Source: Cognatundibacterium aquatile (lineage in GTDB: Bacteria; Pseudomonadota; Gammaproteobacteria; Burkholderiales; Burkholderiaceae_D). From it: a stretch of DNA of 64,000 nt. The translations under genes were made by a program, and so were the position numbers. Positions 1-64,000 of the stretch are shown in pieces; the first letter of the stretch is position 1, and every line of letters begins with the position of its first letter. The notes beneath the pieces are model-generated. The model had not been told where the DNA came from and made no database searches. It was given only the letters and a program-made list of their open reading frames with translations. The stretch spans positions 186,001 to 250,000 of the forward strand of contig NZ_JACOFT010000004.1 of the NCBI RefSeq assembly GCF_014699135.1, read 5' to 3'.

Positions 1-1
1 C

Positions 2-826
2 GATCAGCCTGTGAAGTTATTGAATCCTATCGCCAGCCAGATGAGTGTGATGCGCACCAATCTGATCGGCAGCCTGGTAGCGAATGCCCGCTATAACCTG
101 AATCGTAAAGTCAGCCGTATCCGTGTTTTTGAAATCGGTGCTGTTTATCTGCGTGATGCTTCCGTACAGGATGGCCCGTTGGAAGTCGCGGGTTATCGCC
201 AGCCTAAGCATCTGACTGGACTCGCTTATGGTCCCGTCGCTGAAGAACAATGGGGCGTAGCAACGCGTAATGTGGATTTCTTTGATGTGAAAGCGGATGT
301 CGAGGCCTTGTTTGCGCCAAAAGTTGTGCGTTTCATCAAAAATGAACACGTTGCCTTGCATCCGGGCCGTAGTGCCAGCATTGAATGTGACGGCAAGATT
401 GTTGGCTTTATCGGTGAACTGCATCCACGCTTGCAACAAAAATACGATTTGCCGCTGGCGCCGGTTGTATTTGAAATTGATACAGCAGCTTTGCAATCCG
501 TCAATGTTCCGGTTTATCAGGAAATATCGAAATTCCAGGCTGTGAAGCGTGATCTTGCTCTTGTGGTTAAACAATCCGTTTCCGTGCAAGAGATGATCGA
601 TGTGTTTAGCGCTGAAATAGGCCGGAACGAAGCCTGTAAAATTGTGCAAGCTATTGTTTTGTTTGATGAATATCGTGGTAAGGGCTTGGAGGCAGATGAG
701 AAAAGTCTTGCTTTCCGCTTTAGCTTACAAGATACTCAAGCTACATTGCAAGATGACAAGGTTGAAGCCGCAATGACCGCATTGACTCAGGCCGCAGGCT
801 TGAAGTTTGCTGCCAAGCTGCGCTAA
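2..826 (+). CDS. pheT: Phenylalanine-tRNA ligase beta subunit, C-terminal part
   Basis: Partial gene; the reading frame is open from the window edge, so the true start lies upstream. It charges tRNA-Phe as part of the cytosolic PheS2PheT2 tetramer. The visible ~274 residues cover the end of the B3/B4-linked catalytic-like core (LLNPIASQMSVMRTNL, typical of the PheT synthetase-like domain) and the C-terminal FDX-ACB anticodon-binding domain, which begins near YQEISKFQAVKRDLALVV. It ends in the normal place for the family (AAGLKFAAKLR). It is followed 29 bp later by ihfA, the usual pheST-ihfA order in Proteobacteria, so co-transcription is likely. Confidence 0.97.
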   Translation, partial: DQPVKLLNPIASQMSVMRTNLIGSLVANARYNLNRKVSRIRVFEIGAVYLRDASVQDGPLEVAGYRQPKHLTGLAYGPVAEEQWGVATRNVDFFDVKADVEALFAPKVVRFIKNEHVALHPGRSASIECDGKIVGFIGELHPRLQQKYDLPLAPVVFEIDTAALQSVNVPVYQEISKFQAVKRDLALVVKQSVSVQEMIDVFSAEIGRNEACKIVQAIVLFDEYRGKGLEADEKSLAFRFSLQDTQATLQDDKVEAAMTALTQAAGLKFAAKLR

Positions 827-855
827 GATGATTGGCTTACGCCCGTATAGACTAG

Positions 856-1281
856 ATGAGTTTGATAATGAATGACGTAAATTCCGCTGAATTTCAATCG
901 GTGCTGGATGCCGATTTAAATCGTGCGATGCTGGAGGCCAGGGCGCGTTCTCAAGCGGAAAAAGAGTTACCCACTTTAACTAAAGCTGAGTTAGCCGAGC
1001 TGTTGTTTGAGCAGGTCGGCCTCAACAAGCGCGAAGCTAAAGATATGGTGGAAACCTTTTTCGATGAAATTCGTGATGCACTGGAACGTGGCGAAGCGGT
1101 GAAGTTGTCTGGCTTCGGTAATTTTCAGTTAAGAGACAAACCACAGCGTCCCGGGCGCAATCCTAAGACGGGCGAAGAAATTGCGATTACTGCCCGTCGT
1201 GTTGTCACCTTCCATGCCAGCCAGAAATTGAAGGGTATGGTGGATGACATCAGCGGTCAACCATTGGCTCATGCTGCTTAA
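856..1281 (+). CDS. ihfA: Integration host factor subunit alpha
   Basis: DNA-bending HU/IHF-family protein that pairs with IhfB in nucleoid organisation, recombination and promoter architecture. Residues from about 40 on match the family: [21 protein letters not shown], the [10 protein letters not shown] turn and the [13 protein letters not shown]-contacting beta arm. At 141 residues it is about 40 longer than E. coli IhfA because of an acidic, charged N-terminal extension. The chosen ATG has no strong ribosome site; an internal ATG at 868 would shorten the extension by only four residues. It lies between pheT and the MerR-type regulator, as in related genomes. Confidence 0.95.
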
Positions 1282-1290
1282 AAGATTCTC

Positions 1291-1665
1291 ATGACTGAAA
1301 TTAAAATCGAAACAGTGACCTTGCCACCGATTCCGGCCAAGCGTTATTTCACGATTGGAGAAGTAAGCGAATTGTGTGGCGTTAAGCCACACGTTTTGCG
1401 TTATTGGGAGCAGGAATTTTCGCAACTGAAGCCGGTAAAACGCCGGGGCAACCGTCGTTATTACCAGCATCATGAAGTGCTTCTGATACGACGTATCCGC
1501 GAACTTTTGTATGAACAGGGCTTCACGATCAACGGTGCCCGCAATAAACTCGGCAGTGCCGCCGGGCGTATCCAGGAAACTGACGAAGTGGTGGAAACTC
1601 CGGTGGATTTGCACTACATCCGTGATGAGTTGCGTTCCATACTGAATCTGCTCACCCCGCAATAA
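1291..1665 (+). CDS. MerR-family transcriptional regulator downstream of ihfA
   Basis: A 124-residue MerR-type helix-turn-helix protein. The DNA-binding part is clear: YFTIGEVSELCGVKPHVLRYWEQEF, followed by the wing RRGNRRYYQHHEVLLIRRI. The remaining ~50 residues form a short helical tail without the cysteine pattern of metal-sensing MerR proteins, so no ligand can be named. It starts 9 bp after ihfA and ends at a hairpin terminator, so it appears to be the last gene of the pheST-ihfA operon. This gene is commonly found at this place in Beta- and Gammaproteobacteria; its target is unknown to me. Confidence 0.9.
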   Translation: MTEIKIETVTLPPIPAKRYFTIGEVSELCGVKPHVLRYWEQEFSQLKPVKRRGNRRYYQHHEVLLIRRIRELLYEQGFTINGARNKLGSAAGRIQETDEVVETPVDLHYIRDELRSILNLLTPQ

Positions 1666-1700
1666 ACATCAAGGGCAGAGTGAATGCCCTTGGATGTTTT
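1666..1700 (+). terminator. Rho-independent terminator of the pheT-ihfA-merR operon
   Basis: AAGGGCA and TGCCCTT form the core of the stem, extended by ACATC/GATGT with one bulged G. A T run follows. It sits directly at the stop codon of the MerR-type gene. Confidence 0.8.
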
Positions 1701-1727
1701 ACTTCCTGATGCTCTACTTCCTTATTA

Positions 1728-3782
1728 TTACCTCTTGATTGTACGCAATCGTACTACGGCAGATTCAGTTTGAGTTTCTGCCGTTTTCAATTCAATTTTC
1801 CTTTTCTGTTGTTTTAATCTCAGCAATTGACCTTGTTCGTCATGTTCCACATGAATGTCGCTTTGGTAGATTTTAAATACACTGACTGCATCAATCAGTG
1901 CTGATGCCTGGTCCTCCAGGCTGGCGGTTGATTTCGCTCCCTCATCTGCGAGGCTGACATTGTGTTGCGTGATTTCATCAATAGCAGCGATTGCTTCATT
2001 GACGCTGGAAATACCCATGCTTTGTTCCCGGCTCACATCTGCCACATGCCGGATCAGATCGGTCACTTGAGCGATATTTTCGGCGATTTCCTGCATCGTT
2101 TTTCCTGCCGAATCAATCATGTTGTTACCGTGTTGTACTGCTTCGCTTGATGTGTTGATTAAGGACTTGATTTCCTTGGCGGCATTCGCGCTGCGCTGTG
2201 CGAGATTTCTGACTTCACTGGCGACTACTGCAAAGCCACGCCCTTCCTGTCCGGCTCTGGCTGCTTCAACTGCCGCGTTGAGCGCAAGGATATTGGTCTG
2301 GAATGCAATGCCATCCATCACACCGATAATTTCCGCAATTTTGCGCGTACCGGATGTGACTGATTGCATCGATACGATGGCCTTATCCATAACCTGCAAG
2401 CCTTGTTGCACGTGCTCTGCGGATGTGTTGGCGAGGCTGCTTGCCTGCGCCAGATTGCCCGCATTCTCTTTCACTGTGCTGGTCAGTTCCTCGACGGAGG
2501 TTGCTGTTTGTTGCAGAGAGCCAGCCTGCGTTTCAGTACGATTGGCAAGCTCTGCATTTTCATTATGGATATGATGGGCAATGTTGTTGACGTTTTCAGC
2601 GCCAGTACGGATATTTTGCACAAGGCGACTCAAGCCCTGATTCATTTTTGTGACCGCGTTAATCAATTGCGCCAGCTCATCTTGCCCGCTGCGTTCAGGC
2701 ATCTGAATTAAATCTCCCGATGCTGTTTTTTCGATATTTTCAGTCAGTGTTTTGATATCTCTCGACAGTGCGAAATAGATTCCGAGCAAAAAATAGCTGG
2801 CGATCAGCACCAGTAACATGAGTGCAGAAAACATTTTGGCTATTTTCTGATTCAATTGTTGCGCGTGACGCGTCAGGCGCTGATCAATCAGCGTGGATAC
2901 GGTGTTACTCGCAGCGTTCAGATTTACCAGCGTTTCATCGCCGGCTTTTAAAAATGCGTTTCCTGAGCTTTGATTGACTGAAGACAGAACTTCATCTTTG
3001 GCTCTTTCCAGATATTGTTCCGAAACGCCGATCGCTGTTTTAAGCGAGCGGAATTCCGTTTGATAATCGGGATTGCTTTTTTCCAGTGAATCCACTCTTT
3101 GTCGCAACTGCACTAACTCGTATTTCGCCATCAGTTGCAACGAATTGAGCATCACATCTTCGCCACCTTCAAATAAGCCAGTGTCGATATATGCTGCGCC
3201 ACGGGCGGACATCACTGCGATTTTCTCTGCGATGGAGGGAATGCCGGTCAGATAGATATTCGCCAGTTCATGAGTGACGAAATCGCTGTCGAGAGCGAGC
3301 TTGGAAGCATAAGCGCGCTCCTGAATCTGCTGATTCAAGCGCTCTGATAATTTTGTGTATTCGGTGAAACTGACGGCAGACTTTAAGCTCGCTTGCTGAC
3401 CAATCAGATCTTGCCAGCGTTTTTTTATGTCGTCGCTAACGTCCGGCTTTTTCAGGCTATCGGCAATTTGCTTTTGATTTGAGCTGATTGCATCGGCAAC
3501 TTGTTTATTGCCATTGAGCTGCAGATGCTGCAATGCCCTTTGTTTCCGTATCAGGGTTTCCAGATCCTGATATCCGTGTATCTGCTGTATGGCGAATTGC
3601 TTTTCTTTGCTAATGCTGACCTCTGCCCGCATTTCGATGAAGAGCAGCGTCAGAACAATGAAGAGAGGAATAGAAAATGCCGCGGCGATGAACGCGACCT
3701 TATGCCCGATGCGAAAACCTTGCGTCAGACGAATGGCGGGAGAGAGGAGTTTGAGCACGATTTTCTTAAAGGAAAAATGCAT
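1728..3782 (-). CDS. Methyl-accepting chemotaxis protein with helical periplasmic sensor
   Basis: Inner-membrane chemoreceptor of 684 residues. TM1 is near residues 28-50 and TM2 near 315-335. Between them is a ~265-residue periplasmic region rich in helices, of the four-helix-bundle or longer helical-bimodular kind. HAMP follows TM2, then the cytoplasmic coiled coil with the invariant hairpin tip [21 protein letters not shown] near residue 490-510. The C-terminus ends in VVRLRTIKR, not the NWETF pentapeptide that tethers CheR/CheB in some receptors. The ligand is not predictable. It is a single gene; the region upstream to 4011 holds no other gene. Confidence 0.92.
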   Translation of the reverse strand: MHFSFKKIVLKLLSPAIRLTQGFRIGHKVAFIAAAFSIPLFIVLTLLFIEMRAEVSISKEKQFAIQQIHGYQDLETLIRKQRALQHLQLNGNKQVADAISSNQKQIADSLKKPDVSDDIKKRWQDLIGQQASLKSAVSFTEYTKLSERLNQQIQERAYASKLALDSDFVTHELANIYLTGIPSIAEKIAVMSARGAAYIDTGLFEGGEDVMLNSLQLMAKYELVQLRQRVDSLEKSNPDYQTEFRSLKTAIGVSEQYLERAKDEVLSSVNQSSGNAFLKAGDETLVNLNAASNTVSTLIDQRLTRHAQQLNQKIAKMFSALMLLVLIASYFLLGIYFALSRDIKTLTENIEKTASGDLIQMPERSGQDELAQLINAVTKMNQGLSRLVQNIRTGAENVNNIAHHIHNENAELANRTETQAGSLQQTATSVEELTSTVKENAGNLAQASSLANTSAEHVQQGLQVMDKAIVSMQSVTSGTRKIAEIIGVMDGIAFQTNILALNAAVEAARAGQEGRGFAVVASEVRNLAQRSANAAKEIKSLINTSSEAVQHGNNMIDSAGKTMQEIAENIAQVTDLIRHVADVSREQSMGISSVNEAIAAIDEITQHNVSLADEGAKSTASLEDQASALIDAVSVFKIYQSDIHVEHDEQGQLLRLKQQKRKIELKTAETQTESAVVRLRTIKR

Positions 3783-4011
3783 GGAGGAAACATATTTAAC
3801 GTGAGAATAGTTCTTAAATATGACTTCGTTATGACCTTAGGGAGGCGTGTTCAGACGCGCCTTGAATTGCCCGGCGGACTCACTGCGGAGCGTGAATTGG
3901 TGCCAGATCGGCGGACAGACGTCGCGCAAATCAAGCGGGGCGGGCACTCAGGCCAGACCCGTTTTGAGTGAAGTGAAAAATGCGATTGGTATGAGCAGCT
4001 AGCAGATTTGC

Positions 4012-4419
4012 TTATTGCTCACTTTTCTGAATTTGTGCCGCGATAATTTCCGGCAGGTTCAACTCTATCCAATCTGCCAGCGCTTCTACTTTTTTTGCGA
4101 TTTCGGTACCGGATTGCGTCAGTGTGTATTCCACATGCGGCGGCACGACAGGATAAGAAATCCGCTCAACGAAGCCATCAGATTCCAGCCACTGCAAGGT
4201 TTGCGCCAGCATTTTTTCACTGATGCCATTCACCTTGCGCCGTAAATCGCTGAAGCGTTGCGTTCCACTTAACAGCGCCACCAGAAGCAATACGCCCCAA
4301 CGACTGGTGACGTGTTTAAGAATCTCTCTGGAAGGACATTTTTCGGTGAACAGATCGCCGCGCTGCATTCTGTCTGCCAGGCTCGGTGCAAAAGGTATTT
4401 CGACCGCTTTCATTTTCAT
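4012..4419 (-). CDS. ytfH: HxlR-family transcriptional regulator (YtfH-like)
   Basis: Winged helix-turn-helix regulator of 135 residues. HxlR hallmarks are CPSREILKHVTSRWGVLLLVAL, FSDLRRKVNGISEKMLAQTL and the FVERISYPVVPPHVEYTLT wing. A cysteine sits in the N-terminal CP motif (residue ~29), the position used for redox or electrophile sensing in HypR/YodB-type members. It is divergent from ytfG, as in enteric bacteria, so it probably represses ytfG and itself in response to quinone or electrophile stress. That role is inferred from family and context. Confidence 0.88.
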   Translation of the reverse strand: MKMKAVEIPFAPSLADRMQRGDLFTEKCPSREILKHVTSRWGVLLLVALLSGTQRFSDLRRKVNGISEKMLAQTLQWLESDGFVERISYPVVPPHVEYTLTQSGTEIAKKVEALADWIELNLPEIIAAQIQKSEQ

Positions 4420-4506
4420 TCTTACTTACCTTTTTGTGCGTACTTACTTTTAGTTAGCTAAGGCGCTATTATGCCTGTTCCTACTCAATTTACAAAGGGA
4501 TTTACC
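4420..4506. promoter_or_regulatory. Divergent ytfH/ytfG control region
   Basis: This 87 bp gap carries both start regions. It contains repeated TACTTAC words (near 4431 and 4440) and a TTAGTTAGCTAAGG stretch, a plausible HxlR binding area. The ytfG ribosome site AAAGGGA is at 4494-4500. No exact operator can be fixed from one sequence. Confidence 0.5.
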
Positions 4507-5367
4507 ATGATAGTCGTCACAGGTGCTTCCGGCCAGCTTGGTCGTTTAGTGATAGAAGCCTTATTAAAAAAAATTCCAGCCAGTGAGATCGTCGCGGCGG
4601 TACGTAAGCCAGACAGCGTGAATGATTTGGCCGGGCGCGGTGTACAGGTGCGGCAGATCGATTACAGTCGCCCGGAAACGCTTGCTGGCGCTTTCAAAAA
4701 GGGTGAAAAATTACTGCTCATCTCCAGCAGTGAAATCGGGCAGCGCGTATCTCAGCATAAAGCCGTGATCGATGCGGCGAAAAACGCCGGTGTTGAACTG
4801 ATTGCCTATACCAGTATTTTGCATGCAGATTCTTCCCCATTGCCGCTGGCTGCCGAACACAAGGAAACCGAGCAACTGCTGCAGGCTTCTGGTTTGCCAG
4901 TCGTTCTGTTAAGAAATGGCTGGTATACCGAGAACTATCTCGCCAGCGTGCCAGCGGCTTTACAGTACGGTGTCTTGCTGGGAAGTGCCGGAGACGGTCG
5001 CATTTCATCTGCTGCCCGCGCTGATTACGCAGAAGCGGCTGCGGTGGTGCTGACCAGCGAAAATCAGGCCGGGCGCATTTATGAGCTGGCAGGTGATGAT
5101 TCGTATTCTCTGCAAGAGCTGGCGCAAGAAATCGCGCGGCAATCAGCTAAAGCAGTGGCTTATCAGAATTTGCCGGAAAGCGCTTATAAAGATGCCTTGC
5201 TGAGTGCGGGTCTGCCTGAACCGGTGGCAGTGTTGTTGGCCGAATCTGATGTCGGTGCGTCGAAGGGGGGTCTGTTTGATGATAGCCATCAATTGAGCAA
5301 ACTGATCGCACGCCCAACCACGGCATTGCCAGTATTGCTTAAAGCTGCGCTCGCGTCGGCATCCTGA
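4507..5367 (+). CDS. ytfG: NAD(P)H quinone oxidoreductase 2 family (YtfG/QOR2)
   Basis: Rossmann-fold NmrA-like SDR of 286 residues, the same length as E. coli QOR2, which reduces quinones with NAD(P)H. The N-terminal MIVVTGASGQLGRLVIEALL holds the GASGQLG dinucleotide motif. VELIAYTSILHADSSPL, the HKETEQLL stretch and LRNGWYTENYL match the family. An upstream in-frame ATG exists, but the ATG at 4507 is preceded by AAAGGGA and gives the standard N-terminus. It is divergent from the HxlR regulator and convergent with kup. Confidence 0.9.
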   Translation: MIVVTGASGQLGRLVIEALLKKIPASEIVAAVRKPDSVNDLAGRGVQVRQIDYSRPETLAGAFKKGEKLLLISSSEIGQRVSQHKAVIDAAKNAGVELIAYTSILHADSSPLPLAAEHKETEQLLQASGLPVVLLRNGWYTENYLASVPAALQYGVLLGSAGDGRISSAARADYAEAAAVVLTSENQAGRIYELAGDDSYSLQELAQEIARQSAKAVAYQNLPESAYKDALLSAGLPEPVAVLLAESDVGASKGGLFDDSHQLSKLIARPTTALPVLLKAALASAS

Positions 5368-5374
5368 AAATAGG

Positions 5375-5418
5375 AATGCAGCCAGTCATCATCATGTTCA
5401 TCGAAGGCTGGCTGCATT
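5375..5418. terminator. Bidirectional terminator between ytfG and kup
   Basis: AATGCAGCCAG and CTGGCTGCATT form a perfect 11 bp stem with a 22 nt loop between two convergent genes. The flanks are A/T rich on both sides, so it can serve both strands. Confidence 0.75.
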
Positions 5419-5439
5419 TAGCTGAAAATACTTTTTGAC

Positions 5440-7317
5440 TTAAATCTGCACCCGGGTACCAAGTTCGATCACGCAATTATTCGGCAGATGGAAATAATCG
5501 ACGACGCTCAGCGAGTTACGCGACATCAGTGCAAATAAAATTTCCCGCCAGTGCGCCATCCCCGTACCTTTGGTCGGCACAACGATTTCGCGGCTCAGGA
5601 AATACGAAATTTCAAACATATTCAAGGTCAGGCCATGTGCCTTGCACAACTCCAGCGCTTTCGGAATATCCGGCGTATTTTTAAAGCCATAGTTCAGTTT
5701 CACTTTCCAGAACCCAGGAGCTAAGGCTTCGACTTGTACCCGTTCTTCAAACGGCACCCACGGCACATCATGAAACTTCACCGTCAAAATAATATTGCGT
5801 TCATGCAGCACCTGATTGTGCTTCAGATTATGTAATAAGGCTTGTGGCACCGTATCTGGGTTCGCGACTGCATACACCGCAGTCCGCGATGCGCGCGGCG
5901 TGTTGTCACCGGATAAGGCGGTCACGAAAGGCAATAACTCAGGATCACCTTTGCGTATGCTGTCGATCAATAATTCGCGGCCACGTCTCCAGGTCGCCAT
6001 CACCAGAAAAATCGCAACGCCCATCGCCAGCGGAAACCATCCACCCTGCAAAAATTTCAGCGAACACGCGACGACCAGCAAAACATCCAAGGTTAAAAAT
6101 ACGCCGGTCGCAGTGACTGCCAGCGCGAAAGGCATTTTCCAGCCGTGATGAATCACGAAAAAAGTTAAGATGGTCGTAATCATCATCGTCACCGTCACGG
6201 CAATCCCGTAGGCGGCCGCCATCGCGGAAGAGCTGCCAAAGCCGACAACGGCAAGCAATACGCCAACGAGCAACAACCAGTTAACGCCGGGCATATAAAT
6301 TTGCCCCATCTCTTTCGCCGAGGTGAAATTCACCTGCATGCGCGGCAGCAGCCCTAACTGCACCGCCTGCTTGGTCATCGAATACGCACCTGAAATAACC
6401 GCTTGCGAAGCGATGACGGTGGCGATCGTTGCCAGCACGACGGCGGGTATCAACAGATGCTCTGGGAATAAGCGGAAAAACGGGTTTTCAATCGCCGACG
6501 GATCGCGCATCAGCAAAGCGCCCTGGCCCATGTAATTGATCGCCAACGCAGGTAAGACCATGCCTGTCCAGGCTAATTGGATAGGACGTTTTCCAAAGTG
6601 CCCCATGTCTGCATACAGCGCTTCGGCGCCCGTAAAAGCGAGCACAATCGCACCGATAACGATAAAAATATGCCAGCCTTGCGAGCTTAAAAAACGAATC
6701 GCGTTCAAGGGATTCAAAGCAGCAAGAATCGCTGGTTGCAACATGATTTCACTGATCCCCGCGACGGCTAACACAGCAAACCAGATCACAATTACAGGGC
6801 CAAACAGTTTGCCGACCACGGCTGTGCCGTAGCGCTGTACGGCGAATAAGGCAATCAGTACGGCGATGGAAATGGGCAAGACATAGGGCTTGAATCCCAG
6901 CGACACTACTTCTAACCCCTCGACCGCGCTCAGTACAGAAATCGCCGGAGTGATAATACTGTCGCCATAAAATAAAGACGCACCGAATACGCCGGTCAGC
7001 AACAGAATTAAACGTCGCTGCCCCGTATCACCAGCCGCTTTCGCTGCTAATGCGGTGAGCGCCATGATGCCGCCTTCGCCGCGATTATCTGCGCGTAAGA
7101 TCAGCAGAACATACTTCAGCGTCACCACCATCATCAGGCCCCAGAAGATGACCGACACCGCACCGATCAGATGCGTGGTATCCAAAGGCACGCCCGTCGC
7201 GGGGCTGAATACCTCTTTCATGGTGTACAAAGGGCTGGTGCCGATATCGCCATAGACCACGCCCAACGCACCGAGCGTTAAGGCAGCCATGCTTTCGCGG
7301 CCAGAATGTTGACTCAT
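5440..7317 (-). CDS. kup: Low-affinity potassium transporter Kup
   Basis: Inner-membrane K+/H+ symporter of the KUP/HAK/KT family, 625 residues with about 12 membrane segments and a cytosolic C-terminal tail. The family signature [17 protein letters not shown] is at residues ~13-29, and GEGGIMAL and [14 protein letters not shown] follow. The frame stays open for 74 more codons upstream, but [16 protein letters not shown] at 7317 matches the normal family start and the extra sequence does not look like Kup. On the same strand upstream come the NACHT island and then a KdpDE-like two-component system. Confidence 0.95.
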
Positions 7318-7816
7318 ACAATTCCCGAAATTCAATGAACAGAAATGCACTATGCGGTGGCTGGCATCAGGAAAGCATAAGGAAATAATCAGGAATGAAT
7401 CAATAACTGCGTCAGGCGTGCGCTTTTCCAACACAACACAACGCAGTGCTAACTTCGCACCGGTACAGCTCTTGGCGAACGCGCGGCGAACGCACACTGC
7501 GCGTGATGAAAATGGAGCGCTTATAGCGGAAGAACGCATCCTTCAATAGCGCTTAAATCGTCCCCTTAACGGCAGACGAACAGCCTGAATTCTGCATACT
7601 CCCCCCTGTTTTTAATAAAACACCCTTAATCCCTGCAGAAACATTGGGCTTGTAAACATACTCGGGGGAGTATATTTTTAGGGTTTTGAGAGTGTTTGGA
7701 GGTGGTTGTTTGGGTACCAGGCACACGGTAGTGAATACTGATATCGGTTAATGTGATTGCTATGAGTAGAAGCTTGTTTTTTTAAGGAGACATATACCGC
7801 AGGTCAGAAAGCTGAT
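7318..7816. other. Intergenic region upstream of kup holding repeat copy A
   Basis: Up to 7578 the frame of kup is open but without homology signs, so this is taken as leader and promoter DNA. Repeat copy A occupies about 7579-7690. From 7691 to 7816 I see no gene. A T run followed by AAGGAGACATATACC near 7780-7797 precedes the end of the small exported-protein gene. Confidence 0.6.
7579..7690 (+). repeat. Intergenic repeat, copy A (ATACTCCCC family)
   Basis: First of five related elements in this window. ATACTCCCCCC near 7596 pairs with GGGGGAGTAT near 7665. The right arm also forms a local palindrome, ATACTC-GGG-GAGTAT. It is about 93% identical by eye over ~100 bp to copy B, in the same orientation. 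Confidence 0.85.
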
Positions 7817-8308
7817 TTAGCACCCGCAGCCCCCAGATACGGAAAGCGTGACCTGACTGCCGGCTGAGCTTACTTTGGCAGTGCAGGAATAGCCAATGTA
7901 CTCACAGCCTGGCGTTCCCCAACAGGTCTGAGATACCTTACAACTCAGAAGCGTTCCGCTGGCAGGTGCCGAGAATCTGTATTCAGTTTTATCGCCGACC
8001 TGGGGCTCAGAGTTTGTGCCTCCCTTACGGCGGCTCTTCACTCCTACAAGTACCTGGCGCTCGGTTTTTCCGTTTATCTGCATTGCGGCTTCTGTCGGTT
8101 CTTGCACCCCATAGATCCAGGCCATAACCGTCGAAGATTGACCGTGGCTGCTGCTAAAGTTGCAGCTGCAGCCCTCGAACTCCTTCTCAACAACTTCGGG
8201 CATTCGTTCCACTCTGACCTTACCGTTACGCGACTGCGCCAAGGGTTCGCTCGCGATACATCGGACAGTAATGCAGATGCTGAGGGCGGACAAGACTATG
8301 AACTTCAT
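7817..8308 (-). CDS. Small exported cysteine-rich protein, unknown function
   Basis: I do not recognise the family. The ATG at 8308 gives 163 residues with a signal peptide, MKFIVLSALSICITVRCIAS. A TTG at 8329, 2 bp after the NACHT stop, is an alternative start with GAAAGAG upstream and would add seven residues. The mature part carries a GCSCNFSSS motif near its start, CKVSQTCWGTPGCEYIGYSC near residue 130 and ends in GGCGC, so several disulfides or a metal site are possible in the periplasm. It follows the NACHT gene almost without gap, which suggests co-transcription. Confidence 0.6.
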   Translation of the reverse strand: MKFIVLSALSICITVRCIASEPLAQSRNGKVRVERMPEVVEKEFEGCSCNFSSSHGQSSTVMAWIYGVQEPTEAAMQINGKTERQVLVGVKSRRKGGTNSEPQVGDKTEYRFSAPASGTLLSCKVSQTCWGTPGCEYIGYSCTAKVSSAGSQVTLSVSGGCGC

Positions 8309-8331
8309 GTGGTTGCGGAACTGGAGCAAGG

Positions 8332-10158
8332 CTAGCTCTTTCGCTTTCTGTCAAAGATCATGGGTCGGCTATTCAGCTTGTTGGCGTGAACTTCCGCTTC
8401 CTTTAGCTTTTCCTTCAGCTTATAGATATGATCTGCCAGACTCCTCTGGCATTTATCGATTCCCCATCGATCCAGAAACTTCGGGAATGCGAATTCTATT
8501 TCGTTGTTCAGATGAGCTGAGATTTGCATTTCTTCGGCACGAAGTTCCGATACCTCGGATTCAGTTAGAATTTCTGGTCCGGTGAGGAACGCGGCTGTTG
8601 ACAGCACGTCGCTAAGTTCTCGTGCATAGAAGTTGTCTGCTTCTTGCCAACTCCCAAATGAGGACCGCTTAAACGTTCCAGCCTTATCCGGCGACGCACG
8701 ATAAGCGACGTACGTTTTGCTCATCCATGAGGGCATCATGGTCTGTAGTTGTATTCCACTTTTGCACGCGGCAAGTTCTTCAAACAATGAAATCGCTAAA
8801 CGTAGATTGTTGATCGCGAAATATTTGGAGAATCTGTAGGGATCAATGCTCTGTAGAAAGCCAAGGCATTCCTGCCAGTGAACCCACGACACGGTGGCTT
8901 CTTCGTAGAACCGTTTAGCGAATGCATCATCAGAACTTTTTACGAATGCAGCGGCGTGATATTCAGCGATGCTCTTATGAAGGAACGTCGCGTCTCCGAC
9001 ACCTTCCTCTAGCATCAGGCATGCAACCTTGGTTATGTCCTTTCTGAACGCAGATTCCTTGCATGCTGATCCTTCAAGGTAGTCTTGTGCAAGCTCAAAG
9101 GCTTCATTGAACTGTGCTGGACTCAGAGTCCGGCTGGTTCCGAGTTGAAGGCTCATGAAACAGAATGCCTCAAAGAGGGCTTGGAGTTTCCTTTCTGAGA
9201 GTCCTGAGTGGTGCTCTCTTTCAAAGGCGGCCTTAAGCTTATCGTGGCGAGTAAAGACTGTGTAAAAAAGTCTATCAAAGAACTCGGGGAGGTCGGCTGG
9301 AATCTGCTTTTCGGATTGGTAGACAAATACTACCAAGGTTAACATCAGGGGGGTGACAATCAACCCCGCTACTTGACTCGGACTCGACTGAATTGCGTGC
9401 ACGATATCGACAATTTTGACGGGTTCAAGACCTAGTGCCTGCAGAAATGGAGGGTAGTCTGCTGCATGCAACGGAGCGACTTCCAGTACTCGAAAGGAGT
9501 TGAGTTTTTGAACCTCGTTGTTTGGTCTTGAAGTTACAATTATCTGAAGTTCCGGGAATTTTTGCGCAAGGTGTTCGAGGTCAAGAGTCGCTTGTCTAAC
9601 CAGTGGCGTTTCCAATTCATCGAAGCCATCGAGGAGTACTACAATCTTTCCTGATGCAGCCAGATATTCGAACAATGCATCGTCTACATTAACATCATAA
9701 GCCGACAATGCTTTGTGAATAGATGCGATTAATGGAGTCGATTTTGTGACTTTTCTCAGCTCAAGAAAGATCGGTAGGCGTCGGTTGTCCTTACGGAGAA
9801 TTTCTTGGAGTGCCAGATAGCGAAGTAGAATCGATTTTCCTTGGCCAACGATGCCTTGAATGACTATGCAGCCTTCACCAAGATCGGTAATTGACTCTAG
9901 GACCGTTGATCTTTCTTCAGCAGAACGAAGCCTACTCGGATAGTAGAAACTTCTGAGTGAAACATTCTTTTCTGGGCTCCATATCGTTCGCACAGAGTCG
10001 ATGTCGGAAAGTTGTCTAGCAATCTTCTTTGAGAATCCTGTCGCGGTCCAGCGGTCAAGCGACCTTTGGACTGTTCCCTTTGCGCCGTCGTAAATGTCTT
10101 TTATTATCGGAGACGCTGCCTTTGCTATCGCTGATAATCCGATTATGGTCGCGCTCAT
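8332..10158 (-). CDS. NACHT-domain STAND NTPase (bacterial NLR-like)
   Basis: 608-residue protein with a NACHT module. Walker A is GIVGQGKS (residues 102-109), Walker B is KIVVLLDGFDELE (171-183), and IIVTSRPN (206-213) follows as sensor. A winged-helix end motif, TFLHKSIAEYHAAAF, lies near residue 393. The ~100-residue N-terminal part, with SVRTIW and LRSFYYPS, resembles the helical N-terminal domain common in bacterial NACHT proteins. After NACHT there are ~200 residues without visible LRR, WD40 or TPR repeats, ending in a basic coiled coil. Some bacterial NACHT proteins are known antiphage proteins; that role here is inference. No nuclease, TIR or protease effector domain is visible. Confidence 0.88.
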   Translation of the reverse strand: MSATIIGLSAIAKAASPIIKDIYDGAKGTVQRSLDRWTATGFSKKIARQLSDIDSVRTIWSPEKNVSLRSFYYPSRLRSAEERSTVLESITDLGEGCIVIQGIVGQGKSILLRYLALQEILRKDNRRLPIFLELRKVTKSTPLIASIHKALSAYDVNVDDALFEYLAASGKIVVLLDGFDELETPLVRQATLDLEHLAQKFPELQIIVTSRPNNEVQKLNSFRVLEVAPLHAADYPPFLQALGLEPVKIVDIVHAIQSSPSQVAGLIVTPLMLTLVVFVYQSEKQIPADLPEFFDRLFYTVFTRHDKLKAAFEREHHSGLSERKLQALFEAFCFMSLQLGTSRTLSPAQFNEAFELAQDYLEGSACKESAFRKDITKVACLMLEEGVGDATFLHKSIAEYHAAAFVKSSDDAFAKRFYEEATVSWVHWQECLGFLQSIDPYRFSKYFAINNLRLAISLFEELAACKSGIQLQTMMPSWMSKTYVAYRASPDKAGTFKRSSFGSWQEADNFYARELSDVLSTAAFLTGPEILTESEVSELRAEEMQISAHLNNEIEFAFPKFLDRWGIDKCQRSLADHIYKLKEKLKEAEVHANKLNSRPMIFDRKRKS

Positions 10159-10273
10159 TTTTTCCTTAATTAACAGTAGCTGGGTTGCATCAGCTGCGGA
10201 AGTCGTGAAACCTAACTTGGGAGTTAAGGCCGCACCGAAGGCATCGGCTTTGGATGACGTATTAGGCCTCTAA
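10145..10273 (+). CDS. Possible 42-codon ORF with signal-peptide-like start
   Basis: Reads MVALIFSLINSSWVASAAEV and ends DDVLGL. It has a hydrophobic N-terminus with an Ala-rich cleavage-like site and an Ala/Lys-rich tail. It is antisense to the first codons of the NACHT gene and has no clear ribosome site. It may be chance, or a fragment of an exported protein left at the island border. Confidence 0.2.
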   Translation: MVALIFSLINSSWVASAAEVVKPNLGVKAAPKASALDDVLGL

Positions 10274-10345
10274 GGTTACAGCCGAGATTTAAGTTTGCAA
10301 GATTGCATCTTAACTCAGCGTTAAAAAATTAACCATACGCTTGCT

Positions 10346-10582
10346 ATGCCTTTTTCTATTTATCTAGTCTGGCTATGTTTGGGTATACCGGTTAAAGATA
10401 GCGCATATCCAAGCAAAAAAAAGGATCACATCAACGGCATCGCCAAAGCTCGTTTATTCGAATAGCTGCGGGAACGGAAGTGTTACCTGTATTCACGTTT
10501 CGCAACTGAAAAAACATGCCTACTGGATACGCATTTGCCTACGCTGGCAACAGACAAAAATCATCCTCAAAACTGCAGGTAA
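10346..10582 (+). pseudogene. Possible decayed ORF with one amber stop
   Basis: The frame starts MPFSIYLVWLCLGIPV and reads on to ARLFE, then TAG at 10463-10465, then LRERKCYLYSRF onward to a stop at the edge of repeat B. Apart from the amber codon it stays open for 78 sense codons. I recognise no family; chance is a real alternative. Confidence 0.2.
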
Positions 10583-10690
10583 ACAGCCTGAATTTTGCAT
10601 ACTCCCCCCTGTTTTTAATAAAACACCCTTAATCCCTTCAGAAACATTGGGCTTGTAGAGATACCCCGGGGAGTATATTTTGAGCATTTT
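10582..10690 (+). repeat. Intergenic repeat, copy B (ATACTCCCC family)
   Basis: Near-identical to copy A and in the same orientation: both begin AACAGCCTGAATT and share the CCCTTAAT and GAAACATTGGGCTTGTA core. Arms are ATACTCCCCCC near 10599 and CCGGGGAGTAT near 10668. Copies A and B bracket the NACHT island. Confidence 0.85.
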
Positions 10691-10722
10691 GACGGGGCTA
10701 GTGGCAGATGACGATGCTGGCG

Positions 10723-11409
10723 CTAGATGGCGGCCAGGCGATAGCCGACGCCGGTTTCTGTCAGCAGGTAGCGGGGTTCTGTCGGGTTGTCTTCGATTTT
10801 TGCGCGCAGTTGTGCCATGTAGAGTCGCAGGTAATGCGTGTGGTCGATGAATTCTTCGCCCCAGACATCGACCAGCAGCTGGCGGTGTGTGACGACTTTG
10901 CCGCTGCTGCGCACCAGGCGTGCAAGTAAGCTGAATTCGGTTTTGGTCAGATGCAGAACCTGGCCGTGGCGTTCGACCAGGCGGGTGCTGAGGTCGATGT
11001 GTAAGCCATCCAGCGTGTATTCGGTTGTGGCGGCGGGCACGTTGGTGCCCCGGTGGCGCAAGGCGACCCGGATGCGCGCCAGCATTTCACCGACGCTGAA
11101 TGGCTTCGTCAGATAATCGTCTGCGCCTGCATCCAGCAGGGCAATTTTTTCGGCTTCCTGGTGTCTGGCTGAAACAATCAGAATCGGCAGATTGCTTTGC
11201 TTGCGCACCTGGCGCACCAGGTCGGCTCCGTTACCATCGGGCAGGCCCAGATCGAGCACCATCACATCCGGCAACGCATGTTTTAAGATGGCGCTGGCTT
11301 CGCTGATGGAGACGGCGGTTTGCACGGTAAACCCTTCGACAGACAACGATGCCTGTATCAGTGAGCGTATCTCTTTGTCGTCTTCCACCACTAACACGCG
11401 GATGCTCAT
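10723..11409 (-). CDS. kdpE: OmpR-family response regulator, KdpE-like
   Basis: 228 residues: receiver domain (MSIRVLVVEDDKEIRSL, phospho-acceptor Asp in VMVLDLGLPDGNG, Lys in YLTKPF) followed by a winged-helix DNA-binding domain ending YLLTETGVGYRLA. The closest family is KdpE, regulator of potassium uptake. Its ATG overlaps the stop codon of the sensor gene (ATGA at 11406-11409), giving translational coupling. No kdpFABC is in the window; the nearest potassium gene is kup, past the island. Its likely target is therefore kup, which is inference. Confidence 0.88.
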   Translation of the reverse strand: MSIRVLVVEDDKEIRSLIQASLSVEGFTVQTAVSISEASAILKHALPDVMVLDLGLPDGNGADLVRQVRKQSNLPILIVSARHQEAEKIALLDAGADDYLTKPFSVGEMLARIRVALRHRGTNVPAATTEYTLDGLHIDLSTRLVERHGQVLHLTKTEFSLLARLVRSSGKVVTHRQLLVDVWGEEFIDHTHYLRLYMAQLRAKIEDNPTEPRYLLTETGVGYRLAAI

Positions 11410-12971
11410 GACAACTCTCCTGCAAGTGCGGGTGGTTGCGCATCCAGCGGTAACTGCAAGCTGAATTCGCTGCCGCCTTCCTGTGGCTGGTTCAGCACCA
11501 GATTGCCGCCATGCACAGTTGCGATGGCCTTGCAAACGGCGAGCCCGAGTCCTGAGCCGCGCTGGCTGCTGCGATCGGTGTGATCGCCACGCACATAGGG
11601 TTCAAAAATACTGAGTTGTTCGTGTTCCGGTATGCCTTTACCGCTGTCTTTCACCGAGATCCGCATCCACTGCTGATGCTGATCGGCGTTGTGTTCATCA
11701 GAACCTTGTGCGCCCTGTATGCTGACGTGCAGTTGTATGTCGCCATCGGTATATTTCAGGGCGTTTTCCAGCAAATTCGCCAGCAGTTGCGAAATCAAAA
11801 CCGGATCGACTCTGACCAATGGCAGGCCTTTCGGAAGCTGAAGCTGAATGCGTTTGTCTGTGTCATGTTGGCGCACCCGCGCCAGCACGCTGCCGATGAT
11901 TTCTTCTATGGATTCCCAATCCCGCACCAGCGATTGCGGTGTGTTTTCCAGACGCACAAGTTGCAGGGTGTTTTCTGTCAGCGCCGATAAATATCCGGCT
12001 TCTTTGATGATGCTGTCGAGCAGGTGTTCTTGTTCGGCTGTGCTGAGTTTGGCATGCTGAAGTTGCAGCGCGGATGCTGCACCGACCACGACGGCTAATG
12101 GTGTACGTAAATCATGCGAGACCGCCGCTAAAAATATGCCCTGTAATTGCTGACGCTCTGTTTCGCGTTGCGCAGCCAGAATGCTGGCGTTCAGGCTTAA
12201 TCTCAAGAGCGCCTGCGCCAGTATCGTACAAAGCGCTTCGGCATGCTGGCGGCCGCTGCTGTCATTTGCAGCAACGGATTGTATGCATACAGCGCCCAGC
12301 ATTTGTCCATGCGGATGACTATCTGCTATGGGTAAATACCATGCGTCGAGATCAGACCAGCGATTGGTGCCCGCGCCGATGACGCTGCCTTCTTTCATGC
12401 AGCATGCCATGCCATCGCGTATGGTCACCGGCAGCTCATCGCGGCAATGTAGTTTTCCGCTGGCGTCGTTCAGACCAAGCAGGTTGATGCCGGAAAAAGA
12501 ATCGTCGAACGCTTGTTGTCCTAAGCCAGAAATATCGTCAGCGCTATTGCATGCGGCGAGTTGCACCGCCAGATGTTGCAATTGTCGTGCACGTTGCTCA
12601 TTCAGATGCGCGATCTCGGTTTCTCGACGTAGGCCAGATGTCAGGCGATGAATCACCAAGGCCAGCACCAGCATCGTGATCAGTGCAATGAAATGTTCCG
12701 ACTGATCGATGCGGAAGGTCCAGCGCGGTGGCACAAAAAAGAAATTCAGCGCGGCCACCGCGGCGAGGGCGCAAGTGACAGAGTAAATCCAGCTTAACCT
12801 GTATGCCGCAATCACGACCGCCAGCACATAGATCATGGACTGGCTGGTGAGCGAGACATAAGGGTCAATCAGCGCATTGACACCGCTGGCTGATGCCAGC
12901 AGTAAAAAGATAGAAAAGCTATCTCTTAACGGGGAATGCGGTCGCTGCAGGAGCTCAGTGATTTTGTTCAT
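11406..12971 (-). CDS. kdpD: Short KdpD-like sensor histidine kinase
   Basis: 521 residues, against about 890 in E. coli KdpD. It begins at the four-segment DUF4118 membrane domain (residues ~15-115, with LNFFFVPPRWTF), then a GAF-like region (~140-270), HisKA with SHDLRTPLAVVVGA (~285) and HATPase_c with LLENALKYTDG, DSGKGIP and GSGLGLAVCKAI. The N-terminal KdpD domain and the USP domain of full KdpD are absent. KdpE follows with a 4 bp overlap. Short KdpD-like kinases are known in other bacteria; the signal sensed is uncertain. Confidence 0.85.
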   Translation of the reverse strand: MNKITELLQRPHSPLRDSFSIFLLLASASGVNALIDPYVSLTSQSMIYVLAVVIAAYRLSWIYSVTCALAAVAALNFFFVPPRWTFRIDQSEHFIALITMLVLALVIHRLTSGLRRETEIAHLNEQRARQLQHLAVQLAACNSADDISGLGQQAFDDSFSGINLLGLNDASGKLHCRDELPVTIRDGMACCMKEGSVIGAGTNRWSDLDAWYLPIADSHPHGQMLGAVCIQSVAANDSSGRQHAEALCTILAQALLRLSLNASILAAQRETERQQLQGIFLAAVSHDLRTPLAVVVGAASALQLQHAKLSTAEQEHLLDSIIKEAGYLSALTENTLQLVRLENTPQSLVRDWESIEEIIGSVLARVRQHDTDKRIQLQLPKGLPLVRVDPVLISQLLANLLENALKYTDGDIQLHVSIQGAQGSDEHNADQHQQWMRISVKDSGKGIPEHEQLSIFEPYVRGDHTDRSSQRGSGLGLAVCKAIATVHGGNLVLNQPQEGGSEFSLQLPLDAQPPALAGELS

Positions 12972-13040
12972 CTGAGCAGCGTACCATAGACGATATTAAG
13001 AACGCATCAGGATTTTCTGACTATTCAATCGCGGAAATGT

Positions 13041-13070
13041 CAGCGCCAGTTGATCACATCACTGGCGCTG
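13041..13070 (-). terminator. Hairpin downstream of udh
   Basis: CAGCGCCAGT and ACTGGCGCTG form a perfect 10 bp stem with a 10 nt loop, placed 22 bp beyond the udh stop and upstream of the kdpD-like gene. The T run is weak on both strands, so termination may be partial or Rho-assisted. Confidence 0.55.
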
Positions 13071-13092
13071 TTGTTGCAACTTATGGTTTGTA

Positions 13093-13917
13093 TTATGGTT
13101 TGTACTGTGGGCCGCTCAGAATAAAGCCGCCGCCCTGATACGTGCTGCCGACATCATCGGCATCCGGATAGCGACCTGTATCCGGAAATAAATGCGCAAA
13201 TTTATCTGAGCTGTCTTTTGGTTCGTAGCCCAGATGCGATGCCGCGTGATTACTCCACCATTTTTCACGATTGTCGGAGACACCGAATACGATGGTGTAG
13301 CCGACGCGTGGAGTGAAGGCTGCGCAACGCAGTAATTCAACTAAATCATCGTAACTCAGATAAGTCGTCAGCATGCGGCGATTGGCTGGAGCAGGGAAGG
13401 CGGAGCCTATGCGTACGCATACGGTTTCGATGCCAACGCGGTCGTAATAATAGCGGGACAGGCTTTCACCAAAACATTTACTGACGCCGTAAATACCATC
13501 AGGACGTGGTGGCATCGTCGCATCAATGAAATCAGTGGTTTTGTAAAAACCGATAGTGTGGTTAGAGCTGGCGAAAATCACGCGGCGTACTTTATGGTGA
13601 TGCGCTGCTTCGTAAATGTTGTAGGTGCCTTGAATATTGGCACGCATGATGTCTTCAAAACTGGCTTCAACGGATATGCCGCCGAAATGCAGAATCAGTT
13701 CTACATCTTTCACCAGATCCATTACCGCTGCTTTGTCGGCAAGGTCGCACTGTACGACTTCTTCGCCTTCTTGCGCAGCACCCAGATCAGCCAGATCGCT
13801 GACACGTAAAATATCCGTCCAGTCTTTGAGTTTTTCACGCAGGATTTTTCCCAGACCGCCAGCGGCGCCGGTCAATAAGATGCGGTGAAAAGGTTTTGCT
13901 GCAACTTGTTGGTTCAT
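13093..13917 (-). CDS. udh: Uronate dehydrogenase
   Basis: NAD-dependent SDR of 274 residues that oxidises D-galacturonate (and glucuronate) to the aldaro-1,5-lactone, the first oxidative step. Visible motifs: TGAAGGLGKIL (Rossmann), VIFASSNHTIGFY, and the catalytic YGVSK. The frame is open 28 codons further, but ATG 13917 has the ribosome site AGGAAAC and the right N-terminus (MNQQVAAKPFHRILLTG). It lies 107 bp after garD on the same strand. Uronate dehydrogenase fits the pectin context better than other extended SDRs. Confidence 0.88.
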   Translation of the reverse strand: MNQQVAAKPFHRILLTGAAGGLGKILREKLKDWTDILRVSDLADLGAAQEGEEVVQCDLADKAAVMDLVKDVELILHFGGISVEASFEDIMRANIQGTYNIYEAAHHHKVRRVIFASSNHTIGFYKTTDFIDATMPPRPDGIYGVSKCFGESLSRYYYDRVGIETVCVRIGSAFPAPANRRMLTTYLSYDDLVELLRCAAFTPRVGYTIVFGVSDNREKWWSNHAASHLGYEPKDSSDKFAHLFPDTGRYPDADDVGSTYQGGGFILSGPQYKP

Positions 13918-14024
13918 AGTTTCCTCGTTTTTATTTTGTGTAGTGAATCGGGTCAGTAATTGCTTAGATTGATTAACTTGATATCGGTCTGTCAGCAGCA
14001 TAGATTGCGATCAGCGATCAACAA

Positions 14025-15578
14025 TCAGGTGATTGGTGCCGGATTGAACAAGACCAGAGCATTATGGAGTTTCCAATGTTCAGCCCAGGTTTTTTTACCG
14101 CTGGCGACATCGAGCATCATGTGGAAGAGTTCCCAGCCTATATCTTCTATCGTGGCGCTACCAGTCGCAATTTTGCCGGCATTAATATCCATCAGATCAT
14201 GCCAGCGTCGCGCCAGATCATCGCGTGTCGCCACTTTAATCACTGGTACTGGTGCCAGACCATAAGGTGTGCCGCGGCCCGTGGTGAAGATATGCAGATT
14301 CATTCCGGCTGCGACTTGTAAAGTGCCGCAAATAAAATCACTGGCGGGTGTTGCTGCGTAAATCAGGCCGCGCTGCTGCAGTTTTTCGCCGGGCGATAAC
14401 ACACCTGAAATTGGTGATGAGCCTGATTTGACGATGGACCCCATGGCTTTTTCAACGATGTTAGAGAGCCCACCTTTTTTATTTCCCGGCGTCGTGTTGG
14501 CGCTGCGGTCTGCACCGCCGCGTTTCAGATAATCGTCATACCATTGCATTTCCCTGATCATGGCGTTGGCGACTTCCGGGCTCGTGGCGCGTGAAGTGAG
14601 TTGATCGATGCCGTCGCGCACTTCTGTCACTTCGGAAAACATCACGCTGGCACCCGCACGTACTAATAGGTCGGTGGCAAATCCGACCGCAGGGTTGGCG
14701 GTCACGCCGGAAAAGGCATCGCTGCCACCGCATTGCACACCGACGACCAGATCAGAAGCAGGGCATACCACGCGCTGACGTTGGTTCAGTATCGTCAACT
14801 GCGCTTTGGCCTGCTCCATGATGGATTGAATCATCGATTGAAAACCAACATGGGCGGCATCTTGCAGGCAGACAACGGGAGGCTGTGCTTCATTCTTAAT
14901 CGGGAAACTACCGGCAGGGAATAGTTTGGCTGGTTGTAATTTCTCACAACCGAGGCTGACGACCATTGCCTGTCCGCCGAAATTCGGGTTGCGGGCGATA
15001 TTTCTGATGGTACGAATCGGGATTTCTGCACCCGGCGCATCAATCGCAACACCGCAGCCATAGGTGTGTTCAATCCCAATAACGTCATCGACGTTTGGGA
15101 AATCCGGCAGTAATTCTGCTTTGATGCGTTTGACTGCATGTTCGACCACGCCTGACACGCATTGCACAGTCGTGGTGATGGCGAGGATATTACGTGTCCC
15201 GACGCTGCCATCGTCATTCCGGTAGCCCATAAACGTATGACCTTCAAGCGGGGGCAACGGTGTTGGCGATACAGTTGCAATCGGCAGATTGTCGAGTACG
15301 CGGGCATCCGGCATGCGTATCAATGTTTCATTGAGCCACTGACCACGCTTTACATCGGTGTTGGTATAGCCAATCGTCACGTTATAACGCCGGATGGCGC
15401 TGCCTTCGGGTAAATCTGTTAACGCAACTTTATGTCCCTGAGGAACATGATCAACAAGTTCCAGAGCGCAGGGGAGCACGGTATGTGCCGGCAGCCCGCC
15501 ATCATTGACGACGATGGCGACGTTGTCATCGTCGTGCATCTTGATATACAAGGGTTTTTGCTCGGAAGTAAGCTGCAT
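14025..15578 (-). CDS. garD: Galactarate dehydratase
   Basis: Cytosolic UxaA/GarD-family lyase, 517 residues against ~523 in E. coli GarD. It dehydrates galactarate to 5-dehydro-4-deoxy-D-glucarate. The short N-terminal SAF-like part (residues 1-100) is followed by the large catalytic part with [37 protein letters not shown] and [15 protein letters not shown]. These match galactarate rather than altronate dehydratase. It is first in the garD-udh unit and divergent from a GntR regulator across a 378 bp region with five palindromic sites. Confidence 0.92.
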
Positions 15579-15956
15579 GAAATATCCTTTGCCTGGTTTT
15601 GCGGTGGTGTTATTTTTTGATTAGCGCAAAATTTTAAAAAATTGGTCAGACCAGATGATAACTGGATAGACCGAATTGCGCCGATGTCACAAAATATTTT
15701 TATTGGATCAGGTATGCGTAATTTTGTAGATTAGTTGAATTTTTAGAGTTAATTTCATTTAAATTCAATGGTTTATCGCATTTTAACTGGGAGTGCTGCG
15801 GCCGTTTCGCTATAATCTTTGCTGCCGAATTTGTGGTGAGTATGCCACTATGATAAATTTTTGGCTAGTCCAGATTGATGTTTTGGTCAGACCAAATTAG
15901 AATGGCCTGACCGAACAAAAAATGACTGGCTGTTATGTTGATAAGGTCGTCAAAAA
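15579..15956. promoter_or_regulatory. Divergent garD/gntR control region with a FadR-type operator array
   Basis: Five TGGTCnGACCA-type sites lie here. TGGTCAGACCA at 15643-15653 and TGGATAGACCG at 15663-15673 lie beside garD. TGGCTAGTCCA at 15862-15872, TTTGGTCAGACCAAA at 15882-15896 and TGGCCTGACCG at 15903-15913 lie beside gntR. Spacings of about 19-22 bp put neighbours on one DNA face. The pattern matches known FadR-subfamily GntR operators, so the adjacent regulator is the likely binder. Confidence 0.8.
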
Positions 15957-16661
15957 ATGAATAAAAAAAATAATGTGGGACATAGCGAGGCAATTTCTCA
16001 TGAGCCGCGCCTGTATCGCGTCGTGGCAGACAAGATTAAGGGATTGATTGCTGAAGAAGAAATCAAACCTGGTGAGCGTCTTCCATCTGAGCGAGATCTG
16101 GCAACAAAGCTCAGCGTATCACGCGCGTCCTTACGTGAAGCACTGATTGCACTTGAACTGAGCGGTACGGTTGAAGTGCGTGGCGGTTCTGGTGTGTATG
16201 TCAGTCAGGTGGTTGAATCAGAGGCACATTTGCCTGAAGTCGGTGCCGGGCCATTTGAAGTGTTATCGGCACGGCGCTTGATTGAATCAGAAGTCGCAGC
16301 AATTGCGGCACGTGTGGCGACTGATTCGGCGATTGACGACATTTTAAAAGCGGTACTGGAGATGGAAGCGCATCACGCGAATTACGCCAGTAATGAAAGT
16401 GCTGACAGGAATTTTCATCTGTCCATCGCCAGAGCAACAGGTAATAGCGCGTTAGTCGGTGCTGTCGAGTATTTATGGAATCAACGTGGCCGCTTATGGC
16501 ACAAATTGAAGGAGCATTTTCAGACAGAAGAATTACGTCATGAAACATTGACGGACCATAGAAACATTCTGGAGGCGATTGCCTCACATGATCCGGCGGC
16601 TGCCCGCAAAGCGATGCGGGCGCATCTGGAACGTGTAACCAGAACTTTTTCTCGCGGCTGA
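15957..16661 (+). CDS. FadR-subfamily GntR regulator of galactarate/uronate genes
   Basis: 234 residues: an N-terminal GntR winged helix (LYRVVADKIKGLIAEEEIKPGERLPSERDLATKLSVSRASLREAL, in parts) and a C-terminal FCD effector domain with RNFHLSIARATGN and a late HRNILEAIASHD helix carrying metal/ligand-binding histidines. Such proteins usually sense an organic acid and leave the operator. It is divergent from garD-udh and upstream of the TonB receptor, with the TGGTCAGACCA sites in its own promoter, so autorepression and control of garD-udh are likely. The ligand is probably a uronate or aldarate. Confidence 0.9.
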   Translation: MNKKNNVGHSEAISHEPRLYRVVADKIKGLIAEEEIKPGERLPSERDLATKLSVSRASLREALIALELSGTVEVRGGSGVYVSQVVESEAHLPEVGAGPFEVLSARRLIESEVAAIAARVATDSAIDDILKAVLEMEAHHANYASNESADRNFHLSIARATGNSALVGAVEYLWNQRGRLWHKLKEHFQTEELRHETLTDHRNILEAIASHDPAAARKAMRAHLERVTRTFSRG

Positions 16662-16698
16662 AACACTGATAAGGCAAAGACACATTTGCCAGTTTTAG

Positions 16699-16720
16699 CG
16701 GTAGAGACTACCGATTTTTC
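16699..16720 (+). terminator. Terminator of the first gntR gene
   Basis: CGGTAG-AGA-CTACCG forms a tight 6 bp stem followed by ATTTTTC, 37 bp after the gntR stop. Confidence 0.7.
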
Positions 16721-16809
16721 GACCGGCTGAGACCCCGGTGAGACACTGATATTTTTTGTGTACTCATCTTCGTCGCAGCGGCACGGAGTACGCGAGGTGC
16801 TCCAGACAA

Positions 16810-16837
16810 GTCACTCACCACCAAAACCGGGAGTGAC
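16810..16837 (+). promoter_or_regulatory. Inverted repeat in the leader of the TonB receptor gene
   Basis: GTCACTC (16810-16816) and GAGTGAC (16831-16837) are separated by 14 nt, 39 bp before the receptor start. It could be an operator or an RNA hairpin. It does not resemble either GntR palindrome in this window. Confidence 0.35.
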
Positions 16838-16875
16838 ATCGTTGATGAAAAATAGGAGTTTGAGGAGACATTAGA

Positions 16876-19566
16876 ATGAAAAAGAAAGTAACGAGCCGTT
16901 CCGCATTTATGCTGAGCAGCGTCAGTATTGCTGTTCTGACGCTGGTCAATCAGGTGCAGGCAGAAGAAATACAAAAGGTAGAAGTCACGGGGTCTTCTAT
17001 CCGTCGTCTGGCTACCGAGGCATCGTTGCCTGTCACGATGGTGACTGGTGAAGAGCTGGAAAAACGTGGTATGACCACACTTGCCGATCTGATGATGGCA
17101 TTGCCGGAATCAGCATCGCTGGCACCTTCAAATGCAGGCTCAGGTACAAACATCAATCTGCGTGGTTTGGGTGTTAACCGCACGCTGGTGTTGTTGAATG
17201 GCCGTCGTCTGGCGAACGAAGCGATTGCCGATGGCTATGCCAATCTGGATGTGATTCCTATGAGTGCGATTGCACGCGTAGAGATATTGCGTGATGGTGC
17301 TTCCTCGATTTACGGTTCGGATGCGATCGGTGGCGTAGTTAACTTCATCACCAAACGCACATTTGAAGGTAAATCGATATCTGCGCAATTGGTGCAGCCA
17401 CAAAAAAATGGTGGTGCAGATGAGCAGCGTATCAGCGGAACTGTCGGTTTCGGCAACCTGGCACAAGATGGCTGGAACTGGTATGCCACTGTTGACGCAC
17501 ATCGTCGTAGTCGTCTGGCGGCATCAGATCGCGCCGAATTAAGTACAAATGATATTCTGACGAGTATTGGTCGTGCACCTGCATTGGGTAGTGGCGGTTA
17601 TTCGATGCCTGCCAACTTCACGACCGCAACAAATAAAAACGCACAAAATCCTTACTACGCTTCAGGTTGCCAATCACCGTATTCGATGCAAGGTGCAAAA
17701 AATACTTGTATTCTGAACGACGCTGCATACGGTAGTGCTTTGTATGGCAATGAGCAGGTGACGTTCTACACCAAATTCACAAAACGCTTCAATGAAGATC
17801 ACACCTTGACGGTGGATTACATGCGTGGACAGGAATACATCCTGGGCACTAAAAATCCAACAACAAGTCTGGCTGCGAATGGTGTGACGGCGCAATTACC
17901 GTCAAGCAGTAAATGGTATCCGGGCGGCAGCGGTGGTGTACCTGCAGTTGCTGGTCTGAAGGGCGAACCTCTGACTGTCACCTGGAGTGTTGCTGATCTG
18001 GGGCTGGCAACAACCAAAGATAAACAAGTGAACCAGCGTATCGCCGTGAACGACGAAGGGCGTATCGCATCATGGGATTACAAACTTGGTTTTGTTTATG
18101 GTCACAGTCTGCGTGAAAATTACTATGACTCTGGCTATGTGAGCGGGGCTGATTTACTGAAAGGTATCAGCAACGGCACCCTGAATCCATTCGGCTTACA
18201 AGATTCGGCCGGGCTGGCATATCTGAAAAGTATCTCGGTCGATGGCGCCTTGAACCGGCATTCTGTCAGTACATTTACTGGCGTTGATTTGACGGTGTCG
18301 CGTGAGTTGTCAAATCTGGCTGGCGGCCCGATGATGCTGGCGCTGGGTACGGACTATCACCGTGATACGACGGAAGATCAAAAGACGGACATCACTAATA
18401 TTGCAACGTATGCAGGCGCTTCGCCATCGTTTGCGAAATCCAGCCGGAATGTCGCTGCGGCCTACGCTGAGTTAGAAGTACCATTGACCAAAGAACTGAA
18501 TCTGAACTTTGCAGTACGTGACGATCATTTCAGTGATTTCGGCAATACGATCAACCCTAAAGCCAGCTTCCGTTATCAGCCAACCAAAGAACTGATGTTC
18601 CGTGGTTCTGCTAACACGGGTTTCCGTGCACCGACTTTGTTCGACCGCTACGGTTACCGTTTGCCAGGTGCAACGACAAAAACAGCAGCGAAATGGGATG
18701 ATCCTGTGCAATGTCCGGGCGGCACGCCAGGCGTTGCTGGCACAGGTAAAGCCTTACCTGGTCTGGTGGCTTCTACTGTCTGTAATACGACCTTACCTAA
18801 GCAAACCGGTAGCAATGCTGATTTACAGCCAGAAAAATCCAAAGGTTATACCTTCGGTCTTGTGGTTGAACCGCTGAAAAATTTGACGGTATCGGCTGAT
18901 TACTGGCACATAGAAATGACCGACATGCTGGCGAACTTACCAGAACAGGTTTATTTCACGAATCCGCAAAAATATGCTGATCTGTTTGTGCGTAATGCAG
19001 ATGGTTCACTGGCGTTCATCAAAAATGTCACGATGAATCTGGGTGGTCAAAAAGCTTCCGGTATCGACGTTTCACTGGCCTATGCTTTCCCGAAAACATC
19101 CGCAGGCAATTTTAAGGTAAAACTTGACGGTACTTATCTGACGCAGTTTGATAATCAGCTGGAAAAAGATAGCCCGTATGTGTCGAATATCGGTCGCTTT
19201 GGTGCAGCAAGCAATGGCACCACTTCCAGCATGCCTATCATCACTTTCCGTTGGAAGCACACACTGAGTTTATCCTGGGATCGTGGCGACTGGGCATCAC
19301 AGTTGACGCAAAACTTCAACACTGGTTATCACGATCAGAACCTGGTGGCACCAGAGTATTTCCGTGATATCGAGTCGTATTCCATCTGGAACTGGACAGT
19401 GAATTACCGTGGCTTTAAAAACATGGCAATTTCCGCAGGCATTTCGAATCTTCTGAATGCCCGTCCTCCTGTCACTAATCATAACGCTTACACCTACGGT
19501 TATCTGAGCAGCGCCGCGAGCCCTGTTGGCCGTGCTTTAAATGTTCGCTTGTCTTACGACTTCTGA
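16876..19566 (+). CDS. TonB-dependent outer-membrane receptor for pectic oligosaccharides
   Basis: 896 residues. Signal peptide MKKKVTSRSAFMLSSVSIAV to about residue 30 (VQAEE). Then a TonB box-like IQKVEVTGS, the plug domain with SGTNINLRGLGVNRTLVLLNGRR and VEILRDGASSIYGSDAIGGVVN, and a 22-strand-type barrel ending in VRLSYDF with a terminal aromatic. AGGAGA precedes the start. It is the first gene of a forward-strand group with three pectin-degrading genes and a CE12 esterase, so oligogalacturonides are the likely cargo. It lacks the N-terminal signalling extension of sigma-regulated receptors. Confidence 0.88.
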   Translation: MKKKVTSRSAFMLSSVSIAVLTLVNQVQAEEIQKVEVTGSSIRRLATEASLPVTMVTGEELEKRGMTTLADLMMALPESASLAPSNAGSGTNINLRGLGVNRTLVLLNGRRLANEAIADGYANLDVIPMSAIARVEILRDGASSIYGSDAIGGVVNFITKRTFEGKSISAQLVQPQKNGGADEQRISGTVGFGNLAQDGWNWYATVDAHRRSRLAASDRAELSTNDILTSIGRAPALGSGGYSMPANFTTATNKNAQNPYYASGCQSPYSMQGAKNTCILNDAAYGSALYGNEQVTFYTKFTKRFNEDHTLTVDYMRGQEYILGTKNPTTSLAANGVTAQLPSSSKWYPGGSGGVPAVAGLKGEPLTVTWSVADLGLATTKDKQVNQRIAVNDEGRIASWDYKLGFVYGHSLRENYYDSGYVSGADLLKGISNGTLNPFGLQDSAGLAYLKSISVDGALNRHSVSTFTGVDLTVSRELSNLAGGPMMLALGTDYHRDTTEDQKTDITNIATYAGASPSFAKSSRNVAAAYAELEVPLTKELNLNFAVRDDHFSDFGNTINPKASFRYQPTKELMFRGSANTGFRAPTLFDRYGYRLPGATTKTAAKWDDPVQCPGGTPGVAGTGKALPGLVASTVCNTTLPKQTGSNADLQPEKSKGYTFGLVVEPLKNLTVSADYWHIEMTDMLANLPEQVYFTNPQKYADLFVRNADGSLAFIKNVTMNLGGQKASGIDVSLAYAFPKTSAGNFKVKLDGTYLTQFDNQLEKDSPYVSNIGRFGAASNGTTSSMPIITFRWKHTLSLSWDRGDWASQLTQNFNTGYHDQNLVAPEYFRDIESYSIWNWTVNYRGFKNMAISAGISNLLNARPPVTNHNAYTYGYLSSAASPVGRALNVRLSYDF

Positions 19567-19575
19567 TAGTGCTTA

Positions 19576-19600
19576 GTCCCTGGCCTTGCAGGTCAGGGAC
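19576..19600 (+). terminator. Hairpin between the TonB receptor and GH28 gene
   Basis: GTCCCTG and CAGGGAC form the outer stem, with CCT/AGG inside, followed by ATTTTAAAA. It lies in the 55 bp gap of an apparent operon, so it may lower downstream expression or protect the receptor mRNA end instead of ending transcription fully. Confidence 0.5.
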
Positions 19601-19621
19601 ATTTTAAAAGATGGAAAAATT

Positions 19622-21493
19622 ATGAGTGTTGTGATTAACGAAAAACGCAGAAGCCTGTTGCAAGCCGCATCCAGTGTCGGACTGTTGATGGGCAGTGGTC
19701 TGGCCAGCGAAGCGATTGCTGCGACAACGAAACAAGATCCATGGAAACAGGCGCAGGCGATTATTGATCGCTTTGCCAAACCTATCCATTTTCGCAAAGA
19801 AGATTTTCTGGTCACCAGTTATGGTGCCAAAACCTGTGAAGTAAAACCGGTAGAAGCATGGGTTTCTTTCGTCGAACGTAAAACCTTGCAGACGCCTGTT
19901 GCTGAAGCGACCGATTGCTATCCAGCTATTGCGGCTGCGATTGCTGCCTGCCATGCGGCCGGAGGCGGGCGTGTGGTGATTCCGGCGGGGAATTGGTACT
20001 GTGCCGGACCTATCGTTTTGCTCTCCAATGTGAATGTGCATCTGAATGCCGGAGCACACGTTTATTTCAGTAATAATCCGGCGGATTACGCCAAATACGG
20101 TAAGTATGACTGCGGCAAAAACGGCAAGCTCTCCATGACACGCTGGGAAGGCAATGATTGTCTGAATTTCTCGTCTATGGTGTATGCGTACGGTCAGCGA
20201 AATATCGCGTTGACGGGTGATGACTGGACGTCGATTCTGGATGGACAGGCCGGTGTTAATTTCACCGACAGCCCGTATTGCTGGTGGTCCTGGAAGGGAC
20301 GTGAAAAGCCAAGTTCGGTCGGTGATATTGCCCCTGGCAGTGGCGACTGGATCAAGCATCAGAAAGGCGAGACAGAAGTATCTTTGAATCCGCAGAATCC
20401 TGTATCGCTGGCGGAAGTTGCGCCGCATCTGACGGAAGAAAAACGCCTGTTCATTCAGGGCGAGGGTGATAAATGGCGTCGTGACTCGAATTATCTGCGG
20501 GCGCTGGCGGAAGCCGGAGTCGCCGCTGATAAACGTGTTTTCGGTTTAGGCCATTTCCTCCGTCCACACATGGTGCAGTTCATCAATTGCAGCAATGTTT
20601 TGTTTCAGGGTTATCAGGTAACGAATACGCCATTCTGGCAACATAACCCGGTCGGATGCCGCAATGTTCATGTGAAAAACATTTACGCCAACAGCGTAGG
20701 TCCGAACAGCGATGGCTTCGATCCAGAATCCTGTAACTACGTCCTGATCGAAGATTCGACGTTTGATACTGGCGATGATTGCATTGCTGTCGATGCTGGC
20801 AAAGGACCGGATGTCCAGTATGGTCCGTCACAAAATATCGTCGTGCAAAACTGCAAGATGCACAGCGGGCATGGCGCGATGACATTTGGCAGCATTATGT
20901 CGGCAGGTATTCAGAATGTGTTTGCACAGAATCTGGTATTTGAAAACAGCCATTGGAAAACCGATCCATTGAATATTGCGATTCGTTTTAAATGCAATAT
21001 GAGTCGTGGTGGTTTCCTGAAAAATCTGCACATCAGGAATATCAGTATTCCGAATGGTATCCGTACGACACCGGCGTTTTACTCAACCTTACCCGGTTCA
21101 GTGATTCCGACGAAATCGGTGGCAACTTCTGCCGGTGCGGTTATTACCATCGACTGCGGTTACGATCCGATCAACGACAATGTCCGTACACGTCCACCTG
21201 TGGTGTCCGATATTCACATTTCTAACGTTAATGTAGGTAACGTTGACACTGGTGCAGGGCAATTCTCCAGCTATCAGGCTATCGTTATTCTGGGGCCTGT
21301 ACCCAGCGATTACAACGGCCCTGCATCACCTGCGCCCAAAATTGTGCCGGTAAAAAATGTCACTATTTCTGACTGTGATCTCGGTAATCCGGTGAATAAA
21401 GAGAATCCTATGTATCTCTTTAATGTCAAAGACCTGGTACTGAAAAATGTCCGTGTCGGCGGTACAGTCTACAACAAAACATTGTCTGTCTGA
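19622..21493 (+). CDS. GH28-family pectin hydrolase, Tat-exported, with altered active-site motifs
   Basis: 623 residues, right-handed beta-helix of family GH28 (polygalacturonase-like). The ATG at 19622 starts a twin-arginine signal (KRRSLLQAASSVGLLMGSGL). GH28 motifs: PNSDGFDP (~360), GDDCIAVDAG (~383), GHGAMTFGSIM (~416), IRFK (~454). Compared with the paralogue at 25143, the conserved Lys after DDCIA-x is Asp, the Glu after GS is Ile, and RLK is RFK. The catalytic Asp residues remain. Substrate specificity may have changed or activity may be low. It ends at a strong terminator. Confidence 0.88.
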   Translation: MSVVINEKRRSLLQAASSVGLLMGSGLASEAIAATTKQDPWKQAQAIIDRFAKPIHFRKEDFLVTSYGAKTCEVKPVEAWVSFVERKTLQTPVAEATDCYPAIAAAIAACHAAGGGRVVIPAGNWYCAGPIVLLSNVNVHLNAGAHVYFSNNPADYAKYGKYDCGKNGKLSMTRWEGNDCLNFSSMVYAYGQRNIALTGDDWTSILDGQAGVNFTDSPYCWWSWKGREKPSSVGDIAPGSGDWIKHQKGETEVSLNPQNPVSLAEVAPHLTEEKRLFIQGEGDKWRRDSNYLRALAEAGVAADKRVFGLGHFLRPHMVQFINCSNVLFQGYQVTNTPFWQHNPVGCRNVHVKNIYANSVGPNSDGFDPESCNYVLIEDSTFDTGDDCIAVDAGKGPDVQYGPSQNIVVQNCKMHSGHGAMTFGSIMSAGIQNVFAQNLVFENSHWKTDPLNIAIRFKCNMSRGGFLKNLHIRNISIPNGIRTTPAFYSTLPGSVIPTKSVATSAGAVITIDCGYDPINDNVRTRPPVVSDIHISNVNVGNVDTGAGQFSSYQAIVILGPVPSDYNGPASPAPKIVPVKNVTISDCDLGNPVNKENPMYLFNVKDLVLKNVRVGGTVYNKTLSV

Positions 21494-21515
21494 CCACTTC
21501 CCTGTAGTCAGTTTG

Positions 21516-21541
21516 GAGCCTCCTCGTGAGGCTCTTTTTTT
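21516..21541 (+). terminator. Terminator after the first GH28 gene
   Basis: GAGCCTC-CTCGT-GAGGCTC is a perfect 7 bp stem followed by seven T. It separates the receptor/GH28 pair from the CE12-GH28/CE8-GH28 genes, which must use read-through or a promoter in this gap. Confidence 0.9.
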
Positions 21542-21556
21542 AAATTGGATGACATC

Positions 21557-22366
21557 ATGAAGACATTACTTCGTGTCGTTTTGCTCGCTTGTTCTGCTCC
21601 GCTATGGATGGCCTGTCAGGGGCCGGTGCCAGTCGTGAAAGATAGTCGCCCACTCGAAATTATTCTTGTCGGCGACTCGACCATGGCACCGAACAGCGGC
21701 TATGGCAATGCATTGTGCGAACGTTTTTTGAAAGAAGTCACGTGCCTGAATCTTGCTAAAGGTGGACGCAGTTCTGGTAGTTACAGGGCGGAAGGTTCCT
21801 GGGAGATAGTGATGCAACAATTGCGACGCGACACAGATAAACGCCGCGTGGTGTTGATGCAGTTCGGGCATAACGATCAGCCTGGTAAGCCCGGACGCTC
21901 TACCGATCTGGCGACAGAGTTTCCGGTTAACCTCGCGCGCTATGTCGACGAGGTCAGAACTGCTGGTGCTGAAATTATTTTGCTGACACCTCTCACGCGC
22001 AGAACCTTCAAAGATGGTGTCTTGCCAAATGATTTGCGTCCGTGGGCGGAAGCCAGTTTGCGTGTCGCCAGCGAAAAGCAGGTGCCAGTGATAGACCTGA
22101 ATCAGCAAAGCCACGCGCTGGTTGCCGCGATGGGGCAAAGCGAAGCTGATACGCTGGCAATGGTGCCGCCGCCACCTGAAATCGTCGCGCCGACCAGTGG
22201 CAGCACACTGGCAACAGTAGAGCGTCAGGGCGCCGCGAAAAGTGCGTTTGATCGTACCCATGTCGGTAAAAAAGGCGCAGCGATTTTTTCTGCGATGGTC
22301 GTACAGGCTCTCGTGGCTGTAGATCCTGAAATCGGTAATGGCATGATCAGAGGAAGTTCAAAATGA
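21557..22366 (+). CDS. Rhamnogalacturonan acetylesterase (CE12, SGNH hydrolase)
   Basis: 269-residue SGNH/GDSL esterase that removes acetyl groups from pectin backbone sugars. Block I is ILVGDSTMAPNSGYGNAL, block II KGGRSSGSYRAEG, block III QFGHNDQ, and the catalytic His lies in DRTHVGKKGA. The N-terminus MKTLLRVVLLACSAPLWMAC resembles a lipoprotein signal with Cys at residue 20. A TTG at 21545 is in frame, but the ATG at 21557 gives the better signal. Its stop overlaps the start of the GH28-CE8 gene, so translation is coupled. Confidence 0.87.
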   Translation: MKTLLRVVLLACSAPLWMACQGPVPVVKDSRPLEIILVGDSTMAPNSGYGNALCERFLKEVTCLNLAKGGRSSGSYRAEGSWEIVMQQLRRDTDKRRVVLMQFGHNDQPGKPGRSTDLATEFPVNLARYVDEVRTAGAEIILLTPLTRRTFKDGVLPNDLRPWAEASLRVASEKQVPVIDLNQQSHALVAAMGQSEADTLAMVPPPPEIVAPTSGSTLATVERQGAAKSAFDRTHVGKKGAAIFSAMVVQALVAVDPEIGNGMIRGSSK

Positions 22367-25116
22367 GATACAACATGAAACAGCAGCAGCCACTATTCAG
22401 CATGGTTTCCCGCTATACCAGTGTGTTGCTGATGATGTCCAGCCTGTTTGCTGCGGATGTCTGCGCGCAGGACAGCAGGCCGGTGAAAGAACCGCTTGCG
22501 CCGTCCATCTGTCAATTGTTACCAGCGCAACTGACCATGAATGAGGTTGATGCGCAGACATTGGCAGCACCTGACACTCAGCGCCTGCAGCAAGCGATCA
22601 ATCAGTGTCCATCGGGTAAAGCGTTGCGTCTGGTCAGACATAGCGATAAAAATTATTTTCTTACCGGCGCGTTGCAGATGAAGGCGGGCGTCTCTCTGGT
22701 GATTGATGCTGGTGTGGTGCTGGCGGGATCACGCTTGCCTGCTGATTATGATAAAGGTGAGAAAAGTTGTGGCACAGTCGATCAGAAAGGACGTGGTTGT
22801 CGCCCGCTGATCAGCGTTACTCAGTCACAGAACGCCGGGCTATTTGGCGATGGTGTGATTGACGGGCAGGGCGGTAAGAAAATCCTTGGCGGTGCAGAGA
22901 CTTGGTGGGAAATAGCACGTCGTGCTCAGCGTGAAGACTTGCATCAGAACGTGCCGCGCATGTTGGAAATAACGCAGTCACGCGAGATAGCATTGCACAG
23001 AATATGGTTGAAAAACTCGGCTAATTTTCATGTCACCCTGAATCAGGTGAATGGCTTTACCGCATGGGGAATCCATATCGATACGCCGGCGACGGCCAGA
23101 AACACCGATGGTATTGACCCCATTTCATCCCGCAATATCACGATCACCAAAAGTTACATTCGCACTGGTGACGATAACGTCGCGATTAAGGCGGGTAATC
23201 AGGGGCCGACCGAAAACATTACCATCAGTGATAATCACTTTTACTCTGGACACGGTATGTCCATCGGTAGTGAAACCAACGGTAATATCCGACACGTGCT
23301 GGTCGAAAAACTGAGTATTGATGGCGCTACTTCGGGTTTGCGCATTAAGAGTGACGTGTCGCGTGGGGGGCTGGTGCAGGACGTGACATATAGGGATATC
23401 TGCATACAGAACAGTAAAGCACCGCTGGATTTCGACACGCATTACGGTAAGCGTGCATCGGGTGATCTGATACCGGAATATCGTGATATCCATCTCGAAC
23501 GTGTGCAAGTGCTGACGCCGGGGAAACTGATATTTCATGGCTACGACGCAACAAGACCGCTCAGAATGAGCGCCAATGATTTAATCGTTCCTGAACAAAG
23601 TATGATCGTCAGGGAAAACGCGCTGTGGTCATCGGCCGTTGTGCAATCGATGCTGGATCAGAATTTTGCATGGCAGCCGCTGCAATCAGCGACAAAAAAC
23701 ACTGCCTGCGCCTATGCATTTACGGTCTATCCTTCGTCATCGCCGACAGATAAACGCCCGCAGTTAAATGAAGCACAGGCTGCTCATTTTTCTTATGACG
23801 AAGTTCTTGGTTATGCAGGTTTGCCAGGAAAAGAGCAACGTGATGTATGGGACCCTTTGTCTTCGCCAGTTGTTCATGCGCAGCAGATAACACCCGACTA
23901 TATTGTCAATGCCAGTGAGCCAGCTGATGCTAAGCTCCGTTTTCAGCGCTTACAGGATGCGATCAATCAGATCGTGACAGACGATCTGGCGCATCGCTTA
24001 CCGGCATCCCGCCGCATTACTGTTCTGGTGGAGCCCGGAGTCTATGATGGACTGGTATATATCCCTGAAACATCCGTCCCTATCAGCGTGATTGGCAGAG
24101 ATGCTGCCACGACACGTATCCGTGCCAATCTGGATGCCGCGATCACCGGAACACAATATCAGGAGCGTTTTGGGGCGCAGTTTGCGCAGGCTCCGGCGGC
24201 GATTGCTGACATGTTTAACAGCATTCGTATCCGTCCGATTATCGGGACATTTGGTACGGCAGTGCTGTGGGTGAAAAGTCAGGCATTCCAGATGCGTGAT
24301 ATCACCATTGAAAACAGCTATAACAAAAATGGCGCACCGGCACCGCAGGCGTGTGAAGGAGCTGATTGCCCCGGAAATGGCGTGTATGGGAAAAGTCTGA
24401 TGGTGCATCATCAGGCCTTAGCGATGATGACTGATGGTGTCGACAAAGCTCAGTTTGAACAAGTGCGTCTGCTAGGGTTGCAGGATACCTTGTATATGCG
24501 CGCCGGCAAATCAGGTCAGACCGCTCGTCACTTCTTCTATCATTCTTATATCGAAGGTGACGTTGATTACATTTTCGGTGATGCGACCGCGTATTTTCTT
24601 GAGACGGAGATACGCTCATTAGGTCCTCGCACCAGTTCTTACGTCGCGGCACCAAGTACGAATCTGAATTCACGTTACGGATTTGTATTTAACCGCTGCC
24701 GCTTTACCCATGATCAGAGCAGCAATGCGATGGCCGGGAAATTTTATCTGGTCCGTCAATGGTTTCATAATCAGCGTTGCACGCCGTACGGCAAAGTACC
24801 TATCGATGGCTATCGTTGCGAAGCAGGAACGACAGATCAGTTTGTCAGTCCGTCTGGCACGATTACCCGTCAGACGATAGAAACGGTAGGGAAAATGATT
24901 GTGCTCAATTCTGTGATCGGTGCCCATATACACCCGCTTACGCCTTGGTCCGACTGGAATAAAAATGGCACCTTGCCGTATCGTCCTGCGCAATTTAACA
25001 GCGACGACTTCTGGCGAAATTTATCTGCGAGCACAATCAGCCCTACGGCTTTTGGCTATCAGGCTGCACCTGCACCCATGCAATTTCTGGGCGAATTCAA
25101 TAATCAATACGAATAA
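22363..25116 (+). CDS. Bifunctional GH28 polygalacturonase - CE8 pectin methylesterase
   Basis: 917 residues with a Sec-type signal ending near VCAQD (residue ~36). The first half is GH28: RNTDGIDP (~246), GDDNVAIK (~269), GHGMSIGSE (~296), GLRIKSD (~325). The second half is CE8: QALAMMTDGVDKAQF (~684), GLQDTLY with catalytic Asp (~705), GDVDYIFGDA with the second Asp (~731), and LVRQW in place of the usual LGRPW (~796). All motifs except that last variant are standard. One protein can thus demethylate and cut homogalacturonan. Its ATG overlaps the CE12 stop (ATGA). Confidence 0.9.
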   Translation: MRYNMKQQQPLFSMVSRYTSVLLMMSSLFAADVCAQDSRPVKEPLAPSICQLLPAQLTMNEVDAQTLAAPDTQRLQQAINQCPSGKALRLVRHSDKNYFLTGALQMKAGVSLVIDAGVVLAGSRLPADYDKGEKSCGTVDQKGRGCRPLISVTQSQNAGLFGDGVIDGQGGKKILGGAETWWEIARRAQREDLHQNVPRMLEITQSREIALHRIWLKNSANFHVTLNQVNGFTAWGIHIDTPATARNTDGIDPISSRNITITKSYIRTGDDNVAIKAGNQGPTENITISDNHFYSGHGMSIGSETNGNIRHVLVEKLSIDGATSGLRIKSDVSRGGLVQDVTYRDICIQNSKAPLDFDTHYGKRASGDLIPEYRDIHLERVQVLTPGKLIFHGYDATRPLRMSANDLIVPEQSMIVRENALWSSAVVQSMLDQNFAWQPLQSATKNTACAYAFTVYPSSSPTDKRPQLNEAQAAHFSYDEVLGYAGLPGKEQRDVWDPLSSPVVHAQQITPDYIVNASEPADAKLRFQRLQDAINQIVTDDLAHRLPASRRITVLVEPGVYDGLVYIPETSVPISVIGRDAATTRIRANLDAAITGTQYQERFGAQFAQAPAAIADMFNSIRIRPIIGTFGTAVLWVKSQAFQMRDITIENSYNKNGAPAPQACEGADCPGNGVYGKSLMVHHQALAMMTDGVDKAQFEQVRLLGLQDTLYMRAGKSGQTARHFFYHSYIEGDVDYIFGDATAYFLETEIRSLGPRTSSYVAAPSTNLNSRYGFVFNRCRFTHDQSSNAMAGKFYLVRQWFHNQRCTPYGKVPIDGYRCEAGTTDQFVSPSGTITRQTIETVGKMIVLNSVIGAHIHPLTPWSDWNKNGTLPYRPAQFNSDDFWRNLSASTISPTAFGYQAAPAPMQFLGEFNNQYE

Positions 25117-25142
25117 TTTGAGACAAAAAAAGGAAGTACGAC

Positions 25143-27032
25143 ATGACCTTGAAGACATCATCGGAATCCCTTGCTGACCAGAAGTATCAGGGGCGACGCC
25201 GCTTACTGAAGCAACTCGCGGCAATCGGTATCGGTAGCAGTATGCCTTGGGCGGCGGCCAGTGCGGCACAGCGACAAACGCCAGCCGATCCATGGAAAAG
25301 AGCCACAGAAATTATTATGAAGCTGAGTGTTCCATTCCATTTTCGCGAAGCGGATTATCCGATCACACGATACGGTGCAAAAACATGTGAGCTGCAAAAA
25401 GTACAGGCATGGAGTTCGTTTGAGGATCAGGGTGTGTTACAGACTCCAGCGGCATCGTCTTTTGACTGTTATTCAGCAATTCGTAATGCGATAGAAACTT
25501 GTCACCGTGAAGGCGGCGGCCGCGTGCTGATTCCTGCAGGTGACTGGTTTTGTGCCGGGCCTATCGTCTTATTATCGAATGTTAAGGTTCACTTGCAGGC
25601 CGGAGCACATGTTTATTTCAGTCATCAGCCCGAAGACTATGCGAAATACGGCGACGTTGATTGCGGAAAAAACGGTAAGTTAAGTATTTCACGCTGGCAG
25701 AGCAATGACTGTCTGAACTATTCGCCAATGATCTATGCGATAGGACAAGAAAATATTGCATTGACGGGTGAAGACTGGACTGCGGTATTAGACGGGCAGG
25801 GTGGCGTGCCATTTAATGAATTCGGCGATTGCTGGTGGACCTGGAAAGGCAAGCTGAAAACGCTGAATGCAGTTGCACAGAGTTCAGTGCCGAATTATCG
25901 CCCCGGTAAGCCATCCGAAAATGCGGTGAATCCACTCAACGCTAAAACTTTAAAAGAAGTAGCGCCGCAGATCAGCCCGGAACTGCAGGCGCTGATACAA
26001 GGCAACGACGATAAATGGCGTGCTGACGCCAGCTATCTGCCTGCATTGTCAGAGGCTGGTGTTCCTTTACCTCAGCGTGTATTTGGTAAAGGACATTTCC
26101 TGCGTCCGCCAATGATACAGTTTATCGGTTGTCGCAAAGTATTGATGGAGGGGTATGAGGTCAGGAACACGCCATTCTGGCAGCATCATCCGGTGAATTG
26201 TCAGCATGTCGTGATTCGCCGTGTTCATGCAAAAAGTCACGGACCTAACAGTGATGGTTTTGATCCGGAAGCATGTGACCATGTTCTGGTGGATGGCTGT
26301 ACTTTTGATTCCGGTGACGACTGTATTGCGATTAAGGCGGGGAAAAATCTGGATACACAATATGGACCGTCGCGCCATATTGTGATTCAGAATTGTACGA
26401 TGCAGAGTGGGCATGGCGCCGTCACGCTTGGCAGTGAAATGGCGGGCGGCATCGAGCATGTTTATGCGCAGAATTTATTGTTTGAAAACGTACACTGGCA
26501 AACCAATCCCTTAAATACAGCGATTCGTCTGAAGACGAATCTGAATAGGGGCGGATATCTGAAACACTTCTATGTGCGTAATATCAAGATTCCAAATGGC
26601 GTGCAGACATCGCCATCGTTTTATACATCCTTACCGGGCTCACCTATTGCATCGAAGACGGTTGCCACGGCCGCCGGTGCGATAGTCACTTTTGACTGCG
26701 ATTACACGCCAGTCAGCGATAACGTGAGGATACGCCCACCTGTGGTTGAGGATGTGCATATTTCCAATGTCCGGGTGGAGAACGTGAAGACGGCAAAAGG
26801 TGAGTATTCCTGTTACCAGTCGATCGTTATTCTGGGGCCGGTTGCCTCCGACTATAACGGTAGTGCGCCGATGCCGGAAGTGTTTCCTGTGCGCGATGTG
26901 ACGATTACTGATTGTGATTTTGGTACGCCAGCAGCGGGCACACAGGCAATGTATCTGTATAACGTCAAAGGATTGAAGTTGCGTAATGTGAAGATTGGTA
27001 AAGAAGTGATCACGCGCGAGTATTCTGCGTAA
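25143..27032 (+). CDS. GH28-family pectin hydrolase, Tat-exported
   Basis: 629 residues, clear paralogue of the gene at 19622. The N-terminus holds a Tat signal, GRRRLLKQLAAIGIGSSM, then AAASAAQ as cleavage region, so the folded enzyme is exported to the periplasm. Motifs: PNSDGFDP (~367), GDDCIAIKAG (~390), GHGAVTLGSE (~423), IRLK (~460), all in the canonical form. Family GH28 of this type includes exo-polygalacturonases acting on oligogalacturonides. It ends the forward group at a strong terminator, facing a chemoreceptor gene on the other strand. Confidence 0.9.
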   Translation: MTLKTSSESLADQKYQGRRRLLKQLAAIGIGSSMPWAAASAAQRQTPADPWKRATEIIMKLSVPFHFREADYPITRYGAKTCELQKVQAWSSFEDQGVLQTPAASSFDCYSAIRNAIETCHREGGGRVLIPAGDWFCAGPIVLLSNVKVHLQAGAHVYFSHQPEDYAKYGDVDCGKNGKLSISRWQSNDCLNYSPMIYAIGQENIALTGEDWTAVLDGQGGVPFNEFGDCWWTWKGKLKTLNAVAQSSVPNYRPGKPSENAVNPLNAKTLKEVAPQISPELQALIQGNDDKWRADASYLPALSEAGVPLPQRVFGKGHFLRPPMIQFIGCRKVLMEGYEVRNTPFWQHHPVNCQHVVIRRVHAKSHGPNSDGFDPEACDHVLVDGCTFDSGDDCIAIKAGKNLDTQYGPSRHIVIQNCTMQSGHGAVTLGSEMAGGIEHVYAQNLLFENVHWQTNPLNTAIRLKTNLNRGGYLKHFYVRNIKIPNGVQTSPSFYTSLPGSPIASKTVATAAGAIVTFDCDYTPVSDNVRIRPPVVEDVHISNVRVENVKTAKGEYSCYQSIVILGPVASDYNGSAPMPEVFPVRDVTITDCDFGTPAAGTQAMYLYNVKGLKLRNVKIGKEVITREYSA

Positions 27033-27077
27033 AAAAAAGCACATCTGGTTATTTCCCGGATGCGCTTTTAAGAATGG

Positions 27078-27108
27078 TAGCGGCATTTGTTTTGCCGCTA
27101 TTTTTTTT
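27078..27108 (+). terminator. Terminator after the forward pectin gene group
   Basis: TAGCGGCA-TTTGTTT-TGCCGCTA stem followed by eight T. A second, weaker hairpin (GCACATC/GATGCGC, near 27039-27067) precedes it. The convergent chemoreceptor gene ends at 27118. Confidence 0.9.
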
Positions 27109-27117
27109 GTTGTTGGC

Positions 27118-28725
27118 TTAACGGCGGATGGCTTTCAAGTTCATCGCTTCTTTTGCCGGGTGTATCGTCTTGATTTTTCGGATATCAGCGACTTCGTCAT
27201 CCTTGAGTTTAAACACTCTGACCAGTCCTGCCATATCCGCCGCCTGCAATTGCATACTGTCGGCTGCCGCGGCAGCTTGTTCCACCAGTGCTGCATTTTG
27301 TTGTGTCACACTGTCCATCTGACGAATCGCTTCAGTAATTTGTATGATGCCGGTGTGCTGTTCTTCACTGGCCATCGTGATATCGCGCATGATAGAGGCA
27401 ACTTTTTCGATACCGCCGACAATTTGCGTCATCGAGTTCCCTGCCTCTTGTGCCAGTTGGTTACCGCTAAGCATATGAGATTGTGAGGCGTCAATCAAAC
27501 TCTTGATTTCTTTTGCGGCTGAAGCCGAGCGTTGCGCGAGATTTCGTACTTCCGCTGCCACCACCGCAAAGCCACGTCCTTGTTCACCGGCGCGTGCTGC
27601 TTCAACCGCTGCATTCAACGCCAGAATATTCGTTTGAAATGAAATGCCGTCAATCAGACTGACAATATCCACCACCGCTTTTGATGATTGATTGATCGCA
27701 TCCATAGTTGTCAGCATGTCCTTCATGACCGCGCCGCCACGATTCGCCAGCATCGTTGCATCGATTGTCAGCTGATTCGCATTTCTGGCATTTTCGGTAT
27801 TTTTTCTGACGGTGCTTTCCAGCTCATGTATCGTCGCCGATGTTTCTTCCAGTGCGCTGGCCTGTTCTTCCGTGCGCGACGATAAATCGAGGTTGCCTGC
27901 AGCAATTTCAGAAGATGCGGTGGCAATGTTTTCGGAGCTTTGACGTATGCTGCGCACGGTTGTCGCTAACTGTTCCTGCATGGCGACGATGGCACCAAGC
28001 AGGCTGCCAGATTGATTTTTTTCCAGAGCGACGTCGACAGACAGATCATTATTTGCGATCTGACGTGTGATATTGGCGGCATAAGCTGGCTCTCCACCAA
28101 GGATGGCGCTGATGGAACGGATGATGCGCCAGCCTGAACCGATCAGAATAATCAGCGCGATGACAAAAATGATCGTTTGTGTGGTCGCTGATTGCCAATA
28201 GGTTTGGTTAATATCATCGCTGAAAAAACCGGTTCCTATCCACCAGTTCCATGGTGTGAATTCAACCAGTCCATTTAATTTCGGAGCCAGGCTGCCATCT
28301 GGTCGTTGCGATTTCATGCTGACCAGCGCGATGTGGGATTTCGCCAGCTCCTCGCGATAAGCGCTTGCATCGGGGCGACCATCCATGGTCTGCCCTTGAG
28401 AAATCGTACCAACTTTCTTGGTGTCTGGATGTACCAGATTCAAGCCATCCGGTTGCCTGACCCAATAATAACTGCTGCCGTAGCGGAGTTGCGTCAGCGC
28501 GGCTTTTGCTTGCTTTTGTGCTTCATCTTGCGTCAGTGTGCCATTCAGTTGCAAGCCATGATAATGCTTGACGAGGTTTTCACCCATTGCCAGCATGGTC
28601 TCGATTTGCATTTCTCTGTCATGCATCAGGGCAGAATATAGCGTACTGAGACTGCTGGCACCGATGGCGGCGATAGCGACAATGGCGGCACCCACCAACA
28701 TTAATAAACGCGTGGAGATTTTCAT
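27118..28725 (-). CDS. Methyl-accepting chemotaxis protein with single Cache sensor
   Basis: 535 residues. TM1 near residues 10-30, then a ~155-residue periplasmic sCache-type domain with YGSSYYWVRQPDGLNLVHP, VGTISQGQTMDG and FTPWNWWIGTGFF, TM2 near 180-200, HAMP, and the signalling domain with [24 protein letters not shown]. Cache domains bind small carboxylates, amino acids and the like. Its place between pectin genes suggests taxis to galacturonate or another pectin product, which is inference. It ends KAIRR without a CheR-tethering pentapeptide. Confidence 0.92.
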   Translation of the reverse strand: MKISTRLLMLVGAAIVAIAAIGASSLSTLYSALMHDREMQIETMLAMGENLVKHYHGLQLNGTLTQDEAQKQAKAALTQLRYGSSYYWVRQPDGLNLVHPDTKKVGTISQGQTMDGRPDASAYREELAKSHIALVSMKSQRPDGSLAPKLNGLVEFTPWNWWIGTGFFSDDINQTYWQSATTQTIIFVIALIILIGSGWRIIRSISAILGGEPAYAANITRQIANNDLSVDVALEKNQSGSLLGAIVAMQEQLATTVRSIRQSSENIATASSEIAAGNLDLSSRTEEQASALEETSATIHELESTVRKNTENARNANQLTIDATMLANRGGAVMKDMLTTMDAINQSSKAVVDIVSLIDGISFQTNILALNAAVEAARAGEQGRGFAVVAAEVRNLAQRSASAAKEIKSLIDASQSHMLSGNQLAQEAGNSMTQIVGGIEKVASIMRDITMASEEQHTGIIQITEAIRQMDSVTQQNAALVEQAAAAADSMQLQAADMAGLVRVFKLKDDEVADIRKIKTIHPAKEAMNLKAIRR

Positions 28726-28782
28726 ATGGGATATCCCTCAAAAAAGTTGGATAGACTGCAAGCATGGCAATGCTGAAAAACG

Positions 28783-28823
28783 ACAAAGGCTGACGCATGC
28801 ATCGTGTGATGCTGGCGTCAGCC
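28783..28823 (-). terminator. Terminator of the porin-GH28 lipoprotein unit
   Basis: GGCTGACGC (28788-28796) pairs with GCGTCAGCC (28815-28823), with GCATC/GATGC inside. Read on the minus strand the stem is followed by TTTGTCGTTTTT. Confidence 0.8.
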
Positions 28824-28874
28824 CGATTTATGGCTGCACCGCTTGCCTGCGGGCTGCCTGTAGTACTAGTGGGT

Positions 28875-31022
28875 TTATTTGTCCCATCCTGAACCGAAAA
28901 TGTTCGATTGGCCTATGGCTGGGAAGTCGACAAAAGCCTTGCTGCAATCGAGCACCAGATCACCGTCAACCGCCCATGTCGCAACACCATTGACTGTGAC
29001 GCGATTGTCTGTTGATGCCACGATAGGCAGATTCACACCTTTGATCGAGAGTTGCGCATCAGACATCGTCATACGCATTGCTGATGGTGTATCTGCAACG
29101 ACGTTGTTCATGCTCATCACCAATGGGAAAGCTGGCAGATTAAAGCCACCAGTGTTCGCCTGGAAGCCCTGCAGTTTAATTGCAGAGTCGCCCAGAATGC
29201 GTACATTTTCAAGACGGATGTCATGGAAATTCGGCACTTTAGGACCCGTTGCTGGAAGGCCTTTTGTACTGTAATAAGTAGTGAACAACAGTGCATTGTC
29301 GGCGTCTTTAATACAGATGTTTTTGTAATTAATATTGCTGACTTCACCGCCGCGTGCGTAATCGGATTTGATGCGCAGACCTTCTTCAGAATGCTGGAAG
29401 GAATTGTCATACACTTCGACATTTTTTACGCCTGCATTTGTTTCACTGCCGATGGAAATGCCATGACCCCAGTAAATGTGGTTATGTGCAATGACCGCAC
29501 CGGATTTACGGTCGCTGCGGACATCACGGCTACCATCAACAGCTGCCAGATTGCTGCCGGCTGGGCTTGGGTTAGACGATCCTTTGATTGCAACGTCGTC
29601 GTCACCTGTACTGACATAGTTGTAGACGAAGACGAAGTTTTTCAGGTAGCCATCAAATGCATGCTTTGCACTGGATGTCGTTGATTTTCCTGTTGTCAAT
29701 GCGACGATCGTCGGACTGGTTGCTGCACCCGGATCAAAGGCATCTGTATTTTTAACATTGTCTTTGGTATAGGTGTCGCCCGTGTACAAAGGATTGCCGT
29801 TACCTGCCGGATTGGCAAATGCCGCCAGCGATGGTGTCTGTACTTTCACACCCCATACAGTAAAGCCGTCAATACCACTTGGAACAACGTGGAAGTTAGC
29901 GCTGTTATTGAGTGTGATGCGATACAGGGTCAGATTTTTCGCATAGTTGAACACCATCATACGGAAGTTCGATTGCGAACCTGTACCAGTTGTGCCGTTT
30001 TGTACCATATTGCCGAGATACGCCAGATCCCACCATGTCATATTACGGGCTGTGGTTTTCGAGTTGACCGTCGTGCCACCGTTGTCACACGCTGTGCCAT
30101 CCGCCGCCTGTGTACCTTTTGCATAGTTCGCATAGGTATTGGAGCAGCTCATATCGACCTTCATGATCGGATACAGTTTGTCTGTTGTGACGATCTCTGC
30201 ATAAGCACGGCTATCAATTGAGCCATCACCGACGACGGCAGAGTTGATCAGATTATTACCATTGATCAACGCAAGACAATTGCTGGAGCTACCGGCTTTG
30301 CTTGAGCTGACCGCTGTATTACCGCAGTAAGGGCCTGCCACATTTGGTGCGTAAGCTTTGACGTCACGTGTTGCATACAACGTGGCTCCTTTATCGATCC
30401 ACAATGTCACGCCAGACGGCAATGTCAATGGGCCTGAAATGAAGCCATTACCCGGGCCTTTACTGTTGACGACCAGTCGTACTGCAAATTTACTGCCGCG
30501 ATATTGTGGTTTAGCCAGTTCCTCACCGCTGATACCGGCGATGTTTTTATTGGGAACAGCCGCTGCCGTTTGTTGCGCTACCGCGGCGGCATCAGCCGCA
30601 GCAATCGCCGCACCGACTTCTTTGTCCACGGCAGCGCCGCAGGCATCGAGTGCACTCTGAATCCGCGCCTGGTCGGGATTAGCGACTGCAGGATCAACCG
30701 CAACACCAACACCGGTTTTGGATGGATCTGCTTCTGGCGGCAACGAACCATCAGGACGGCGCACCAGATTGTTGCTCGCTTCCAGAGTCGCGCAAACCTG
30801 GGCATCCGTTGGCAATTGTGGTTCTGCCGGTAAGTCTGGATCAAAGGTCGTCGTGCCTACTTTAAAGACCGCGCCCGGTGTGTAGCTGACTGCGGTTGCT
30901 GCGTTATCGCTGCCACCGCCACCACCGCATGCTGTCAGAAGGAGAGCTGAAGTGAGTGCCGATAACAGTGCCGTCGTTTTACAGACGCGGCCAGATGTTG
31001 TTTCTTGATTTAATTTTTTCAT
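28875..31022 (-). CDS. GH28-family polygalacturonase lipoprotein
   Basis: 715 residues. The N-terminus has a lipoprotein signal with lipobox LLTAC at Cys ~32, then a GGGGGSDN linker, so it is probably anchored in the outer membrane. A ~130-residue Ala/Pro-rich spacer precedes the GH28 helix. Motifs: NTDAFDPG (~426), GDDDVAIKGS (~472), GHGISIGSETN (~519), LRIKSD (~550), all canonical. CGGAGA lies before the ATG. It follows the porin gene by 24 bp, which suggests a unit where cutting and uptake are made together. Confidence 0.9.
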   Translation of the reverse strand: MKKLNQETTSGRVCKTTALLSALTSALLLTACGGGGGSDNAATAVSYTPGAVFKVGTTTFDPDLPAEPQLPTDAQVCATLEASNNLVRRPDGSLPPEADPSKTGVGVAVDPAVANPDQARIQSALDACGAAVDKEVGAAIAAADAAAVAQQTAAAVPNKNIAGISGEELAKPQYRGSKFAVRLVVNSKGPGNGFISGPLTLPSGVTLWIDKGATLYATRDVKAYAPNVAGPYCGNTAVSSSKAGSSSNCLALINGNNLINSAVVGDGSIDSRAYAEIVTTDKLYPIMKVDMSCSNTYANYAKGTQAADGTACDNGGTTVNSKTTARNMTWWDLAYLGNMVQNGTTGTGSQSNFRMMVFNYAKNLTLYRITLNNSANFHVVPSGIDGFTVWGVKVQTPSLAAFANPAGNGNPLYTGDTYTKDNVKNTDAFDPGAATSPTIVALTTGKSTTSSAKHAFDGYLKNFVFVYNYVSTGDDDVAIKGSSNPSPAGSNLAAVDGSRDVRSDRKSGAVIAHNHIYWGHGISIGSETNAGVKNVEVYDNSFQHSEEGLRIKSDYARGGEVSNINYKNICIKDADNALLFTTYYSTKGLPATGPKVPNFHDIRLENVRILGDSAIKLQGFQANTGGFNLPAFPLVMSMNNVVADTPSAMRMTMSDAQLSIKGVNLPIVASTDNRVTVNGVATWAVDGDLVLDCSKAFVDFPAIGQSNIFGSGWDK

Positions 31023-31046
31023 TATTGAGTCTCCGGAAGTGATTTA

Positions 31047-32300
31047 TCAGAAGCGCGCTAACAAACCAACACCGATTGCACGTGGGCTGTTGCCTGGTGC
31101 AAAGAAGGCAGTACTGGTTCCCAGATTGTTACTGCGCAGTGAAGACTGACCTAAATTAGTGCTGGATTGAGCGTTATTGTTGATACGCGTCAGATAGATG
31201 TATGGCGTCAGGAATTTATTGAGCTTGTAGGTCGCTGCTAAAGACAGTTGTTTGGATTGGAAATCATCCTCAGCAAAACTGTTGATGCCTTTGAGGCCGT
31301 TTAATTTTCCGTATCCGAACAGGAACGATGCGTCACCGTAATCTTGCGCCAGCGTCAGAATGACTGCATCTTGCTTCAGCGTTTTGTCGCGGTTGCCAGT
31401 GTAGATTGAGCCGACCGATGGATTGATAAATTGAGAGTTGCCAAGACTGCTGCGTTCATAGCCAAAGCCAACCGTCGTTTTTGTTGGCAGTGTGTAGCTG
31501 ATGACGGCTTTTGCGTAAGATGTGCTGAGTCCTTCCTGTGCATTCAGAATCACACCGTAGCCGCGTTGCAGCATCATGGAATCGATACCAGTATTGTTCT
31601 GACGATCATAAGCAACGCCGATCGCCAGTCCTTCATATTGGTATTTCAGCGCTAAGGAATAACGGCTGCGATCACTGCGGCTGGCGCGTGCTTCATCGAA
31701 ACCATACGATACACCAGCCTGAAAGCCAAACAATTCCGGGGATAAATAATGTGCGGAATTTTTCATACGTGATTCACCACGGCTGAAAATGCTGTCCTGA
31801 TTACCAGTCAGTTGGGCGGAGGTGTTGTTGAACACGTCCACACCATGTACTGTCATACCCATGTTACCGCCCAATGCGCTGCCGGAGCCAACCAGACTGC
31901 GATAGACAGAGTCACTGTTACCGATCACAAAACGACCGAATTTTTCACTTTGTAAGCCAACGAAGGTATTGCGCGATTCGAGTGTGGCGGTTTGTCCGTT
32001 ATCGTTGGTTCCTGCTTGTTCAAAGTTGTTCAGACCGCCTTCAATTTGCCAGATACCTTTGATGTCGCTGTTGACTTCAACGTTGCCTGTGAAACCGATG
32101 CGCGAGTTACCATCAGAAATACGACCACGACGCTCGTACGGTGTGGCACCACCTTTGGCTTCAACCGACTCAATTTGTCCGTTGATAAAACCATAAATAC
32201 TGACGAAGTTATTGATTTCCGTCGCAAATGCAGTAGGCGCGGTGCAGGCAATTGCCAGCGCTGCCGCCAGAGTGTTTCGTGTTAGTACAACTTTTTGCAT
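31047..32300 (-). CDS. General porin (Gram-negative porin family)
   Basis: 417-residue outer-membrane trimeric porin of the betaproteobacterial type. Signal peptide MQKVVLTRNTLAAALAIACTA to about residue 27, then EINNFVSIYGFINGQIE, the GSRIGFTG-like NSRIGFTGNVEVN turn, loop 3 region and a final strand ending in Phe (GVGLLARF). ATG 32300 has GGAGAA before it; an upstream in-frame start at 32324 is unlikely. Being in a unit with a GH28 lipoprotein and next to GntR-type operator sites, it probably passes galacturonate or short oligomers. Confidence 0.9.
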   Translation of the reverse strand: MQKVVLTRNTLAAALAIACTAPTAFATEINNFVSIYGFINGQIESVEAKGGATPYERRGRISDGNSRIGFTGNVEVNSDIKGIWQIEGGLNNFEQAGTNDNGQTATLESRNTFVGLQSEKFGRFVIGNSDSVYRSLVGSGSALGGNMGMTVHGVDVFNNTSAQLTGNQDSIFSRGESRMKNSAHYLSPELFGFQAGVSYGFDEARASRSDRSRYSLALKYQYEGLAIGVAYDRQNNTGIDSMMLQRGYGVILNAQEGLSTSYAKAVISYTLPTKTTVGFGYERSSLGNSQFINPSVGSIYTGNRDKTLKQDAVILTLAQDYGDASFLFGYGKLNGLKGINSFAEDDFQSKQLSLAATYKLNKFLTPYIYLTRINNNAQSSTNLGQSSLRSNNLGTSTAFFAPGNSPRAIGVGLLARF

Positions 32301-32724
32301 CTTGTTCTCCAGGTGATTACACAAAGTAGGTAAAGTGAATTGATTCGGGTTCGTCAGAACAGATTTGTTGTCTTATTGCGGAAGTGCAGGCGCAGTTGCG
32401 CAGCTGATCAGCGGAGGGAAGCCAAGCGTGTTTGAAAATACAACGGACTTTACGGAGCAATACAGCGATGGATCGAATCTGTATTTCCCGGAAAAAGGAG
32501 GGATGTAGAATTCAGAGTTACGACATCGGACAACTATTTGCAATAAAGATAACTAAATCTGGTATTCTTGGCTAAACTTTCAAATTTCTAATTAAATGTA
32601 GTAAAAAGATAATGTTTTTATGTGAAATAATGTAATATTCGTTGTATGTTATCGTATCTCATGCTTTTTGGAAACTTTAGTTTTGTATCCGAGGAGCTGA
32701 AATATCTGTCAGGTTTGGCGGTAG
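32301..32724. promoter_or_regulatory. Porin upstream region with two candidate GntR sites
   Basis: The A/T-rich gap carries TTACGACATCGGACAA (32518-32533) and TGTATGTTATCGTATC (32643-32658). Both are degenerate relatives of the palindromes before kdgD and the second gntR gene. No gene is seen here. It probably drives the porin-GH28 unit on the minus strand. Confidence 0.6.
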
Positions 32725-33618
32725 TTAAAACTGAAAACCTGTTTCAGCAATTCCTTGCGCTCCCAGTTTTAGCAGGATAGTTTTTCCCGCCCACTCATCG
32801 TTTTGACCCGGCGTCGGGTTGATCGAAGTCACCAGCATCCATTCATAATTCGGACCGCCAAAGCTGCACATCGCCGGTTTTTTCATCGGTAATGCAATCT
32901 GTCGATCAACTATGCCTTGCGGTGTGAAACGCAAAATAGCGCTGCCATCGTTGGCGCAAATCCAGTAGCAACCATCAGTATCGACCGCCGCACCGTCGGG
33001 GCGCCCCGGCAATTCTTTCATATCCGCAAAGAGACGCCGGTTTGACGGTGTTCCGCTATCAGTATCGTAATCAAATGCCCAGACGAGCTGACTTTGCGGG
33101 TGAGAATCTGACAAATACATTGTTCTGCCATCAGGCGACCATGCCAGGCCATTTTGCGTCAGTAATCCAGCTATGACGGGCGCAGACAAGCCGTCGTGGC
33201 TGGTGTAGCGATACAGATTGCCGATATTTCTGGCGGCAGCCATGTCCATCCACATGGTGCCGCTCCAGTAACGTCCCTGACGATCACATCTGCCATCGTT
33301 AAAGCGTAATCCTGGTTGCGCTTCCGGCAGCGCGACCAGCCGCGTTTCCAATGCATGTATTTCAGCATTCAGTGATAAACGGAATAACCCGGTTTCCATG
33401 CCAGCGATCAGATCACCTTGCGCTGAGAACGCAATATTGGCCACCATTTCTGATGTGTTCCAGTAACGGCTCTGCTGCTTGCTGGTGTCGTATTTCCAGA
33501 CACGTTTCTGGGGGATATCAACCCAGAACCAGGACTGCTGGCTTTCGCACCAGAGCGGGCTTTCGCCTACCACGCAGGATTCGTTGCCGATAACTTCAAG
33601 GTTTGCAAATGCTTGCAT
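32725..33618 (-). CDS. SMP-30/gluconolactonase-family lactonase
   Basis: 297-residue six-bladed beta-propeller hydrolase. Metal-site and family motifs are present: VGESPLWCESQQSWFWVDI (Glu), RFNDGRCDRQGRYWSGTM, NGLAWSPDGRTMYLSDS and GRPDGAAVDTDG. Members of this family open sugar and aldaro-lactones. Together with uronate dehydrogenase and garD, the fitting job is galactaro- or glucaro-lactone hydrolysis to the aldarate, as described for UxuL/UxuF-type enzymes; this is inference. It is the last gene of the kdgD-aldehyde dehydrogenase-MFS unit, 15 bp after the MFS gene. Confidence 0.85.
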   Translation of the reverse strand: MQAFANLEVIGNESCVVGESPLWCESQQSWFWVDIPQKRVWKYDTSKQQSRYWNTSEMVANIAFSAQGDLIAGMETGLFRLSLNAEIHALETRLVALPEAQPGLRFNDGRCDRQGRYWSGTMWMDMAAARNIGNLYRYTSHDGLSAPVIAGLLTQNGLAWSPDGRTMYLSDSHPQSQLVWAFDYDTDSGTPSNRRLFADMKELPGRPDGAAVDTDGCYWICANDGSAILRFTPQGIVDRQIALPMKKPAMCSFGGPNYEWMLVTSINPTPGQNDEWAGKTILLKLGAQGIAETGFQF

Positions 33619-33633
33619 GTCAATACTCCGGCG

Positions 33634-34992
33634 TTACAGGTCAGTGATGTCTTTGTGTGCAGGGACTAAGGCTTTCATCACAGCCCACGCCAGCAGATAG
33701 GCGACCGCACAGAATGAAAACATGATGGTGTAGCCTGTCTGTATGTGTCCGGCCGCTTTGTAGTAATCAAATAACCAGCCGCCTGATTTTGAAATCAACA
33801 CACCGCCCAGACCGCCAGCCATGCCGCCGATACCGACCACTGATGCCACGGCTTTTTTCGGGAACATATCAGAAACAGTGGTGAAGATATTGGCTGACCA
33901 TGCCTGATGCGCAGAAGCACCTATCCCTATCAGTAATACCGGCACCCAGGAGCTGATATAGCCGAATGGTTGTGCCAGCAATACGACGAGCGGAAATACG
34001 GCGATCAGCAACATCGCTCGCATCCGGCCTGTGTACGGAGCCATGCCTTGCTTCATGAAATAGCTTGGTAACCAGCCGCCACCAATACTGCCTACCATCG
34101 TCATGCTATACAGTACTGCAAGAGGAATGACGATTTCTGTCTTTTGCATTTTGTACTGGACTTCCAGATATTTGGGTAGCCAGAACAGGAAAAACCACCA
34201 CACGCCATCCGTCATGAATTTACCGAAGACGAATGCCCATGTCTGGCGATAGCTTAACAACTTCAGCCAGGAAGTTTTTTCAGTCGTGACCGCATCACTG
34301 ACCGGCGCATCATGTTGCTGGATGTAGTCCAGTTCTGCTTTACTGAGTCGTTTTTGTTTCTCAGGTTTGTCATACAGAATTTCCCAGGCAACCATCCATG
34401 CAAAGCCGATTGCGCCGATGACGATGAAGGCTGTTTGCCAGCCGAATTTTTCGGCAATCCAGGGTACGGTCAGCGGCGCCAGAATCGCACCGATATTCGC
34501 GCCGGAATTAAAAATACCGGTTGCGAATGAGCGTTCATGTTTGGGGAAATATTCAGCGGTCGCTTTGATTGCAGCGGGAAAATTACCTGCTTCACCGAAG
34601 GCGAGAACTGCGCGTGACAACATGAAGCCGGCAACCGACACTGGCACGATTGCTAAGCCAAGCGTTGCCAGTAAGTTTGATGTCGCTTCACCGGCGGGAA
34701 TGGCGTAAGCATGCAATATCGCGCCAATTGACCAGATCGCGATTGCCAGCGTATAGGCTGCTTTTGTGCCGATTTTATCAATCAGGCGGCCTGCAAAAAG
34801 CATGGAAATCGCATAGACGAACTGAAATACAGCGGTGATATTGGCGTAGTCAGTATTTGACCAGCCGAACTCTTTTGATAAATCCGGTGCCAGCAGGCTG
34901 AGCACCTGACGATCCAGATAATTCACTGTTGTCGCAAAAAACAGCAGTGCGCAAATAGTCCATCGGTATTTGCCGATTTGATTAGAACTCAT
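33634..34992 (-). CDS. MFS hexuronate transporter (ExuT/ACS family)
   Basis: 452 residues with 12 predicted membrane segments, anion:cation symporter branch of the major facilitator superfamily. N-terminal RWTICALLFFATTVNYLDRQVL is typical of ExuT/GudP/GarP carriers, and RAVLAFGEAGNFPAAIKATAEYFP is the conserved helix 4 region. Transport of galacturonate fits the locus best; glucarate or galactarate transport cannot be excluded from sequence. It lies between the aldehyde dehydrogenase and the lactonase on one strand. Confidence 0.88.
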   Translation of the reverse strand: MSSNQIGKYRWTICALLFFATTVNYLDRQVLSLLAPDLSKEFGWSNTDYANITAVFQFVYAISMLFAGRLIDKIGTKAAYTLAIAIWSIGAILHAYAIPAGEATSNLLATLGLAIVPVSVAGFMLSRAVLAFGEAGNFPAAIKATAEYFPKHERSFATGIFNSGANIGAILAPLTVPWIAEKFGWQTAFIVIGAIGFAWMVAWEILYDKPEKQKRLSKAELDYIQQHDAPVSDAVTTEKTSWLKLLSYRQTWAFVFGKFMTDGVWWFFLFWLPKYLEVQYKMQKTEIVIPLAVLYSMTMVGSIGGGWLPSYFMKQGMAPYTGRMRAMLLIAVFPLVVLLAQPFGYISSWVPVLLIGIGASAHQAWSANIFTTVSDMFPKKAVASVVGIGGMAGGLGGVLISKSGGWLFDYYKAAGHIQTGYTIMFSFCAVAYLLAWAVMKALVPAHKDITDL

Positions 34993-35056
34993 CTGAGTGT
35001 CTCCTTGTTACTGTATGTCTACGCACATCTGTTTCGTGTGCTTGGTATACCGCAAA

Positions 35057-35087
35057 CTCCCCTAGGCAGCGTTGCAGCAAAGGGGAG
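35057..35087 (-). terminator. Hairpin after the aldehyde dehydrogenase gene
   Basis: CTCCCCT and AGGGGAG form a 7 bp stem with a 17 nt loop that can itself pair (GCAGC/GTTGC). The following T run is poor on the minus strand, so it may act as a partial terminator or mRNA-stabilising element within the kdgD unit. Confidence 0.4.
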
Positions 35088-35095
35088 CGATCATA

Positions 35096-36670
35096 TTAAT
35101 TTTTCAGGCTGCCGTCGACCATTCTTGTGAGCTTCCAAGGATTTTCATCACTTAATGCCGGAGGCAAGAGATCAGATGGAATCGCTTGATAGCAGACCGG
35201 GCGCAGGAAGCGATCAATTGCCGTGGCACCGACAGACGTACTGCGACTGTTCGATGTTGAAGGGAATGGGCCGCCATGCACCATGGCGTGTGCGACTTCG
35301 ACACCGGTCGGGAAACCATTAAACAGGATACGGCCGGCTTTCTTTTCCAGACTCGTTAATAATGTACGGGCTGCGACATGATCGTCTGGTGCCGTATGTA
35401 CGGTTGCAGTTAACTGGCCTTCCAGTTCTTTTGTGACGGCCAGCATTTGCGGCAAATCGTCACACAGGATGACCACGGAAGATGGGCCAAATACTTCTTC
35501 CTGCAATGCCGGGGTCTGCAGAAAATCGCCGGCGTCGCACACCGATAACATCGCTTGCGCGGCATTTGGAGTGGCTGCTGGCTGACCTTTGGCTGCGATC
35601 TGCACGTTTTTCAATTCAGTAATTTTCGCGCAGCCGCTCTGATATGCACCGTGAATACCGGGCGTCAGCATGGTTGTCGCTGGTTTGCTTTCGAGTGCCA
35701 GTTTTGCCGCTGCGATAAACTCTTCTGCTGCCGCAGATTTTTGCATCAGCACCAGCCCTGGGTTAGTGCAGAATTGGCCTGCGCCCATCACCAGTGAATC
35801 GATAAACTGACTCGCCAGTGCGCTGGCTTTTTCTTCCAATACAGCAGGTAACAGATACACAGGATTGATGCTGCTCATCTCTGCATAGACTGGAATAGGC
35901 TCTTTGCGTTCGTTGGCTGTTTTCACTAATGCGAGGCCGCCACTACGCGAGCCGGTAAAACCGACCGCCTGAATGACAGGATGCGCAACCAGTTTTTGCC
36001 CGACTGCCGCACCCGCGCCAATCAGCATGGAGAACACGCCTTCCGGCATTTGTGAGCTGATCGCTGCTTGCTGGATTGCTGAGCCTACGAGTTCTGATGT
36101 GCCCAGATGCGCATTATGTGCTTTTACGATGACCGGGCAACCGGCAGCCAGTGCTGACGCTGTGTCACCACCGGCAACGGAGAAGGCTAAGGGGAAATTA
36201 CTGGCGCCAAAGACTGCAACTGGGCCCAATGCGATTTTCTGCATACGCAGGTCTGGGCGTGGCGGTGTCCGTTCTGGCAATGCCGAGTCCAGCGTTGCTT
36301 GCAGGTAGTGACCATCACGCAAAACTTTTGCAAACAGCTTCAACTGATTCACGGTGCGACCACGTTCACCTTCCAGTCGTGCGACTGGCAGACCAGTTTC
36401 GGTATGCGCTCTTTCAATCAGCGTTGAACCCAACGCCAGAATGCGATCGGCGATTGCCTCCAGAAATGCAGCGCGTTGTTCCAGCGATGTCAGGCGATAG
36501 GCGTCAAATGCTTGTTCAGCCAATTCGCATGCCCGGTTGACCTCAGCTTCTGAGGCGTAACTGAACAATGGTTCCAATTGTTCGTTGGTGGCTGGGTTGA
36601 TTGCACGGGTGCCGCCAGATTGGCCCTTGATGCGCTGACGTCCTATCAGCATTTGTCCTGAAATTTCCAT
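35096..36670 (-). CDS. 2,5-dioxovalerate (2-oxoglutarate semialdehyde) dehydrogenase
   Basis: 524-residue NAD(P)-dependent aldehyde dehydrogenase that oxidises 2-oxoglutarate semialdehyde to 2-oxoglutarate, the last step of oxidative uronate breakdown. Motifs: FGASNFPLAFSVAGGDTASALAAGCPVIVKAH (in parts; cofactor site), GFTGSRSGG, and the catalytic Cys in GAGQFCTNPGLVL. The N-terminal ISGQMLIGRQRIKG and C-terminal GGPFPSTSN features match the type found with KdgD. It follows kdgD by 89 bp on the same strand. Confidence 0.9.
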   Translation of the reverse strand: MEISGQMLIGRQRIKGQSGGTRAINPATNEQLEPLFSYASEAEVNRACELAEQAFDAYRLTSLEQRAAFLEAIADRILALGSTLIERAHTETGLPVARLEGERGRTVNQLKLFAKVLRDGHYLQATLDSALPERTPPRPDLRMQKIALGPVAVFGASNFPLAFSVAGGDTASALAAGCPVIVKAHNAHLGTSELVGSAIQQAAISSQMPEGVFSMLIGAGAAVGQKLVAHPVIQAVGFTGSRSGGLALVKTANERKEPIPVYAEMSSINPVYLLPAVLEEKASALASQFIDSLVMGAGQFCTNPGLVLMQKSAAAEEFIAAAKLALESKPATTMLTPGIHGAYQSGCAKITELKNVQIAAKGQPAATPNAAQAMLSVCDAGDFLQTPALQEEVFGPSSVVILCDDLPQMLAVTKELEGQLTATVHTAPDDHVAARTLLTSLEKKAGRILFNGFPTGVEVAHAMVHGGPFPSTSNSRSTSVGATAIDRFLRPVCYQAIPSDLLPPALSDENPWKLTRMVDGSLKN

Positions 36671-36686
36671 CTTTATTTCTCCGGTG

Positions 36687-36716
36687 CAGGTGGTCGTTTA
36701 CCGCAATAACCACCTG
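36687..36716 (-). other. Hairpin between kdgD and the aldehyde dehydrogenase gene
   Basis: CAGGTGGT and ACCACCTG form a perfect 8 bp stem with a 14 nt loop and no T run on the minus strand, just upstream of the next gene. It is more likely a processing or stabilising structure than a terminator. Confidence 0.4.
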
Positions 36717-36759
36717 AAATCGTTACGTTGACAATACGGATGATCTTAACGATCGCCGT

Positions 36760-37671
36760 TTATTGCGCGCCTTGTTTGAGTATCAGTTCGCGCAACATTT
36801 CATCTTCGGCTGCCGTCAGGTCAGTCAGTGGTGCGCGGACTGGGCCTGCGCTGTGACCGACCAGACGCGCACCTGCTTTAACGATACTGACTGCATAACC
36901 TGATTTACGGTTACGGATATCCAGATAAGGCAGGAAGAATTCGTCGATCAGACGATTGGTTGTCGCGTGATCATCTTTGGCGACAGCATGGTAGAAGTCC
37001 ATCGCCAGTTTCGGTACAAAGTTAAAGACGGCAGAAGAATACACCGGCACGCCCAATGCTTTATAGGCGGCTGCATAAACTTCGGCTGTTGGCAAACCGC
37101 CCAGATAGGTCAGGCGATCACCAAGACGGCGCCAGATAGAAACCATCAGTTCGATATCGCCGATACCGTCTTTGAAACCAATCAGGTTAGGGCAGCGTGC
37201 CGCCAGAATTTCAAGCGAGTTCGCCGTCAAGCGGCAGATGCCACGGTTGTACACCACGACACCGAAGCTGACCGATTTGCATACCTCTTCAATATGCGCA
37301 ATCAGGCCATCCTGGCTGGCTTCTGTGAGGTAATGTGGCAACAACAAAATGCCGTCAGCACCCAGACGTTCTGCTTCTTGTGCGTAAGCGATAGCAACGC
37401 GGGTAGGGCCACCGGCACCTGCCAGAATAGGTACTTTGCCACGGCATGTATCAACCGCGACCTTAATGATGCTGCTGTATTCGGATGAAGTCAGTGAGAA
37501 AAATTCGCCAGTACCACCAGCGGCAAATAATGCACTCGCGCCATAAGGAGCCAGCCAGTCCAGACGATCCGCATAGGTTTTTGCGTTGAAGTCGCCATTG
37601 GCGTCAAAGTCTGTCAGCGGAAAAGACAGAAGGCCGGAAGAGAGGATTTTTTTCAGTTCTTGTGGGTGCAT
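36760..37671 (-). CDS. kdgD: 5-dehydro-4-deoxyglucarate dehydratase
   Basis: 303-residue class I aldolase-like enzyme (DapA/DHDPS fold) that dehydrates and decarboxylates 5-dehydro-4-deoxy-D-glucarate to 2-oxoglutarate semialdehyde. Motifs: [24 protein letters not shown] (phosphate-like loop), VVYNRG and the Schiff-base Lys in [10 protein letters not shown]. An open extension reaches 37776, but ATG 37671 has TGGAGAC before it and the family N-terminus. It starts the kdgD-aldehyde dehydrogenase-MFS-lactonase unit, whose promoter holds the clearest TACGA palindrome. Confidence 0.93.
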
Positions 37672-38021
37672 GATGTCTCCAAAAGTAAGCGTCTGGTGAT
37701 CGGTTTCACCAGAATCATTAAGGTAAATAAAAGTCTGGAAATTTAAATTCAAAAATACATGTACGACATCGTACAACTGATTTTATGTTGATGCAACACT
37801 GAATATTCATAAATTCAATTCAGCTGTTGGTCAGGTGGTTTGTCAGGTGGTTTTTTTGAGGGGGCAGGTGCAGTGCTAGGTCAGAGCGCAGAATATCGAA
37901 GTTTTATCGTCAGCGTGACTGATTGGCCGTGCGCAAAGATACGACCAGCATAGGTCGGTCACTTTGACCGGTCTTTATTGTTGGTGCATGGCAGACCGGC
38001 GTTTTTTGTATTGCGAAGGAT
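37672..38021. promoter_or_regulatory. kdgD promoter region with GntR-type operator
   Basis: TGTACGACATCGTACA (37760-37775) is a palindrome with 7 bp arms. On the minus strand TTGCAT, a 17 bp spacer and TACGAT form a plausible -35/-10, so the palindrome covers the -10 box, which suits repression. The remainder (37776-38021) contains GGTC/GACC-rich hairpins (around 37940-38005) after the second gntR gene but no gene. Confidence 0.7.
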
Positions 38022-38771
38022 TTACTGCTGATCAGTCTCAAACTTCTGTTGCGCGAGGCGCAAACGTTCGCGGCTATTGCTGAGGTGAGTGCGCATAGCG
38101 GCGCGGGCAGCTTCCGAGTCTTTGCGTAAGATCGCATCGTGTATATCTTCATGCTCGCGATTGACTCGTTCCAGATAACTGTTGCTGGCTTCATCGCTCA
38201 GCGCTGCGGAGTCCAGACGCGCACGTGGAATCAGTGTGCTGCCGAGGTCAGAAAGAATATCGACGAAATAGCGGTTGCCGGTTGCTTGCGCAATCAACTG
38301 GTGAAAACGCATATCTGCGTTCACGGATTCTGTATCCCGTTGTACATGTCCCAGAATATCTTTTAATGCCAGACTGAGTTCCGCCATTTGCGCGTCGGTA
38401 CGCCGTAATGCTGCCAGCCATGCCGCTTCGGTTTCAAGGCTGATACGCAACTCCAGAATGTCGAGAACGTCACGCACCGTAACGATGGCTTCTTTATGCA
38501 GGCTCAGCGGATTACTCGGCGGTTCCTGAATGAAGGTGCCGATACCATGACGTGTCTGTACTAAGCCTCCGGCCTGTAAGTGGGAAATTGCTTCCCGGAC
38601 CACAGTGCGGCTGACCTCGTATAATTCCATGATGGCGGATTCGGTCGGTAATTTATCCCCAGGTTTCAAGGCGCCGCTACGAATTTTTTCGGTGATATTT
38701 TCCGCCAGACTTTGCGAGAGGCTCTTATGTTTTCTTCTGGTGTTATTGGGAAATAAGGCTGATTTTTCCAT
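38022..38771 (-). CDS. FadR-subfamily GntR regulator of the kdgD regulon
   Basis: 249 residues: GntR winged helix (LAENITEKIRSGALKPGDKLPTE in parts, YEVSRTVVREAISHLQAGGLV, GIGTFIQEP) and a C-terminal FCD domain with RFHQLIAQATGN and a conserved HEDIHDAILRKD helix. It differs clearly from the regulator at 15957. Its own upstream gap and the kdgD promoter carry the same palindrome type, so it likely represses itself, the epimerase, the kdgD unit and the porin-GH28 unit. The effector is probably an uronate pathway intermediate. Confidence 0.9.
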   Translation of the reverse strand: MEKSALFPNNTRRKHKSLSQSLAENITEKIRSGALKPGDKLPTESAIMELYEVSRTVVREAISHLQAGGLVQTRHGIGTFIQEPPSNPLSLHKEAIVTVRDVLDILELRISLETEAAWLAALRRTDAQMAELSLALKDILGHVQRDTESVNADMRFHQLIAQATGNRYFVDILSDLGSTLIPRARLDSAALSDEASNSYLERVNREHEDIHDAILRKDSEAARAAMRTHLSNSRERLRLAQQKFETDQQ

Positions 38772-38900
38772 CGCAGTATCTATTCGCCGTAGAGATGATT
38801 TTGGCGCGATTGTATAGGAAAACGTCTGTTAAATGTTATACGATGTCGTATAAATGGCGACGTTGTAAGTGAATTGATCAAAATTAATCAAAATTAATCG
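38772..38900. promoter_or_regulatory. Divergent gntR/epimerase control region
   Basis: TTATACGATGTCGTATAA (38836-38853) has perfect 8 bp arms around TG and is the longest member of the palindrome set. It lies between the two divergent starts and can control both. Confidence 0.75.
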
Positions 38901-39746
38901 ATGATGAACAACAATAAAAAAACAAATGCAGACTGGATAGCGTTGCATACCAAAAATCATGCGCGATGCAATATCCGTGTTCAAGGCGCACATATCGCCT
39001 CCTGGTCACCGGCAGGTCGCGACGAACAGTTATTTATGAGTCGTCTTTCTTCTCCAGATCAGAGTCAGCCTTTGCGTGGTGGCATTCCTGTCATCTTTCC
39101 TCAGTTTGCTGACTTGGGGCCGTTGCCCAAGCATGGATTTGCCCGCACGGCAATTTGGCGGCTTGAGGATGTGCAGCAGAACGACGATACGGCAAGCGCG
39201 ACACTGGTGCTGACGGATACCCCTGAAAGTATGCAGTTTTGGCCGCATTCATTTACTGCAACGATACGCATCACCTTAACCGACCAGGCCTTACAGGTCG
39301 ATTGGCAAGTGCGGAATGAGGGCGTGCAAACAATGTCGTTTCAGGTTGCGTTGCATACCTATTTCCGCGTCGCAGAAGGGAAATTTGCGACGATACTGGG
39401 ACTGGCAAATAGCCCCAGTTACAACAAACTTACACAGGAAAAGGCAGCGGCAAGCGGAATGGATCAATTGATTGTGAAAAATGCGATCGACAGTATTTAT
39501 GCGCAAACACCAGATCATCTGATTTTACAGACCGGTCTTGGCGAGCTCCGAATTGACAAGCATGGTTTTCCCGATACGGTCGTATGGACTCCCTGGGATG
39601 AGGGCGCGCGGCAAATTGCGGATCTCGCAGATGATGAAGGGCGTGCGTTCATCTGTGTGGAGGCAGCTTGTGTAAATGTTCCCATTACTCTATCACCGCA
39701 ACAAAACTGGAACGCTAGTATGAAGCTGGGATGCTCAGAAGAATGA
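38901..39746 (+). CDS. Aldose 1-epimerase / hexose-6-phosphate mutarotase-like protein
   Basis: 281-residue galactose-mutarotase-fold protein of the YeaD type. Motifs: GAHIASWSPAGRDEQLFMS, LRGGIPVIFPQF, KHGFARTAIWRLE (catalytic His), VALHTYFRVAE (second His) and DTVVWTPWDEGARQIADLADDEGRAFICVEAA with the catalytic Glu. In this locus it could speed anomer exchange of galacturonate for the dehydrogenase; that is inference. The start codon has no clear ribosome site and ATG 38904 is equally possible. It is divergent from the second gntR gene. Confidence 0.85.
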   Translation: MMNNNKKTNADWIALHTKNHARCNIRVQGAHIASWSPAGRDEQLFMSRLSSPDQSQPLRGGIPVIFPQFADLGPLPKHGFARTAIWRLEDVQQNDDTASATLVLTDTPESMQFWPHSFTATIRITLTDQALQVDWQVRNEGVQTMSFQVALHTYFRVAEGKFATILGLANSPSYNKLTQEKAAASGMDQLIVKNAIDSIYAQTPDHLILQTGLGELRIDKHGFPDTVVWTPWDEGARQIADLADDEGRAFICVEAACVNVPITLSPQQNWNASMKLGCSEE

Positions 39747-39887
39747 ACCTGCGGTGAGGAACCGCATTACTTAGATGACCCGTACCCGAATTGGGACACA
39801 GTACACAGCAAAACAATGGTGCAAAGAGATGTCAGACACAGAATGTGGAGCATGCCATTACTCTCGCGACCTAAGCACGGCATAAAC

Positions 39888-40634
39888 TTACGCCATCAAT
39901 CCATCCCACAATAGTTTGACGCCGGAAAGCCCGAGCGCTGCGGTTGCGAACAGATAAAACGGACGTTCCGGGATGCGCTGTAAAAGACGCATGCCTATCC
40001 ACACGCCCACTGGTACCAGCGGCAGCAGTAAGGCGGACATCGTCAGCGTGTCGATGCTGAACAGGCCGAGCGCGATGTAAAAAGGCAGTTTCGCCAGGTT
40101 GATGACGGAAAAGAAAAAGACCGTGGTTGCGACGAAGGTTTCACGCGGCTGCCGCCAAGACAGCAGATAGATCATCACCGGTGGCCCGCCGGCATGCGCC
40201 AGTGTGCTGGTAAAGCCAGCACCAATGCCGCTGAGCCAGCCAAAAATACGTGATGGACGCTGTTCTGTCGTTGCCTGGCCGCGATGACGTAATAGCCGGT
40301 CGAGGGTGAAACCGACGGCGATCAGTCCTATCAGTCCTTTCACCAGTTGGTCGGACATGACACCAAAGGCCAGCGTTCCCAACACAATGCCGACGATGGC
40401 GCCCGGTATCAGCACTTTCAGATCACGCCAGTCGGCTTTGCCGCTCCAGGCGCGGATGCCGACCATATCCATCGCGATCAGGATAGGCAGCATCACTGCT
40501 GCTGCGTTACGCGGTGAAATCCACAGCGAAAGAAAGGGAACGGCCAGGCCGCCCAATGCACCACCCAGCCCTGATTTAGAAATCCCGGTAATCAGAACCG
40601 CAAAGGCGGCAACCAGCCAGCCGGCGGTGTTCAT
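39888..40634 (-). CDS. TauE/SafE-family membrane protein (probable sulfite/anion exporter)
   Basis: 248 residues with about seven or eight membrane segments. N-terminal AGWLVAAFAVLITGISKSGLGGALGGLAVPFL and the later GAGFTSTLAHAGGPPVMIYLL repeat the two TauE signature regions. The upstream ATG at 40643 is in frame, but ATG 40634 has GGAGC at a proper distance. Family members export sulfite, sulfoacetate or related anions; the substrate here cannot be named. It follows nrdR by 14 bp on the same strand. Confidence 0.85.
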   Translation of the reverse strand: MNTAGWLVAAFAVLITGISKSGLGGALGGLAVPFLSLWISPRNAAAVMLPILIAMDMVGIRAWSGKADWRDLKVLIPGAIVGIVLGTLAFGVMSDQLVKGLIGLIAVGFTLDRLLRHRGQATTEQRPSRIFGWLSGIGAGFTSTLAHAGGPPVMIYLLSWRQPRETFVATTVFFFSVINLAKLPFYIALGLFSIDTLTMSALLLPLVPVGVWIGMRLLQRIPERPFYLFATAALGLSGVKLLWDGLMA

Positions 40635-40648
40635 GTGCTCCATGTTGC

Positions 40649-41122
40649 TTATTTATTTTTTGAAGGTTTGTTGTCGACATTCACTTCTTGTATCGCCTCG
40701 GCGAATTCAGAGATGTCTTTAAAACTTTTGTAGACCGAAGCAAAACGGATGTAGGCGATTTTGTCGAGACGTTTTAATTCGTGCATGACCAGTTCGCCCA
40801 GATGGACGGACATGATTTCCCGTTCGCCGCTGGAGAGCAATTTTTCTTCTATGCGTTGAATGGCGCTGTCGATCGCTTCGGCAGACACAGGGCGTTTGCG
40901 CAGCGCAAGCATGAAGCTGGCGCGCAGTTTATTCGATTCATATTCAGTGCGGCTGCCATTTTTCTTGACGATGACAGGCATCACCAGTTCCACCCGCTCA
41001 TACGTGGTGAAGCGCTTATCACAATCTGCGCAGCGACGGCGACGACGGATAACATTGCCTTCTTCGGAAACACGCGTATCGATGACCTGAGTATCAATAT
41101 GATGGCAGTAAGGACATTTCAT
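40649..41122 (-). CDS. nrdR: Transcriptional repressor NrdR
   Basis: 157-residue ATP-cone repressor of ribonucleotide reductase genes, which binds NrdR boxes according to the nucleotide state of the cell. The N-terminal zinc ribbon is [17 protein letters not shown] with the second Cys pair in [18 protein letters not shown]. The ATP-cone follows from residue ~48 ([26 protein letters not shown] in parts). Its C-terminus ends in a Lys/Asn-rich tail. It lies downstream of glyA, the normal neighbour in Beta- and Gammaproteobacteria, but a strong terminator separates them. Confidence 0.95.
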
Positions 41123-41171
41123 GAATAGAGCCGTAGTGGGTGAGTTTGTCTGTCAGACAGCGACAATTAAA

Positions 41172-41199
41172 AAAACGCCACTCGGCTGAGTGGCGTTTT
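41172..41199. terminator. Strong terminator after glyA
   Basis: AAAACGCCACTC-GGCT-GAGTGGCGTTTT is a perfect 12 bp stem with A and T flanks, so it works on both strands. It lies 16 bp after the glyA stop and before nrdR. Confidence 0.92.
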
Positions 41200-41214
41200 G
41201 ATGACGACCAGAAA

Positions 41215-42465
41215 TTACTTCGCGTACACAGGGAAAGCGCTGGTCAGTTTTTTCACTTCTGCTTTGACGCGTTCTATGGTTGCCGCATCGTTAGGATTAT
41301 CCAGCACGTCAGCAATCAGATGACCGACTTTGATTGCTTCTGCTTCTTTGAAACCACGGGTGGTAAATGCCGGGCTGCCCAGACGGATACCAGAAGTGAC
41401 CATCGGTTTTTGCGGATCGTTAGGGATACCGTTTTTGTTGCAAGTCATGTGTGCGGAACCGAGGATTGCTTCCGCTTCTTTGCCTGTCAGACCTTTAGGA
41501 CGCAGATCCACCAGCATCACATGAGATTCAGTGTGGCCGGAAACGATGCGCAGACCGCGTTCTGTCAGTGTCTGCGCCAGAGCCGCCGCATTTTTGATGA
41601 CTTGTTGCTGATATTCTTTGAATTCCGGAGACAGCGCTTCTTTGAATGCCACTGCTTTACCGGCGATCACATGCATCAGCGGGCCGCCCTGAATACCAGG
41701 GAAAATCGATGAGTTAATTTTCTTAGCGATCGCTTCGTCATTGCTCAGTATGATACCGCCGCGTGGGCCGCGCAGGCTCTTATGCGTGGTGGAAGTGACG
41801 ACGTCAGCAAACGGCACTGGATTCGGATACACGCCCGCTGCGATCAGGCCGGCATAATGCGCCATATCGACCATAAAATACGCGCCGACTTCTTTGGCGA
41901 TTTTGCCGAAACGTTCAAAATCAATACGCAGTGCAAATGCAGATGCACCGGCGATGATCAGTTTTGGTTTGGTTTCGCGTGCCAGTTTTTCCATTGCATC
42001 GTAGTCGATGTCTTCCTGTGCGTTCAGGCCATAAGACACAACATTGAACCATTTGCCCGACATATTCAGCGGCATACCGTGCGTCAGATGACCGCCTTCA
42101 GCGAGGCTCATGCCCATGATGGTGTCGCCCGGATTCAATAGCGCAAAAAACACGCCCTGATTCGCTTGCGAGCCTGAGTTTGGCTGTACGTTCGCAAAGT
42201 TAGCGCCGAACAACTGCTTCAGGCGATCAATCGCCAGTTGTTCGACCACATCAACGTGTTCGCAGCCGCCGTAGTAACGTTTGCCTGGATAGCCTTCGGC
42301 ATATTTGTTGGTCAGTTGCGAGCCTTGTGCTTCCATGACGGCAGGGGAAGTGTAGTTTTCAGAAGCGATCAGCTCAATGTGATCTTCCTGACGCTGGTTT
42401 TCTAATTGTATCGTCGCGAACAATTCGGGATCGATATTGGCGAGAGTATGGTTTTTTGCAAACAT
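41215..42465 (-). CDS. glyA: Serine hydroxymethyltransferase
   Basis: 416-residue PLP enzyme that converts serine and tetrahydrofolate to glycine and 5,10-methylene-THF, the main source of one-carbon units. Motifs: [50 protein letters not shown], and the PLP-binding Lys in [15 protein letters not shown]. The ribosome site AGGAAA precedes the ATG. The 5' leader carries a ZTP riboswitch about 150 nt upstream, linking expression to purine/folate status. Confidence 0.97.
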
Positions 42466-42977
42466 GGTTTTCCTGACTATCGTGAGAGTGAGTTAAATAA
42501 GTGAATTCAACAAGCGCATTAAACTGGTTAAGTAAACGAGATTGGTGATTGACTTCAATGAGGTGTCAGTCTGACGCGGACGAAGAGAGGCAGCCTCACT
42601 ACTTTTACCATCAGGCTACCCAGGCGCACGGCTGGGATCACGGAACACAGTAACCCCGACATCTCACGCTTCCCGATGGATCTCCATCTTTTGCAGCCGC
42701 CCTGATCGGGATCAGCCACAATTTCGCCAGTCACGTGAGACAAAATGGTGCTGAGATTTTACGTGATGCGCTTTGAATGGGCAAGCCACTCATCAGCACA
42801 TGATAGATATGGTTATTTTGCTAAAAAATAACTGCTTTCGTTTTAGTCGCAGTCTGTCTGCCCTAACCTGTATCGCAAAAGCCCTTAGAATAGATATCTG
42901 ACAGATATTTGTTTCCGGCTACGACAAACACGGCAAACAAGCGCATTTTTTTATTCAACGGCATAAAGGATTTCAGC
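42466..42977. other. glyA leader and SDR upstream region
   Basis: Contains the ZTP riboswitch (about 42605-42745, minus strand) and, beyond it, A/T-rich DNA at 42780-42960 that should hold divergent promoters for glyA and the SDR gene. A 62-codon minus-strand ORF at 42555-42743 overlaps the riboswitch and is not taken as a gene. Confidence 0.7.
42605..42745 (-). ncRNA. ZTP (pfl) riboswitch upstream of glyA
   Basis: On the minus strand the conserved blocks of the pfl/ZTP aptamer appear in order: GTGACTGGCG (42725-42734), an AATTGTGG then a variable hairpin, CCATCGGGAAGCGTGAGA (42662-42679), and CAGCCGTGCGCCTGGGTAG (42616-42634). The pseudoknot partners CGCCTGGG and the CGGGAAGCGTG block are intact. 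This RNA class senses ZMP/ZTP, which rises when 10-formyl-THF is short, and is known upstream of glyA. Several hairpins follow before the glyA ribosome site. No T run is seen, so the platform is more likely translational or Rho-linked. Confidence 0.85.
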
Positions 42978-43730
42978 ATGATCGTATTAATTACAGGTGC
43001 AAGCTCAGGTTTCGGCGAAGAAATGGCGCGTAAATTTGTACGCGAAGGTCATCAGGTCATCGCTGCCGCCCGTCGGCTCGAACGTTTGTCTGCTTTGCAC
43101 GCAGAGCTGGGCGACAAGTTATTGCCGGTTACGATGGATGTGACGCAAAAGTCTTCGATACTGCAGGCGTTGGCAGATTTGCCTGCGGACTGGAAGAAAA
43201 TCGATGTGCTGATCAATAATGCCGGTCTGGCATTGGGAACCGAACCCGCCCATCTGGCCTCGCAGGAAGAGTGGGAAACCATGATAGACACCAACACCAA
43301 AGGTCTGGTGACCGTGACGCGGGCAGTTTTGCCTGACATGGTGGCGCGTAACAGCGGCATGATTATCAATATCGGCTCGATTGCTGGCTCAACCGCTTAT
43401 CCGGGCGGCAATGTGTATGGCGCGACGAAGGCCTTTGTCGATCAGTTCACCAAGAATCTGCGGGCAGATATGGCTGGTACTGGCGTGCGCACGACGAATA
43501 TTGCACCAGGCTTATGTGGTGGAACTGAGTTTTCAAATGTGCGTTTCCGTGGCAACGACGATGCTGCCGCGAAAGTCTATGAAGGCACGGTGCCATTGAC
43601 TTCGGTCGATATCGCTGAAACCGCCTACTGGATTGCGACTTTACCCGCGCATGTCAACATCAACTATATCGAGATGATGCCGACCTGCCAGGGTTTCGGG
43701 CCGCTGAACATCAAACGAAACGTCGTTTGA
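42978..43730 (+). CDS. SDR-family oxidoreductase (YdfG-like)
   Basis: 250-residue classical short-chain dehydrogenase, close in length and motif to E. coli YdfG (NADP-dependent serine/3-hydroxy acid dehydrogenase). Motifs: MIVLITGASSGFGEEMAR (TGxxxGxG), VLINNAGLALG, IINIGSIAGSTAYPGGNVYGATKAFV with the catalytic Ser, Tyr and Lys, and APGLCGGTEFSNVRF. AAAGGA lies before ATG 42978; the longer frame from 42909 is not needed. It is divergent from glyA. The real substrate is unproven. Confidence 0.88.
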   Translation: MIVLITGASSGFGEEMARKFVREGHQVIAAARRLERLSALHAELGDKLLPVTMDVTQKSSILQALADLPADWKKIDVLINNAGLALGTEPAHLASQEEWETMIDTNTKGLVTVTRAVLPDMVARNSGMIINIGSIAGSTAYPGGNVYGATKAFVDQFTKNLRADMAGTGVRTTNIAPGLCGGTEFSNVRFRGNDDAAAKVYEGTVPLTSVDIAETAYWIATLPAHVNINYIEMMPTCQGFGPLNIKRNVV

Positions 43731-43748
43731 GCGGATTTTTGCTGAAAT

Positions 43749-43838
43749 AATACTGGGGGGAGTATATTTAAAAGCCCTTTGTTTATGCTGACATTAAGGC
43801 GAAACAGGCAGATACTCCCCCTGTTTATGAAAAACACC
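43749..43838 (-). repeat. Intergenic repeat, copy C (ATACTCCCC family)
   Basis: Reads TACTGGGGGGAGTATATTT, then AAAAGCCCTTTGTTTA, and ends with GATACTCCCCCTGTTTATG. Arms GGGGGAGTAT and ATACTCCCCC can pair. It lies between the SDR gene and ybgC, opposite in orientation to copies A and B. Confidence 0.8.
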
Positions 43839-43869
43839 TAGTTAAAAAAGCGAAAATCAGCTGCTCATC

Positions 43870-44268
43870 ATGAATAATTTCAACTGGAATGTGCGTGTGT
43901 ATTACGAAGACACGGACGCTGGCGGCATCGTCTTTTATGCGAATTACCTGAAGTTCTTTGAACGCGCCCGCACCGAATGGCTGCGCGCCACCGGCATCCA
44001 TCAGCAGGAAATGACGCAGGTGCATCAGGTAATGTTTGTCGTCAAAGCAAGCACAGTCGAGTATCATGCACCCGCCAGACTCGACGATGAACTCCGTATC
44101 ACCGCCGTGGTCGAAAAGCTTGGACGGGCGTCGATCGTGTTTGCACAAGAAGCCTGGTGCGGCGAGCGCCTGCTGGCCAGCGGCAAGATTAAAGTCGGCT
44201 GCGTCGGTACGGAAAGCTTGCGCCCGGCAGTGATCCCGGATGTTATTGTGGAAAAAATTTCTGCCTGA
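43870..44268 (+). CDS. ybgC: Acyl-CoA thioesterase YbgC (Tol-Pal associated)
   Basis: 132-residue hot-dog-fold thioesterase. The 4-hydroxybenzoyl-CoA thioesterase-like signature is VYYEDTDAGGIVFYANYLKFFERARTEWLR (in parts), with the catalytic Asp in EDTDAGG. It is the usual first gene of tol-pal clusters and is thought to act in phospholipid or acyl-carrier metabolism at the inner membrane. tolQ follows after 76 bp. Repeat copy C lies just upstream. Confidence 0.93.
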   Translation: MNNFNWNVRVYYEDTDAGGIVFYANYLKFFERARTEWLRATGIHQQEMTQVHQVMFVVKASTVEYHAPARLDDELRITAVVEKLGRASIVFAQEAWCGERLLASGKIKVGCVGTESLRPAVIPDVIVEKISA

Positions 44269-44344
44269 TGTCGTCGGCGTTTGCCTGATGATCAGAATGT
44301 CCTTTTTACCCTTTGTTATTTGTTGTTCTCAACTCTGATTCAAT

Positions 44345-45037
44345 ATGAACGTTACTCAAGACCTTTCTTTTCTCAGCCTGATCAGCAATGCCTCTGTTCT
44401 GGTGAAACTGGTGATGCTGATCCTGCTCGGCGTGTCTCTCACCAGCTGGACTTATATCTTCAGCAAAATGTTTGCGATTAAAAAGGCGCGCGCGCAGACC
44501 GAAGTATTTGAACGGAATTTCTGGTCCGGTGGCAACCTGGTCGAGCTGTATCAGGATGCCACCAGCAACCGTCGCGGTCGCGATAAAACCGGTTCGATGG
44601 AACGTATTTTTGAAGCCGGTATGAGCGAATACCATAAAGTCAAAAACGCGAATAAAGCCTCGCTCGATGCCAGCGCGATGCTCGATGGTGCCCGCCGTGC
44701 GATGCGCGCCGCGTATCAGCGTGAAATGGATATGCTGGAAGCGCATTTATCTTTCCTTGCTTCGGTCGGTTCAGTGTCGCCTTACATCGGTTTGTTCGGT
44801 ACCGTCTGGGGGATTATGAATTCCTTCCGTGGTCTGGCGAATGTGCAGCAAGCGACGCTGGCTGCGGTGGCGCCGGGTATTGCAGAGGCGCTGATTGCAA
44901 CTGCGATTGGTTTGTTTGCCGCGATTCCTGCGGTGCTGGCGTACAACCATTATTCGCATGACATTGATCGTCTGGCGATTCGTTTTGAAACTTTTATTGA
45001 AGAGTTCTCGAATATTCTTCAGCGTCAGTCACGCTAA
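44345..45037 (+). CDS. tolQ: Tol-Pal system proton-channel protein TolQ
   Basis: 230-residue inner-membrane protein of the MotA/TolQ/ExbB family. TM1 lies at residues ~15-38. TM2 and TM3 lie in the C-terminal half, with SVSPYIGLFGTVWGIMNSF and ALIATAIGLFAAIPAVLAYN holding the conserved channel Thr/Ala pattern. With TolR it converts proton flow to force for outer-membrane constriction at division. Neighbouring ybgC favours TolQ over ExbB. Confidence 0.94.
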   Translation: MNVTQDLSFLSLISNASVLVKLVMLILLGVSLTSWTYIFSKMFAIKKARAQTEVFERNFWSGGNLVELYQDATSNRRGRDKTGSMERIFEAGMSEYHKVKNANKASLDASAMLDGARRAMRAAYQREMDMLEAHLSFLASVGSVSPYIGLFGTVWGIMNSFRGLANVQQATLAAVAPGIAEALIATAIGLFAAIPAVLAYNHYSHDIDRLAIRFETFIEEFSNILQRQSR

Positions 45038-45053
45038 TGCAAAGTGAGTCAGC

Positions 45054-45497
45054 ATGAGTTATCTGCGTGGCGAACGTAAACGCAAATTCAAGGCCGAAAT
45101 TAACGTTGTTCCCTACATCGACGTGATGCTGGTATTGCTGGTGATTTTCATGGTGTGCGCACCGATGACCAATCCCAGCGTGATCAATTTGCCGACGGCC
45201 GGTCAATCGACACAGCCGCCGTCAGAATATATTGAAGTTACGTTGCGACCGAATGAGCTTGCAACCATCAGCGTCAATAGCAAAAATGGCAGCAACGGCA
45301 ATAATCGTCAGGAAAGCAAAGAAGAGGCGAAAAATCGCCAACAGTTGATGTCGAAGTTGCGCGAATATCACGAAGCAAAACCCGATCTGTCGGTGCTGGT
45401 TTCTGCGGATAAAGGCATTATTTATGACGACGTGGTGCAGGTGATTTCTGAAGCCAAAAAACTGGGTATCAACCGCGTTGGGCTGGCAACAAAATAA
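45054..45497 (+). CDS. tolR: Tol-Pal system protein TolR
   Basis: 147-residue ExbD/TolR-family protein. A single membrane helix follows the basic N-terminus, with the essential Asp in VVPYIDVMLVLLVIFMVCAP (residues ~18-37). The periplasmic part carries a Ser/Asn/Glu-rich insert (about residues 75-100) before the TolR fold ending KKLGINRVGLATK. It starts 16 bp after tolQ. TolA, which normally follows, is absent here; tamA begins 6 bp after the stop. Confidence 0.93.
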   Translation: MSYLRGERKRKFKAEINVVPYIDVMLVLLVIFMVCAPMTNPSVINLPTAGQSTQPPSEYIEVTLRPNELATISVNSKNGSNGNNRQESKEEAKNRQQLMSKLREYHEAKPDLSVLVSADKGIIYDDVVQVISEAKKLGINRVGLATK

Positions 45498-45503
45498 ATC
45501 AGC

Positions 45504-47399
45504 ATGATGCCTATTCGCAAATGCCTGGGTTTTTCCGGCTGGCTGTTATACGCAGCGGCAATACCTGTTTTTGCGCAGGAAAAACCAGTGTTGCCGCCAG
45601 TTGTGCCGCTGGCGCAGACACAGGCAGCGCCAGAATCGGAGAGTGTTACTGATGGTGATGCGGACGTCGTCATTCGCCGCACCAGTGGCCGTTTCCGTTT
45701 GCAGGCAGCGAACACTGACTGGGCTAATTTGCTGCGCGAGCATATTGCTGAATTTTCCGGCAGCAGCGAATCCCAGAACGTCACACCGGGTTTAATCCGT
45801 CGCTTACGGCAGGACATCAGCGGTATTCTCGCCACTGAAGGTTATTTCTCACCGCAGATAGAATTTCGTAATCTCGATGATGTCGGTACTACGGCCAATT
45901 CAAATTCAGCCAATGCGAATGTCGCCGAAAAAGTGATCGAGGTTGTGGTCGATGCCGGACAACGTACCGGCATAGAAAATGTCACGCTGACTTTTCAGGG
46001 CGCGTTTGCCGATGCACTTGCGGCGGATGATGCGATTGCAAAACAGCGGCGTATTGGTCTGATCGAAGACTGGGGGCTCGGTGTCGGGCAATTTTTCCGT
46101 GAGTCTGACTGGCGCGATGCCAAAACACAGCTGACCGAAACACTGCGTTCCGATGTGTATGCCGCTGCGCGAATTACGGACAGTGCAGCGAACGTCGACG
46201 CCGATAATTATCGCGCCGATTTACAGGTCGAAGTCGATAGCGGGCCACCGTTTTTTCTGGGCGAATTACGGGTCACCGGTTTGCAGCGCTATCCGCAATG
46301 GCTGCTCGATCGCTATCAGCCACCGGTGCGCGGCGAAGCCTATTCACGCAGTCGCTTACTCGAATTTCAGCGCAATTTACAAAATTCGCCTTATTTTGGA
46401 ACAGTGGCGGTATCGATAGATCCCGATCCTGAAAAAGCCGCCGCAGTACCGGTTGAGGTGAACCTGATCGAGCGCAAAGCGCGTGATCTCAGTTTCGGTG
46501 TCGGTTACAGCAGCAATACCGGTTTTCGCGGCGAGATCGCTTATCGCGACCGCGACATCCTTGAAAAAGCATGGGATCTGCGCAGCGCGATACGGATAGA
46601 ACAAAAGCGTCAGTTGGGCTATGCCGATATCTATCTGCCACCGCACGACAATAAACTCGATTCGTTCGGCGTGATCATGGACAGGCAGGACGTTTCCGGA
46701 GTGAAGTCCTTACGCAATGCCGTCGGGATCAAACGCACGAATACCCACGGCCATATCGAACAAAGGCTGGCACTGAAACTGATACGCGAACGAAAAGAGG
46801 TTGAGGGCGAAGATGATTCCGTCAGCAAGGCGCTGGTTGCCAGCGTAGGCTGGACCTGGCGTGATGTGGATAATGCGTTTGCGCCGCGTCGCGGTGAGAT
46901 TTACCAGCTGGATCTGGATGTATCCGAAAAAGCTTTGTTGTCCGATCAGCGTTTCATCCGTAGTTACGGTAAATATCAACGCTGGATACCGGTCGGGCGC
47001 ACCGATAGCGTTATTCTGCGAGCCGAAGCCGGTCAGGTTTTTTCTCCGAAAAATGAAGGCATTCCGGAAGATTATTTATTCCGTACCGGTGGCAGTTCAA
47101 CGGTGCGCGGATATGCTTACCAAAGTCTGGGTGTTCAGCATCCAACGGCCGTTACTGGCGGGCGTGTGATGGGCGTTGCCAGCGCAGAATATGTACACTG
47201 GCTCAACAGCACCTGGGGTGTCGCCAGTTTTGTTGATGCCGGTGATGCCGCCGACAGTTGGAAGAAATTCAGTTTGCATAAATCGCTGGGTGTCGGTGGT
47301 CGTTATCACACGCCAGCTGGGCCGATTGCGCTTGATCTTGCTTATGGTTTGCAAACCAGAAAAGCGCGCCTGGATTTTTCTATCGCGATTGCCTTCTGA
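45504..47399 (+). CDS. tamA: Omp85-family assembly protein TamA
   Basis: 631 residues. A signal peptide (to PVFAQE, residue ~24) is followed by a ~330-residue periplasmic POTRA section, then an Omp85 beta-barrel with RKARDLSFGVGYSSNTGFRGEIAYRDRDIL, FRTGGSSTVRGYAYQSLG (the conserved barrel VRGY/F motif) and a terminal strand LDFSIAIAF. It works with TamB in moving proteins or phospholipids to the outer membrane. The gene follows tolR closely and is directly followed by tamB. Confidence 0.9.
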   Translation: MMPIRKCLGFSGWLLYAAAIPVFAQEKPVLPPVVPLAQTQAAPESESVTDGDADVVIRRTSGRFRLQAANTDWANLLREHIAEFSGSSESQNVTPGLIRRLRQDISGILATEGYFSPQIEFRNLDDVGTTANSNSANANVAEKVIEVVVDAGQRTGIENVTLTFQGAFADALAADDAIAKQRRIGLIEDWGLGVGQFFRESDWRDAKTQLTETLRSDVYAAARITDSAANVDADNYRADLQVEVDSGPPFFLGELRVTGLQRYPQWLLDRYQPPVRGEAYSRSRLLEFQRNLQNSPYFGTVAVSIDPDPEKAAAVPVEVNLIERKARDLSFGVGYSSNTGFRGEIAYRDRDILEKAWDLRSAIRIEQKRQLGYADIYLPPHDNKLDSFGVIMDRQDVSGVKSLRNAVGIKRTNTHGHIEQRLALKLIRERKEVEGEDDSVSKALVASVGWTWRDVDNAFAPRRGEIYQLDLDVSEKALLSDQRFIRSYGKYQRWIPVGRTDSVILRAEAGQVFSPKNEGIPEDYLFRTGGSSTVRGYAYQSLGVQHPTAVTGGRVMGVASAEYVHWLNSTWGVASFVDAGDAADSWKKFSLHKSLGVGGRYHTPAGPIALDLAYGLQTRKARLDFSIAIAF

Positions 47400-47400
47400 T

Positions 47401-50400
47401 ATGACCGACATCGAAAAAACAGAGACACCGGCCAACCCTGAGCAGACGACCGCAAGTATTCCGCCTGCACGTCAGCAGCGCTCCTGGATATTTCATTTTT
47501 TCTGTGTACTGGTTTTGCTGTTACTGTGCTGCGGACTGCTGCTGACCTGGGCTGTTAAAACAGAGAGTGGCAGCCGGAGTTTATTCGCCCTGATTGATTA
47601 TGTGAGTCTGGGTAGTCTCAAAGCGAATGGCATCCGGGGCAGTATCGGCGATGACATTCAGATTGATGAGTTGTTGCTGAAAACGCCAACGCTGGAGATC
47701 AAAGCCAGCGGCGTGCAGTTAAGCTGGCATCCTGCGGCTTTATGGCGTAAGCAAGTGCTGGTTGATCGCTTGCAGGCCAGCTCTTTGCTGGTGGCGACCG
47801 CATCCAGCAACACGCCCGCAAGTCTGCCTGCTGATCTGGGATTACCGTTTGCATTGCAGGCGCGTGAGTTGGCGCTGGGGCGGCTGGTGGTGGCCGATAT
47901 TCTCGCCGGTGGTAAACAAAAAGAAGTCGTAACGCTGACTGCGCTGAAGGGCTCATTAGAATTCGTCGCACAGCAGTATCGAGCGCAATTGGCACTGAGT
48001 TCACCGTGGGGAAATGCCAACGTAACATCGGCAACGATGGCGAGTCAGCGCCCATTTGCAATCAAGGGCAATGCGCTGTTGCAGGGGCAAGTCAGGGCCG
48101 ATGTGCCGCCAGTCGCAGCACAACTTCAGGTTGCTGGCAGTCTGCAGGAACTGCAACTCGCTTTGCAGGCGCAATTGCAGGAAAAATCCGGCGCACCAGC
48201 GCTTGCTGCTGATGCCGAAAAAAAAGCACTGACGAATAAAAAAACAGCACACCTGAATGGCACGGCCAGCGCCTTGATTGCACCATTCGACGCGCAGATC
48301 TTCAAAAGCGCCCATGTCGATATTCAACATTTCAATCCGGCTGCCTGGGCCAGCGCCGCACCGCAAGCCGATCTGCGGCTGCTGGCAGATTTGCGACCAA
48401 AATCAGGGGAAAAAGCACAGCAAAAATCTGAGCAAAAAACAGCACAAAAAGTACAGCAAAAAGCGCCTCAGAATATCGAAAAAAATATTACAAAAAGTAC
48501 TGCGAAAAATATCATTCAGCCAGCCTCAGCCAACTATGTTGAAGGTGAGATTTCTGTCACGAATGCTGCATCCGGCCCGCTCAACAGAAATGCGATACCG
48601 CTTCGTTCAGTCAGTGCGAGCCTGAACTGGCAAGCGACGCATCTGGATTTCAGTAATCTGGTAGTGCAAGTTGATAGTAAAGGTCAGATTCGTGGTGATG
48701 CCAGCCTTGATCTGCAGGGAACCGCGACCCGTGCCCATGCGCAACTGAGTTTGACGAACATTGATCTGAACCAGATAGATCAGCGCTTACACACTACGCA
48801 CATTAATGGTAGTGCCCAAGTGCAGACGGCGGCAAATCAGACAATACTGACGCAGGCGCAACTGAACGATGGCAAAGCACGCCTCAATGCCGAACTCACC
48901 TACGATCTGAATAAAGTATTGCTGAGCTTAAGCAAGTTTGAATTGCAGGCGGAAGACTCCCGGTTGGAGGCGAAGGGAGAGATAGCTTTCAGTGGCAACC
49001 AGGTATTTCATTTCAAAGGCAATCTCAGTAATTTTGATCCGGCTCGATGGATGGCGACACCTGCCGGACGCTTGCAGGCGGACTTCAGTACCGATGGACA
49101 ATTACAGCCACGCCTGCAATTGCAGGCAAAGCTACCCGCGTTACATGGGCAATATGCCGGACAAGCTGTGCAAGGGAATGTCGATCTGCAATGGCGTCAG
49201 GATCAGCAATTAATGTTGCGTCAGCTGGATCTGCGTTGGGGTAAAAATGTGCTGAAAGGGCAGGGGGCATGGGGCGCGGTGGGCGACGTGCTGACGCTGA
49301 ATCTCGATGCGCCGGAACTATCCGAATTAAATACCTTGTTCGGCAGCGGCTCACTGGCCTTCGGCGGCAAGTTGAAAGCCGATGTGCAGTTGCAGGGGCG
49401 CTTTAATGACATGGCGGGTAGCCTGACGACGGAGGCGGAACAATTCAGTTTCTCGCAAAATAATAAAACCTACACCGTTGCAAAATTATCCGGCAAGCTC
49501 AGCCTGAGTAAAGGTCTGGATGGGCAGATTGACGGCGACATCAGTGCGCAGCAACTGGGTGGCGATTTTCCTGTCCTGAATGATGCCGATCTGTCTGACG
49601 CGGTACAGAAAGAAAAAATACGGCAATTGCATGTGCAACTCAAAGGTAAAAAAGCGGCGCATACCTTGCAGGCGGAAGTCGCATTCAGCAGCAAACAGCA
49701 ATTGAATCTGGCTGCGGATGGCGCACTCAGTGCCGGTGCAAAAAATGATCTGCGTCATTGGGAATGGAAAGGACAATTGCAGTCGCTGGCGCTGACGGGG
49801 AAACCTGACTTGCGTTTAGTGAGTCCTGCCAGTTTGCAGATCACACCAGATTCTTTGCGGCTCGGCAGTCTGCAATTGCAAAGTGAGATGGCCAAGCTGA
49901 CACTGGATCAGTTTGAGTGGTTACCCGGCACGCTGACTACCAAGGGCAGTATGAGCGATGTGCGTCTGCTGGATGTGGTCAACCTGTTCCGTCCGCAATA
50001 CACGGTCACCGGAAATCTGAAACTGAATGCCAAATGGGATCTGCAACTGAAAGACAGTGTGCGCGGCGATATCCGTATTGAGCGGCAAAGCGGGGATTTG
50101 CGCTTCAATGATCCTGACGGTACCGGCACCCCGGTGCCTCTCGGCATACGTAATGTGTTGATGCAATTGCGCATGGGCGGTCTGGTTGCCGGTACCGATG
50201 GCGAACGCATGCAACTGACTGCGACAGCGGATGGTGCCCGTCTGGGACAATGGCAGGTGAATGCGGATTCTTTCCTGAGTAAGCAGGATGGGCGATGGAC
50301 GATCTTGTCTGGTGCCGGATTAAACGGGCGTGTGAAGGCGGTGATCCCTGATCTCGAATGGCTGGGGCCGTCAATTAATCCGGGGCTGGTGCTGAAAGGG

Positions 50401-51711
50401 AAATTAAGCCTGGATAGCGCTCTGGCGGGAACGATAGGTAAGCCACGTTATCGCGCAGATGTCAGCGGGCGTGATCTGGAACTTGCGTTTGCGTCTGAGG
50501 GCTTGTTATTGCCAAACGGCTTATTGGAAGCGCATATCGAAGACAATCATCTGACGCTCAGTCAATTGCAGTTTTCCAATACAGTGACGATGTTGCCACC
50601 GCATGCGCAGTTTAAAGGTGTGGACATGCTTGGCAAACGTGGCGAATTCAATGCCAGCGGCGAGATTGATATTGGTAAGGAAACCGGATCGATACAGGCG
50701 CAATGGCAGCAATTTCCTATGCTGCAAAGAAAAGATCGCTGGCTGGTGGTATCAGGGCAGGCCAGTATCAATGAATCGAAAAACATCTGGAGTCTGACCG
50801 GAAAAGTGATGGCGGATGGCGCTTATTTTAAGTTGCCTAAAATGCCGCCACCAAGTTTATCCAGCGACGTTCATGTCACGCGAAAATCGGATAAACGTGA
50901 AGCCAGAACGGCAGATGCAGCGCCAGTCAAAAAAGGCTTGAAGACGCGTGTTGATGTCAGTTTTGACATGGGACCCCGTTTTGTTTTTGTTGGTCGCGGA
51001 CTCGATACCGGGCTGGCGGGCAGTTTACGTATGCGCTCGATTGATGGCAGTCCGTTACAGGCAACTGGCACGATCAATACGGTCAGAGGTGTGTACGAAG
51101 GTTACGGGCAACAGCTCGCGATTGAACGCGGCATCCTGAATTTTCAGGGGCCACCGGCGAATCCCGGACTGAATATCCGCGCCTTGCGTCAGGGCTTGGC
51201 GGTGGAGGCTGGTGTTGAAGTGGTGGGCAGTGTCGCCGCACCGCAGGTGCGCCTGGTTTCGGAGCCAGCAGTGCCTGATGCTGAGAAATTATCCTGGCTG
51301 GTATTGGGGCGGGGTTCCGATCAGTTAGCCGGTGGCGATGCTTCTTTACTGATGTCGGCAGCGACCGCGATTTTTGGCGGCGATGGCAGCCGGAATATTC
51401 CGCGCGATATTGTGCAGGGGCTGGGCTTCGATGAATTCTCAATTGGTGCGGCCGGACAGAGTTCGTCGTCACATGTTCCGGTACAGACGGTGGCTGGCGC
51501 CACTGGCACCAGCAGTTCGTCCGGCAGTGATAAGGTCGTTAGCGTTGGAAAACGACTGATGCCGGGGCTTGTGCTTTCTGTGGAGCGTGGTCTTGGCGAC
51601 GCCAGCGGTGCGATTCGTCTGAGCTGGCAATTAACCCGCCGCATCACGGTGATCGGGCGCGCAGGCAATGAGTCGGCAGTGGATGTAACTTACACTTTTT
51701 CTTTTAATTAA
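47401..51711 (+). CDS. tamB: AsmA-like inter-membrane protein TamB
   Basis: 1436 residues starting 1 bp after the tamA stop, so coupled translation is expected; a longer open frame from 47176 overlaps tamA and is rejected. An N-terminal membrane helix (WIFHFFCVLVLLLLCCGLLL, ~25-45) anchors a very long repetitive beta-taco. A Lys/Gln-rich low-complexity stretch lies at about residues 335-375 (positions 48400-48510). The C-terminal DUF490/TamB domain has GRGLDTGLAGSLRMRS, GTINTVRGVYEGYGQ and ends in VDVTYTFSFN. TamB bridges the membranes and is tied to lipid transport. Confidence 0.92.
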   Translation: MTDIEKTETPANPEQTTASIPPARQQRSWIFHFFCVLVLLLLCCGLLLTWAVKTESGSRSLFALIDYVSLGSLKANGIRGSIGDDIQIDELLLKTPTLEIKASGVQLSWHPAALWRKQVLVDRLQASSLLVATASSNTPASLPADLGLPFALQARELALGRLVVADILAGGKQKEVVTLTALKGSLEFVAQQYRAQLALSSPWGNANVTSATMASQRPFAIKGNALLQGQVRADVPPVAAQLQVAGSLQELQLALQAQLQEKSGAPALAADAEKKALTNKKTAHLNGTASALIAPFDAQIFKSAHVDIQHFNPAAWASAAPQADLRLLADLRPKSGEKAQQKSEQKTAQKVQQKAPQNIEKNITKSTAKNIIQPASANYVEGEISVTNAASGPLNRNAIPLRSVSASLNWQATHLDFSNLVVQVDSKGQIRGDASLDLQGTATRAHAQLSLTNIDLNQIDQRLHTTHINGSAQVQTAANQTILTQAQLNDGKARLNAELTYDLNKVLLSLSKFELQAEDSRLEAKGEIAFSGNQVFHFKGNLSNFDPARWMATPAGRLQADFSTDGQLQPRLQLQAKLPALHGQYAGQAVQGNVDLQWRQDQQLMLRQLDLRWGKNVLKGQGAWGAVGDVLTLNLDAPELSELNTLFGSGSLAFGGKLKADVQLQGRFNDMAGSLTTEAEQFSFSQNNKTYTVAKLSGKLSLSKGLDGQIDGDISAQQLGGDFPVLNDADLSDAVQKEKIRQLHVQLKGKKAAHTLQAEVAFSSKQQLNLAADGALSAGAKNDLRHWEWKGQLQSLALTGKPDLRLVSPASLQITPDSLRLGSLQLQSEMAKLTLDQFEWLPGTLTTKGSMSDVRLLDVVNLFRPQYTVTGNLKLNAKWDLQLKDSVRGDIRIERQSGDLRFNDPDGTGTPVPLGIRNVLMQLRMGGLVAGTDGERMQLTATADGARLGQWQVNADSFLSKQDGRWTILSGAGLNGRVKAVIPDLEWLGPSINPGLVLKGKLSLDSALAGTIGKPRYRADVSGRDLELAFASEGLLLPNGLLEAHIEDNHLTLSQLQFSNTVTMLPPHAQFKGVDMLGKRGEFNASGEIDIGKETGSIQAQWQQFPMLQRKDRWLVVSGQASINESKNIWSLTGKVMADGAYFKLPKMPPPSLSSDVHVTRKSDKREARTADAAPVKKGLKTRVDVSFDMGPRFVFVGRGLDTGLAGSLRMRSIDGSPLQATGTINTVRGVYEGYGQQLAIERGILNFQGPPANPGLNIRALRQGLAVEAGVEVVGSVAAPQVRLVSEPAVPDAEKLSWLVLGRGSDQLAGGDASLLMSAATAIFGGDGSRNIPRDIVQGLGFDEFSIGAAGQSSSSHVPVQTVAGATGTSSSSGSDKVVSVGKRLMPGLVLSVERGLGDASGAIRLSWQLTRRITVIGRAGNESAVDVTYTFSFN

Positions 51712-52063
51712 GACTGATGCAAAACGGCTCCAGCGGCGTTGCGGCTGCTGGTCGTCACAATTTCGCATCAGTCCTGAATCTCTCAGGCTGATTGGCGACG
51801 CAGTCTTCATACTACTGAACATCTTCGCCTCCAACCCGCCTCCAACATGTCGCCTATATCAGATCAGTTTTTTTTACCAGTGCAGATCTTGATCCAGATC
51901 CAGTAATCAACAGATGACATTCGACCGTTGTTGTAAATTGTTCTGAGCAAACAGCGTTGCAGCATAAGCTTGCGAATGATCAATGGTGACCAATTTACGC
52001 AATGCCATGATGGCGGGCTATTTTTTTCGTCTTCCAGTTTTTATTGCGTTTAAAGGTTTGCTT
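51712..52063. other. Intergenic region with inverted repeat after tamB
   Basis: GACTGATGC (51712-51720) and GCATCAGTC (51765-51773) form a 9 bp stem around a second stem, CCAGCGGC/GCTGCTGG. There is no T run. It is probably the end structure of the tamB transcript. From 51780 to 52063 I see only A/T-rich promoter-like DNA and the start region of the next gene. Confidence 0.5.
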
Positions 52064-53653
52064 ATGTCTGACAATGTTGCGGCTATTGGTAAAGAGTATG
52101 TTTTGCAAGATCATGAAACCATCGTTTCCAAAACAGACATCAAAGGCCGGATTACCTATGTGAGTGATGATTTTGTCCGCATCAGCGGATTTTCTGCCGA
52201 AGAATTAATCGGTGCTCCGCATAATATTGTTCGTCATCCCGATATGCCTCCCGCCGCTTTTGCCGATTTATGGGCGACGGTTAAAAGTGGGCGCGCCTGG
52301 TCCGGGCTGGTCAAAAATCGTTGTAAAAACGGTGATTATTACTGGGTTGAGGCGACGGCTGCGCCGCTGATGCACAACGGTCAGATCGTCGGTTTCACCT
52401 CAATACGGGTGAAGCCGGATCGCGAGCAGGTTCGCGCGGCAGAATCTGCCTATCTGGCGATAAAGACTGGCGACAAATCTGTACGCATCAGTGATGGCGC
52501 GGTCGTTCCGGTTCCTTTGTTTAAAGGGGCGGCCTATTTTTCCGGCCTCAGTGTGTGTGCCTTGCTGAATTTGTATGCGGTCGCGATGCTGGTCTTGCTG
52601 AGTGTGATTACCGTTCTGAGTCTGGGGCCGGATTTTACCGGTACGGATTATGTGATCGCTGGTTTAAGTTTGTCGGCAGGCGCGGCGACCTTGCTGGTAT
52701 TACAGCGTCTGCGACGGCAAGTGGTGCAGCCTTTGCTGATGCTGGATGACTGCATACAAACGATGACGTCCGGCGATTTATCCGTCACGATCCGCGCCGG
52801 CGGCGCAAATGAAGTCGGACGCGTGACGCAGTCATTACGCGTATTACAAACGAATATCAAATTGCTGATCGGGCAGATCAAGCAAACCACCGAGCATGTC
52901 CGCAACGGTGCCAGCCAGGTGGCGGCCGGTAACGCTGATTTGTCTTTCCGCACCGAAACACAGGCGAGTTCGCTGGAAGAGACCGCGTCGTCCATGGAAG
53001 AGCTGACTTCCACCGTCAGACAAAACGCCGACAATTCGAAACAAGCCAGTCACATCGTGATGTCTGCTGCGCAAGTGGCGGAAAAGGGCGGTGTTGCGGT
53101 GGCGAACGTGGTTAACACGATGGGTGCGATTAAACAGAGTTCGGGCAAAATTGCGGACATCATTACCGTGATCGACGGCATCGCGTTTCAGACAAATATT
53201 CTGGCATTGAATGCTGCCGTCGAAGCTGCCCGTGCCGGGGAGCAAGGGCGTGGTTTTGCCGTAGTTGCCAATGAAGTGCGGCAGCTTGCACATCGTAGCG
53301 CTGACGCTGCGAAAGAAATCAAAGACCTGATACAAGAGTCCGTCACGCAAATAGAACAAGGCGCACGTTTGGTGGATGAAGCCGGGCATACGATGGAGGA
53401 AATCGTCAGTAGCGTGAAGCGTGCCGCCGATATCATGCATGAAATCACCAGCGCCAGTCAGGAACAGAGTGCCGGGATTCATCAGATTAATGATGCGGTG
53501 ACACAAATGGATGATATGACGCAAAAAAATGCGGCCTTAGTCGAGCAGGCGGCGGCATCTGCCGATGGCTTAAAAGGGCAATCGCTTACCTTAATTTCGC
53601 TGGTGAATTCATTTAAACTGGTCAAGACAGTCCAGCGCCGGGGCGCTGCGTGA
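52064..53653 (+). CDS. PAS-domain chemoreceptor, Aer-like
   Basis: 529 residues. The N-terminal PAS domain ([63 protein letters not shown], each in parts) is typical of Aer-type receptors that bind FAD and read redox or oxygen status. Two membrane segments lie near residues 160-205 without a periplasmic domain, then HAMP and a methyl-accepting domain with [27 protein letters not shown] 52064 has AAAGG upstream. A longer frame from 51983 would put an extra segment before PAS and is unlikely. Confidence 0.9.
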
Positions 53654-53786
53654 ATCAACTGACTTTTCAGTTTTGCCTGTCAATTCATATATTTAAAGTA
53701 TGAGTATGAATTAAATTTGATATTTGACATATATAACGTTGAAGTGCACTCTCGCTGTTCCACATCTGATTCTGCAGGAGAAAGCT

Positions 53787-55652
53787 ATGCCGCAATACCG
53801 TTCACGCACCACCACACATGGCCGCAACATGGCGGGCGCCCGCGCACTCTGGCGCGCGACTGGCATGAAAGACGGCGATTTCGATAAACCTATCATCGCT
53901 GTCGTCAATTCATTTACACAGTTCGTGCCAGGGCATGTGCATCTGAAAGATCTGGGGCAACTCGTTGCGCGTGAAATTGAAGCGGCTGGCGGTGTCGCCA
54001 AAGAATTCAATACAATCGCCGTTGACGACGGTATTGCGATGGGCCACGGCGGTATGCTGTATTCATTGCCTTCGCGTGATCTGATTGCCGATTCCGTCGA
54101 ATACATGGTGAACGCGCACTGTGCCGATGCGATGGTTTGCATTTCCAATTGCGACAAAATTACGCCAGGGATGTTGATGGCAGCGATGCGCATCAATATT
54201 CCTGTAGTGTTTATTTCCGGCGGCCCGATGGAAGCAGGTAAGGTGCTGAAGGTGGTGGATGGCGCGAAAAAAGTGATCAAGCTCGATCTGATCGATGCCA
54301 TGATCAAAGCCGGTGACAGCTCTGTCAGCGACGCCGACGTGGCTGAGATTGAACGTTCTGCGTGTCCGACTTGCGGCTCTTGTTCCGGCATGTTTACCGC
54401 GAATTCGATGAACTGCCTGACTGAAGCGCTGGGGCTGGCCTTGCCGGGCAATGGCACCATCGTTGCAACCCATTCTGATCGCAAAGAATTATTTTTACAT
54501 GCAGGCCGTCTGATCGTTGATCTGGCGAAACGCTATTACGAGCAGGATGATGCATCCGTCTTGCCACGCAATATCGCGTCGAAAGCCGCATTTGAAAACG
54601 CGATGGCACTCGATGTGTCTATGGGCGGCTCGACCAATACAGTCTTGCACTTGCTGGCGGCAGCGAATGAGGCTGGGGTTGAATTCACCATGGCGGATAT
54701 CGATCGCATTTCACGCAAAGTACCTTGCCTGTGCAAAGTGGCACCGATGACGGATAAATTCCACATCGAAGACGTGCATCGTGCCGGTGGCATCATCAGT
54801 ATTCTGGGGGAATTGGCGCGTGCCGGTTTGCTCGATACGTCGCTGCCGACGATACATAGCAAAACCATGGGCGAAGCGATTGCGAAATACGATATCGCTG
54901 TCAGCAACGATGCGGCAGTTCAGCAATTGTTCAGCGCTGCGCCGGGCGGCGTGCCGACGCAGGTCGCGTTTTCGCAATCAGAACGTTTCGAACAGAACGA
55001 TACCGACCGCAGCTCAGGTTGTATCCGCGATAAAGCGCATGCGTATTCGCAAGACGGCGGCCTCGCAGTCTTGTACGGCAATCTGGCTGAAAAAGGCTGC
55101 ATCGTTAAAACGGCGGGTGTTGATGAAAGTATTCTGAAATTCACCGGTAAAGCGCGCGTCTTTGAAAGTCAGGATGCGGCGGTCGAAGCGATCCTCGGCG
55201 ATACCGTGCATGAAGGCGATGTGGTCGTCATTCGTTACGAAGGACCGAAAGGCGGCCCCGGTATGCAGGAAATGCTGTATCCGACCTCGTATATCAAATC
55301 TAAAGGTCTGGGCAAGGCCTGCGCCTTGTTTACCGATGGCCGCTTCTCTGGTGGCTCGTCTGGCTTGGTGATCGGTCATGCATCGCCGGAAGCGGCGGAA
55401 GGCGGCGCGATAGGGCTGGTGGAAGAGGGCGATATCATCGAGATCAATATTCCTGAACGTACCATTCATCTGCGTGTCAGCGATGCGGATCTCGCAGCCC
55501 GTCGCAGCGCAATGGAAGCGCGTGGTGATGCAGCATGGTTGCCAGTTAATCGTGACCGTTATGTCTCGCAGGCATTGCAGGCGTATGCAGCGTTGGCAAC
55601 GTCAGCGGATCGCGGTGCCGTGCGTGATTTGTCGCAGTTAAAGCGTAAATAA
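53787..55652 (+). CDS. ilvD: Dihydroxy-acid dehydratase
   Basis: 621-residue IlvD/Edd enzyme that dehydrates dihydroxy-isovalerate and -methylvalerate in valine and isoleucine synthesis. Start [21 protein letters not shown] with AGGAGAAA before it. Iron-sulfur ligands are visible in [12 protein letters not shown] and [19 protein letters not shown], and [17 protein letters not shown] is the conserved C-terminal motif. Its length and [10 protein letters not shown] pattern are those of the E. coli long type. It stands alone, with a promoter in the 130 bp before it. Confidence 0.97.
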
Positions 55653-56431
55653 ACTGAAACGGACATTCGCCAGACATCTGTCGGCGGATGCGGGTTTGGC
55701 CTGATATGAGCCGGAATGCCAACAGGGTGATAGCGTCAGCTGCACCCTGTTTTTTTATTCCGGATAAGGCTTTTATTCGTTGATGATGACGGAACAAAAA
55801 AAGGCCATCATCGTGTGTCTGTCTTTCTCTCTGTTTATTCCGGGTTCGGATAGGCATCGTTGATAGCGCACCATCGTTGTAAATTTTCCTCAGATGGCTT
55901 CAGGCATAGGCGATTAGAAGAATAGCCCCAAATGTTTTAAAAAATGTTAATCGATAACAAGCTGGAAACAGAGTCAATTCTCTCTGCTCTATGAAGCAGC
56001 AGATAAACCGCAGGTTTCTTTGTCTGATCGACATTATGCAGAAGATAACGCAATGTCTACATCTGATATTTCTTTGATAAATCAAGCTGCTACGGCAGTT
56101 TGCGCGTTCACGTTATCATTCGCTCCAGGCAGCACGCCTGTTTGTCTGAACTATTTTTTACATCATTTGCATCTGCTTTTCTTTTGTGGAAAAGCACGAA
56201 CGAATAATCGCGATTTCCCGCGATTACACCAACTTCTGCAATTGAGCCGATCCGCATCGGCGACCTGATCTGCGCTTGCATTGTCATGACATCAGGTTCA
56301 GTTCACCGAAATAGTTTTTCTGCATGTCGTGTTTGGTATTCCCATAATAAATTCCGATCGATCGTGATGGCTGACTTCAGACCACTCTGAGACAGCGCAT
56401 TGGTGATCGGTCGTCATCATCAGGAGAAAAA
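55653..56431. other. 779 bp gap between ilvD and the SphA-like gene
   Basis: The ilvD terminator is at 55722-55757. From 55760 to about 56300 several short frames exist (for example 56020-56268) but none has a ribosome site or protein-like composition. A GATGATG/CATCATC pair around 55781-55811 could fold. The last 100 bp should contain the promoter of the next gene, with AGGAGAA at about 56421. Confidence 0.6.
55722..55757 (+). terminator. Rho-independent terminator of ilvD
   Basis: CAGGGTG and CACCCTG pair around a 13 nt loop and are followed by a run of eight T. Confidence 0.88.
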
Positions 56432-57463
56432 ATGAAATTTCCTCAGTCCACTATGCGCCGTGTTGTGCTCAGCACCGTCTTGTTTGGCGCGTCAGGCTTT
56501 GCTTCGTTTGCGCAGGCGGCAGAAAACAATGAAGTGGCCGTGCCTATGGGGTTCTGGAATCTGGACTCGGCAATTCTGCCTTTATCCGGCACTTACGGGC
56601 AAGTGTTGTTGGCGAATTATCGCGCTGACAGCGTGAAAGGCAGCGACGGCAATGACATCGCTTTCCATAAAAATATCAGCGGCATTCCGGTTACCGTGAA
56701 TGGCACAGTCAATGCAAAAATCAAAGTCGATGGCATTATTCCCAAGCTCAATTACATCAGCGAAGAAGCAATACTTGGCGGCCGTTATGGCGGCTACATC
56801 GCCATTCCTTTACTGAAAAAATCGCGCGATGTGGTGGTGTCGGTAACAACGCCATTGCCTGCTGCGCTTCAGCAAAAAATCGGTGCGCAGGCATCCGCCG
56901 CGGCCAGCGGCAGCACCAGCGGTCTGGGCGATATCGAGCTCGCTGGCTTCATCGGCTGGAAATATGAAAGCCTGTCGATTGTGGCAGCGATGAATGTCGA
57001 TTTGCCGACCGGTTCATTTGACAGAAACAGTCAGGTGAATCTGGGCATGAATTCGTATTCATTCCGTCCGTTGGTATCGGCTGCCTGGTCAACCGAATCC
57101 GGCTTTGATTTTGCCGCATCCCTGGCTTACAACATCAGCACTGCGAATCGCGATACCGACTATAAATCCGGTCAGTATCTGCATCTCGAATACGTCGGCA
57201 GCTACCAGTTTTCCAATAACGTCAAAGCAGGCCTGCACGGCTATTACCTGAAGCAGACGACCTACGATAAAGATCCGAACGGCACCAGCGCGCTGCCACT
57301 GATCAATGGCAATAAGGCACGTGCAGCGTCGTTCGGCCCGGTGATCAGCTATCAGACCGATGATCTGAAAACACAGGTGGAATTCAAGTATCTGAAAGAA
57401 TTTTCAGCACGTTCACGTCCGCAGGGCGATTTGTTTCTGCTGACGCTGAGCCGGATGTTCTGA
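56432..57463 (+). CDS. SphA/MetA-pathway family outer-membrane protein
   Basis: 343 residues. Signal peptide to FAQAAE (residue ~30), then a beta-barrel pattern ending LFLLTLSRMF with terminal Phe. GFWNLDSAILPLSGTYGQVLLANYRA and the GLGDIELAGFIGWKYESL stretch are typical of the Phenol_MetA_deg (SphA) family, proposed to move hydrophobic compounds across the outer membrane. The next gene, a chalcone-isomerase-fold protein, starts 42 bp later and is probably co-transcribed. No aromatic degradation genes are nearby, so the substrate stays open. Confidence 0.82.
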   Translation: MKFPQSTMRRVVLSTVLFGASGFASFAQAAENNEVAVPMGFWNLDSAILPLSGTYGQVLLANYRADSVKGSDGNDIAFHKNISGIPVTVNGTVNAKIKVDGIIPKLNYISEEAILGGRYGGYIAIPLLKKSRDVVVSVTTPLPAALQQKIGAQASAAASGSTSGLGDIELAGFIGWKYESLSIVAAMNVDLPTGSFDRNSQVNLGMNSYSFRPLVSAAWSTESGFDFAASLAYNISTANRDTDYKSGQYLHLEYVGSYQFSNNVKAGLHGYYLKQTTYDKDPNGTSALPLINGNKARAASFGPVISYQTDDLKTQVEFKYLKEFSARSRPQGDLFLLTLSRMF

Positions 57464-57505
57464 TCGCCAGCGCTGGCAGAGAATGACTAATCTGAGGAGT
57501 AATTC

Positions 57506-58120
57506 ATGAAAGCAGTGAAACACCTGAAGCACATGATGCAGATCGCACGCATGATGCTGATCGTGGCAGGTCTGGCTGGCGGCTTATCGTCAGCGCAGGC
57601 GGCCAGCGAAGGCGTGTCGCAGGTATTGGAAGAGTCGGTGCAGATCGACGGACAACGTTTGAACCTGAATGGCAGCGGCACGCACATCATCAAGCGCGTT
57701 AAAATTTTCAATATCGGTCTGTACACCACCAAGCCGAGAAATAATACGCCTGATCTGCTGGCGTCGCCGGGGCCGGTGCGTCTGAAACTGGTGATGGTGA
57801 AAGAGGTCGATAGTGAATTGATGAGCCGGCGTTTTCTCGCCGACATCCGTTCCAGCACCACCAAGGAAGAACGCAATCAACTGGTTTATCAACTGATGGC
57901 GCTTGGCGAAGGTTTTGCCAGAATGGGCGATTGGAAAGTCGGCGATGTGATGACGATAGACTGGAGCCAGGGTAAAGGCACCGTGTTCCGCTCAAACAAC
58001 CGGCAAATCGGCGAAACGCTGAAAGACGACCTGACCATGCACGCGATTCTGAAAATCTGGTTAGGCGATAACGTCGCCGATAACAAGCTGAAACGCTTAT
58101 TGCTGGGCGATAAAGAGTAA
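57506..58120 (+). CDS. Exported chalcone isomerase-like protein
   Basis: 204 residues with a signal peptide (ending SSAQAASEG, residue ~35). The rest fits the bacterial chalcone-isomerase-fold family: VLEESVQIDGQRLNLNGSGTHIIKRVKIFNIGLY (in parts), a middle RRFLADIRSSTT and a C-terminal ILKIWLGDNVADNKLKRLLLG, where WLG is the usual end motif. Bacterial members are periplasmic, and most lack proven enzyme activity; fatty-acid or heme-like ligands have been suggested for the fold. Ends at a strong terminator. Confidence 0.85.
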   Translation: MKAVKHLKHMMQIARMMLIVAGLAGGLSSAQAASEGVSQVLEESVQIDGQRLNLNGSGTHIIKRVKIFNIGLYTTKPRNNTPDLLASPGPVRLKLVMVKEVDSELMSRRFLADIRSSTTKEERNQLVYQLMALGEGFARMGDWKVGDVMTIDWSQGKGTVFRSNNRQIGETLKDDLTMHAILKIWLGDNVADNKLKRLLLGDKE

Positions 58121-58498
58121 TAAAAACTAGAAAAGGCGGCGCTCTGGGCATAGCGTCCAGATTGCCACTATCAGGAATGCATGACGATGATCTTATCGTT
58201 GCGCATTCCTGTTTTTTTTGCCATGTGCTGACAGTTTTTCACAACTTGTATTTTTCCACATCATCCCTATTTATTTGGGCAAGCAAAGAGCGTCGCCGCA
58301 GAGCCTCAGATCCACATAGCAGGCATAGCGGACGTATCCGCCTCAGGTCGTTTATACTCTTGGTCTTCGCTGTATCAGCTGTATTCAATTTCTCAACTGA
58401 TCGGCAGACGCATTTACCGCAACAGGATAAGCGCAATAGACGGCTATTGCGTTGCCCCGCAAGACGGGAATCCACTCAACAGAATTCGCGAGCACTGT
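58121..58498. other. Gap upstream of ribA
   Basis: Contains the terminator at 58173-58219 and CGCAATAG-ACGG-CTATTGCG (58432-58451), a perfect 8 bp hairpin 47 bp before the ribA start. I do not see the conserved blocks of an FMN riboswitch. No gene is supported in 58220-58498. Confidence 0.6.
58173..58219 (+). terminator. Terminator after the chalcone isomerase-like gene
   Basis: AGGAATGC and GCATTCCT pair, with ACGAT/ATCGT inside, followed by GTTTTTTTT. Confidence 0.88.
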
Positions 58499-59131
58499 AT
58501 GTCAAGCAACAATCCGCCTGTAGAACAAGTAAAGCTGGCGCTGGAATACGTCGATTCCTGCAACTTACCGACGACTTGGGCAAACTTCCGCATGCATGCG
58601 TTTGTTGAACCTGCGACAGGCAAAGAACACATTGCGCTGACGCTGGGCGATGTCGCCGATGGCAAGCCAGTGCTGGCGCGTATCCATTCCGAATGCCTGA
58701 CCGGCGACGCCTTATTCAGCCTGCGCTGTGATTGCGGCCCGCAACTCGAAATGGCTCTCAAAAAAATCGCCGACGAAGGCCGTGGTGCCTTGCTGTATCT
58801 GCGTCAGGAAGGCCGTGGCATAGGCTTGCTGAATAAAGTCCGCGCTTATCACCTGCAAGATGACGGTGCCGATACCGTCGAAGCCAACCAGCGCCTGGGC
58901 TTTGCCGCCGATCTGCGCAATTACAGTCTGGTCGAACCGATGCTGCAACATCTCGGCATCCATTCCCTGCGCCTGATGACGAACAACCCACGCAAACTGT
59001 CAGCGATGGAAGGATTAAAAGTCACAGTCGCCGAACACGTGCCGCTGATCATCGAACGCAACCCCTACAACGACCGCTACCTGAACACCAAGGTCAGCAA
59101 ACTCGGCCACATGCTGTCACCGGAACTCTGA
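58499..59131 (+). CDS. ribA: GTP cyclohydrolase II
   Basis: 210-residue zinc enzyme that opens GTP to 2,5-diamino-6-ribosylamino-pyrimidinone phosphate, the first riboflavin step. Zinc ligands are in HSECLTGDALFSLRCDCGPQ, and RQEGRGIGLLNKV is the conserved GTP-contact helix. MTNNPRKLSAMEGLKV is the usual C-terminal motif. It is a stand-alone RibA, without fused RibB. A hairpin but no recognised FMN riboswitch precedes it. A short tandem repeat and a terminator follow. Confidence 0.96.
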   Translation: MSSNNPPVEQVKLALEYVDSCNLPTTWANFRMHAFVEPATGKEHIALTLGDVADGKPVLARIHSECLTGDALFSLRCDCGPQLEMALKKIADEGRGALLYLRQEGRGIGLLNKVRAYHLQDDGADTVEANQRLGFAADLRNYSLVEPMLQHLGIHSLRLMTNNPRKLSAMEGLKVTVAEHVPLIIERNPYNDRYLNTKVSKLGHMLSPEL

Positions 59132-59133
59132 TT

Positions 59134-59210
59134 AGCCGGATAAAAAATCCAGCGGATAAAAAATACAGCGGATAAAAAATACAGTGGATAAATAGCGGTG
59201 GATAAAAGAC
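59134..59210 (+). repeat. Short tandem repeat after ribA
   Basis: Three to five decaying copies of a 16 bp unit, AGCGGATAAAAAATAC, starting 3 bp after the ribA stop. The last copies are shortened (AGTGGATAAATAG, CGGTGGATAAAAG). Confidence 0.75.
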
Positions 59211-59283
59211 TGCGCCTAAAAAACAGCTAAAAAGCGCAACTGATCTGCGCTGATTTGACGCTTGCCGACATCGTATTCCTACG

Positions 59284-59313
59284 AGCGGAACTGCAACAGG
59301 TTCCGCTTTTTTT
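59284..59313 (+). terminator. Terminator of ribA
   Basis: AGCGGAAC and GTTCCGCT form a perfect 8 bp stem with an 8 nt loop followed by seven T. Confidence 0.88.
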
Positions 59314-59340
59314 ATGCCTGTAACGACAGTAGTGCGCAAA

Positions 59341-59454
59341 AATGGCTTCTGGAGCCAAAAATATACCCCAGGGAGTATATTTAAAAGCCCTTTGTTTCTA
59401 AGGAGATGAAGGCGTTTTTGCCACATACTCCCCTTAAAATGCCTGTTTCAGAGA
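59341..59454 (-). repeat. Intergenic repeat, copy D (ATACTCCCC family)
   Basis: Starts AATGGCTT, has ATATACCCCAGGGAGTATAT, AAAAGCCCTTTGTTT, GGAGATGAAGGCGTTTTTG and CATACTCCCC, and ends GCCTGTTTCAGAG. It is almost identical to copy E and in the same orientation, opposite to A and B. Confidence 0.85.
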
Positions 59455-59566
59455 TAAATTGCTGTCAGCGAAAGTACTTTCCAGTCACCCTCGGAATACG
59501 TATGCAACGCTCTCTATCCGGATTTCTTTCAGACCTCAGCACGCATTGCGCCATTTAATACCCAGC

Positions 59567-60067
59567 TCAGAGCCAATACTTCGGGTAACTGCGGGGGCTG
59601 CGCAGGTTATTGACAATCCAGGCCATCAGCACGATCACGAGCGTACCCACCAAGACTGGTGAAAGCAGATAGCTGACAGGGGCATGTGCGACGATGACGA
59701 TAAGTGGGTCAGCTCCGGCTGGTGCGTGAACCGTGCGAGTGATCTGCATCGCAGCCAATGCAAGGCCAACACCGATTGCACAAGCGAGCCAGCCATCCCC
59801 AAACACCGCCAAAACAAATAGCCCAACGGCTGTGGCGACCAAGTGCCCACCCACGACGGCGCGTGGCTGTGCCAAAGGCGAATCAGGTAAGCCAAATGCC
59901 AATACACAGCTTGCCCCGAAAGGAGCCATCAGCCACGGGATGCCTGACAGTACGCTCAGCCAGCCTGTGATGGCAATCGCCGTCATGGCTCCAAACGAAG
60001 ACAGCAGGACAAATTTCATTGGGGGAGCCGGAGGTGCGCCGGAACTCAATAGCCGATGGATAAGCAT
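59567..60067 (-). CDS. HPP-family membrane protein
   Basis: 166 residues with four or five membrane segments. Family features are the GAPPAPPMKFVLLSSFGAMTAIA start, WLMAPFGASCVLAFGLPDSPLAQPRAVVGGH, and VHAPAGADPLIVI near residue 115, where the name-giving HPPAGA motif reads HAPAGA. Family members are proposed transporters (nitrite in plastid members). ATG 60067 has AAAGGA upstream; a TTG at 60082 is less likely. It is divergent from a TetR regulator, which probably controls it. Confidence 0.85.
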   Translation of the reverse strand: MLIHRLLSSGAPPAPPMKFVLLSSFGAMTAIAITGWLSVLSGIPWLMAPFGASCVLAFGLPDSPLAQPRAVVGGHLVATAVGLFVLAVFGDGWLACAIGVGLALAAMQITRTVHAPAGADPLIVIVAHAPVSYLLSPVLVGTLVIVLMAWIVNNLRSPRSYPKYWL

Positions 60068-60110
60068 AGACAATCCTTTCAAAGTGACAGTGAAGACGAG
60101 ATTGGTGTAG

Positions 60111-60150
60111 TATACCGATCAGTATCTCAATGTCAACCGATCGGTATACC
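60111..60150. promoter_or_regulatory. TetR-type operator pair
   Basis: TATACCGATCAGTAT (60111-60125) and AACCGATCGGTATACC (60135-60150) are variants of ATACCGATCGGTAT, a perfect palindrome, with centres about 25 bp apart. They lie between the divergent HPP and TetR genes and nearly touch the tetR start. Confidence 0.75.
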
Positions 60151-60154
60151 ATTT

Positions 60155-60733
60155 ATGACCACATCTCAGGATATCGTTGCTTCCTCACTCAAACTGTTCT
60201 ATCGCCAGGGTTTCCATGCAACCGGGGTTGATCTGCTCAGTCGCGAGGCAGGTGTCACTAAAAAAACGCTGTATCGCCACTATCCAAGCAAGGATGCGCT
60301 GATTGATGCCGCCCTGGCTTTGCGCCACACACAATTCATGACCAAAATGCACGCGTTCGTAGACTCGGTTGCAACCGGGCTACGTCCTCTTGCCTACATC
60401 GACTTCATCGCCAGTTGGGTGCAAGAAGATGGTTTCTACGGGTGTGCATTTATCAACGCCGTAGCTGAATTTGCGTGCCCGGATGCACCTCCACATCAAC
60501 AGGCAGCGAAGCACAAACAGGAGATACAGGCTTACTTGAAAGAGCTCTGCGTTGCATGCGGAATCTCGCAACCAGAACTCATCTCTGAGCAACTATTTGT
60601 GCTCGGTGAAGGGATGATCGTTGCAAGCCAGGTACAAGGCTATGATGCATCCCGGGTGAATGCCGCACGGATGATGGCTCGTAATGCCTGGCTTTCTGCT
60701 ACAGGCGGCTCAACTTCCACCTTAAATCCGTAG
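60155..60733 (+). CDS. TetR/AcrR-family transcriptional regulator
   Basis: 192 residues. The N-terminal helix-turn-helix is TSQDIVASSLKLFYRQGFHATGVDLLSREAGVTKKTLYRHYPSKDALI (in parts), followed by a ligand-binding part with DFIASWVQEDGFYGCAFINAVAEF, similar to the C-terminal domain seen in many TetR regulators of stress genes. ATG 60155 lies 5 bp after the operator-like palindrome. The longer frame from 60056 overlaps the HPP gene and the operators and is rejected. It probably represses itself and the HPP gene. Confidence 0.9.
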   Translation: MTTSQDIVASSLKLFYRQGFHATGVDLLSREAGVTKKTLYRHYPSKDALIDAALALRHTQFMTKMHAFVDSVATGLRPLAYIDFIASWVQEDGFYGCAFINAVAEFACPDAPPHQQAAKHKQEIQAYLKELCVACGISQPELISEQLFVLGEGMIVASQVQGYDASRVNAARMMARNAWLSATGGSTSTLNP

Positions 60734-60903
60734 CAAGGGTAGGGGGCGTCCCACGTACCGATTTCGGCGATGTTGGTGTTCGTTGACTGAGAGTAACCCG
60801 CTCTGCATAGAACACGTAATCCGCATGTGCATCTTAGTCAGATTTCAGGCTGAGAGCCGAATGAACAGGTGTGTGCAGTTTGATTGATGAGCGTGGTGCG
60901 TAG

Positions 60904-60918
60904 TGCGTATTACGCACC
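60904..60918. repeat. Small palindromic intergenic element
   Basis: GTGCGTATTACGCAC, flanked by GGTGCGTA and CCCTACGGG. This GGTGCGTAATACGCACC-type word is frequent in intergenic DNA of many proteobacteria. It lies in the 211 bp gap between tetR and the next gene, which otherwise shows nothing. Confidence 0.45.
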
Positions 60919-60944
60919 CTACGGGATATGCACGATACGCTTGC

Positions 60945-61760
60945 TCAATGCGAGTTACTGGGAAAAGTACGTGGAGCTAAGCTTGCGCAATTTTGAATGT
61001 CTAACATATTGATATAGTCAATTTCCACTTTTTTAAACTCATTTACCAGTCGCCGATAATCGACAGAGTTTTCCGGCGGTGCAGACTGATTGCTTCGTAA
61101 TAAGTGATGTACTTTTTCAAGCTTCTTTATTAAGTCATTTTCAAAACTGCATTCGGCATCGTGTGCAAGAGACAGACCTTTTTCCATATATTCAATTTTT
61201 CGCAAAATATTCGTTTCTACCTTAATTGCTTTAACCAACTCTTCTAGGGCGTGATCAAATTCGCGATTATAAAAATAGTCTAAATAAAGAAGGAGGTGAT
61301 AGCTTCCGTTATTTGGATCTATTTCTATTAGTTTTTTTATCGTTGCTCCAGAGGGCTCCCGTAACGTCACTTGTAGAAGCTGCAATTGAATTAAAAAATC
61401 AACGTCATTGGGATATCTTGCCAGCCAATCTTCAGCTATTTTTTTTGCTTGTAAAAGAAACATTCGGCCTCCCTTGTTATCTTTAAATTGGGGCGACTCA
61501 ATAAGGCTATATTTATATTGAAATACTTGTATTTTTAGAAGAGATAATTGTCTCTCTATTGAAATGCCAGCTTTTGGAGAGATGCCACTGATTTTTTTCA
61601 GAACTTCATCCATTTCGATAAGTGTTGGACTTTTATCGTTAGTAGCGTCGTTAAATAACTCTTGCGCTACTTTAAGCTGGGCACTTTTTTCTTTTTCAAC
61701 CGCTATTGTTTGCGTTTGAATATTCATCAAAAGCAAAAAAAATATAAAAATTTTTTTCAT
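60945..61760 (-). CDS. Exported TPR-like protein of unknown function
   Basis: 271 residues with a signal peptide, MKKIFIFFLLLMNIQTQTIA. The rest is helical with TPR-like spacing (AKKIAEDWLARYPNDVDFLIQLQLLQV, LIEIDPNNGSYHLLLYLDYFYNREFDHALEELVKAI, in parts) and two Cys near the end. The gene is A/T rich and follows a broken lipase-like gene by 18 bp. I do not recognise the family. In context it could be a periplasmic immunity-type or accessory protein of a lost effector; this is inference. Confidence 0.65.
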   Translation of the reverse strand: MKKIFIFFLLLMNIQTQTIAVEKEKSAQLKVAQELFNDATNDKSPTLIEMDEVLKKISGISPKAGISIERQLSLLKIQVFQYKYSLIESPQFKDNKGGRMFLLQAKKIAEDWLARYPNDVDFLIQLQLLQVTLREPSGATIKKLIEIDPNNGSYHLLLYLDYFYNREFDHALEELVKAIKVETNILRKIEYMEKGLSLAHDAECSFENDLIKKLEKVHHLLRSNQSAPPENSVDYRRLVNEFKKVEIDYINMLDIQNCASLAPRTFPSNSH

Positions 61761-61778
61761 TGTGGTAGCTCGGATTAC

Positions 61779-61997
61779 CTACATGGGGAGATGGTCAAAT
61801 TTAGTGTTTTTAAAGACTCGCGCAGAAAAACCGCCGTATCCGATACTCGCATTTTCACCTGAACCAGACTCATCGTATTGTTCAAGTACTTTCCAACCTT
61901 CGGGGATAGGAGCTTGGTTGTTAAATTGAGTACCAAATGATCGAATGTCCTAATAAGAATTCGCTGCAAGCAATGCATAAACTTTTGGATCAGTCAT
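61779..61997 (-). pseudogene. Broken lipase/effector-like gene, N-terminal remnant
   Basis: From ATG 61997 the frame reads MTDPKVYALLAANSY, then an in-frame TAG at codon 16, then DIRSFGTQFNNQAPIPEGWK, further protein-like sequence through FSARVFKNTK and a second stop at codon 73. VYALLAANSY and PIPEGWKVLEQYDES resemble the N-terminus of class 3 lipase-like (Mbeg1/DUF2974-type) proteins, several of which are large and include secretion-system effectors. Only the first ~72 codons remain. It starts inside the end of the upstream gene (8 bp overlap), as in an operon. Both stops make it non-functional. Confidence 0.6.
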
Positions 61998-62634
61998 TTT
62001 TATTTCCTTTAATTGGATTCATACGCAGTGGTCGAGTTATTTCATGTGCATAAGGTGTTGCATAGATTTTGTCTAAATGTTTTTTTTCTTCGATTGTCAT
62101 TTTTTTTCCATCAAACTTTGAAAGTTCTGAGACGGGCATTGACGGCGTTAAATTCATTCTCGTTAATTGACTAGGCGCTTTGTCCCAACTCATTGGCTGA
62201 AAAATTCCTTCACTAAAAATTGCCAAACGCTGCTCCAACGTTGTAAAGTCTCTCCCCCAAAAATGCGGCATTTCCTCTGGAAAATTACCCCATGGCCCTT
62301 GCCCTGCCAGCACAACAAACCAGTCTTCTCCAAATTTCCCTAGATAACTTACTGGTAATCGGCTCATAAACTTCAGATGTCCCTTTTTTTCATCGGCATA
62401 CCACGTAAATTCATTTTTTCTAAAAATTGCTCCTTCATATCTGGATAAATTTTTGGTTCGGCGTTCATAGGTGTTTTTCACATGTACAACGATCACTCTC
62501 CCATCTTGCAACTGCACTTCTTCATCCCACGCGATATCAAAGTACTGTGGCCATAGGCCGACAGTCCAAACGTAAATCGCAAAGATAAATAAAATCCCAA
62601 CTAACCAAAGTAGCAGTTGTTTAAGGTGGTTCAT
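61990..62634 (-). CDS. Membrane-anchored hypothetical protein
   Basis: 214 residues. One membrane helix near the N-terminus (LLLWLVGILFIFAIYVWTVGLW, ~7-28), then a soluble domain with FDIAWDEEVQLQDGRVIVVHVKNTYERR, TLEQRLAIFSEG and a Lys-rich C-terminus. The orientation of the helix places the domain probably in the periplasm. I do not recognise a named family. It is A/T rich, precedes and overlaps the broken lipase-like gene by 8 bp, and belongs to the same minus-strand operon. It may be a partner or immunity protein of the lost gene. Confidence 0.65.
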   Translation of the reverse strand: MNHLKQLLLWLVGILFIFAIYVWTVGLWPQYFDIAWDEEVQLQDGRVIVVHVKNTYERRTKNLSRYEGAIFRKNEFTWYADEKKGHLKFMSRLPVSYLGKFGEDWFVVLAGQGPWGNFPEEMPHFWGRDFTTLEQRLAIFSEGIFQPMSWDKAPSQLTRMNLTPSMPVSELSKFDGKKMTIEEKKHLDKIYATPYAHEITRPLRMNPIKGNKND

Positions 62635-62716
62635 GTTGATGCTCCTGAATCTAATACACAGTATGGGTTTGGCATCGCTGCCTGATGGCTGCTGTTATCG
62701 CGCCATGCTTGTTTTA

Positions 62717-62829
62717 ATGGCTTTTAAGCTTTAAATATACCCCAGGGAGTATATTTAAAAGCCCTTTGTTTATAAGGAGATGAAGGCGTTTTTGGCACAT
62801 ACTCCCCTGAAAATGCCTGTTTCAGAGGA
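62717..62829 (-). repeat. Intergenic repeat, copy E (ATACTCCCC family)
   Basis: Near-identical to copy D: AATGGCTT, ATATACCCCAGGGAGTATAT, AAAAGCCCTTTGTTTATAAGG, GAAGGCGTTTTTGGC, CATACTCCCC and GCCTGTTTCAGAG. It lies between the HDOD gene and the A/T-rich operon. Confidence 0.85.
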
Positions 62830-62902
62830 GTATTGCGGTGATCTGGTGGCGATATTGTTAGTCGCTGTTTTGTGACTGTTTCGTGCGCTGATGCGGGTGT
62901 TA

Positions 62903-63745
62903 TCAAACATCAATCTGCTGTTTCAGTTTGTTAAATTCGTCACCGGCTTCCTGCAGCACCTGATCCAGCGCTTCCTGATCCAGCCCGAGGCTGTGCCACG
63001 ATAGCGCGGTGATTTCGGGTGTGGTGTGATCGGCGCTTTCGGTGACGTTCAGGACGTGGGCGATCCCGTTGGCGACGTGGACGATGGTTGCCAGAAAACC
63101 CAGCCCCGGTTTATCCGGTTGGTGATGACCGGCAATCGCGTTTTTCATCTGATCAGAAAAATTCCAATAAATCGCCAGCTCTTCGCCGACGGCAGCGTGA
63201 TCGATGCCGAGAATTTCTCTTTCGGCGTCAAACTGTGTGCACTGGTGTTCGGTTTGCCAGACGATGACGTGTTCGTATTCGGCGCTGTGGTAAGTGACCA
63301 GCACCAGCGTGCCGATATCGTGCAGCAAGCCTGCGGTGAAGGCCACGTCCAGACTCAGGTTCAGGCGTCGCGCGAGAATTTTTGCGACGATGGCGACGGC
63401 GTTTGAATGGCGCCAGAAATCTTTGTGACTAAATCCCTGACAATTGTTTTCGGGGAAGCAGCCCGTCAGCGCAGCGGTCACGATGATTTGCTTGACCGTG
63501 GTCAGCCCGAGCAGGGCAATCGCCTGCTGTATGGTCGTGACTTTGAATTGCGTGGCGTAATACGCTGAATTGGCCAGCCTCAGGGTTTTGGCGGTCAGGG
63601 CGATATCGCGTGTGACCTTGTCGGCCAGTTCGTGGGTATCAACATCTTCTTTGTCGATATTATTCAAAATCTCCATAACGACCGCAGGCAGCGTCGGCAA
63701 GTCTTTGACTTCTTCAACAATCTGATGAATAGCTATTCGGTTCAT
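62903..63745 (-). CDS. HDOD-domain signalling protein
   Basis: 280 residues. The HDOD domain covers most of the protein: VKDLPTLPAVVMEILNNI, VTRDIALTAKTLRLANSAYYA, TIQQAIALLGLTTVKQIIVTAAL, and the HD-like pair in FTAGLLHDIGTLVL and GIDHAAVGEELAIYWN. These proteins lack the full phosphodiesterase metal set and act in signal transduction, often in c-di-GMP or motility networks. It stands alone on the minus strand between repeat E and the inverted-repeat block. Its partner is not visible. Confidence 0.9.
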   Translation of the reverse strand: MNRIAIHQIVEEVKDLPTLPAVVMEILNNIDKEDVDTHELADKVTRDIALTAKTLRLANSAYYATQFKVTTIQQAIALLGLTTVKQIIVTAALTGCFPENNCQGFSHKDFWRHSNAVAIVAKILARRLNLSLDVAFTAGLLHDIGTLVLVTYHSAEYEHVIVWQTEHQCTQFDAEREILGIDHAAVGEELAIYWNFSDQMKNAIAGHHQPDKPGLGFLATIVHVANGIAHVLNVTESADHTTPEITALSWHSLGLDQEALDQVLQEAGDEFNKLKQQIDV

Positions 63746-63795
63746 GTCTCACTCCTTTGCTTCGAGGGTCTGTTAACATTTAAATGGCGAGATGC

Positions 63796-63895
63796 GTTCA
63801 AACCAAAACGTGGGCTGGCAAGGCGTGCGGTGCAGTCAGGGCTGGTGCCCCTGATAAGACGCGCAACGCAGTCCAGCGCACGTTTTGGTTTGAAC
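63796..63895. repeat. Long inverted repeat 1
   Basis: GTTCAAACCAAAACGTG plus GGCTGG (63796-63818) pairs with CCAGCGCACGTTTTGGTTTGAAC (63873-63895): 22 of 23 positions match around a 54 nt loop. It lies upstream of the HDOD gene. Confidence 0.85.
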
Positions 63896-63904
63896 CCGAA
63901 GGGA

Positions 63905-64000
63905 AAGGGGTAAAACAGCCGCATGACTTTGTTGCATCCCGCTGACAGTGATCACACTGCGGCGCGGGTTGCGCCTAGCCCTGCAACTGTTTTACCCCTT
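63905..64000. repeat. Long inverted repeat 2 (reaches window end)
   Basis: AAGGGGTAAAACAG (63905-63918) and CTGTTTTACCCCTT (63987-64000) form a perfect 14 bp stem around a 68 nt loop. The element may continue past the window edge. Confidence 0.85.

Follow-up and report, generated by a model that had tools for sequence, protein, structure and literature searches.

How did a gene for an NLR-like NACHT protein come to lie between kup and a neighboring regulator in Cognatundibacterium aquatile, bracketed by two direct copies of a repeat? From the window that we analyzed (a 64,000-nucleotide stretch of contig NZ_JACOFT010000004.1) and the same site in related genomes, we conclude with fair confidence that the 3-kb block is what remains of a decayed integron without an integrase, with the NACHT gene and a small Cys-rich gene as its cassette cargo. 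A bacterial NLR-like gene would thereby be tied to an integron route of defense-gene exchange, through comparison of two species at one site.

Contents of the block and its host neighbors

The block is flanked by host genes, assigned with Pfam and compared among relatives: kup (5440-7323, minus strand) on one side and, on the other, the genes for a KdpE-like response regulator (10723-11409, minus strand) and a histidine kinase (11406-12971, minus strand) with a DUF4118 domain, as KdpD has. Leftward from repeat B (10575-10695, plus strand) come a fragment of intI, a region that resembles attI and holds a promoter-like pair, the NACHT gene, and finally the small Cys-rich gene, which adjoins repeat A (7573-7692, plus strand); both of these genes read toward that repeat. 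A first-pass annotation made from the window's letters had placed kup and KdpDE-like genes outside a block that holds a NACHT NTPase and a small Cys-rich protein and is bracketed by two repeat copies in the same orientation, and the coordinates, domains, and alignments given here agree with it on each of these points.

The NACHT gene (8332-10158, minus strand), a predicted anti-phage gene, encodes 608 aa with a NACHT STAND NTPase module (Pfam NACHT E value, 6e-14), in which the Walker A and B motifs are present by alignment and profile; G102 and G105-S109 (Walker A) and D177, D180, and E181 (Walker B region) are invariant in 60 aligned homologues. A profile of the protein matched only NLRC4 in the PDB (5 sequences; best E value, 1e-4), and a PDB search with the single sequence gave no match. 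Judged from its family, the protein is probably an NLR-like anti-phage sensor, whose action would proceed through NTP-dependent oligomerization to cell arrest or death. It shares with the bNACHT proteins, as excerpts of PMC12169576 present them, a NACHT module with a C-terminal extension and differs from them in that no N-terminal effector is recognized in it; no model of PADLOC (at E values of up to 1) or NCBIfam fits it or the small Cys-rich protein. The latter (7817-8305, minus strand; 162 aa) is probably exported, its cysteines and hydrophobic start being apparent by eye, and is matched by 7 database proteins, 1 of them identical and none with a Pfam domain.

An integron remnant with different cargo in the nearest relative

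Next to repeat B lies what is left of an integron integrase gene (intI; 10411-10558, plus strand, limits set by eye), a decayed 5' fragment that is truncated and frame-broken, ends near the repeat, and does not amount to an integrase gene. It is followed by the attI-like leader (10283-10410, minus strand), whose weak promoter-like pair was picked out by eye (a poor -35 at 10330-10335, a 17-bp spacer, and the -10 TAAGAT at 10307-10312) and which may act as a promoter. The presence of attI beside intI is recognized by homology through intermediates and that of a cassette promoter by motif only. Positions 10425-10695, repeat included, are 78% identical over 272 bp to the leader of a cassette array (L026:7195-7466), which itself matches IntI; the region left of repeat B is 72% identical over 177 bp to L099:14445-14620, and the leader's homology to L099 stops at the first base of the crossover motif GTTAGGC. 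In comparisons whose E values refer to small subject sets, the leader at the sister site (L098) matches IntI protein (E value, 2e-13) and, at 75% over 268 bp (E value, 6e-47), the stretch of G036 that holds an intact intI and attI, and the leader of G012 (L101) matches IntI at 3e-19. A nine-sequence alignment spans the attI core into the intI N terminus, and the window leader aligns with intact congeneric integrons via intermediates only.

Absence of an integrase is part of the definition of CALIN. Above the cutoff, no IntI was found in the genome of C. aquatile (G000), and intact IntI occurs in 12 of 43 genus genomes, being absent from G000, G016, G008, and G012. To judge from the available portions of PMC9024848 and PMC12444791, CALIN and decayed chromosomal integrons resemble what we describe in their attC-bearing cassettes, missing integrase, several chromosomal sites, and degraded intI, whereas here an attI-promoter leader survives in many copies, the units are bounded by repeats, and the window is without a convincing attC.

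The nearest relative, sister genome G016 (99% identity in Kup), has both repeats and an intI/attI remnant in the same place, enclosing different cargo (Abi-alpha and unknown genes). The cargo switches inside the repeats, at the attI core on one side and at an attC or cassette start on the other (position 8309 in the window and an Abi-alpha attC candidate in the sister), and such turnover at attI and attC is seen in a single two-genome comparison. The latter edge of the swapped cargo is marked by an 89-bp segment common to both genomes (8221-8309, minus strand; L098:3337-3423): the 5' end of the Cys-rich gene, which is probably a separate cassette, has a 94% identical counterpart in the sister that follows the Abi-alpha attC candidate. 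Because the nearest relative has different genes there, the kup slot looks like a site of defense-gene swapping.

Beyond this pair, the kup-to-regulator gap is about 90 to 235 bp and without the repeats in 8 of 12 relatives examined, and relatives of the NACHT protein occur at about 50% identity in 2 of the 42 other genus genomes (more distant ones, at 24 to 28%, in 4 more). The block is thus accessory, as had been supposed; the description of the cargo as defense-type holds at the level of protein family, and the sister slot also carries a defense-type gene, Abi-alpha.

We envisage a truncated intI, then attI with its cassette promoter, then cassettes, lodged between two MITE-like repeat copies, with NACHT and the Cys-rich gene transcribed from the attI promoter toward repeat A. 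As long as an integrase was at hand, from an older intact intI or in trans, the cargo from attI up to the last cassette could have been exchanged, which would explain the presence of Abi-alpha and other genes in the sister species. The repeats would delimit the unit and may have aided copying between a cassette array on contig C1 and the kup site. Integrons have been described as anti-phage libraries with defense-type genes as cassettes (Darracq 2025, Kieffer 2025, and Getz 2025, via the excerpted text of PMC12409362 and PMC12444791), from which the present case differs as a decayed integron outside Vibrio with NACHT cargo. Across a full-text literature that includes few subscription papers, “integron” and “NACHT” are mentioned together only in one paper, on HEPN domains, the matched portions of which report no such link.

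The repeats as movers or bystanders

Repeats A and B, delimited by repeat finder, genome search, and pairwise alignment, are identical at 106 of 121 aligned positions; the best match of A elsewhere in the genome is B (92% over 111 bp; E value, 3e-40), and the repeat finder lengthened the pair to 135 bp at 87%. They resemble a MITE in being short (a core of about 82 bp, at about 7596-7677 in A), free of ORFs, present in many copies, and bounded by inverted 9-bp ends (ATACTCCCC, from 7596, and GGGGAGTAT, to 7673, in A). From 139 first-look candidates, 40 dispersed copies were scored in the C. aquatile genome, and A and B are thus just two members of a larger set. Among the top 20 copies, 18 are clear of any ATG-started ORF of at least 120 aa, and an Rfam search of positions 5000-13000 returned no family at E values of up to 1. 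We rejected the repeat as an attC: an R''/R' pair spans it in two places (L100 and L101, minus strand), with an arm score of 1.0, and its core is dispersed. As a separate observation, A and B are 88% identical in G000 and 83% identical in G016, and orthologous copies are 84% identical; we do not argue from these values for concerted evolution of A and B.

The repeats may have moved the unit, and it is quite possible, if short of probable, that as MITE-like direct repeats they transposed, or recombined with one another, and in doing so delivered intI, attI, and cassettes together to the kup site. Repeat and intI fragment form one block of 236 to 272 bp found both at the kup sites and in the C1 array; G000 and G016 each have several repeat-bounded units, and G008 and G012 have a remnant holding one gene, with a single repeat at its far end. 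A precedent exists in Acinetobacter, where, according to excerpts of PMC3934969, class 1 integrons with variable cassettes are cut at the same places by same-direction copies of a 439-bp MITE, one at each end, although that case involves a resistance plasmid, whereas the unit described here lies among host genes of a 367-kb contig, has a far shorter repeat core, and is without an intact intI. Such movement fits less well with the 12 relatives examined, none of which has just one repeat copy at kup, and with the dispersal of the repeat, given which its nearness to the remnant may be coincidence.

The repeats could instead be commonplace intergenic elements, scattered through the genome, that landed next to the remnant and had no part in its movement, which we consider a real possibility without expecting it to be the case. 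The 40 scored copies genome-wide suit this explanation, as do the copies ranked 11 to 20, none of which has a leader within 1.5 kb, and a copy on contig C11 that, by eye, is without cargo. It accords poorly, however, with the 9 copies that match over at least 98 bases, 8 of which are at cassette-type loci (two in the window, five in the C1 array, and one on C14).

Cassette status of the NACHT gene and dispersed leaders

Under our preferred reading of the block as a decayed integron, NACHT would have entered as a cassette. A weak attC-like site lies between the attI core and NACHT (10210-10267, minus strand; R'' GCCTAAT and R' GTTAGGT, by eye), but it ranks 20th of 36 R''/R' pairs by arm complementarity, no better than chance, and a plasmid search with it returned 12 records covering at most 33% of the query at E values of 3 or worse. 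A strict attC scan gave no site in the window or in L026. It is only moderately specific: across 20 loci it reported 9 sites, and 5 of the 9 loci chosen next to an intact intI had at least one, but a reversed reading of ten of those 20 loci (235,006 bp, with each strand counted separately) still produced 3 hits. By arm pairing, the best of the comparison set (7.0; window 58474-58610) is exceeded only by a textbook attC in the sister cargo (L098:5693-5759; 11.0) and by sites at L100 (8.5) and L101 (8.0), so that the other attC candidates are weaker; these include two at the sister site, besides its one strong attC, and two at the C14 locus, which the strict scan missed.

We think it unlikely that NACHT fell into the remnant otherwise than as a cassette, for instance through illegitimate recombination in which neighboring cassettes were lost. 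No attC is visible behind NACHT, whose stop codon is about 20 bp from the shared segment, and neither attC nor IntI was found at any of 10 loci with NACHT relatives, but NACHT starts behind the attI core in cassette orientation, like the first gene of the sister. (That count of 0 of 10 also led us to reject the NACHT family as integron-specific.) Very improbable is the first-pass proposal of a defense island that entered by recombination at, or duplication of, the repeat with no tie to an integron: an accessory block flanked by direct repeats is what it would produce, but an intI/attI remnant lies inside the repeats, the sister retains both repeats around other cargo with switches at the attI core and the attC or cassette start, which largely contradicts it, and the predicted empty site with one repeat copy was not seen, all eight empty sites being without the repeat.

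The attI-promoter leader is itself dispersed, with 12 copies at eight places in the C. aquatile genome, two of which have FRG and OLD-type genes behind them. The seven scattered leaders examined each stand directly before an ORF (FRG protein, OLD-type protein, or orphans), as the leader does before NACHT, where the ORF is the longest one starting from 20 bases before to 300 bases after the leader end. It is conceivable, although we lean against it, that in this genome a dead integron's attI-promoter segment has turned into a dispersed module. Stranded cassettes would then keep their own promoter without an integrase, and unknown defense genes could be found with the leader as a sequence tag. 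Should the dispersed leaders act as real promoters, they would bear on how cassettes far from the integron promoter are expressed. Ten of the 11 further leader copies in the genome begin at query positions 9 to 23, close to the GTT core (at about position 16, by eye).

The kup site in the genus

The best reading of the block between kup and the KdpDE-like regulator genes is a decayed integron with defence-type genes as its cargo. Direct MITE-like repeats A (7573-7692) and B (10575-10695) share one orientation (106 of 121 aligned positions identical) and enclose the genes for a small Cys-rich protein and a NACHT protein of 608 aa (Pfam E 6e-14), with kup and the KdpDE-like pair outside them. 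What the first-pass annotation described is thus confirmed. Both repeats also occur at the kup site of the sister species G016 (Kup 99% and histidine kinase 94% identical to those of our genome, G000), where the genes they bound are Abi-alpha (PF14337, E 3e-23) and three further ORFs that have no Pfam match. The DNA common to the two genomes inside the repeats amounts to ~110 bp adjoining B and an 89-bp piece adjoining A that is 94% identical and comprises the Cys-rich gene's 5' end.

That annotation named as support an empty site with a single repeat copy in close relatives. Among the 12 relatives whose kup-regulator intervals were compared, eight do lack the island, with intervals of ~90-235 bp by subtraction (L102, L103, L104, L107, L108, L110, L111 and L112), but these eight have no repeat match at all; three (L105, L106 and L109) hold ~6-7 kb of other DNA, and the remaining one is G016. 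The G013 interval (L105:3383-9066), with ~7 kb of other genes, encodes, judged by eye from translations, NUDIX regulator-like, PRPP synthetase-like and nicotinamide phosphoribosyltransferase-like proteins, and that of L106 (G015) equals it in size.

Integrase gene remnant and putative recombination sites

To the left of B is a strip that we interpret as an integron integrase gene (intI) reduced to a decayed 5' end. By eye, reading frames of the corresponding strips at the G016 kup site (L098), in our genome's C1 array (L026), in G008 (L100) and in G012 (L101) spell the IntI N-terminus, of which the window strip is a broken version. With IntI of intact congeneric integrons as query, tblastn gave E-values, which apply to small subject sets, of 3e-19 (L101), 2e-13 (L098), 4e-9 (L100) and 2e-8 (L026), and over ~270 bp the DNA of L098 and L101 is 74-75% identical to the intI-attI region of G036, which is intact. 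Direct comparison of the window strip with the intact region matched only 17 bases; the strip is 78% identical to L026:7195-7466 over 272 bp, which take in the repeat, and 72% identical to L099:14445-14620 over 177 bp, and in an alignment of nine sequences it lines up along this stretch. L098, L101, L100 and the L026 unit all lose their intI homology at a common endpoint, L141 bases 2354-2356. Above the cut-off, IntI occurs in 12 of the 43 genus genomes searched and is absent from G000, G016, G008 and G012; nine matches to PF00589 (tyrosine recombinase family) are listed in our genome. It is common for intI to be lost: in one survey, pseudogenes made up nearly a third of the intI genes (PMC2426708).

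Adjoining the intI fragment is an attI-like leader with a promoter-like pair upstream of its core; by eye, the spacer is 17 bp in most leaders, and the window leader has a poor -35. Homology between the window and L099 leaders stops at L099:14445, opposite window 10283, at the G of GTTAGGC, the usual integron crossover motif. By eye, homology within further leader pairs (L098-L101 and two in L026) likewise stops at most ~12 bases from a GTTAGGC-type motif. In G016, the Abi-alpha gene is followed by an attC candidate ending near L098:3438 and then by the Cys-rich 5' end. By these endpoints and this candidate, the exchanged cargo is bounded by the attI core at one edge and by an attC/cassette start at the other, the points that an integrase would cut. 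The mechanism proposed in the first-pass annotation is supported in part: its defence-type cargo is, by family, and entry at the repeat is not.

A textbook attC lies in G016 (L098:5693-5759), with further candidates at L098:5254-5352, L099:13434-13511, L099:10659-10719, L100:9512-9628, L101:9368-9454, L027:6482-6580 and L027:8557-8659. When R''/R' pairs were collected from the window and seven further loci (each strand counted on its own), the attC-like site of the window (10210-10267) came 20th of 36 by arm pairing; these loci include L027 and L113, both with cassette-type genes. The best pair of this comparison set (window 58474-58610) scores 7.0, a value exceeded only by L098:5693-5759 (11.0) and the L100 (8.5) and L101 (8.0) candidates and equaled by L099:10659-10719; the remaining candidates score below it. 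A strict attC scan, with a null of 3 hits in 235,006 bp, found no sites in the window, L026 or L027. The last (C14:115000-134999 of our genome) is a third cassette-like locus, in which two attC candidates, the gene of an HNH protein (PF13391) and, by eye, an ankyrin-like ORF adjoin a repeat copy; its match to G016 is interrupted at 6520 and 9016.

The NACHT gene and its route of entry

We call the NACHT gene a predicted defence gene on the basis of published bNACHT proteins, which protect E. coli from phages (PMC12169576). Of 8000 candidates scored, 696 proteins pass E 0.001, self included; the best full-length relative among them is 73% identical, and at E 1e-60 the protein is encoded by two of the 399 genomes sampled from the order, our own counted. 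Residues G102, G105-S109, D177, D180 and E181 are invariant in 60 aligned homologues, whose profile matches NLRC4 in the PDB (E 1e-4, positions 89-274). The candidate defence model PDC-S60 is matched by 11 of these 60 and not by the window protein itself. Klebsiella accounts for 103 of the 162 records of plasmid-borne relatives, which are ~29-34% identical among the rows shown.

The gene could have reached the remnant by a route other than cassette capture: the attC-like site of the window is weak, no attC was found behind NACHT, and neither attC nor IntI occurs at any of 10 loci with NACHT relatives.

Repeat copies, dispersed leaders and possible movement

The repeat has 40 scored matches in our genome (from 139 first-look candidates), the majority spanning barely more than an 82-bp core with inverted ends ATACTCCCC...GGGGAGTAT. 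Nine copies are long (98-120 bases, at least 83% identity): two in the window, five on C1 at 65-76 kb, and one each on C14 and C11; at C1:64362 there is a tenth, with a match of 82 bases. The C1 copies all share one orientation and divide short gene runs, judged by eye to be mostly on the minus strand except for an SMR-type gene between the first two copies. The matching place in G016 has four copies and partly different genes, and G008 and G012 have one copy each. Accessory genes are thus found repeatedly next to repeats of this class. Separately, L030 (C15:72000-91999 of our genome) holds three low-identity minus-strand copies inside 3 kb.

G008 and G012, in which an intI fragment is followed by attI, a single gene, an attC candidate and the repeat, may show the older form; the G008 gene (L100:9657-11450) encodes an AAA ATPase related to the PADLOC ATPase-Toprim and AriA models. 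G000 and G016 have several units ending in the repeat, and the kup-site unit has the repeat and the intI fragment in common with one such unit. Copying of a unit in tandem and its transfer through the repeat would explain both observations. A similar process has been put forward for class 1 integrons and MITEs of Acinetobacter (PMC3934969). Alternatively, the repeat may be a bystander to the unit's movement. A leader lies near 5 of the 10 best repeat copies (two sharing one leader) versus 0 of the next 10. A full-text literature search for Undibacterium and integron returned no study of this genus's integrons, as judged by titles and the starts of abstracts.

Leaders also occur dispersed. Our genome contains 12 matches to the L026 leader, at eight places after grouping of neighbours, and the L098 leader is matched in 20 of 43 genus genomes, intact integrons counted. 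Each of seven scattered copies examined lies 9-47 bases upstream of an ORF, an uncontrolled figure for which the longest nearby ORF was chosen. One precedes an FRG protein (L154:6080-6796; PF08867 E 2e-22, PADLOC PDC-S15 E 9e-60) and another an OLD-type ATPase-TOPRIM protein (L157:2896-4599; PADLOC Old E 2e-70); the remaining five adjoining genes matched no family above cut-off.

Elsewhere in the window, two pairs of diverged direct repeats ~5.5 kb apart (19913-20212/25464-25763 and 20534-20652/26076-26194; 70% and 76%) suggest a gene duplication, since their first copies lie inside a 635-aa ORF (19586-21493).
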